DNA of 28,670 bases from positions 7,141-35,810 of the IMG/VR virus record IMGVR_UViG_3300003410_000020. One strand, 5' to 3'. A model generated the notes under the pieces. The model did not search any database and was not told the DNA's origin. It worked only from the letters and a program-made list of their open reading frames with translations. Every line of letters starts with the position of its first letter. Positions within the stretch are counted from its first letter, which is position 1. Both the position numbers and the translations under genes were made by a program. Source of the DNA: a virus. Shown here piece after piece: positions 1 through 28,670 of this stretch.

Positions 1-635
1 ATGTTTCAGATCTTGGAAATGGAATTTTGGTTTATCACAATGTTCTTAAGCCAAGTCTTAATATCATTGATAGGCTAGAAGAGGTTGTATCAAATCCAGA
101 AAACCCATATAGCTATGCTGAAGCTATGGTTGGGTACGGAATGAAAATGCCAGAGTATCGAGATTGTCTAGACTTGAAGTTTAAAAAAACAGATATTCAA
201 GACGATGAGTCCCCCGCGTCACTAAAACTACAGTCTTTGTGGGAAGATGTACATTTTGCTAAACTGCAGGCAGTTAAAGACTACACAAAAAGGTTTAATG
301 TTGGTGAGCTTAGATACTGGGAAGCGTTAAACTTTGTAAAATATGGACCTGGACAGCACTTCCAGGAACACACAGACCATGGATTTTCTTATAACTGTGT
401 TGTGTCTTTAGTTGGATACGTGAATGATGATTATGATGGTGGTGAGATATTTTTTAGAGCACAGGGTTTAAAGATTAAGCCAAAGGCTGGAGATCTTTTT
501 GTTTTTCCTTCTAACTTTATGTATCCTCACAGAGCCATGCCAGTACATGGTGGCACCAAGTACTCTATTGTAACAATGCTAGATTATTCAAAAAAGTATC
601 ACGATCAAAGCTTTTATGAAGAAAGCGGAGAGTAG
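1..635 (+). CDS. Prolyl-4-hydroxylase-like 2OG-Fe(II) oxygenase, 5' end outside the window
   Basis: A non-haem iron dioxygenase of the prolyl-4-hydroxylase alpha-subunit class (P4Hc / 2OG-FeII_Oxy type). The frame (codons starting at base 3) is open to the window edge and already reads as protein (DLGNGILVYHNVL). The TTG at 27 is therefore probably not the start and the gene is 5'-truncated here. Counting from that TTG, the metal ligands are H115-T-D117 and H168. K178 is the basic residue expected to bind the 2-oxoglutarate C5 carboxylate, so this copy uses Lys as in collagen P4H where most neighbours use Arg. The family signatures NDDYDGGEIFF and KPKAGDLFVFPS are present. It is the first of ten such genes. 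The substrate is not shown by the sequence. Confidence 0.9.
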   Translation, partial: VSDLGNGILVYHNVLKPSLNIIDRLEEVVSNPENPYSYAEAMVGYGMKMPEYRDCLDLKFKKTDIQDDESPASLKLQSLWEDVHFAKLQAVKDYTKRFNVGELRYWEALNFVKYGPGQHFQEHTDHGFSYNCVVSLVGYVNDDYDGGEIFFRAQGLKIKPKAGDLFVFPSNFMYPHRAMPVHGGTKYSIVTMLDYSKKYHDQSFYEESGE

Positions 636-638
636 CTG

Positions 639-1361
639 TTGTCAAAAGTTAACGTTTATACTGGAGGAGAGTATGCAAAATTAGACCAGCTCCCCTTGCA
701 AAGAGACTGGATGGACATCACCTTTGATAGACACGCCTATCAGTGCTTTCCTGTTTCTTTGTCTAACAGGATTGGATGGGGGGTTTCTTACCCAGAAGAC
801 ATTGCTTTTGTTTGGGACGGGGTCAATGACAGCACAGCAGATCATGTTAAGATTTTATCTGGAGAAAAGTATTTGCATACTGGTAGAGGTAATCGCACTA
901 TCAGCTTTAACACAGACCTAACCTTTTACCTAGAAAGTGGAGAAGACTGGTCTATATTGACAATGCCAGCACCCAATTACTTTATTCGTGGAGCGCAGTG
1001 TATTACCACAGTTATTAGCCCTACAGCTTTGCAGGGAGAGATTCCAATAGCCTGGATGATTACAGAGCCAAACGTTGAAATTACTATTCCTGCTGGCACA
1101 CCGATTGCTTCTTTAGTTCCAATTTCCCTTTCTGAAATACAGAATTATCCTGTTTCTGTTAAAAACGGCAAGCCTCCTTACGAAGACGATAGCTGGAACG
1201 AAAAAATGAGGGCACGCGGAGACAAGAGTCAAGAGTTAAATATGTCTGGAAAGTGGACACATTTTTATAGAGATGCTGTAGACCACTTAGGAAACGCTAT
1301 GGGCGGACATGAAGCCAAAAAAATAGTAATGAAGGTAGATTATGAGTTCGAACAAGATTAA
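639..1361 (+). CDS. DUF6065-like protein of unknown function
   Basis: A 240-residue soluble protein starting at TTG 639, three bases after the previous stop. GGAG at 627-630 is a plausible ribosome binding site. The first half contains HAYQCFPVSLSNRIGWG followed by a Pro-Asp-Ile strand and WDG. The second half has IPAGTPIASLVPISL. From memory this resembles the DUF6065 family, which has no known activity. It is related to the next gene: both share a C-x-P-V...G-x-G...P-x-D-[IL]-x-F core and a GTP-[IF]-x(3)-[IV]-V-P strand. The pattern of short beta strands suggests a jelly-roll or cupin-like fold, but no metal-binding HxD/HxH motif is visible. It lies inside the oxygenase operon and probably works in the same process. 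Confidence 0.8.
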   Translation: MSKVNVYTGGEYAKLDQLPLQRDWMDITFDRHAYQCFPVSLSNRIGWGVSYPEDIAFVWDGVNDSTADHVKILSGEKYLHTGRGNRTISFNTDLTFYLESGEDWSILTMPAPNYFIRGAQCITTVISPTALQGEIPIAWMITEPNVEITIPAGTPIASLVPISLSEIQNYPVSVKNGKPPYEDDSWNEKMRARGDKSQELNMSGKWTHFYRDAVDHLGNAMGGHEAKKIVMKVDYEFEQD

Positions 1362-2076
1362 GTTTATTGCCGACTCTTATGCGGTGGATCCCAAAGACAA
1401 TGCAACAGATCCAGGGCCAATTGTAAAGACTATCCCTGAGTGGTATAAGCAAGCAGATAGGTACTATAAAGATCCTTCTGGTGAAAACTATAAAGACCAG
1501 GATGGCAACAATATCCACAGCTGGAAGTCTTGCCCAGTAGTGTATGACGGCATGGGGACTGGATATGCCTTTAAGACACCCTGCGACTTAGTTTTTACTA
1601 GAGATGACAAAGGTATCCCTCACGTACAGATTGCAGATGAAAGATTCCCAAACTTTGTACAGGAAAGACCTCCGATGCCAGGCTTCCGCGTCCCCTGGGG
1701 CTATGATCAATTTCATTTTGCGTGGTATGGAGAGTGGGCGGTAGAGTTGCCAAAGGGCTATAGCGCACTTTACATACAGCCTATGAACAGGTATGAGCTA
1801 CCTTTTGAAACAACTAGTGGAATTATTGATAGTGATACCGTCAATTTGTTTGGCACGGTTCCATTTTTTATTGCTAAAGATTTTTCTGGGGTATTGCCCA
1901 AAGGCACACCATTTTTGCAAATAGTCCCATTTAAAAGAGAAAACTGGAAGTCCTCTTACGAGTACCCAGATCATATGAAAATTTATAATGACAATATGGC
2001 CAATATTGAAAAATATCGCACCCCTAAAGGTGGCGTATATCTTAATAGTGTTTGGGAAAGAAGAAAGTACGAATAG
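1342..2076 (+). CDS. DUF6065-like protein of unknown function, relative of the upstream gene
   Basis: A 244-residue protein whose ATG overlaps the end of the preceding gene by 20 bases, suggesting translational coupling. AAGGT at 1334-1338 may serve as a weak ribosome binding site. The N-terminus (IVKTIPEWYKQADRYY) resembles proteins found beside phage oxygenases. The core has KSCPVVYDGMGTGYAF, then PCDLVFTRDD, YSALYIQPMNRYELPF and LPKGTPFLQIVPF. These line up with the neighbour's CFPV, PEDIAFVWD and IPAGTPIASLVPI. It appears to be a beta-rich single-domain protein with no signal peptide or membrane segment. No catalytic motif was recognised. The pair may be ancient paralogues. Confidence 0.8.
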   Translation: MSSNKIKFIADSYAVDPKDNATDPGPIVKTIPEWYKQADRYYKDPSGENYKDQDGNNIHSWKSCPVVYDGMGTGYAFKTPCDLVFTRDDKGIPHVQIADERFPNFVQERPPMPGFRVPWGYDQFHFAWYGEWAVELPKGYSALYIQPMNRYELPFETTSGIIDSDTVNLFGTVPFFIAKDFSGVLPKGTPFLQIVPFKRENWKSSYEYPDHMKIYNDNMANIEKYRTPKGGVYLNSVWERRKYE

Positions 2077-2085
2077 GCTCTGTGG

Positions 2086-2091
2086 TAATAT
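2086..2091 (+). promoter_or_regulatory. -10 box of a leaderless promoter (TAATAT)
   Basis: TAATAT is followed by six bases (AGTAAT) and then the ATG at 2098. There is no Shine-Dalgarno, so transcription would begin at or next to the start codon. No convincing -35 was seen. It belongs to the recurrent -10/ATG arrangement in this window. Confidence 0.5.
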
Positions 2092-2097
2092 AGTAAT

Positions 2098-2820
2098 ATG
2101 AACAAAAAGTATAACATTAATCCAAATGATGGCAAAGAGCTGTTTGAGCATGAGTTTTACCAAGGGGCAGACCCCAAGTCTATTACCCCCTCTGGGTATT
2201 TTGGATCGTCAAAAGATAATATTGTAGAGGTAGAAAACTTTTTAACTCCATCAGAGATTATATACTTGTCAAACTTTATGAAGAGTAATAAAAGCTGGGA
2301 CTATACGGAAAGCCGTTGGGATGAAGACGGCACAATGATATACGATGCATCATATTGGGAAAATCGTGTAGCCACCTGGAACACCCTTGAAAAAGCAAAT
2401 CCAGACGTCCTGATGGTTATTGCAAATGCAATATTAAGAATGAAGCCTGTAGTTGAAAAATTTTTTAATGTAACTGCTTTCCCGACTAAGCCTGCTCTTG
2501 TAAGGTGGACTCCTGGTACTTTTCAGATTCCCCACGCAGATAAAGAGCTGCACGTAGGTGATGATGCTGGAAAACCTAACGCCTTCCCCTGGTACGATTT
2601 AGCAGGATTGTTTTATCTTAATGATGAGTATGAGGGAGGAGAGCTGTTCTTCCCAAATCAAGGTGTTCAGTTTAAGCCAAAGGTTGGCGCCGCTTACTTC
2701 TTCCCAGGAGACATGAACTATATTCATGGAATCACAGAGATCACCTCTGGAGAAAGATACACCGTTCCATTTTTCTGGACAATAACAAAGCTAGGAGAGT
2801 TTGATGCCAAGTATAGTTAG
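2098..2820 (+). CDS. Prolyl-4-hydroxylase-like 2OG-Fe(II) oxygenase
   Basis: A 240-residue single-domain oxygenase. The variable N-terminal part is helical, and NIVEVENFLTPSE (residues 41-53) is the usual entry to the P4H domain. Metal ligands are H146-A-D148 and H210. R220, ten residues after the distal His, should bind 2-oxoglutarate. LNDEYEGGELFFP and KPKVGAAYFFPG are the double-stranded beta-helix strands. The ending HGITEITSGERY is shared with the genes at 4640, 6246 and 8277, so these form a subgroup. It starts at ATG 2098, directly after a -10 box, probably as a leaderless message. The stop overlaps the next gene's start region. All key residues are intact, so an active enzyme is expected. 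The substrate is unknown. Confidence 0.92.
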   Translation: MNKKYNINPNDGKELFEHEFYQGADPKSITPSGYFGSSKDNIVEVENFLTPSEIIYLSNFMKSNKSWDYTESRWDEDGTMIYDASYWENRVATWNTLEKANPDVLMVIANAILRMKPVVEKFFNVTAFPTKPALVRWTPGTFQIPHADKELHVGDDAGKPNAFPWYDLAGLFYLNDEYEGGELFFPNQGVQFKPKVGAAYFFPGDMNYIHGITEITSGERYTVPFFWTITKLGEFDAKYS

Positions 2821-3751
2821 GGGTGGAGATGGCTGGGGTCAGAATGCTGTATCTCCAGATGTCCTAGACAAAGTTGAGTTTAAAGAGTTTTATCCCAAAA
2901 TTCATATTTACAAAAACCTTTTGCCAAGTGCAGACAGGCTGGTAGAGATTTTAAAAGAGTCTGGACAAGACAGGGCAGCCTCATATTACTTCAACATGTG
3001 GGATAAGTGGCACGTGTTTGGTGAAACTATTGGCGGAGTTAATTTTAATCCGATTTACCCAGAGCTAGTTGACGAAGAAAAGAAGGCTGCAGAAGAGGTT
3101 ATCGTAAGAGAAATAGAAGCTGCCTTTGCAAAAGCTACTCAACACTACATGCGTCATTATGGAGTTGTCAAGGGCGACGACTGGACTACAATGGGGCCAT
3201 CGATTTGTAAGTACGATTCAGAACTGGAGCACTGCGGAATTGATTACTTAAGTATGAAATACCACACAGATTATGATTACATTCGGGGAGATGAGCCAGG
3301 AGATAAGTTTGCAATCACTTGTACAATGTATCTTAATGATAGCTATGAGGGTGGAGAGATGTGGTTTGCTTTAGGGCATCAGCAAGATTCTTTTGGAGAG
3401 GAGCCACTGCCTGACGAAGATATTAACATCTACAAGCCAGCTGCTGGCGATATTTTAGTGTTTCCCTCGGGGCACCCAGATGTTCTCTCAGAAGACAGCA
3501 CATACTTTCATGGTGTAAGTAGAACGTGGAAGTCTGAAGAAAAGACAGACAACAAGTATTTTATCCGCTCATATTACTTAATCCCATTTGAGGGCACACC
3601 AGAGTGGCTAGAGGGCCAAGAGAAGTACGGAGAAGACGCCTGGGAGCGTATGGAGACCGAAAGAATCAAGGCCCGTGTAAAGACACACCAAGAGTTGCAG
3701 ATTTTAAAGACAAGGACTGCCGCTAGCGATAAAGAGTGTGGAATGTACTGA
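2804..3751 (+). CDS. Long 2OG-Fe(II) oxygenase (P4H-like), first of a paralogue pair
   Basis: A 315-residue oxygenase. I chose ATG 2804 over the in-frame TTG at 2801 because AGGAGAG at 2793-2799 sits at good spacing. It overlaps the end of the previous gene by 17 bases. Metal ligands are H154-T-D156 and H236, an 82-residue gap compared with 53-68 in the compact copies, caused by an acidic insertion after the GGEMWF strand. K251 (or R255) is the likely 2-oxoglutarate contact. It matches the next gene throughout: CTMYLND-[SD]-Y-[ED]-GGEM, FPSG-x-PD, YFH-x-V, and a C-terminal EG...YGE-[DE]-x-W tail. The pair is therefore a tandem duplication. The substrate is unknown. Confidence 0.9.
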   Translation: MPSIVRGGDGWGQNAVSPDVLDKVEFKEFYPKIHIYKNLLPSADRLVEILKESGQDRAASYYFNMWDKWHVFGETIGGVNFNPIYPELVDEEKKAAEEVIVREIEAAFAKATQHYMRHYGVVKGDDWTTMGPSICKYDSELEHCGIDYLSMKYHTDYDYIRGDEPGDKFAITCTMYLNDSYEGGEMWFALGHQQDSFGEEPLPDEDINIYKPAAGDILVFPSGHPDVLSEDSTYFHGVSRTWKSEEKTDNKYFIRSYYLIPFEGTPEWLEGQEKYGEDAWERMETERIKARVKTHQELQILKTRTAASDKECGMY

Positions 3752-4671
3752 TGGATAGCAAAATTGAATTTTACGATATTCCTGGAGCCCCCTTGGCTAG
3801 GGTGTATACAAATCTTTTGCCCAACGTTTCAAAGCTTATGGATCTTTTAAAAGACTCAGAAAAAAATCCAGGTAAATATTCTAGGTTTAAGGATTGGCAA
3901 GTTTGGAACGATCTTGGCACAATGGTTCCAGCTGGGATCCCTCCGGAATTTTCTTTACTAGATGCCTATGGCGACGGAAAAGATTTTTTTGCAAAAACTG
4001 AAAAAAACCTGGAAACAGAGCTTCTTTTTGAGGTTTATAAAGCATACTATTTAAGTGTAGAGCATTATATGCAAGATAAAAACATTCCAAAAAACATAAA
4101 GACTCATCCAGACGGACCATCTTTTTATAAGTACGATCACACCTTGCCAGCACCAACACCTAATACCCCAGAGTATAACATGAACTATCATACAGATTTT
4201 GCATTTTCTTTAAAAAACAATCCAGGGAAAAAGTCTATAGTCACTTGCACAATGTACTTAAACGATGACTATGATGGAGGAGAGATGGTCTTTAATTTAG
4301 AGCCAAGACTTTCTAGGCCCTACTACAAAAGGTCGGAACAGTTTTCTGAAGACGAGACTTATATTTCCGGTAGAGTTGTTTACAGGCCAAAAGCTGGGGA
4401 TGTTGTTGTTTTCCCTTCAGGCAATCCAGACTACCTATCTGATGATGGTTTTTATTTTCACTGTGTAAATAGGGTAACTAATGGAGATAAATATTTCTTA
4501 AGCATCTTTAATTCTTACATTTATGAAGGATCAAAAGAATATCAGGAAGGCTTAGAAGAGTATGGAGAAGAGCTATGGACTTGGCTAGAAAAAAAACGGA
4601 CCTATAATGCAGGATTCAAGAAGAAGGCGGTATCACTAGATGACCCAGGCAGAGAACTCCCAAGTACCTAA
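3751..4671 (+). CDS. Long 2OG-Fe(II) oxygenase (P4H-like), second of the pair
   Basis: A 306-residue paralogue of the gene before it. ATG 3751 overlaps the upstream TGA by one base (TGATG), a re-initiation arrangement with little Shine-Dalgarno. The in-frame GTG at 3736 is less likely. Metal ligands are H147-T-D149 and H237, with K247 ten residues later as the 2-oxoglutarate contact. The 90-residue gap between the ligand blocks again reflects an inserted arm after GGEMVFNL. The C-terminal region (EGSKEYQEGLEEYGEELW) is shared only with its partner and may be a distinct interaction element. It is soluble, without a signal peptide. The function beyond hydroxylation is not evident. Confidence 0.9.
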   Translation: MDSKIEFYDIPGAPLARVYTNLLPNVSKLMDLLKDSEKNPGKYSRFKDWQVWNDLGTMVPAGIPPEFSLLDAYGDGKDFFAKTEKNLETELLFEVYKAYYLSVEHYMQDKNIPKNIKTHPDGPSFYKYDHTLPAPTPNTPEYNMNYHTDFAFSLKNNPGKKSIVTCTMYLNDDYDGGEMVFNLEPRLSRPYYKRSEQFSEDETYISGRVVYRPKAGDVVVFPSGNPDYLSDDGFYFHCVNRVTNGDKYFLSIFNSYIYEGSKEYQEGLEEYGEELWTWLEKKRTYNAGFKKKAVSLDDPGRELPST

Positions 4672-5278
4672 GCTTGACCCAGCATCTTTTATCTTTTTTA
4701 AAGATGAGCAAATTCTAGATGGGAAAGGTCAGCTAGGAGTTGATCGCAACAGGATTGTAGAAGTGCCCAGCTTCGTTTCAGAAGAGATGGCCACTAGAAT
4801 GGTTGACTATTTCAAAGAGGAAGACAGGTGGGGAGAGACTGCGTTTAATGGATCTCACGGTGCACCAGTTCAAGCTGGGCTAGTTAGCCCTAGCCAGTTT
4901 GGTTTGGCAGATACTGTATTCATGGACGTTAACTCAAAGCTAGAGGAAGCTGTTACCGCAGTATACGGTAAGACAGTTACTCCATCATCAATCCATGCAC
5001 AAAAGTGGGACGTAGGCTCTTCTGCAAACCCCCATTCTGACAACTCAGATTTTGACGGGAATCCAACCAAAGGGTTTGATAATTTAAAGTATGTTGGCAT
5101 CCTGTATCTTAATAGTGACTATGAGGGGGGAGACCTTTACTTCCCAGAACATAAAATTTCTATTCATCCAAACTCTGGATCTATGTATATATTTAGTGGA
5201 GGGGTAGAAAATATTCACGGTGTAACAGAAATTACCTCTGGTACTAGGTACTCAATTGTTTCTTTTTGGAATTTTTAG
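4640..5278 (+). CDS. Prolyl-4-hydroxylase-like 2OG-Fe(II) oxygenase
   Basis: A 212-residue compact oxygenase overlapping the previous gene by 32 bases. The purine-rich AAGAAGGCGG at 4621-4630 is the probable ribosome binding site for ATG 4640. Metal ligands are H132-S-D134 and H193, with R203 as the 2-oxoglutarate contact. GILYLNSDYEGGDLYFPEH and HGVTEITSGTRYSIVSFW are textbook P4H-domain strands. It is closest in pattern to the gene at 6246: both have PHSDxS, YEGGxxYFP and a C-terminal FW. The protein stops right after the last core strand, so it is a minimal catalytic domain with an 80-residue N-terminal lead. Confidence 0.92.
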   Translation: MTQAENSQVPKLDPASFIFFKDEQILDGKGQLGVDRNRIVEVPSFVSEEMATRMVDYFKEEDRWGETAFNGSHGAPVQAGLVSPSQFGLADTVFMDVNSKLEEAVTAVYGKTVTPSSIHAQKWDVGSSANPHSDNSDFDGNPTKGFDNLKYVGILYLNSDYEGGDLYFPEHKISIHPNSGSMYIFSGGVENIHGVTEITSGTRYSIVSFWNF

Positions 5279-5285
5279 GAGAAAT

Positions 5286-6221
5286 ATGGAAATCAATGTT
5301 GTAAATGTATCCGGTAACGCTAATGATTATTTACAAGAAATATCAGATATTTATAAAGAGTTCGGGATAGTTGTAATTCGCGGATTAAGCTTTGATAAAG
5401 ACAGGCAAGAGTACAACAAAATTTATCCAAACAACCAACACCATTATGACGTAGCCACTACTGCAAGTGAACAGTTTGATCTAGTGAAAAAGCTAGGAGA
5501 TATTCTTGGGTGGAGTCCTAACAGCGAAGTTGATTCTTGGGATGATATCATTGTTGAAAATCATTCAAGAATGGATTTGTCTGGCTTCTCGTCAGAAGAC
5601 ATAATAATCTGCTGGCACCTGGAGCACGTTGATTACGACATGTATGACCCACTGTTGGCCTCAGTTTGGACTATGTGGCACTGCGATTTAGATAAGGATG
5701 GAAAAGCTGGAAACACTTGGTTTGTCGATTCCGAGATGGTGTATAAAGAATTAAGCAAAAAAGATCAGCAGTTTTTGTCTAAATGCTTTTTGCAATGGTA
5801 CGACATAGATGGCTCCGGACCCCACCAAGCAAAAGCAGTAGTTCCTCACTGGCTTACAAACAATAACATAATTAGGATAGAGCTTACTCCAGGCTTAGAC
5901 TTAGAACTACTTGAATTTGATGGAAGGTCACCAACAAACCAGGAGGCTCAAGAGTTTAAAATAGTTTTTTCTAAGGTTATGAACATTATTGAAAATAATA
6001 AAAAAATAAGACTAGTTCACCGTTGGCAAAAAGATGACATCGTCATTCCAGATTTACAGAGAATGGCTCACACTGTTACTGGTGGGTTTAGTTCAAAAGA
6101 TAGAATCTTTACCAACTTTTTTACTTACCTTAAAGATCCTAGAAAGCTAAAAGAAGAAGAAAAGCCACTAATTTGGAGAAAAGATTGGACAGAAAAAGTT
6201 TTTGGTAATCAAAATCTTTGA
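5286..6221 (+). CDS. TauD/TfdA-like (clavaminate synthase-type) 2OG-Fe(II) dioxygenase
   Basis: A 311-residue protein of a different 2OG-dioxygenase branch from its neighbours. ATG 5286 is preceded by AGGAG at 5277-5281 overlapping the upstream stop, so upstream in-frame codons are not needed. IYKEFGIVVIRGL (residues 22-34) is the N-terminal TauD-family strand. The proximal ligands are H111-L-E113, a Glu as in clavaminate synthase rather than the usual Asp. HRWQKDDIVIPDLQRMAH carries the distal H262, and R273 is the likely 2-oxoglutarate contact. The strand pair W-H-x-E...LASVWTMWH supports the fold. This family acts on free amino acids, small acids or carrier-bound amino acids, so it may not share a substrate with the P4H-like set. 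Confidence 0.82.
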   Translation: MEINVVNVSGNANDYLQEISDIYKEFGIVVIRGLSFDKDRQEYNKIYPNNQHHYDVATTASEQFDLVKKLGDILGWSPNSEVDSWDDIIVENHSRMDLSGFSSEDIIICWHLEHVDYDMYDPLLASVWTMWHCDLDKDGKAGNTWFVDSEMVYKELSKKDQQFLSKCFLQWYDIDGSGPHQAKAVVPHWLTNNNIIRIELTPGLDLELLEFDGRSPTNQEAQEFKIVFSKVMNIIENNKKIRLVHRWQKDDIVIPDLQRMAHTVTGGFSSKDRIFTNFFTYLKDPRKLKEEEKPLIWRKDWTEKVFGNQNL

Positions 6222-6227
6222 TATACT
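6222..6227 (+). promoter_or_regulatory. -10 box (TATACT) upstream of the oxygenase at 6246
   Basis: TATACT begins directly after the upstream TGA. Here a short leader follows, with GAAAGG at 6235-6240 five bases before ATG 6246, so this gene would have a conventional ribosome binding site. No clear -35. Confidence 0.45.
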
Positions 6228-6245
6228 TGTATCTGAAAGGTATTT

Positions 6246-6953
6246 ATGAAAACAGTTTATCACCACCCGCAGATTGCCGAGATCAAAGGCTTTTTTGATG
6301 AGCAGTATTGTCTAGACGTCATTGAATTTATGGACGGCAATGATGACGATGGCGATAACTGGAACCCTATTTGCTTCCCCAGCGTCCTAGGTGTTAATGT
6401 AGGTGAGCCTAAGGCCACAGATAAAATTTCTGTTGAAGACATGGGCAAGATTAGAGACAAGATGCACCTTGCCGTTCAAGAGGTCATGAATAAGGCCGTT
6501 AAGAACGTAACTATGAGTGGCCACAAATACCCTAAAGGATCCTATGCAGCCCCTCACTCTGACAGCTCAGAGCTTGATGGAACCCCCAACGCATGGCAAA
6601 TGAACAAATATGCATGCATTCTTTATCTTAACGCAAATTATGAAGGTGGAGCAATCTACTTCCCACAGCACGATCTAGACGTACATCCAGAAGCTGGAAG
6701 CCTTCTAGTGTTCGAGGGCAGCCACGATTTTCTTCACGGAGTAAGAGAGATTACTGACGGAGATAGGTTTACTATCCTTGCATTCTGGGATGATGCAGAT
6801 GCCATATATGACAAAGAGTTTTTGGATGAAAAGGTAGAGCTTCAAAGAACAGCCTTGGACTACGTAGAATCAAGCCATGACTACGGAGAGTATAACGGAA
6901 GAACTTTTGGGAAACAAAAGCCAGAAGACCTTTACTCAATTCTCAAGGACTAG
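6246..6953 (+). CDS. Prolyl-4-hydroxylase-like 2OG-Fe(II) oxygenase
   Basis: A 235-residue oxygenase with a very short N-terminal lead: the P4H entry strand starts at residue 9. It also has a C-terminal extension of about 50 residues that its relatives lack. Metal ligands are H104-S-D106 and H164, with R174 as the 2-oxoglutarate contact. CILYLNANYEGGAIYFPQHD and HGVREITDGDRFTILAFW are the core strands. ATG 6246 follows GAAAGG with five-base spacing. Its 3' end runs into a convergent gene: the last 11 bases overlap the minus-strand oxygenase, leaving no room for a terminator. The extension (residues 183-235) is charged and possibly a protein-interaction tail. Confidence 0.92.
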   Translation: MKTVYHHPQIAEIKGFFDEQYCLDVIEFMDGNDDDGDNWNPICFPSVLGVNVGEPKATDKISVEDMGKIRDKMHLAVQEVMNKAVKNVTMSGHKYPKGSYAAPHSDSSELDGTPNAWQMNKYACILYLNANYEGGAIYFPQHDLDVHPEAGSLLVFEGSHDFLHGVREITDGDRFTILAFWDDADAIYDKEFLDEKVELQRTALDYVESSHDYGEYNGRTFGKQKPEDLYSILKD

Positions 6954-7599
6954 ATCGATTACCCTCAGCATTAGATATATGTCTAACAAAAGTAGGCAGT
7001 GCGTATCTCTGGGGTCCGTCCCCAGGAGCATTTACCCCGTGTTTGTACTGTTCGCCATCTGGGAAAATTATAATAGAGTTCGCTGGTGGCTTAACTTTTA
7101 AGTCAATATTGGGAAAAAACAACTCTCCATTAGAGTAGTCATCATTTAAATATCCAATAACTGCGTATAGAATCTCTGGGTCGCCATCACTATCGATGTG
7201 AGCTTTTAATTCAGATCCAGAGTATTGCCTTTGTATTGTGTCAATCCAGCCATACCATAAATCTTTATTGAAATCAAAAAGTTTTGAAATTCTTTTATTT
7301 AGACTCTCCGTGTATTCCCTAGGTATTTGTATTGCCTTATCGCTCCAGTCATAGGTATATTCCATAAGTCCTTCTGCAATTAGATTTTCAATATCTACTC
7401 TTCCATACTTCCTTCTTGCAAGCTCCACCTGACTGTCTTTATAATCTTTTTCCCAATCTTCCTGTGTCGCTTTTTCTATAATTTCCCACAGGGGGTCGGT
7501 ATCAGATTTTTCAAGAAAGTCATAAATTAAAATAATTCCATCGTAAATTTCCAGGTAGCTATAGCCTAAGCTTTCAACATGTTCGGCTATTTCTTTCAT
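6943..7599 (-). CDS. 2OG-Fe(II) oxygenase (P4H-like), second gene of a minus-strand paralogue pair
   Basis: A 218-residue oxygenase. Its ATG overlaps the TGA of the upstream minus-strand gene (ATGA at 7599-7596), so the two are translationally coupled. Metal ligands are H134-I-D136 and H187, with R198 as the 2-oxoglutarate contact. The sequence before the ligands, TIQRQYSGSELKAH, is a substrate-side signature shared only with its partner. The shared block KYGR-x-DIENL at residues 65-73 marks the duplication. YLNDDYSNGELFFPN has Ser-Asn where the others have Glu/Asp-Gly. The last 11 bases overlap the converging gene on the plus strand. Confidence 0.92.
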   Translation of the reverse strand: MKEIAEHVESLGYSYLEIYDGIILIYDFLEKSDTDPLWEIIEKATQEDWEKDYKDSQVELARRKYGRVDIENLIAEGLMEYTYDWSDKAIQIPREYTESLNKRISKLFDFNKDLWYGWIDTIQRQYSGSELKAHIDSDGDPEILYAVIGYLNDDYSNGELFFPNIDLKVKPPANSIIIFPDGEQYKHGVNAPGDGPQRYALPTFVRHISNAEGNRSSP

Positions 7600-8231
7600 G
7601 CCGACCCTGCCTTTCTTACAAAGGATGGGAGAACATACCTAAGCGGCCCTTCTCCAGGAGCCTTTACTCCATGTAGATAGTCCTCGCCACTGGGGAAGAT
7701 AATTAACGACCTTGCTGCAGGCTTAATCTCAATACCTAGATTAGAAAAGAATAGCTCCCCTTCAGTGTAGTCATCATTGACATACATAATTACGGCATAT
7801 TCTATTAGTGGGTCGGCATGGTTATCAACATGCTCAGTAAGCTGTGCTCCAGAATACTGTCTCTGGATTGTCCCAGCACCATCGAATATAAGATTTTTAT
7901 CAAAACTAAAGATCTTTTGAATTCTTGCACTAAGTGTTTCAGATGTTTCAAAGTTTAATCCAAGGTTTTTATCAACCCAGTGATAAGTAATTTCTATTAG
8001 CTCTTCTTCCAGCAGATTTTCTATGTCTCTTCTTCCATACTTTCTTTCAGCAAGATCAGCAACACCATCCATATAATGCTTTTCCCAATCCTTTTCACTA
8101 GACTCCCCTATTTGATTCATTACAGAGATAACTTCTGAGTCATTCAAAAAATTATTTACTAAGAAAATGTTTTTTTCAATTTTATCAAAGCTGTACCCCA
8201 AACTGAGCAAAGATTTTTCTAAAGCATTCAT
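7596..8231 (-). CDS. 2OG-Fe(II) oxygenase (P4H-like), first gene of the minus-strand pair
   Basis: A 211-residue oxygenase aligned with its downstream partner over the whole length and with identical residue numbering. H134-V-D136 and H187 bind iron, and R198 binds 2-oxoglutarate. Shared signatures are LGYS at the N-terminus, KYGRRDIENL, TIQRQYSGAQL, YVNDDY-x-x-GELFF, and HGV-x-APG-x-GP-x-RY near the end. The last replaces the EITSG motif of the plus-strand genes, so these two probably recognise something different. Start ATG 8231-8229 lies seven bases after TATTAT on the minus strand with no Shine-Dalgarno, implying a leaderless message. Confidence 0.92.
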   Translation of the reverse strand: MNALEKSLLSLGYSFDKIEKNIFLVNNFLNDSEVISVMNQIGESSEKDWEKHYMDGVADLAERKYGRRDIENLLEEELIEITYHWVDKNLGLNFETSETLSARIQKIFSFDKNLIFDGAGTIQRQYSGAQLTEHVDNHADPLIEYAVIMYVNDDYTEGELFFSNLGIEIKPAARSLIIFPSGEDYLHGVKAPGEGPLRYVLPSFVRKAGSA

Positions 8232-8238
8232 ATATAAG

Positions 8239-8244
8239 ATAATA
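8239..8244 (-). promoter_or_regulatory. -10 box of a leaderless minus-strand promoter (TATTAT)
   Basis: On the minus strand TATTAT is followed by seven bases (CTTATAT) and the ATG at 8231. It is the divergent partner of the -10 box at 8264 within a 45-base gap between start codons. Confidence 0.6.
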
Positions 8245-8263
8245 CCATACTCTTATTTAGTGA

Positions 8264-8269
8264 TATAAT
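8264..8269 (+). promoter_or_regulatory. -10 box of a leaderless promoter (TATAAT)
   Basis: A perfect TATAAT is followed by seven bases (GTTCCCT) and ATG 8277. An earlier in-frame ATG at 8268 overlaps the box and cannot be the start if this promoter is used. No Shine-Dalgarno. Confidence 0.65.
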
Positions 8270-8276
8270 GTTCCCT

Positions 8277-8867
8277 ATGACTGTAAAGATTATTGAAAAC
8301 TTTATTGAGCCAGAAGTTTGCAGATATATCGTTAATCACTCTAAATGCTTTTTAAGCGATGAAAACGGAAAGCCAGGGTACTTTGAGGACAACTATCCAA
8401 GGCAGGCTATATCAAAAGATCAAAAAGACTTTTCCACAGACCCTAGGGTAAGCACCACGGAAGAGGGATGGGCGGACAGGCTAATCTCTGACTGCCTTTA
8501 CAAAGCGCAGAAATACCTAGAAGATTTTTATAGTTTAAAATCTTTGGACAACTATGAGGGAAGCCTTGTAAAGCTTACTCAAGGTGCTCAAAATGGCCTT
8601 CATTCAGACATGTTTCAGATAGATGGGTCCAAGTGGGACGATGGAAGCGGAAGAGAAGACGAAAAGCCGTATTCGGCACTTTTGTATTTGTCAAGCTATG
8701 AAAAAGATTTTTTCGGTGGTGAAATTATTTTTCCTCAGCATGACCTTACAGTTTATCCAAAAGCCGGAGACTTTATTTTTTTTATTGGAGACTTAGAACA
8801 TTTGCATAAAGTAAATGAAATTACTTCCGGAGAAAGATATGCAATAATTATGTTTTTTGGAGAATGA
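8277..8867 (+). CDS. 2OG-Fe(II) oxygenase (P4H-like), first of a paralogue pair
   Basis: A 196-residue oxygenase. I place the start at ATG 8277 because the in-frame ATG at 8268 lies inside the -10 box and because MTVKIIENFI then matches the MPVEIIENFI start of its paralogue. Metal ligands are H109-S-D111 and H177, with R187 as the 2-oxoglutarate contact. Between them is SALLYLSS-Y-EKDFFGGEIIFPQHD, where the usual acidic-Gly-Gly loop is replaced by EKDFFGG. HKVNEITSGERYAIIMFF ends the domain. The N-terminal domain carries an aromatic/Pro loop (PGYFEDNYPRQ) that is also found in the paralogue. The first residues are not a signal peptide. Confidence 0.92.
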   Translation: MTVKIIENFIEPEVCRYIVNHSKCFLSDENGKPGYFEDNYPRQAISKDQKDFSTDPRVSTTEEGWADRLISDCLYKAQKYLEDFYSLKSLDNYEGSLVKLTQGAQNGLHSDMFQIDGSKWDDGSGREDEKPYSALLYLSSYEKDFFGGEIIFPQHDLTVYPKAGDFIFFIGDLEHLHKVNEITSGERYAIIMFFGE

Positions 8868-9448
8868 TGCCTGTAGAAATTATTGAAAACTTTATTGATA
8901 AAAATGAGGCTAAATTTGTTATAAAACACTTTGATAAAAACCTTGTTGCCATTTCAGATAGGCCTGGGTTCTATGAAGATCTAAATTACAGAACCCCACA
9001 GCCATTCGATGAAAACTTATTAGATAGCCACAATTTTTTTGAAACCAAGGAAGAGCTAATAGCCTCATCTATAATTAATTCATTTATTTACAAAACAAAG
9101 AAAAAAATAGAGTCTTTTTATAACGAAAACTTTGAACATTTTGTCGGTGGTATGACAAAATTATTGCCTGGGGCAGAACAGGATCTCCATGCAGACATGT
9201 GTAATCTAGATGGCACAGAAATAAAAAATGATAAAAAAGCTAAAGTATTAAAATATTCTGCTCTACTATACTTGTCTTCAACAGAAAAAGATTTTTCTGG
9301 AGGACATCTAGAGTTTCCTAAACAAGAACTTGTAGTCAAGCCAAAAACTGGAAAGCTTGTTTTTTTTAAAGGCGATGAGAATCACCCCCACAGCGTTAGC
9401 GAAATATTTTCTGGCAAAAGGTATGCCATTGTTATGTTTTTTGGCTAG
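8867..9448 (+). CDS. 2OG-Fe(II) oxygenase (P4H-like), second of the pair
   Basis: A 193-residue paralogue of the preceding gene. ATG 8867 forms TGATG with the upstream stop and has GGAG at 8859-8862. ATG 8864 is also in frame but too close to that site, and alignment with the paralogue favours 8867. Metal ligands are H108-A-D110 and H175, with R185 as the 2-oxoglutarate contact. SALLYLSS-T-EKDFSGGHLEFP repeats the pair's modified loop. It is more Lys- and Asn-rich than its partner. Its stop TAG shares the palindrome CTAG (9445-9448) with the stop of the converging glycosyltransferase. Confidence 0.92.
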   Translation: MPVEIIENFIDKNEAKFVIKHFDKNLVAISDRPGFYEDLNYRTPQPFDENLLDSHNFFETKEELIASSIINSFIYKTKKKIESFYNENFEHFVGGMTKLLPGAEQDLHADMCNLDGTEIKNDKKAKVLKYSALLYLSSTEKDFSGGHLEFPKQELVVKPKTGKLVFFKGDENHPHSVSEIFSGKRYAIVMFFG

Positions 9449-10305
9449 TCCCTAGGCCAAAAACTATTTTCAGCCTGATCATATTGATGCTTAGGAGATC
9501 CTTCTTCCCATTGGAGCAGATCATTCTTGATGAGTCTTACTAATTCGATGGCTTCTTCAGAATGGCCCTCTGGTAAAATAGTCCAAGAACCTGCATAATG
9601 TATAAAGTACGAATTGTATTTTGATTCGTTCAGGCAATCATCCATATAAAAAACTCTATTAAATTTATAAGATAAGTCATACATGTTTATTTTTTTGTTC
9701 ACTATGTTCCAGTTAATTAAAGTTTGTTCGTAAAAGTAATCATCATAAAGCTTTTCTGGAGGCAGGAGAAGATCTTCCTGACCCCTTGAGATTAAAAATA
9801 GTCCACCATTGTAATATTTTTTGTTCCACTTAACATATTCTAAGTTAAACAATTCCGCCCAATGCCTCATGTTTTCTTCTCGGTCCTGTAAAGTAAAATT
9901 AGATTCATTTACCATCCCAACCTTGTCTTCTGGAACAATTTTAAAAATATTTGGAGAGTCATTCCTTATAATTATGTCTGTGTCTATATATAAAACTCTT
10001 TTATAGTACTTTAATAATTCGACCACATTAAGCTTGTTGTAAGAGCCAAAAGCCGGAGCAATAGTAGTGTTTTGTCTCATCGACTTGATTTCTTTAGCAA
10101 AGGTTTCAGAGCGAACGGATGGTCGGTTAGAAGCAATTTTGTGCGAGGTTTCTAAACCTGGGTTGACGTGATACTGTCTCCCGTCATAAACAATAAAGTC
10201 TGCCCCACAGCTTTGTGCGTACCTTTCTTGTGTGGGATGGCAATGCTTGGCAATGTTTTCATGCCTTTTTCCAATTAGCGTTGTTACCACTGCTAAATCT
10301 TTCAT
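9445..10305 (-). CDS. GT8-like (GT-A fold) glycosyltransferase
   Basis: A 286-residue soluble enzyme expected to transfer a sugar from a nucleotide donor. It opens with a beta strand (LAVVTTLIG). The metal- and donor-binding D108-T-D110 sits in KRVLYIDTDIIIRND. YYNGGLFLIS (N166-G167-G168) and EQTLINW (E193) are acceptor-side signatures. H236-Y-A-G239 is the C-terminal His-x-x-Gly of retaining GT8-type enzymes. GT34-like or another GT-A family is the alternative. ATG 10305-10303 lies seven bases after a minus-strand TATTAT, without a Shine-Dalgarno. It sits between the hydroxylases and the adhesin-like genes, so the acceptor could be a hydroxylated protein or a surface glycan. The acceptor is inferred only. 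Confidence 0.8.
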   Translation of the reverse strand: MKDLAVVTTLIGKRHENIAKHCHPTQERYAQSCGADFIVYDGRQYHVNPGLETSHKIASNRPSVRSETFAKEIKSMRQNTTIAPAFGSYNKLNVVELLKYYKRVLYIDTDIIIRNDSPNIFKIVPEDKVGMVNESNFTLQDREENMRHWAELFNLEYVKWNKKYYNGGLFLISRGQEDLLLPPEKLYDDYFYEQTLINWNIVNKKINMYDLSYKFNRVFYMDDCLNESKYNSYFIHYAGSWTILPEGHSEEAIELVRLIKNDLLQWEEGSPKHQYDQAENSFWPRD

Positions 10306-10312
10306 AAATTCA

Positions 10313-10318
10313 ATAATA
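10313..10318 (-). promoter_or_regulatory. -10 box of a leaderless minus-strand promoter (TATTAT)
   Basis: Minus-strand TATTAT is followed by seven bases (TGAATTT) and ATG 10305. It has the same hexamer and spacing as the minus-strand box at 8239. Confidence 0.6.
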
Positions 10319-10334
10319 GCATATGGCTTTATGC

Positions 10335-10340
10335 TAAAAT
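10335..10340 (+). promoter_or_regulatory. -10 box of a leaderless promoter (TAAAAT)
   Basis: TAAAAT is followed by six bases (AGTTAT) and ATG 10347, with no Shine-Dalgarno. It is divergent from the box at 10313. Confidence 0.55.
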
Positions 10341-10346
10341 AGTTAT

Positions 10347-11678
10347 ATGGTGCAACAGCTAAGATACCGTGGAATTGCCGATGCCTATAGGGCTATCGAG
10401 GCTACTGGCGGTGTTGTTGTACAAGCTATGATTGATAATGTTCTTCATAATGTGCATTATTTTAGTAATACTGGAAGTAATACATTTTCAGTGCTTTTCC
10501 CAGGATCCAAAGACAGGGTGGTAAAATATCTTGTTATTGGTGGTGGTGGTTCTGGTGGAGATGCAGATAATGAAACGGAAGCTGGCTCAGGTGGCGGTGC
10601 AGGTGGCTACAGGGAGGGCGAGATACAGCTCTCTTCGGCTGTTGACATTGCTGTGTCCGTCGGTGCGGGAGGAGTTGCGTCAACAGGCGCTGGCTGCGAC
10701 GTAGGAAATAATGGCCAAGCATCATCTATTAGCTCGGTAGATTTGTCTTTGAATATTTCTGCTGCAGGCGGTGGCGGTGGCGGAAATGGCCAGGGCGGCG
10801 CTGGTAGAGACGGCGGGTCTGGTGGCGGTTCTGGCCGTAGAACCTCTACGGTTGGTTTAGGTAACGTTCCAGCAACAACCCCTCCACAGGGACACGATGG
10901 CTTTCAGGGTTCTGGCAATATTGGTGGTGGTGGCGGTGGATCTGCATTAGCCTCAACTGGACAGGCTGGTGGTGCTGGAGAAGAGTCTTCTATTTCTGGA
11001 ATTTTATCAACATACGCAATTGGCGGTAGCGGTGGAAATTACTCCGCTTATGGCTTCTCTCCAGCAGAATTTGGCTCTGGCGGCGGCGGTGGCGGGGCTG
11101 CTCAAGAAGGGGGCGGCCACCCAACACAAAGAATGAATCGTGGATTTAGTGGGCAGAACGGCGTTGTTATTTTTTCTTATCCCGTTGCACCATCAGAAGG
11201 TTTTGAAAGTCCTGGAGTGCCAAGCAAGCCAGGAAAGCCAACTGCTGTCGCTAATGTACTTTATGATACTGTAAAATGGTCAGCAGTTAACGATAACGGA
11301 TCTCCAATTATTGAATATGAATGGGAATCTAGCGACGGAAAAAGCGGTACGACTACATCTCTTGGCGTAACTCTTACTCAAGAGGGCGGAACCGCACAGT
11401 CATACAGGGTTAGGGCTCGCAACGCTGTTGGGTATGGGGAATGGTCTGACTACTCCAGCTCAGTTACAACCATTTCTCCATTCTTCCCATTTTTTCCATT
11501 TTTCCCCCATTTTCCCCCACACTTTCCACCCCACTTCCCCCCATTCTTTCCACACTTCCCACCACATTTTCCACCTCATTTCCCACCATGGTTCCCTTTC
11601 TTCCCAAGGTTCCCTAGATTCTCTTATCGACACAGATTTGACAATGTAGAGTCTGACGAATCGAATGATGAAGAATGA
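10347..11678 (+). CDS. Glycine-rich, fibronectin-III tail adhesin-like protein with Phe-Pro-Pro-His repeat tail
   Basis: A 443-residue virion-type protein. Residues 58-275 form a glycine-rich domain (YLVIGGGGSGG, poly-Gly runs at 141-165, 193-198 and 243-250, closing with NGVVIFSYP), as in phage tail-fibre and receptor-binding proteins. Residues 290-376 are a fibronectin type III domain (GKPTAV...VKWSAV...SYRVRARNAVGYGEWSD). Residues 378-425 are a 48-residue tract made of Phe, Pro, His and a few Trp/Arg, with six HFPP units. An acidic tail, VESDESNDEE, follows. It overlaps the next gene by four bases (ATGA). It is probably an exposed tail or host-contact protein. The proline tract is the best visible candidate substrate for the prolyl hydroxylases upstream, which is an inference. 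Confidence 0.8.
   Translation: MVQQLRYRGIADAYRAIEATGGVVVQAMIDNVLHNVHYFSNTGSNTFSVLFPGSKDRVVKYLVIGGGGSGGDADNETEAGSGGGAGGYREGEIQLSSAVDIAVSVGAGGVASTGAGCDVGNNGQASSISSVDLSLNISAAGGGGGGNGQGGAGRDGGSGGGSGRRTSTVGLGNVPATTPPQGHDGFQGSGNIGGGGGGSALASTGQAGGAGEESSISGILSTYAIGGSGGNYSAYGFSPAEFGSGGGGGGAAQEGGGHPTQRMNRGFSGQNGVVIFSYPVAPSEGFESPGVPSKPGKPTAVANVLYDTVKWSAVNDNGSPIIEYEWESSDGKSGTTTSLGVTLTQEGGTAQSYRVRARNAVGYGEWSDYSSSVTTISPFFPFFPFFPHFPPHFPPHFPPFFPHFPPHFPPHFPPWFPFFPRFPRFSYRHRFDNVESDESNDEE
11478..11621 (+). repeat. HFPP / FFP short-period coding repeat
   Basis: This encodes residues 378-425 of the glycine-rich protein: 20 Pro, 19 Phe, 6 His, 2 Arg and 1 Trp. Six exact HFPP units occur in two blocks of three, flanked by FFP units. 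At DNA level it is a strongly pyrimidine-biased tract (TTTCCACCC-like 12-base units) that could vary in copy number by slippage. Confidence 0.85.
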
Positions 11679-14600
11679 CTAGCCCACTGAACCTATATGC
11701 CACCAAGGTTTTTGCTGAGCATCCAATTTCAATGTGGGCTCTAGATGAGCAGATCGGATACATCTCCCTGCTATCAAAAGAAGATCTTGATATCAGCGGT
11801 TGGATAATTGATGGTGCCACATCCGTTGATACTAGCTTGCTTCCAGAAAGACCAGCTACCTCACCATTTGAAGATGAGCCATCTTATGGCCTTCTAGAAA
11901 ATGATGAAAATAATGGGTCCATCTCAATTAAATCTTCTGCTGCAATAGGTAACTCTTTAATCAATGAATCTTTGGGGTCATTCTCTATTGCTTTTTATTG
12001 TTTTACATACCCAAGGTCTGTCAGTGCAATTGTGGGATTTGAGTATTTAAATTCTAGTATGGAAGAGTCTATTGTACAAAGGCCAGCCTCAATTCCAGCA
12101 AACCAGTCTTGGGCTTTTATTGCAGAAACTTTTGCAATCCCCGAGGGGGCATCCGATATAGTTCCGTTTGTTGAGTTCACTTATGAAACATCAGAGCTAG
12201 ATTATGGAATTTCTATTAACGGACTCTCTATTGGTCAATGGTCTGAAGAGTTCCACACTGAGTCACTTGGTGTTTTGCCACAGAGCCTTCCTTCAGGGAT
12301 ACCGCTTTCTGGCAAGGGTGTCGTGGCTCAGGCATATGGCTTGCAGGGTAAAGATGGGTATTATATTTCATCAGACACAACCCTGTATGCCAAAAATCTT
12401 GGCCTGCCCCTAGTCTTTGGTTCGGCAAACTCTACAGTTATTTATCCAAACGAAAATGGATCTCCGTCTTTGATTATTCCAGGAGAGGGCTTTATGAATA
12501 AGTCTGGCCAATACAAACCTTTGACAATAGAGTTCTGGACTAATATTCAAAATAACTCTGTTGTTTCTAAAAGAATTTTTGGACCTCTCCTGTCATCTGA
12601 TGGGCTCTATGTCGATAAGCATCTAATAAAGCTAAAAGTTGGAAATAGTTCGGGATCTCATGTAATTAAAGAGTGGGGAAGGCCTATGCTTGTCGGCATA
12701 AGGCTTTCCTACAACGCTGCCTCCTTAATGATTAACGGAGAAGAAGTTATCTCTTTAGACATTTCTCCAGAGAGCGTAAACTATCCAGCCCAATATATCG
12801 ACGGCACTGACCAAGACTGGCTAGGCTTTTACGCTTATGAAGATGTGCCTCAAATCCAATTAGAGGCAGTGGCTATCTACCCATACGAGGTTGCAGCAAT
12901 TGTTCAAAAAAAGAGATTTGTTTATGGACAAGGGGTAGACTTCCCAATATCTTCTAGTGGTTTAGACAACTCTACCACCGTTGCGGTAGACTACTCTCTT
13001 TCAAATTATGCAAAGAATGTCACCTATCCAGAAACAGCAGCATGGTCCGCTGGGTACTTCGACAACTTAGAGGTTGATCAAACTAAAATATCTATTCCAA
13101 GCTACGCCCCACCAGAACTATTCGTACAGGGTTTAGACAATAATTCTTGGATAGAAGATAACCTATCTGAGTATGACTACAACAGCCCATCCATTATCAT
13201 GAAGCCAAGCTCGTCTTGGAATGATGTTGGAACATATCTTTATCTAAAAAACACATCATTTTTGAACGAACCGTTGAAATCTTTTTATGGAGTATTTGAA
13301 ACTCCCACAGACAATACTTCAAAGCAAGTTTTGGTAAAGTTTCAAAATCCATCAGACGGCTCCTTTATAAGCATTGACTTAGAAAATGAAAAAGTTGTAT
13401 ATAGCATAGGCTATACAAATACAGAAAATGTTTTTACAGAAGAGGTGTTTTATGAGTCAGCAGTTTCTAGCGTTGGAGACACTTTTGCTGCTGGTCTAGA
13501 TATTCCAACAGCTTCCTCGTCCTTTGGATCAAAGGTTTCTGCTATCCTGGGTACTTTGCAAAGCTGCAGCGTTTATCTCGGTGGACAAAAAGATTTTAAT
13601 AATACATTTACAGGTAAGATTTTTAAAATGGTTTTTTGTAGTAGCAGAAACTCTCAAAAAACAGAAAACATTTTTGCAACAGATGGTGTCGCTGCTGACT
13701 ATCACGAAGAAAGCTCAAGCTCTCTTGCCGATGAAAGCAACAAAGAAAGCCACATTGGAACATATACCATTGTTCCTAAAATTGAACTTGATGAGTTTAT
13801 TATAGATGTAGCAGCAGACTGCTACTGGCAAGACTATGTTCCACTTAGCTACTTCGGAAAATTTGTAAAAGACTATAATGGAGACAGCTTCTTCGCTCTT
13901 GATTTTATACAGTTCAACATTGACTATGTAAAGCTGTACAGAATTTCAGAAGGAAGCTATGACACTACAGGAATGCCTCTTAAAACATATGTGTCTTTTC
14001 AGTATCTGGCTGATGGGGCTAACGCAGGACCAGAGTCTTTCGCTACTACGCAGCCACTATCTAAAACAGGAATTGTATCTCCTGGAGAAGACTGGCTAAC
14101 TACGAGGTATGAAGTTCTTAATGATTCCGTGATCAAGTTACCCCCAGGACAGGACTTTAACAGCCTAGCCTTGACATTCTCTATAGAGATCACATCCCAA
14201 GGCGTTAACTCTGAAAACCTATCTGTTGATTCGATGAGCTTTGCTTCGCAAGCATTAGGCCAAACCCCAAACAAGATTTCAACAAGGTTTGGAACAGACA
14301 TTGTGCCATTTAAAAAGTCTGGCCTTTACTTCGAGTATCGGAACGTGCAGCCATTTTCTATATATAAAAAAGACTCACCCTACCTCTATCTAACAAAGAA
14401 TAGCGGGATAAGGCTAAGGGGGCAGTATGAATCAACGGGCAAAAATGGTCTCAGCATTCCAATTAACAAGAATAGCTCAGACTTCTTCAAGGTAAATCTT
14501 TTCCAAATGTTTTTGAGGTATGAAGAAGAGTCGTTCCCAATTGCTCCAGTCCAGATATTTGAACTTCAGACATCTGACACTTTAATTAAGTTCTTCTTAG

Positions 14601-15175
14601 TAGCAGACTCTAATACTCAGCAAAGAGGTCAGATCTATGCAATTGACGATACAAATGGAAACATTATGCCTGGCATTGTTTACTATATCGATGGCAAGGT
14701 AGTAAAAAGACCTATCCTAAATCTAAATACTTGGGCAGTTCTAGGAATTTCATTTAGTGATCCCCAAGATTTTTCTTCTTTTGTTGGTGCCCTTAGATTT
14801 ACTTCTCCAATCTTATTTAATAACGTTTCCTACTATCAAACAACACAGCTAGACGAAATTCAAAGATTTGCATATAGAAAATGGTCTGCGGTTAGGTCAG
14901 GTATCGACAATCCTCTTGACTGGGGATATTGGTCGGGCAAAGATCAAACACCAGAAGGAGAGATCATTGAGGTTTCAGATGGCTCTGTTTGGAGAGAGGT
15001 TTTGTTTTTGGCAGAAGCTGAGGGTACTGTGCCAGATGCAGCCAAAGTATACAACCAGTATGTTGGTACAAATAGCTCCGTTTTTGATACAGGCTCATCG
15101 TTAAGGCTATCTGACTACCAGTCTTCTGTATTAAAGGATGTAGCCTGGTCCACTTCTGTCAGCACTCCAGTATAA
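11675..15175 (+). CDS. Large virion protein with concanavalin/LamG-like domains
   Basis: A 1166-residue protein, coupled to the previous gene through ATGA. The N-terminus (LYATKVFAEHPISMWALDE) is followed by a carbohydrate-binding-module-like sandwich at about residues 95-195. A LamG-like domain spans about 268-420, with LTIEFWTNIQ, LMINGEEV and a closing strand before IYPYEV. Two more sandwich-like segments follow at about 515-665 (SFYGVFET...CSVYLGGQ...GKIFKMVFCSS) and 900-1073 (LNTWAVLGISF...FNNVSYYQTTQLDEIQRFAYRKW). No enzyme motif, signal peptide or coiled coil is evident. Repeated lectin-like folds suggest sugar binding at the tail or capsid surface. The domain calls are by pattern only. 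Confidence 0.72.
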   Translation: MTSPLNLYATKVFAEHPISMWALDEQIGYISLLSKEDLDISGWIIDGATSVDTSLLPERPATSPFEDEPSYGLLENDENNGSISIKSSAAIGNSLINESLGSFSIAFYCFTYPRSVSAIVGFEYLNSSMEESIVQRPASIPANQSWAFIAETFAIPEGASDIVPFVEFTYETSELDYGISINGLSIGQWSEEFHTESLGVLPQSLPSGIPLSGKGVVAQAYGLQGKDGYYISSDTTLYAKNLGLPLVFGSANSTVIYPNENGSPSLIIPGEGFMNKSGQYKPLTIEFWTNIQNNSVVSKRIFGPLLSSDGLYVDKHLIKLKVGNSSGSHVIKEWGRPMLVGIRLSYNAASLMINGEEVISLDISPESVNYPAQYIDGTDQDWLGFYAYEDVPQIQLEAVAIYPYEVAAIVQKKRFVYGQGVDFPISSSGLDNSTTVAVDYSLSNYAKNVTYPETAAWSAGYFDNLEVDQTKISIPSYAPPELFVQGLDNNSWIEDNLSEYDYNSPSIIMKPSSSWNDVGTYLYLKNTSFLNEPLKSFYGVFETPTDNTSKQVLVKFQNPSDGSFISIDLENEKVVYSIGYTNTENVFTEEVFYESAVSSVGDTFAAGLDIPTASSSFGSKVSAILGTLQSCSVYLGGQKDFNNTFTGKIFKMVFCSSRNSQKTENIFATDGVAADYHEESSSSLADESNKESHIGTYTIVPKIELDEFIIDVAADCYWQDYVPLSYFGKFVKDYNGDSFFALDFIQFNIDYVKLYRISEGSYDTTGMPLKTYVSFQYLADGANAGPESFATTQPLSKTGIVSPGEDWLTTRYEVLNDSVIKLPPGQDFNSLALTFSIEITSQGVNSENLSVDSMSFASQALGQTPNKISTRFGTDIVPFKKSGLYFEYRNVQPFSIYKKDSPYLYLTKNSGIRLRGQYESTGKNGLSIPINKNSSDFFKVNLFQMFLRYEEESFPIAPVQIFELQTSDTLIKFFLVADSNTQQRGQIYAIDDTNGNIMPGIVYYIDGKVVKRPILNLNTWAVLGISFSDPQDFSSFVGALRFTSPILFNNVSYYQTTQLDEIQRFAYRKWSAVRSGIDNPLDWGYWSGKDQTPEGEIIEVSDGSVWREVLFLAEAEGTVPDAAKVYNQYVGTNSSVFDTGSSLRLSDYQSSVLKDVAWSTSVSTPV

Positions 15176-15180
15176 TATGG

Positions 15181-15186
15181 TATACT
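15181..15186 (+). promoter_or_regulatory. -10 box of a leaderless promoter (TATACT)
   Basis: TATACT is followed by seven bases (TGTGGTT) and ATG 15194, with no Shine-Dalgarno. A second TATAAT at 15171-15176 overlaps the upstream stop codon but is badly spaced for this ATG. Confidence 0.6.
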
Positions 15187-15193
15187 TGTGGTT

Positions 15194-15574
15194 ATGAAAA
15201 AGAAAAAGCCACGTTTTCCTGGTCAGGTCGGTGACACAAAGGTCCAGGTTATTGAAGAAAACTTCTCCAACTTCGGGACTTATGTATGGCACAAGCCTAA
15301 TGGTAAAGCTTTTACAGACGGCGAAGGTAACGCATTGTCTATCGAAGCAATGAAGGGCGACCTCACTCGCGTACAAGAATTGCAAGATGCTGCAAGATAT
15401 TGGGGGCAGGCAGAGGGGTCTGCAAAGTTTTACCCAAATATGAGAAAGATTTCAGAAGAGGCTCACAGCGAGCAGGTCGATAGAATGAAGCAGGGGCTAA
15501 TCCCTAACATGAATGATCTTGGTGCCGTTATTGCAGCCAAGAACACACTTGAAGCACATGGGGACGAGGGCTAA
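15194..15574 (+). CDS. Small protein of unknown function preceding the portal gene
   Basis: A 126-residue protein. ATG 15194 fits the leaderless -10 box. The GTG at 15188 would put the start too close to that box. The N-terminus is basic (MKKKKPRFPG), followed by a short beta region (TKVQVIEENF...YVWHKPNGKAF) and an amphipathic helical C-terminal half (residues 60-120). It overlaps the portal gene by one base (TAATG), which implies joint expression with head assembly. It could be a small packaging or head factor, but I recognise no family. Confidence 0.75.
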   Translation: MKKKKPRFPGQVGDTKVQVIEENFSNFGTYVWHKPNGKAFTDGEGNALSIEAMKGDLTRVQELQDAARYWGQAEGSAKFYPNMRKISEEAHSEQVDRMKQGLIPNMNDLGAVIAAKNTLEAHGDEG

Positions 15575-17217
15575 TGTCAGAGCAGCAATGGACTGTTGGT
15601 GCGAGGCTAGATGAATTGGCCGAAGTTCCAGATACATTTAAAAACCAAGATCCTTTTAACAAATCCTGGGAAACTATCAAGGGGCTATCTGGGCTAGACA
15701 CAAACTTTAAGCGTAGAGCCACAAGGATGTCTAAAAACATGGCTTATGGCTATGAGACAAGAACAGACAACTCTGTTGCTAACAACCCCAGCGACCAATA
15801 CATGGACAGCGCACTTGCTGTATCTTCAGGTATTGAGGGCACTAAGTCTAAAGAGATTAATCCTGGCCAGGTATTTCGTAATGGTTATGGAATGTTTGAT
15901 GTCATTACCCCACCTTGGAATCTTTACGAGCTAGCAAACTACTACGACACCTCTTTTGCTAACCACGCAGCTATTGATGCGAAGGTAGAAAATATTGTAG
16001 GATTAGGCTACGACTTTGAAGTTTCTAAAAGAACAATGTCAAGGCTAGAGTCCAACTCTGATTCAGCAGCGGTCGAAAGAGCCCGAGGCAGAATCGAAAG
16101 ACTTAAAATTGAAATGAGAGACTGGCTAGAAAATCTTAATGACGAAGAGTCATTCACACACACCCTAACAAAGTTTTACACAGATGTTCAAGCAACAGGG
16201 AACGGCTACCTTGAAGTTGGTAGAACAACTAAGGGCAAGATTGGATATATCGGCCACATCCCTGCTACAACCATGCGTGCTCGCAGGCTAAGAGATGGCT
16301 ACGTTCAGATTATCGGAAACAAGGTTGTTTACTTCCGTAACTTCGGTGCAAAGAACAAGAACCCAATTACAACTGACCCAAGGCCTAATGAGATTATTCA
16401 CTACAAGGAATACTCTCCACTAAACACTTTCTATGGTGTTCCAGATATTATGTCTGCTATCACATCACTGCATGGTGATCAGCTGGCATCACAATACAAC
16501 ATTGACTACTTTGGCAATAAGGGCGTACCCCGCTACGTTGTCACTTTGAAAGGTGCACAATTATCTGCTGATGCAGAAGATAAGATGTTCCGCTTTTTGC
16601 AAAATAGCCTTAAGGGTCAAAACCACCGTACACTGTATATCCCACTTCCAGGAGATAGCGATAACAGCAAGGTAGAGTTTAAGATGGAGCCAGTTGAGAA
16701 TGGCGTACAGGAGGCATCGTTCAAAGAGTATCGTAAGCAGAACAGAGACGACATCTTGATTGCACACCAGGTGCCACTGTCTAAGATTGGTGGCGGAGAC
16801 TCTACTTCTATTGCTAATGCATTGTCTCAGGATCGTACTTTCAAGGAGCAAGTCTCCAGGCCAGCACAAAACAATCTAGGGAAAATGATCAACAAGATTA
16901 TCAAAGAAGAAACAGATGTCCTAGAGTTTAAGTTCAACGAGCTTACTCTGACAGATGAGATTGCACAGTCTCAGATTCTTGAGCGCTATGTTAAAAACCA
17001 GATTATGGTTCCAAACGAAGCACGAGAGGCGTTGGGTCTGCCACAGAGACCAGATGGCGACAGTCCGTTTGTTATGTCTTCTAGGCAGGCTACTGATGCA
17101 AGGGCTAACACGGCCCAGAATAGAGAGCGGGATGCGGAAAGATCAAACAATCAATCCGACAGTTCGGCTACCGTCTCTGGCAGAAATGCTCAGGGAGAAG
17201 GCAGATCTTCAAATTAA
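15574..17217 (+). CDS. Phage portal protein
   Basis: A 547-residue portal, the dodecameric head vertex ring through which DNA is packaged and ejected. The family pattern is clear. The sequence PPWNLYELANYYDTSFANHAAI lies at the start of the clip/wing region. YLEVGRTTKGKIGYIGHIPA and NEIIHYKEYSPLNTFYGVPD are the core strands, and ASQYNIDYFGNKGVPRYVVT leads into the crown helices. It resembles the HK97/PBSX-type portal families. The C-terminal 40 residues are hydrophilic and Ser/Asn/Arg-rich, probably disordered. It starts one base into the upstream stop. No terminase gene precedes it in this window, unlike the common order. Confidence 0.9.
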   Translation: MSEQQWTVGARLDELAEVPDTFKNQDPFNKSWETIKGLSGLDTNFKRRATRMSKNMAYGYETRTDNSVANNPSDQYMDSALAVSSGIEGTKSKEINPGQVFRNGYGMFDVITPPWNLYELANYYDTSFANHAAIDAKVENIVGLGYDFEVSKRTMSRLESNSDSAAVERARGRIERLKIEMRDWLENLNDEESFTHTLTKFYTDVQATGNGYLEVGRTTKGKIGYIGHIPATTMRARRLRDGYVQIIGNKVVYFRNFGAKNKNPITTDPRPNEIIHYKEYSPLNTFYGVPDIMSAITSLHGDQLASQYNIDYFGNKGVPRYVVTLKGAQLSADAEDKMFRFLQNSLKGQNHRTLYIPLPGDSDNSKVEFKMEPVENGVQEASFKEYRKQNRDDILIAHQVPLSKIGGGDSTSIANALSQDRTFKEQVSRPAQNNLGKMINKIIKEETDVLEFKFNELTLTDEIAQSQILERYVKNQIMVPNEAREALGLPQRPDGDSPFVMSSRQATDARANTAQNRERDAERSNNQSDSSATVSGRNAQGEGRSSN

Positions 17218-17258
17218 AGAAGATTGTTGCATTTTATAACATTTTAATAAAAGTAGTA

Positions 17259-17264
17259 TATAAT
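17259..17264 (+). promoter_or_regulatory. -10 box (TATAAT) for the protease-scaffold-capsid genes
   Basis: A perfect TATAAT in the 56-base gap after the portal gene. Nine bases separate it from ATG 17274, slightly longer than the other leaderless sites. A start at ATG 17280 is also possible. Confidence 0.6.
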
Positions 17265-17273
17265 AGAGACAGT

Positions 17274-18641
17274 ATGACTATGTTTAAAGCCCATTGGGAT
17301 ACAGAAGGCGACAGCGTTCGCCTCTCTATGCCGTTCAGTAAAGTTGATGTTCAGAGACGTATTGTCTCTGGTTTTGCAACCCTGGACAATGTTGATAAGC
17401 AAAACGACATTGTTACTACCGAAGCTTCGATGAAAGCTTTTACTAAGTTTCGCGGGAACATTCGTGAAATGCACCAGCCCTCAGCAGTAGGGAAAATGGT
17501 CTCATTCAAAGAGGATAAATATTTCGATCCCGAGACTAAGAAATTCTATAGTGGTGTCTATGTTTCTGCGTATGTTTCTAAGGGTGCTGAGAATACCTGG
17601 GAAAAGGTTATCGATGGAACTTACACAGGTTTTTCAATTGGTGGTAGAATGAACAAGTGGGACGATGCCTATGACGAAAAGGCAGATGTGCAGATTCGTG
17701 TCATCAAGGATTATGATCTGGTAGAATTGTCTTTAGTGGATAATCCAGCAAATCAGTTTGCCAGCATTCTTTCTGTTGAGAAGAATGATGAAGGTGTGGA
17801 TATTATTAAGGGAGAGTCAGTGGAAGCAGAGCTTGAGAATGTTTTTTGGGATTCCGAAAGTGGCATCGTAATGCTGTCTGCCGAAGAGGCTATGGAAAGC
17901 CCCACAAGTGGCGAACCAATGAAAAACATTGGTTTCGTAGAAAAGTCTGATGCAGACAAGAAAGATTTAGTAAAGTTCTTGGTTGATAGTGCTAAAGGCA
18001 TTAACACTGAGATAACAAAGGAGGTAAGTCCTATGACTGATGAAACCACAGAAATCGTTGAGAAAGCTGATGAAGCAATTATTGACGAAACCGTAGAAAA
18101 ATCAGATGAGGTCGCTCCAGAGGCAGATGCCGCAGCTGAAAGCGAAGTCGCCGTCGAAACCAAAGCCGATGAAGAGGTCGAGGTAGAGAAGGCAGACGAT
18201 GCTGAAGCAGAGGTCGAGGTTGAAAAAGCCGAGACTCCTGACGAAGCCGAGACAGTCGAAAAGGCTGACGAGGTTGTTGAAGAGGCTGCTGAAGTATCTA
18301 AGTCCGATGACGTTGCTGTTGACGCAGTTGCCGATATCAAAGACACAATTACATCAGCCTTTAGCGATCTAGCAGAGACCGTGAAGTCACTTCACGCAGA
18401 GGTCGATGCACTAAAGAAATCAATTTCTGGCGTAACCGAGGAAGTTTCTGCAGCCAAGCAGGACCTTTCAGAAACAAAGGGCCAGTTTGATGAGTTTGGA
18501 AAGAGGTTTGAGGCTGTTGAAGCTGACACAGCTTTCCGTAAATCTGGCGATCTAGGCGAGATCGTGCAGGAACAACCTGAATTGGTTGAAAAATCCCTAT
18601 GGGGCGGTCGTTTCCTCAAAACTGCCGACTTATTTAATTAA
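17274..18641 (+). CDS. Prohead protease (XkdF-like serine protease) fused to a scaffold domain
   Basis: A 455-residue head maturation protein. Residues 1-170 form the protease, with DKQNDIVTTEASMKAF, then REMHQP (catalytic H67) and TGFSIGG (nucleophile S121), followed by DYDLVELSLVDNPAN. This is the order seen in XkdF/S78-type phage proteases, which cut scaffold and capsid arms during prohead maturation. Residues 255-345 are acidic Glu/Ala/Val sequence with imperfect VEKADE repeats. Residues 355-420 form a coiled coil. The C-terminus (SLWGGRFLKTADLFN) may be the capsid-binding end. A perfect internal ribosome binding site at residue 254 suggests a separately made scaffold, annotated below. 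Confidence 0.88.
   Translation: MTMFKAHWDTEGDSVRLSMPFSKVDVQRRIVSGFATLDNVDKQNDIVTTEASMKAFTKFRGNIREMHQPSAVGKMVSFKEDKYFDPETKKFYSGVYVSAYVSKGAENTWEKVIDGTYTGFSIGGRMNKWDDAYDEKADVQIRVIKDYDLVELSLVDNPANQFASILSVEKNDEGVDIIKGESVEAELENVFWDSESGIVMLSAEEAMESPTSGEPMKNIGFVEKSDADKKDLVKFLVDSAKGINTEITKEVSPMTDETTEIVEKADEAIIDETVEKSDEVAPEADAAAESEVAVETKADEEVEVEKADDAEAEVEVEKAETPDEAETVEKADEVVEEAAEVSKSDDVAVDAVADIKDTITSAFSDLAETVKSLHAEVDALKKSISGVTEEVSAAKQDLSETKGQFDEFGKRFEAVEADTAFRKSGDLGEIVQEQPELVEKSLWGGRFLKTADLFN
18017..18025 (+). promoter_or_regulatory. Internal Shine-Dalgarno for the nested scaffold gene
   Basis: AAAGGAGGT, a perfect anti-16S match, lies inside the protease gene eight bases before the in-frame ATG at 18033. 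Most genes in this window have weak or no Shine-Dalgarno, so its strength here is unlikely to be accidental. Confidence 0.75.
18033..18641 (+). CDS. Nested in-frame scaffold protein (internal start in the protease gene)
   Basis: A 202-residue product equal to the C-terminal part (M254-N455) of the protease-scaffold protein. ATG 18033 has AAAGGAGGT at ideal spacing. The product begins exactly where the protease domain ends. It consists of an acidic VEKADE-rich segment and a coiled coil, the composition expected of a capsid scaffold. The arrangement copies lambda C/Nu3, where a scaffold is made in excess from an internal start in the protease gene. The stop is shared, and the capsid gene with its own strong ribosome binding site follows 24 bases later. 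Translation from this site is inferred from the sequence. Confidence 0.7.
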   Translation: MTDETTEIVEKADEAIIDETVEKSDEVAPEADAAAESEVAVETKADEEVEVEKADDAEAEVEVEKAETPDEAETVEKADEVVEEAAEVSKSDDVAVDAVADIKDTITSAFSDLAETVKSLHAEVDALKKSISGVTEEVSAAKQDLSETKGQFDEFGKRFEAVEADTAFRKSGDLGEIVQEQPELVEKSLWGGRFLKTADLFN

Positions 18642-18651
18642 GTAAAATCAC

Positions 18652-18662
18652 TTAGGAGGTGA
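18652..18662 (+). promoter_or_regulatory. Strong Shine-Dalgarno of the major capsid gene
   Basis: TTAGGAGGTGA, an 11-base anti-16S match, precedes ATG 18666. Together with the internal scaffold site it is the strongest ribosome binding site in the window, matching the high copy number of the capsid protein. Confidence 0.8.
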
Positions 18663-18665
18663 CAT

Positions 18666-19796
18666 ATGTCGGAAGAAATTATCAAGAACCAGCCTTCAGA
18701 GTCTGGTGAGCTAGGAGATCCAAATCCTGGTAACTACCAGGCTCAGGGTGCATTCGCATCTGGTGGCATTGGTGGAGTAACAGATCCTGGTGCTAACACC
18801 CTTGGTAACATTCCAACAGCAGAGTTCGGTGTAACTACTGGCGCAAACGCAGTAAACCCTTCGGGTGACGCGGCTAGTGGTATTCTCCGTCCAGAACAAG
18901 CACGTCGTTTTATCGACTACGTGTGGGACGGCACTGTTCTCGCTAAGGATGGTCGTCGCGTAACTATGCGTGCAAACACAATGGAACTTGAGAAAGTTAA
19001 CGTTGGAGAGCGTGTAATTCGTGCGGCATCACAAGGTATTGGTAACTACACCAACACAGGAGCTACTTTCAGCAAGGTCGAATTGACTACCAAGAAAATT
19101 CGTCTCGACTGGGAGGTCTCCGCAGAAGCTCTAGAAGATGGTATCGAGGGCGCAGCTCTTGAAGACCACTTGGTCCGCTTGATGACAAATGCATTTGCAA
19201 ATGACATCGAAGACCTCGCTATTAACGGCGACGGAGCTACTGGCGACTTCCTATCCATCATGGATGGGTTTGTCAACAGAACAAAGACAAACGGTGACGC
19301 ACACGAGTACGTTACTACTGTCACAGACAACGCTTGGACTACAGAGGTAATGCAGGGAATTCTTCTTGCTATGCCCCGTAAGTACCGTGCTATCAAGAAC
19401 AACCTTAAGTTCTATGCAGGTACTGATGCATTCCAGGGCATTGTAAAGAACAACGGTACACTTGCTGACGCTATTGCTGAGGCATTTGCTGGTACGCCAG
19501 GTGGTACTGAGAGCAACCGTCAGGCATACCTTGACGGCCAGGCCCAGACTCTGGGTACTGCTCGCACCACTCGCGTTCTTGGTATCGACGTTCAGGAAGT
19601 ACCCTACTACCCAGAGGGCTATGTCGACATGACATTCCCCGCTAACCGTGTATGGGGCTTCCAGCGTGACATCACAGTAAACCGTGAGTATGTTGCTAAG
19701 AAGGACACGATTGAATACACCGTATTCGTTCGTTTCGGTATTCAGTGGGAAGAAGAAGACGCCATCTCATTCGCAGATGCAGCGGCTGATTCCTAA
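18666..19796 (+). CDS. Major capsid protein (HK97 fold)
   Basis: A 376-residue major head protein. Residues 1-75 are a Gly/Asn/Pro-rich arm, possibly cleaved or flexible. The folded part starts near PEQARRFIDYVWDG. It continues through NTMELEKVNVGERVIRAAS and LTTKKIRLDWEVSAEALED (E-loop and P-domain strands), EDLAINGDGATGDFLSIMDG (spine region), and a C-terminal strand set ending TIEYTVFVRFGIQWEEED. The motif order is typical of HK97-type capsids in actinobacterial siphoviruses. Codons differ from those of the oxygenase genes: arginine is nearly always CGT/CGC and AAC, ATC and CTC are frequent, which suggests selection for heavy translation. A strong terminator follows. Confidence 0.9.
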   Translation: MSEEIIKNQPSESGELGDPNPGNYQAQGAFASGGIGGVTDPGANTLGNIPTAEFGVTTGANAVNPSGDAASGILRPEQARRFIDYVWDGTVLAKDGRRVTMRANTMELEKVNVGERVIRAASQGIGNYTNTGATFSKVELTTKKIRLDWEVSAEALEDGIEGAALEDHLVRLMTNAFANDIEDLAINGDGATGDFLSIMDGFVNRTKTNGDAHEYVTTVTDNAWTTEVMQGILLAMPRKYRAIKNNLKFYAGTDAFQGIVKNNGTLADAIAEAFAGTPGGTESNRQAYLDGQAQTLGTARTTRVLGIDVQEVPYYPEGYVDMTFPANRVWGFQRDITVNREYVAKKDTIEYTVFVRFGIQWEEEDAISFADAAADS

Positions 19797-19818
19797 TCAC
19801 AAGTTAATACCCAATAGA

Positions 19819-19850
19819 GGGGCAGGGACTTCGGTCTCTGCCCCTTTATT
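19819..19850 (+). terminator. Rho-independent terminator after the capsid gene
   Basis: An 11-bp stem, GGGGCAGGGAC / GTCTCTGCCCC (one G-U pair), closes a TTCG tetraloop and is followed by TTTATTTATT. It lies 22 bases after the capsid stop and nine bases before the next -10 box. Confidence 0.92.
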
Positions 19851-19858
19851 TATTCTGA

Positions 19859-19864
19859 TATAAT
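19859..19864 (+). promoter_or_regulatory. -10 box (TATAAT) for the connector gene cluster
   Basis: A perfect TATAAT directly after the capsid terminator. Starting about seven bases later, the message would begin at AGGAGGAAAG (19871-19880), the ribosome binding site of ATG 19884, giving a leader of only about a dozen bases. Confidence 0.65.
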
Positions 19865-19883
19865 GTTAGTAGGAGGAAAGCAA

Positions 19884-20258
19884 ATGTCTAAGAGTAAAAC
19901 AACAGCCAAAAAAACAACGGCTAAAGACAATAACATTGTTGCTTCGCCAGAGCCTAAAAAAGCTGCGAAGAAAACTACAACTAAGCAAACACTAACAGAT
20001 GATATCATTGGGTCTAATGTCCCATCAGAAACATCCAAAAAAGTTTCTACATCCGCACCTAAGAAGGCTGCCACTTCTGGGCAAAGCAGAAAAGTAACTG
20101 TTGCGATCCATTCTACAAAAAATGTAGTTTGGGAAGGCGTAGGTAAGGTAGAAAAAGGGTATAACATTGTAAAAAAAGCAGAGGCAGATAAGTGGCTAAC
20201 TAGGTCACATATCAGACTTGCTACTCCAGAAGAAGTAGCAAGAGAATACGGAGCGTAA
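19884..20258 (+). CDS. Small head-region protein with Lys/Thr-rich N-terminal tail
   Basis: A 124-residue protein. ATG 19884 is chosen because AGGAGG precedes it, while the in-frame ATG at 19863 overlaps the -10 box. Residues 1-72 are low-complexity Lys/Thr/Ala/Ser sequence (TTAKKTTAK, KKAAKKTTTK, SAPKKAATS), resembling histone-H1-like tails and probably disordered and DNA- or RNA-binding. Residues 73-124 form a compact domain (KVTVAIHSTKNVVWEG... KAEADKWLTRSHIRLATPEEVAREYGA) typical of small proteins encoded right after the capsid in siphoviruses. It may be a decoration or head-vertex protein. The role is inferred from position. Confidence 0.75.
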   Translation: MSKSKTTAKKTTAKDNNIVASPEPKKAAKKTTTKQTLTDDIIGSNVPSETSKKVSTSAPKKAATSGQSRKVTVAIHSTKNVVWEGVGKVEKGYNIVKKAEADKWLTRSHIRLATPEEVAREYGA

Positions 20259-20261
20259 CTA

Positions 20262-21140
20262 ATGGAAATCCTCAGAGTCCCTCACACCGTACCACAGACG
20301 GTAGTTGATGTGACATTGGCTGGCACAGAGTATGAGTATACAATCACAGATTTATCAGATCACTCTGTAAGGACGGGCTCTGACTTCTCTGACTCTGAAG
20401 GAAAGCTAACTATAGACTTTCCAACTAGGTATGACGGATCCTACGAGATTGCTGTAGATGGAGAAGAGCACATTTTCGATGTAGTTAGGCCATACGTAGA
20501 TGCTACAACAAAAGTTGAGACCGCATCTGAAATTGCTGAGTACCAAAAGAATGAAGAGGTTGCTAGAGCAATCATTGATTCTGTTATTTCAGAAGGCTTT
20601 TACTATCGTAAGCAGCTAGTTAACAGGGTAGGGCTGGGCTCAGACTATCTTCCAATTTGGCAAGACGCTAAAAAGCTTATGAAGCTTTATGAAAATAACG
20701 TCTTAGTGTTTGATGCAGAAAATCCAGATCTATATAGTCCAAAGTACAAGATCTCTTCGGACAAAACAGCTATCATGATGGATTATTCAGAGCAGATTAA
20801 TTTTGCAGAACAGAAGCCAAACATCATCCCCCAGGCAGAGTCAGATCTACTTGACATGACTTTTGGCTATCACGGTTTTCCACAAGGGTTTGACTATTCA
20901 GTGTTGCTAGAGGTAGGCTATCACTCAGTGCCATCAGATGTTGTCAGAGCCACTGAGCTGCTGGTAGACGACATTTCCTGTGGGAAGCTAGAGTATTACA
21001 GCAGATATATTACAGACTATAATACAGATCAGTTTAAGATCAAGTTTGCGCGAGGAATGTTTGAGGGGACAGGAAACATCATTGTAGACAAGATACTATC
21101 TAAGTATTACAAGTCTATAAGAACTATCGAGGTGTTGTAA
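20262..21140 (+). CDS. Head-tail adaptor (connector) protein, probable
   Basis: A 292-residue protein in the position of the head-tail adaptor that docks on the portal. Residues 1-85 form an immunoglobulin-like beta domain (TEYEYTITDLSD, GSYEIAVDGEEHIFDVVRPY). Residues 90-290 are mainly helical (EIAEYQKNEEVARAIIDSVI), with a central segment containing YLPIWQDAKKLMKLYENN and a C-terminal helix-strand unit. The two-domain form is longer than minimal gp6/gp15-type adaptors. It starts three bases after the upstream stop, and its TAA overlaps the next ATG (TAATG). The identification rests on gene order and fold pattern. Confidence 0.65.
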   Translation: MEILRVPHTVPQTVVDVTLAGTEYEYTITDLSDHSVRTGSDFSDSEGKLTIDFPTRYDGSYEIAVDGEEHIFDVVRPYVDATTKVETASEIAEYQKNEEVARAIIDSVISEGFYYRKQLVNRVGLGSDYLPIWQDAKKLMKLYENNVLVFDAENPDLYSPKYKISSDKTAIMMDYSEQINFAEQKPNIIPQAESDLLDMTFGYHGFPQGFDYSVLLEVGYHSVPSDVVRATELLVDDISCGKLEYYSRYITDYNTDQFKIKFARGMFEGTGNIIVDKILSKYYKSIRTIEVL

Positions 21141-21586
21141 TGGAATGCGATTCCAATGACTTCATGTTTCCTATGCAGGGAGAGGTTTTTTACCCAGACA
21201 TAGAGCAGTCCGCTTATGGCAATGTTACAAAAACCTGGCGTTCGGATCGTAGATTCGCGTGTAGCTTTAACACAGCTGGCACAGCATTTAAAGAGGAGGT
21301 CAACCCCAGGGTTGACATCACGCAAGACTCTCTCCTCATTGGGAGAGCCAGACAAGATATCAGAACTTCGTCTTTGAATGAGTCTAACGCTTTGACAAAT
21401 ATTGTCGTATCAAATATTACAAACTCGGCTGGGGAAGAGATATACGTAGAAACATCTGGGCCTAGAAAAGGAAAGTCTACAATCTTTGAAATTGCAACAA
21501 TTCAGCCATTCAATGGTCCTTTTGGTGCCGTAGAGTATTACAAGATTGTTCTTAGAAGATCAGAGAACCAGGGGACGACTGTATGA
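21140..21586 (+). CDS. Head closure / stopper protein, probable
   Basis: A 148-residue beta-rich protein starting at a TAATG junction. Its size, the N-terminal extended strand (GEVFYPDIEQSAYGNVTKTW), the central strands and the final FGAVEYYKIVLRR strand fit the small neck proteins that close the portal channel after packaging. Position two after the portal-adaptor step supports this. There is no enzyme motif. It overlaps the following gene by ATGA. It could also be a tail-completion protein. Confidence 0.6.
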   Translation: MECDSNDFMFPMQGEVFYPDIEQSAYGNVTKTWRSDRRFACSFNTAGTAFKEEVNPRVDITQDSLLIGRARQDIRTSSLNESNALTNIVVSNITNSAGEEIYVETSGPRKGKSTIFEIATIQPFNGPFGAVEYYKIVLRRSENQGTTV

Positions 21587-22257
21587 TTAACCTTACGTTT
21601 GATACCAGGCAGTTTGATAAAGAAATAAATAATCTAATGGATTATTCTATTGGGTTCTTGGAGGGAGCTAAGCGAGGAAAGGTTGAGCTTCTTCGTCAGG
21701 TAGGCGAAAGAACGAAAGAACTTTTGGGGCAGTACCTAGATTCTAGTGCTAGGACTAACCCCGCACTCCTGCACCATGTATACGAGTGGTATCAGTCTGG
21801 AAGCCCCGAGGCCAGACTGTTTGACTTGCAGTATCGTGCAGCTGGTGGATCTTTATCTATAGACGCTACATTCACGCAATCTAGCTCCATAAAGGCTGGA
21901 TCAAAAACTCCTTTCTATGACAAGGCGGTAATCATGGAGAGGGGCATATCTGTAACAGTTGTTCCTAGATCTGCTCAAGCTCTGGCCTTTGAAGATAATG
22001 GCGAGCAGGTCTTTACAAAGCAGCCAGTGGTTATTGATAACCCAGGCGGCTCCCAGGTTGCTGGGGGATTCGAAAGAGTATTCTCTGAATTCTTTGAAAG
22101 ATATTTCACTCAATCATTCATGAAGTCTAGCGGTCTGGATGAAAGGCTTCGTAATACAAGTGCTTTTGTAAGAGGATTTAGCCAGGGCAAGAGACGGGGT
22201 AAGGCTTATGGAAACCAGGTTGGCTATAGCTGGATTGCTGGAAAGGGTGGCTTATAA
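21583..22257 (+). CDS. Neck / tail-completion protein (HK97 gp10-like), probable
   Basis: A 224-residue protein coupled to the upstream gene by ATGA and to the next by TAATG. The N-terminal half holds a long helix (residues 9-48) with conserved basic residues (KRGKVELLRQVGERTKELL), as in the gp10/neck protein families. Next comes a beta region (GGSLSIDATF, SVTVVPRS), then a helical segment and a basic C-terminus (FSQGKRRGKAYGN). The role is assigned from order and helix pattern. Confidence 0.55.
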   Translation: MINLTFDTRQFDKEINNLMDYSIGFLEGAKRGKVELLRQVGERTKELLGQYLDSSARTNPALLHHVYEWYQSGSPEARLFDLQYRAAGGSLSIDATFTQSSSIKAGSKTPFYDKAVIMERGISVTVVPRSAQALAFEDNGEQVFTKQPVVIDNPGGSQVAGGFERVFSEFFERYFTQSFMKSSGLDERLRNTSAFVRGFSQGKRRGKAYGNQVGYSWIAGKGGL

Positions 22258-22826
22258 TGGCTATTCATGCACCTCATTTATTTATTAACAAATATCTTCA
22301 AGAGAAGATTAGCCTAGCGTTTGATGCATCGGTACCGCTTATGCCTACAATGCCAAGCGACATTGATGCTTTGGCAAGCACTTTCCCAGAAAGCCAGGGG
22401 ATGTTTGCGGTATATGACAGAATGTACAAGATGAGAAGAAGGGCGTTTCCACACATTAAGTGTGAGCAATTGCTGTACTACTTCTACAAGACAGACGATC
22501 CAGAGCTATTGTTTGAGACACACGGAATGATGCAAGACCTGCTAGACAGAGGGGACGAGTCCGCACAGGAAGTAAATAACTGGATTGCCAATCTTTGGCA
22601 GTCTCAGTCAGAAGAGGACAAATACACTGACGGGGTAGATCTTGTGACTGGGCTGACAGAAGAGCATAAGACTATAAGCCTGGGTAACAAACCATTCCTA
22701 GTTCCATATTTTCACGAGATTAAGCTTTTTCAGCTAGAGGAAACAAGAGATGTCATAGATATTGGTGCAGCCAGAACTGTGGTTGGCAATAAGATGATTA
22801 TTGATTACGACTGGCATTCTTCATAA
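22257..22826 (+). CDS. Tail terminator protein, probable
   Basis: A 189-residue protein immediately before the tail tube gene, the usual place of the tail terminator that caps the tube at its head end. It contains an N-terminal helix (HLFINKYLQEKISLAF) and MFAVYDRMYKMRRRAFPHIKCEQLLYYFY, a strand-helix unit common in this family. A helical middle (residues 80-125) follows, and the end is beta (NKMIIDYDWHSS). No sheath gene follows, which supports a siphovirus tail. Confidence 0.6.
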   Translation: MAIHAPHLFINKYLQEKISLAFDASVPLMPTMPSDIDALASTFPESQGMFAVYDRMYKMRRRAFPHIKCEQLLYYFYKTDDPELLFETHGMMQDLLDRGDESAQEVNNWIANLWQSQSEEDKYTDGVDLVTGLTEEHKTISLGNKPFLVPYFHEIKLFQLEETRDVIDIGAARTVVGNKMIIDYDWHSS

Positions 22827-22843
22827 TTCTAATAAAAAGGCTA

Positions 22844-22849
22844 TATAAT
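22844..22849 (+). promoter_or_regulatory. -10 box (TATAAT) for the tail tube gene
   Basis: TATAAT lies in the 80-base gap before the tail tube gene, giving a leader of about 50 bases that contains the ribosome binding site GAGGTGA at 22894-22900. The rest of the gap holds no other feature I can support. Confidence 0.6.
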
Positions 22850-22906
22850 TGTAATTGAGGAAACGCGCCTTCAAATTTCTTAAGAAAGAGAATGAGGTGA
22901 AACAAT

Positions 22907-23542
22907 ATGGCATACACACGTGGTACAAGCGCTAACATTATCGTTGGTGCAGCAGCGCTCTTCACATATGAAGAGGGTGAGCTAAGTGATGTAGATCTTC
23001 CAGCTTACGTGGATAACGTATCATTCAGAGAAACTCTGAGTGACAACGCATCTTTCCGTAACGTTGGATACACGATGAATGGTTTGGAAGTTGTCTTCCA
23101 GCCAGACTTCGGTGAAGTACAGGTAGACCAGGTTCTTGACGTAGCCAAGCTTTACAAGCAGGGTATGCAGGTTAACCTAAACACCGCCTTCGCTGAGGCA
23201 ACCCTTGAGAACCTTTTGTTCGCAATTGCTGGTCCTGACTCAGACTTGACAAACGTAGACGGAAACGACACTCTAAACATGTCCGCTGGTGACATCGGTG
23301 AGTGCCCCGTCGAGCGTGGTCTAGTAGCTGTTGGTCCTGGTACTGGTGACTGTGCAATCGGTGACGAGATTGAGCGTGTTTACGTTGCATACCGTGCACT
23401 TTCCATTGAGAATGTAACTGTCTCCGCAAAGCGTGACGAGCCCTCCATGTTTGAGGTCTCCTTCCGTCTCTTGCCCAACGACGGTGCTTCCTATGGTAAG
23501 ATCGTAGACCGCATCATCCCCGCTGGTGGACTCTCCAGCTAA
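22907..23542 (+). CDS. Major tail tube protein
   Basis: A 211-residue protein that should polymerise into the hexameric tail tube. It is strand-rich, with alternating long strands (VDNVSFRETLSDNASFRNVGYTMNG, LEVVFQPDFGEVQVDQ) and a closing strand set around LSIENVTVSAKRDEPSMFEVSFRLLPN. Its position between tail terminator and chaperone genes is diagnostic. ATG 22907 follows GAGGTGA at good spacing. Codon choice resembles the capsid gene (CGT, AAC, CTC, GAC), unlike the flanking genes, consistent with very high expression. It has its own -10 box and is followed by a strong terminator. Confidence 0.85.
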   Translation: MAYTRGTSANIIVGAAALFTYEEGELSDVDLPAYVDNVSFRETLSDNASFRNVGYTMNGLEVVFQPDFGEVQVDQVLDVAKLYKQGMQVNLNTAFAEATLENLLFAIAGPDSDLTNVDGNDTLNMSAGDIGECPVERGLVAVGPGTGDCAIGDEIERVYVAYRALSIENVTVSAKRDEPSMFEVSFRLLPNDGASYGKIVDRIIPAGGLSS

Positions 23543-23555
23543 TAAAACTAAATAG

Positions 23556-23597
23556 ACAAAGCCCAGGGGAAACACTCTCCTGGGCTTTGTTGTTTTG
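23556..23597 (+). terminator. Rho-independent terminator after the tail tube gene
   Basis: A 12-bp perfect stem, ACAAAGCCCAGG / CCTGGGCTTTGT, with an 11-base loop is followed by TGTTTTG. The T-run is short, but the stem is long and GC-rich in the middle. The next -10 box starts nine bases after the stem. Confidence 0.85.
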
Positions 23598-23598
23598 C

Positions 23599-23604
23599 TA
23601 TACT
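23599..23604 (+). promoter_or_regulatory. -10 box of a leaderless promoter (TATACT)
   Basis: TATACT is followed by six bases (TGTTGG) and ATG 23611, with no Shine-Dalgarno. The in-frame TTG at 23587 lies in the terminator stem and is rejected as a start. Confidence 0.6.
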
Positions 23605-23610
23605 TGTTGG

Positions 23611-24309
23611 ATGGCTACTAAGGTTTATGATTCGGGGTATGTGAATCTTGTCGATGGTACAGACGTATACCTAAGACCCTTAAAGATAAAATACTTAAGA
23701 GACTTTATGACAGCTTTTGACTTGCTAAAAGTTTCTAAAAGCGAAGAGGACTCTATCAATATTCTTTCATATTGTGCCCTGATAGCATTAAGATCTCAGT
23801 ACCCCGTAATACAGACAACTGAGCAGTTTGAGGATCAGGTAGACCTTCCCAACGTGTACAAAATTCTTGATATCTGTGCTGGCATTAAAATTAATGAGTC
23901 ATCAGAAGAAGATGTTAAAAAGCAGGCAGAAGATAGCAAGTCAAGCACCTGGGATGATTTAGATCTTGCAGAGCTAGAGTCAGAGCTTTTTCTTTTAGGT
24001 ATCTGGAAAGACTATGAAGAGCTTGAAACGTCTCTATCAATGCCAGAGCTTGTTGCTACTCTTTCTTCTAAAAGAGATTTAGACTATCAAGAAAAAAAGT
24101 TTTTAGCAGCAATCCAGGGCGTAGATCTAGACAAGCAGTCTGGTGGAGCTAAGGGCCAGAACGAATGGGAAGCCATGAAGGCCAGGGTGTTTAGCAAGGG
24201 CAAGACAAGCGATCCTAATGACATCACTTCTTTCCAAGGAACAAAAGCATCTCAGGCTGGATTTGGCCTAGGCATGGGTCTTGGATACGAAGATCTTACC
24301 AAAAAATAA
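23611..24309 (+). CDS. Tail assembly chaperone-like protein, long form
   Basis: A 232-residue protein placed between the tail tube and tape measure genes, where tail chaperones (lambda G/GT) are found. These coat the tape measure and recruit tube subunits. Residues 1-95 are clearly paralogous to the next gene: LVDGT-x-V-x-LRPLKI-x-x-LR-x-FM and DLP-x-VY-x-I-x(5)-G-[IV]-K. Residues 100-232 are an extra charged domain. It includes an acidic helix (WDDLDLAELESELFLLG) and a C-terminal Gly-rich end (GFGLGMGLGYEDLTKK), comparable to the T part of GT. Because the extension is already in frame, no frameshift is needed. ATG 23611 fits a leaderless start. Confidence 0.75.
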   Translation: MATKVYDSGYVNLVDGTDVYLRPLKIKYLRDFMTAFDLLKVSKSEEDSINILSYCALIALRSQYPVIQTTEQFEDQVDLPNVYKILDICAGIKINESSEEDVKKQAEDSKSSTWDDLDLAELESELFLLGIWKDYEELETSLSMPELVATLSSKRDLDYQEKKFLAAIQGVDLDKQSGGAKGQNEWEAMKARVFSKGKTSDPNDITSFQGTKASQAGFGLGMGLGYEDLTKK

Positions 24310-24322
24310 TCCTTCGCTGTGT

Positions 24323-24328
24323 TATAAT
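24323..24328 (+). promoter_or_regulatory. -10 box (TATAAT) for the short tail chaperone gene
   Basis: TATAAT lies 37 bases upstream of ATG 24366. The leader carries GAAAGGA at 24354-24360 with five-base spacing, a conventional ribosome binding site. No terminator was seen before it. Confidence 0.55.
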
Positions 24329-24365
24329 TAGTATACCGTTTATGCGTATGTATGAAAGGATATAA

Positions 24366-24677
24366 ATGGCTACTGTAAATAAAGAGAAGGAACTAACTCT
24401 CATCGACGGAACAAAGATCAAGGTGCGTCCCCTCAAGATTTCACTTCTTCGTCCGTTCATGAAAAAGTTCGAGGGTATTGCTGATGTAGCAAATGACAAC
24501 GACAAGTCTATGAACCTACTTATGGAGTGTGTACAAATTGCTATGAAGCAGTACAATCCTGAGTTGGCCGAAGACGTCAAGACTCTGGAAGAAAACATTG
24601 ATCTTCCAACTGTCTACCAAATTGTCGAGGAGGCTTCTGGCGTAAAGCTCGGAGAAGTCACCAACCTGATGAACTAG
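24366..24677 (+). CDS. Tail assembly chaperone-like protein, short form
   Basis: A 103-residue protein equivalent to the N-terminal domain of the preceding gene. LIDGTKIKVRPLKISLLRPFM and IDLPTVYQIVEEASGVKL match it in order and spacing. It corresponds in size to the G product of lambda-type tails, the more abundant frameless form, while the preceding gene corresponds to GT. No slippery heptamer was found near its stop. It has its own promoter-like box and ribosome binding site, so the ratio of the two forms could be set by transcription and translation start rather than by frameshifting. The tape measure gene follows 21 bases later. Confidence 0.78.
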   Translation: MATVNKEKELTLIDGTKIKVRPLKISLLRPFMKKFEGIADVANDNDKSMNLLMECVQIAMKQYNPELAEDVKTLEENIDLPTVYQIVEEASGVKLGEVTNLMN

Positions 24678-24698
24678 TAACCAATAGGGAGTTTGTGG

Positions 24699-27600
24699 AT
24701 GGCTGATGCTCAGGCCAATATTGGCATAGGCGTAGATACGTCACAAGCCTTAGCCGCCATTAGGCAGCTACAGCGTGAGATATCAGCCTTCCATACCTCT
24801 ATGGCAAAGGGTGGTGCCCTTGCAAATGCAGAGTCAATGCGACTCTCGCAAAACTTAGTTAACACCATCAATGCTGGTGGTCAATTCTCTGCGGGAATGA
24901 CCCGTATTTCCTCCAGCACAGAAAGCTTCACCAACGCCCTTGAGAAAAATAAGCTCTCTATGGGCCAGTACTTCCGATATGCGGGGGGTGCTTCTAAAAG
25001 CTTTGGAAAGATGTTTTCCAGAGAATTCAACACAATTAATCGTGTTGCTACTGAGAGAGTAAAAGATCTTCAGACCCAATACATTAGCATGGGTAGGGAT
25101 GCTAATGGGGCATTACAATCTATTAAGGTTAGACCGCTAGCCTTAGACATGAATAACCTTGGCACCAAGGTTCAGATGGTTGCTCAGAAACAACAGCTTT
25201 TTAATCAGCTTCTTAGGCAAGGCTCTACAAATCTTCTAAACTTTGGTAAGAATACACAGTGGGCTGGTCGTCAGCTTATGGTTGGTTTTACTATCCCCCT
25301 GACAATTTTTGGTGCTACCGCTGCTAGAGAGTTTCAGAAGCTAGAAGAGCAGGCCGTTAAATTCCGTCGCGTCTATGGCGACATGTTTACTACTGACGCA
25401 GAAACAGAAAAGGCGCTATCAAACATTAGAGAGCTTGCTGACGAGTTTACTAAGTATGGAATTGCGGTAGAGAAAACTGTTGGCCTTGCGGCCAAGGTAG
25501 CACAGATGGGTAACGTTGGTCAAGACCTTACCGAACAGGTGACTCAAGCAACAAGGCTTGCGGTCCTGGGTGGGCTGGAGCAAGAAGAGGCCCTAGACAC
25601 TACAATATCTCTGACTAACGCTTTTGGCGTAGCCGCAGAGAATTTGGCTGGAAAAATTGCATTCCTAAATGCTGCAGAAAACCAAACAATTCTAGCTATT
25701 GAAGACTTTAACGAGGCAATTCCAAAAGCTGGTTCTGTTGTACAGCAGTTGGGTGGAGATGTTGAAGACTTGGCCTTTATGCTTACAGCCATGCGAGAGG
25801 GTGGCATCGGTGCTAGCCAAGCAGCTAACGCAATTAAGTCGTCTCTTGGTAGAATGATCAACCCCACGGCAGCAGCAACACAGAAGCTGTCTGGATTTGG
25901 CATTGACATTGTAGGAATTGTCGAGAGCAATGTCGGAGATCTTAATGGTACGATTACAAAACTCGGATACGCACTTGATGAGCTAGACCCATTGGATAGA
26001 GCAAGAGCCATTGAAACTCTTTTTGGTAAGTTCCAGTTTGCCAGAATGTCTACAATGTTTTCAAATATTGTTAAAGATGGTAGCCAGGCAAACAAGGTTC
26101 TAGGCTTAACGGCAAACAGCACCGAAGAGCTTGCAATTATTGCAGAGCGAGAGCTAAAGAGGGTAGAGGAGTCTCCTGCTTTTAGATTGCAAAAACAAAT
26201 GGAGCAATTAAAGGCATCCCTTGCCCCAGTCGGTGCAGAGTTTATCAAAGCAGTAACTCCAATTATTGAGTTTGGAACAAAACTTTTTAAGGCTTTTAAT
26301 AATTTAGGCGAGGGCGGTAAGCAGTTTGTTGTTGTCTTGACAGCCTTGGCTGGAGTGGTTGCCCCCGCAGCACTAATGATGTTTGGTTTGATTGCAAACG
26401 GTGTGGCAAACTTAATTAAGTTTTTTGCGCTTTTAGGCAGGGGGTTTGCAAAACTTTCTGGGGGAAGCAAAATTCTTGGTACTGGAGTAGAGTACCTAAC
26501 GCAACAACAGATTGAGGCAGCTTCCGTTGCGGCATCTTTGGGACAAAGTCACAATAATCTTATTCAAGTGTTTACGGCAGAGGCAGCGGCTGTAAGAAAT
26601 CTCGCTAACTCATACAGGCAAGCCGTAATTGCCCAAGGTGCGTTCCGAGGAGCTGGAGCATCAGTTGCTGGGACTGCCCCTAAGGCTAGAGGGTACGCTG
26701 CTGGTGGCCTTCTTAAAGGGCCTGGAACTGGAACGTCAGACTCCATCTTAATGTATGGGTCTAATGGAGAGTTTGTTGTTAATGCCAAGGCAACCCAGAA
26801 GAACCTTCCACTACTAGAAGCGTTAAACAGTGGAAAGATAAAACTTGAAGACATTCCAGGATTCTCTCTTGGCGGACAGGTTGAACTTGGTAATAAGTCT
26901 GTTCCTATCGCCAATTCGTCAGCTGCAACATCCAAGGCGGTTGATAGATTTAACAGAGCTAAGGCAGCAGTTCCTGGAATCGGTCCAGCAGTCGGGGCAG
27001 CTTTTGAAGATGCATCATTTAGCGCTTCATCATTTGGTAGAGCATTAGAAAAAGCTGGCTCAGACCTCACTAACGTTATGCAGCTTCTTAAAACTACTGC
27101 AGAAGTGATGCCAGGAACTCCAGCAGAAACTGGGGCTATTGCAAGCCACGGCACAGCACCGCGCCCACTTACTCCAGCCGAGGCAAGGGGGCTAGCCGCA
27201 CAGATGCCAGAGGCAAGCCCTGGCCAGCAAAGACTTATGGAGGGGGCGGCAAGAGCAGAATCCGAGGGGTCCGATTGGGCAGGAAACTTATACTCTGAGC
27301 AAGTATTTACAGAATCTGGCGCAGCAAATAAAAACCTTCTCACAGGAAGAGAAAGAGCTGCTGAGTGGACGGAAGATCCCTTAAGAAGCGGCGCAGCCAT
27401 GAACGAGTCAGGGTTTATTGATTTAAGCGATCCTGCACAAGCAGCAGAATATGAAGAGTTTTCTAACACTGTTGCCAGGAAGCTAAACGAGGCTGGGGAT
27501 AATGCAGTAGATGATACCATGTTCCAGCAAATCATTGCTGACTCTGTTTCTGAAATGCTCGAAGCAGGAGCTAGGGCTGGGGCTGTTGAGGGAGTAGCTG

Positions 27601-28670
27601 AAGCTGGAAAAACATTTAGAGTAGTTAAAAATGGTGCTGGAGAAACTCCGAAACAAAGAAAAAGAAGAAAGAATTTTGGTGCGGGTAATCAAATTGTGGC
27701 AGGAGACAGCGGACTTTCTGTACAAACAGGCGTACAGGGTAAAACTGGAGACTATCAAACACATACTGGAAAGGTCAGAGCAAAGCACAGCGCAGCGCTC
27801 GATGCTCGGACAAAAGCAACCGCCCAAAACAGGATTTCAAAAATTGCCCCAACGGTACAAAAGGACGCAATTTCTGATGCCAACGTTAGAAATGATGCGT
27901 TAGAACAACACGCCAAAGACCCGTATGATGCGTCAACAGAGAACACGCGGAACAGCCCACACCCAGAAGCATTCCCAGACGGTGCAGATGACGCAAGAGA
28001 TTATCTGCGCGGACAAGACTCTGTTCTGGGGACAGCGTCTGATCCGTACGACAGCGCAGCTCCGAAACCTTCAAACCTTGCTCCGCCTCCACCACCAAGC
28101 TCTGCAAAAGCTGGGTACATGCCTGAGAATGGTGGTATGCGCAGCAGAATTCGGGGCATAGGAAACAGAGTATCCGAAAAGATTAATAATAGCAGCGTTG
28201 CGCAAAGGGCTGCTGACTATCTTGGTGGCAGAGACCTTGATAAACCACAAAGCATTGCCAACGGCGCAATACAGCCAGTTAGAGTTGTAGATGGCTCTTT
28301 TGAAATGGACCCTCGATTCCAAGAAGTAATGGAAGAGGGAACTATCAAAACAGAGCAGCTAGATAAAACAATAGCTAGGAATACATCCACAAATAAAGAG
28401 ACCTCAAAAGAAGTTGCTAAAACAAACAAAGCCCAAACTAGACAAAAGGTGGCTGGGAGAGCTTTTGGTGCTCTAGGAACGGCCAGCATGGTCGCTGGGA
28501 TGGCTACTCAGATGGATGGCCAGGTCGGACAGGTTGCTCAAAAAGTAATGCCAGCTTTGATGGGGCTTACGGCTATTGGTCCGATGCTAATGGCTATGCC
28601 AGGCCCTCTGGCAGCTGTAGTGGCAGTTCTCGGTGCGGCAGCCTTGTCTATCTTTATGCTTAATAAAAAG
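24699..28670 (+). CDS. Tape measure protein, 3' end outside the window
   Basis: At least 1324 residues, in frame from ATG 24699 (AGGGAG at 24686-24691) to the last base, so the C-terminus is missing. It sets tail length and is ejected with the DNA. Residues 195-520 match the phage minor tail / tape measure core (FQKLEEQAVKFRRVYGDMF, ITKLGYALDELDPLDRARAI). Hydrophobic segments lie at about 194-210 and 543-575. GPGTGTSD at 674-681, followed by SNGEFVVNA, is a tape measure hallmark of actinobacterial phages. Residues 700-1260 are hydrophilic, Ala/Gly/Glu-rich and probably coiled or disordered, with a run of five prolines at 1129-1133. A hydrophobic stretch begins near residue 1270. Confidence 0.9.
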   Translation, partial: MADAQANIGIGVDTSQALAAIRQLQREISAFHTSMAKGGALANAESMRLSQNLVNTINAGGQFSAGMTRISSSTESFTNALEKNKLSMGQYFRYAGGASKSFGKMFSREFNTINRVATERVKDLQTQYISMGRDANGALQSIKVRPLALDMNNLGTKVQMVAQKQQLFNQLLRQGSTNLLNFGKNTQWAGRQLMVGFTIPLTIFGATAAREFQKLEEQAVKFRRVYGDMFTTDAETEKALSNIRELADEFTKYGIAVEKTVGLAAKVAQMGNVGQDLTEQVTQATRLAVLGGLEQEEALDTTISLTNAFGVAAENLAGKIAFLNAAENQTILAIEDFNEAIPKAGSVVQQLGGDVEDLAFMLTAMREGGIGASQAANAIKSSLGRMINPTAAATQKLSGFGIDIVGIVESNVGDLNGTITKLGYALDELDPLDRARAIETLFGKFQFARMSTMFSNIVKDGSQANKVLGLTANSTEELAIIAERELKRVEESPAFRLQKQMEQLKASLAPVGAEFIKAVTPIIEFGTKLFKAFNNLGEGGKQFVVVLTALAGVVAPAALMMFGLIANGVANLIKFFALLGRGFAKLSGGSKILGTGVEYLTQQQIEAASVAASLGQSHNNLIQVFTAEAAAVRNLANSYRQAVIAQGAFRGAGASVAGTAPKARGYAAGGLLKGPGTGTSDSILMYGSNGEFVVNAKATQKNLPLLEALNSGKIKLEDIPGFSLGGQVELGNKSVPIANSSAATSKAVDRFNRAKAAVPGIGPAVGAAFEDASFSASSFGRALEKAGSDLTNVMQLLKTTAEVMPGTPAETGAIASHGTAPRPLTPAEARGLAAQMPEASPGQQRLMEGAARAESEGSDWAGNLYSEQVFTESGAANKNLLTGRERAAEWTEDPLRSGAAMNESGFIDLSDPAQAAEYEEFSNTVARKLNEAGDNAVDDTMFQQIIADSVSEMLEAGARAGAVEGVAEAGKTFRVVKNGAGETPKQRKRRKNFGAGNQIVAGDSGLSVQTGVQGKTGDYQTHTGKVRAKHSAALDARTKATAQNRISKIAPTVQKDAISDANVRNDALEQHAKDPYDASTENTRNSPHPEAFPDGADDARDYLRGQDSVLGTASDPYDSAAPKPSNLAPPPPPSSAKAGYMPENGGMRSRIRGIGNRVSEKINNSSVAQRAADYLGGRDLDKPQSIANGAIQPVRVVDGSFEMDPRFQEVMEEGTIKTEQLDKTIARNTSTNKETSKEVAKTNKAQTRQKVAGRAFGALGTASMVAGMATQMDGQVGQVAQKVMPALMGLTAIGPMLMAMPGPLAAVVAVLGAAALSIFMLNKK

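Follow-up and report, generated by a model that had tools for sequence, protein, structure and literature searches.

What do prolyl-hydroxylase-like enzymes act on when a single phage carries a whole row of them? Few kinds of unexplained gene are as common in marine and freshwater phages as 2OG-Fe(II) oxygenases, and these usually carry a metabolic label. The window analyzed here, a stretch of 28,670 nucleotides from the IMG/VR virus record IMGVR_UViG_3300003410_000020 (positions 7,141 to 35,810), opens with such a row, which the initial annotation regarded as a dedicated modification system, not a stray metabolic gene. We consider it probable that the phage uses the array to hydroxylate proteins of its own virion fibres, a substrate predicted from gene order and co-occurrence.

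Composition and fold of the oxygenase array

A profile search identified ten separate ORFs scoring above the PF13640 gathering score (>27 bits) within positions 1-9448, the same number as initially annotated. The first of them, g1, begins left of the window edge, and an eleventh member above the same score lies on the same record, ~80 bases before the left edge of the window (Table 1). In an alignment of all eleven sequences, the His and Asp of the HxD motif, the distal His and the Lys/Arg occupy invariant columns (11/11), as had been noted for the ten window genes, and the earlier figure of 53 to 90 residues between the HxD motif and the distal His is matched exactly. The additional TauD-like gene is also borne out by its Pfam match, while D1 and D2 are no oxygenases by sequence, though inside the array span. 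The eleven genes resolve into five tandem paralogue pairs and one singleton, an arrangement compatible with the earlier suggestion that subgroups have different targets. Among homologues from related loci that align through all four catalytic positions, 558 of 565 keep the full catalytic set, and g0 to g3 are under purifying selection, with a dN/dS of ~0.04-0.05 against their closest relatives at a dS near or at saturation.

Table 1. Features of the oxygenase array and its flanks (window coordinates; those marked L009 lie left of the window)
Feature	Position	Strand	Description	Evidence
REP1	L009 5442-6251		Repeat protein left of window	Tail nearly identical to REP2 tail
Eleventh array gene	L009 6310-7059		2OG-Fe(II) oxygenase	PF13640
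g1	3..635	+	2OG-Fe(II) oxygenase, predicted prolyl-hydroxylase fold, core member	PF13640 E 2e-14; N-terminus left of window
D1	639..1361	+	DUF6065 protein, core partner	PF19541 E 8e-22
D2	1342..2076	+	phrog_7084-like protein, superfamily of DUF6065	phrog_7084 E 2e-34; joined to DUF6065 by iterative search
g2	2098..2820	+	2OG-Fe(II) oxygenase, core member	PF13640; motif common to alignment A3 (by eye)
g3	2801..3751	+	2OG-Fe(II) oxygenase	PF13640; HTD...H, spacing 82
g4	3736..4671	+	2OG-Fe(II) oxygenase, g3 paralogue (35% identity)	PF13640; HTD...H, spacing 90
g5	4640..5278	+	2OG-Fe(II) oxygenase	PF13640; catalytic columns
TauD-like	5256..6221	+	2OG oxygenase	PF02668 E 9e-11
g6	6246..6953	+	2OG-Fe(II) oxygenase	PF13640
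g7	6943..7599	-	2OG-Fe(II) oxygenase, g8 paralogue (50% identity)	PF13640
g8	7596..8231	-	2OG-Fe(II) oxygenase	PF13640
g9	8268..8867	+	2OG-Fe(II) oxygenase, g10 paralogue (41% identity)	PF13640
g10	8864..9448	+	2OG-Fe(II) oxygenase	PF13640
GT8	9445-10305		Glycosyltransferase between array and REP2	
REP2	10347-11678	+	Glycine-rich, fibronectin-III-like domain, aromatic-proline tail; proposed substrate	PF21722; (HFPP)n tail
REP2 tail	11477-11640	+	Aromatic-proline tail, FFPFFPFFPHFPPHFPPHFPPFFPHFPPHFPPHFPPWFPFFPRFPRF...	Sequence

Structure prediction, suggested earlier as a check, was run on g1 and gave an AF2 model with pLDDT 95.1 and pTM 0.91. The 50 PDB entries that match this model best are prolyl hydroxylases without exception, among them Pseudomonas PPHD with EF-Tu, PHD2, PBCV-1 vCPH, and an algal P4H with a proline-rich peptide. 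The best sequence match of g1 is a Bacillus P4H (E 6e-6); the profile search also matched the lysyl hydroxylase LH3, less strongly. By its double-stranded beta-helix, closest to that of prolyl hydroxylases, and the invariant K/R column, g1, the only member modelled, belongs with the P4H/PHD group; the array oxygenases are of predicted prolyl-hydroxylase fold, demonstrated for g1 only. DNA-base oxidation of the TET/JBP type was rejected, as PF12851 reaches only 18-23 bits against a cut-off of 34.9.

Aromatic-proline repeat proteins on both flanks

On either side of the array lies a gene for a protein with C-terminal (H/F/Y)-F-P-P tandem repeats, REP1 and REP2. The gene upstream of REP1 carries a tropism-determinant domain, and a large protein and the portal are encoded downstream of REP2. 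These flanking repeat proteins indicate that the enzymes are aimed at virion proteins and not at host metabolism. The repeat unit is limited to four residue types, F, H/Y, P and P. Its [FHY]-F-P-P residues are kept while the third bases of the Pro codons differ between 43-56% of neighbouring units, which argues against fresh DNA slippage. The repeat proteins were absent from the initial annotation and are the most informative feature of the locus.

Several other readings of the repeat were discarded. A role at the DNA level finds no strand structure (z 0.24), and the wobble codons vary. A viral substrate of collagen type does not fit the adjacent repeat, which is [HFY]-F-P-P, not Gly-X-Y; one collagen-repeat gene cluster occurred in 11 loci. 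The impression by eye that some repeat tails are followed by a Hint/intein domain was unsupported by Pfam or PDB search. As for an origin in bacterial genomes, the GTDB matches to two HFPP units resemble chance single hits, and the sole such locus with an oxygenase (L259) is on a MAG contig and bears a phage-type repeat gene.

Association of repeat proteins and oxygenases in other phages

Among the matches listed from IMG/VR, whose contigs are partly redundant so that the counts are not independent events, array-type oxygenases occur in 71/93 loci with two HFPP units, in 83/118 FFPP-repeat loci, and in 0/120 loci of a control repeat that was not habitat-matched. PF13640 is found in 39 of 40 large repeat-bearing contigs against 2 of 30 control contigs. 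An oxygenase lies within 5 kb downstream of 67 of 79 repeat genes, on the same strand in 61 of the 67, and within 5 kb upstream of only 3 of 36. Four of the remaining 12 repeat genes, including REP2 of the window, have an upstream one. Conversely, where 2.5 kb or more of DNA is available upstream of a g1-type gene, all 55 loci encode an aromatic-proline tail protein there, 41 by the strict criterion and 14 by a relaxed criterion fixed after inspecting those loci.

The coupling also holds within the window's own lineage (28 contigs), where 6 of 6 repeat-bearing contigs carry 5-10 oxygenases and the array is present in 1 of 22 repeat-less ones (p ~2e-5), the lone exception ending where the repeat gene should lie. 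This within-lineage comparison partly answers the lack of habitat matching in the control repeat. The core set of repeat protein, g1-type and g2-type oxygenases and DUF6065 protein occurs in at least two lineages diverged by portal, in the second of which relatives of g2 adjoin the repeat protein. A T4-like portal query had no match in repeat contigs, and the same query matched nothing anywhere. Scattered acquisition without synteny, which the initial annotation had named as one finding that would overturn its proposal, was looked for; on hundreds of contigs from aquatic phages, homologous arrays instead keep their synteny, and this strong conservation supports a dedicated modification system.

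Partner genes vary in their constancy. Members of the DUF6065/phrog_7084 superfamily are present in 107/190 repeat-protein loci, one of them fused to a 2OG domain (L402), TauD-like genes in 41/190, and the GT8 family in 2/190. A fold search with D1 gave weak dUTPase-like matches only (best E 2e-3), and DUF6065 had no solved homologue in the structure-database search.

Comparison with known systems

Among solved structures, the Bacillus and Pseudomonas prolyl hydroxylases (3itq/5hv0; 4iw3) come nearest to g1 in sequence and fold. Their substrates are collagen-like peptides or, according to the structure title of 4iw3, EF-Tu, as opposed to xFPP repeats. PBCV-1 vCPH (PDB 5c5t) is a virus-encoded prolyl 4-hydroxylase sharing the fold of g1, and its report also described viral proteins containing 4-hydroxyproline (Eriksson 1999, via PMC9301287). 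PBCV-1 is, however, a eukaryotic virus, whereas here up to 11 paralogues are located in a structural-gene operon by a F/H-F-P-P repeat protein, with DUF6065.

The T4-like cyanophage Synechococcus phage S-SCSM1 has 24 2OG-Fe(II) oxygenase genes (PMC9602691), many of them PF13640, with clusters of four and three flanking two tail-fibre genes. T4-like cyanophage oxygenases differ in their low protein identity (best 32% over 79% of g1) and have had no previously proposed substrate; DUF6065 and the repeat protein had no match in the phage collection searched. The Phold paper describes phage 2OG oxygenases that resemble human EGLN3, with a prolyl-hydroxylase-like fold and conserved iron ligands, as widespread in marine phages (PMC12774648), and the passages found in it mention no repeat-protein linkage, gene context or substrate. 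Among cultured phages, the window's portal (~47%) and capsid (42%) are closest to those of Streptomyces BE-type phages (Yaboi, Stanwilliamsviridae), although the annotation of the genes surrounding the portal of Yaboi names no oxygenase array. The hosts of the window's lineage are probably actinobacteria. Neither a cultured phage nor a publication with the repeat-protein/oxygenase system came up in our searches.

Proposed function and alternatives

Array and repeat protein are coupled in their presence and absence, with a conserved order and intact catalytic residues. The substrates would be the tandem (H/F/Y)-F-P-P tails of the fibre-type proteins REP1 and REP2 on either side of the array, and the core would have been enlarged by tandem duplication in the window's lineage to eleven PF13640 enzymes and a TauD-like one. 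We infer that the enzymes hydroxylate the repeat prolines, possibly other residues too, before assembly, to the benefit of the phage. Speculatively, hydroxylation could stiffen an extended polyproline-II tail, or else it could keep this strongly hydrophobic tail in solution, or help it adhere when the host is bound.

The published reading of phage 2OG genes is host-directed: the oxygenases would modify host proteins or drain 2-oxoglutarate and so reprogram metabolism, their proximity to fibres coming from a common hypervariable cargo region. The 24 genes of S-SCSM1 are said to reprogram host metabolism (PMC9602691), and phrog_61 is classed as auxiliary metabolic by PHROGs. We regard this as unlikely here, given that three observations would not be expected of a generic cargo region: presence and absence that follow, within a lineage, those of a single specific repeat protein, conserved gene order and strand, and a universal upstream aromatic-proline protein. 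The location of auxiliary metabolic genes should be independent of any particular virion gene, whereas both location and presence of the array are coupled to a virion-type repeat protein.

Two further alternatives accept the tail as the target. Its main chemistry might be oxidation of Phe, Tyr or His by different enzymes of the array, or further modification of prolines that already bear a hydroxyl group, and the product would be an adhesive tail oxidised at many sites, like mussel foot proteins; the large number of subfamilies, which differ in ligand spacing, the restricted residue content of the repeat, and the other peptidyl hydroxylases covered by PF13640, with the LH3 match, would agree with this, yet the best structural matches of g1 include nothing but prolyl hydroxylases, and as the main chemistry it appears improbable. 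Hydroxyprolines could also be sugar attachment points, as in plant hydroxyproline-rich glycoproteins, with the GT8 enzyme encoded between the array and REP2 adding the sugars. The rarity of GT8 in repeat loci led us to reject glycosylation of this kind, which we rate as very improbable.

Within the preferred reading, hydroxylation of the phage's own fibres, some members of the array may target Phe, His or different proteins. A broader version is offered tentatively: the cluster might multiply oxidise the fibre tail (Pro, possibly Phe/His/Tyr) into a rigid or adhesive surface polymer, as a widespread phage post-translational factory. If true, such a polymer would be a type of virion material without known precedent among bacterial viruses.

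The up to 11 prolyl-hydroxylase-like genes in a row, next to genes for virion fibres with long phenylalanine-proline repeat tails, suggest that many uncultured water phages hydroxylate their own fibres. Since the candidate substrate is concrete, recurrent and co-encoded, the role of the oxygenases becomes open to a direct test, namely +16 Da on xFPP peptides. To our knowledge, no phage protein-hydroxylation system has been described before, and this would be the first. If confirmed, it would also provide a new pair of repeat protein and enzyme for making hydroxyproline polymers in bacteria.

The oxygenase array and its flanking repeat proteins

The window comprises bases 7141-35810 of the 35,810-base virus record, and a profile search places ten ORFs above the curated PF13640 score at positions 1-9448 (g1-g10), with an eleventh such oxygenase, g0, in the adjoining DNA. 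The initial annotation described ten intact oxygenases carrying HxD, a distal His and a Lys/Arg; the enzymes are indeed intact, as borne out by the PF13640 matches and by an alignment of all eleven in which four positions never vary: the His and the Asp of HxD, the distal His and a Lys/Arg. The same alignment agrees with the range of 53 to 90 residues given earlier for the HxD-to-distal-His spacing (53, 53, 64, 82, 90, 61, 60, 53, 53, 68, and 67 residues). By identity the enzymes form five paralogue pairs (g0/g1 46%, g3/g4 35%, g5/g6 35%, g7/g8 50%, g9/g10 41%), with g2 unpaired and all other pairwise identities at 17-30%. Ratios of dN/dS against the nearest relatives, rough and with dS close to saturation, are low and thus point to purifying selection.

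Features of the array and its surroundings (L009, the same record including DNA left of the window)
Feature	Sequence	Position	Remarks
REP1	L009	5442-6251	fibronectin III domain; C-terminal tail ...PFFPFFPHFPPHFPPHFPPHFPPHFPPHFPPHFPPHFPPWFPFFPRFPRFSYRHGF
g0	L009	6310-7059	eleventh PF13640 oxygenase; immediately left of window
DUF6065 gene	window	639-1361	interleaved in array
phrog_7084 gene	window	1342-2076	interleaved in array
TauD-like gene	window	5256-6221	interleaved in array
GT8 glycosyltransferase	window	9445-10305	between array and REP2; also L101 1481-2533; 2 of 190 repeat loci
REP2	window	10347-11678	glycine-rich and fibronectin-like domains; C-terminal tail ...PFFPFFPFFPHFPPHFPPHFPPFFPHFPPHFPPHFPPWFPFFPRFPRFSYRHRF
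ORF pair	window	23587-24309, 24366-24677	related ORFs ahead of long last ORF; tail-assembly-chaperone-like; frameshift possible

The C-terminal tails of REP1 and REP2, one protein on each side of the array, are nearly alike, a feature absent from the initial annotation. The position of the prolyl-hydroxylase-like genes, in a row with a proline-repeat protein on either side, prompted the idea that the two are enzyme and substrate, a pairing that we then tested. Over 164 distinct arrays the positions of the repeat unit (xFPP) read F/H/Y, F, P, P, and the third bases of Pro codons differ at 43-56% between adjacent units, which argues for old repeats maintained at the protein level as opposed to fresh DNA slippage. 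An unusual strand fold was looked for in the window repeat and none was found. In some proteins (L022 4616-5935, L055 1571-3337, L036 3-596) the repeat tail leads into a conserved C-terminal domain that opens with WCIHEDTLVRTxRGE and is Hint-like by eye, a resemblance for which database searches gave no support.

Fold and catalytic residues

The AF2 model of g1 (pLDDT 95.1, pTM 0.91) has a prolyl-hydroxylase fold: its best 50 matches in the PDB are all prolyl hydroxylases, including Pseudomonas PPHD with EF-Tu, PHD2, Dictyostelium PHD, PBCV-1 vCPH, algal P4H with (Ser-Pro)5, and collagen P4H-II, and the top profile-sequence matches are Bacillus P4Hs. The HxD/E...H...K/R residues are kept in 558 of 565 homologues from related loci. 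In ORFs of ~430 aa (L022 12095-13402, L018 1-1290, L101 5205-6503) HxH replaces HxD in an aligned C-terminal oxygenase region, perhaps a degenerate second domain. The DUF6065 model is also confident (pLDDT 94.8), with weak, dUTPase-like structure matches.

Association of repeats and oxygenases

IMG/VR was scanned with a degenerate DNA pattern for HFPPHFPP (93 stretches) and with an FFPPx3 pattern (at least 120 stretches), and a profile of the eleven enzymes served as detector of array-type oxygenases. These were present, mostly less than 1.5 kb away, in 71/93 HFPPHFPP stretches and in 83/118 FFPPx3 stretches among the matches listed; the IMG/VR contigs behind these and the following counts are partly redundant. 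For a control proline repeat, (PKPE)2, drawn without habitat matching, the count was 0/120, and for HFPP matches arising by chance in GTDB genomes it was 1/83. PF13640 genes occur in 39 of 40 large repeat contigs, generally 4-11 per contig, versus 2 of 30 control contigs.

The arrangement is polar: where 5 kb or more of downstream DNA is present, 67 of 79 repeat genes have an oxygenase within 5 kb on that side (61 of the 67 on the same strand), whereas on the upstream side only 3 of 36 have one within 5 kb. Synteny is conserved, with tail gene, repeat protein, two oxygenases, DUF6065 and further oxygenases as the recurring order. A phage repeat protein, an oxygenase and DUF6065 share one contig of a Gammaproteobacteria MAG (SP183, PBNR01000074.1; L259), which is probably mis-binned phage.

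In the reverse direction, a g1-type alignment search of IMG/VR returned at least 587 relatives, of which the best 80 loci were kept. Of the newly fetched loci, 55 include 2.5 kb or more of upstream DNA. In that DNA a strict xFPP repeat protein is encoded at 41 loci and an aromatic-proline tail, for example PFFPPFFPFFPSFGPFFPP, at all of the remaining 14; the relaxed criterion covering the latter, set after these 14 loci were inspected and so partly post hoc, gave 0/120 in control loci.

Within the window's own lineage (28 contigs with a portal at least 73% identical and 7 kb or more of DNA upstream of the portal), xFPP repeats occur in six contigs, each of which has 5-10 PF13640 genes. Among the 22 repeat-less contigs, PF13640 genes number zero in eighteen, one or two in three, and six in a single contig, G101; there the first oxygenase starts at base 483, and any upstream repeat gene would fall beyond the contig end. 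This co-occurrence within one lineage (Fisher p = 1.9e-5) means that repeat and array are coupled in gain and loss.

Breadth and relation to known phages

Portal comparison with the window divides the repeat contigs into at least two groups (53-88% identity, or only about 22-26% over a part), and in the second group the repeat protein is followed by g2-like and g1-like oxygenases and DUF6065. The DUF6065/phrog_7084 superfamily is present in 107 and TauD-like genes in 41 of 190 repeat loci. A single ORF (L402 4769-6016) fuses a DUF6065 domain with a 2OG oxygenase domain, linking DUF6065 to the enzymes. Directly downstream of the second-lineage repeat protein there is often a thioredoxin-fold gene (L014 1523-2407 and 40 other loci), whose glutathione peroxidase match is weak and below cut-off. 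A carbamoyltransferase gene lies within one repeat/oxygenase locus (L048 6973-8427), its cluster being found in five loci.

Among cultured phages, Yaboi-type Streptomyces phages are nearest in structural genes (portal 47%), and the annotation of their portal region names no oxygenase array. A search of 50,697 phage records gave distant relatives only for g1, mainly cyanophage, and no relatives for either DUF6065 or a repeat protein of the second lineage. Possibly a parallel case, the cultured cyanophage S-SCSM1 (L502 2894-11916) has two tail-fibre genes flanked by oxygenase clusters of 4 and 3 genes; one of the fibre genes contains a long low-complexity insertion rich in Arg, Pro and Phe (RQPRNFR...). 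Misleading labels (ferrochelatase, DNA endonuclease) are attached to 2OG oxygenases in INPHARED records H2 and H9-H40 and in PHROGs 2297, 3531, and 274. Viral prolyl hydroxylation is already known from PBCV-1 (cited in a passage of PMC9301287), and the portion of the Phold paper (PMC12774648) on EGLN3-like folds in phages names no substrate. Neither the xFPP repeat nor a prior description of the system was found in the literature searched.

Proposed role

Sequence, the g1 model and gene association together suggest that fibre-type proteins are substrates of the array enzymes, with hydroxylation in their xFPP tails. A role at the virion surface is likely, since the gene before REP1 encodes an N-terminal major-tropism-determinant domain and REP2 is located ahead of a large protein and then the portal. 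Speculatively, hydroxylation would stiffen a polyproline-II rod or, alternatively, may make a hydrophobic tail soluble or adhesive. The simplest idea for the presence of eleven enzymes is that their labour would be divided over prolines, residue types or tails.
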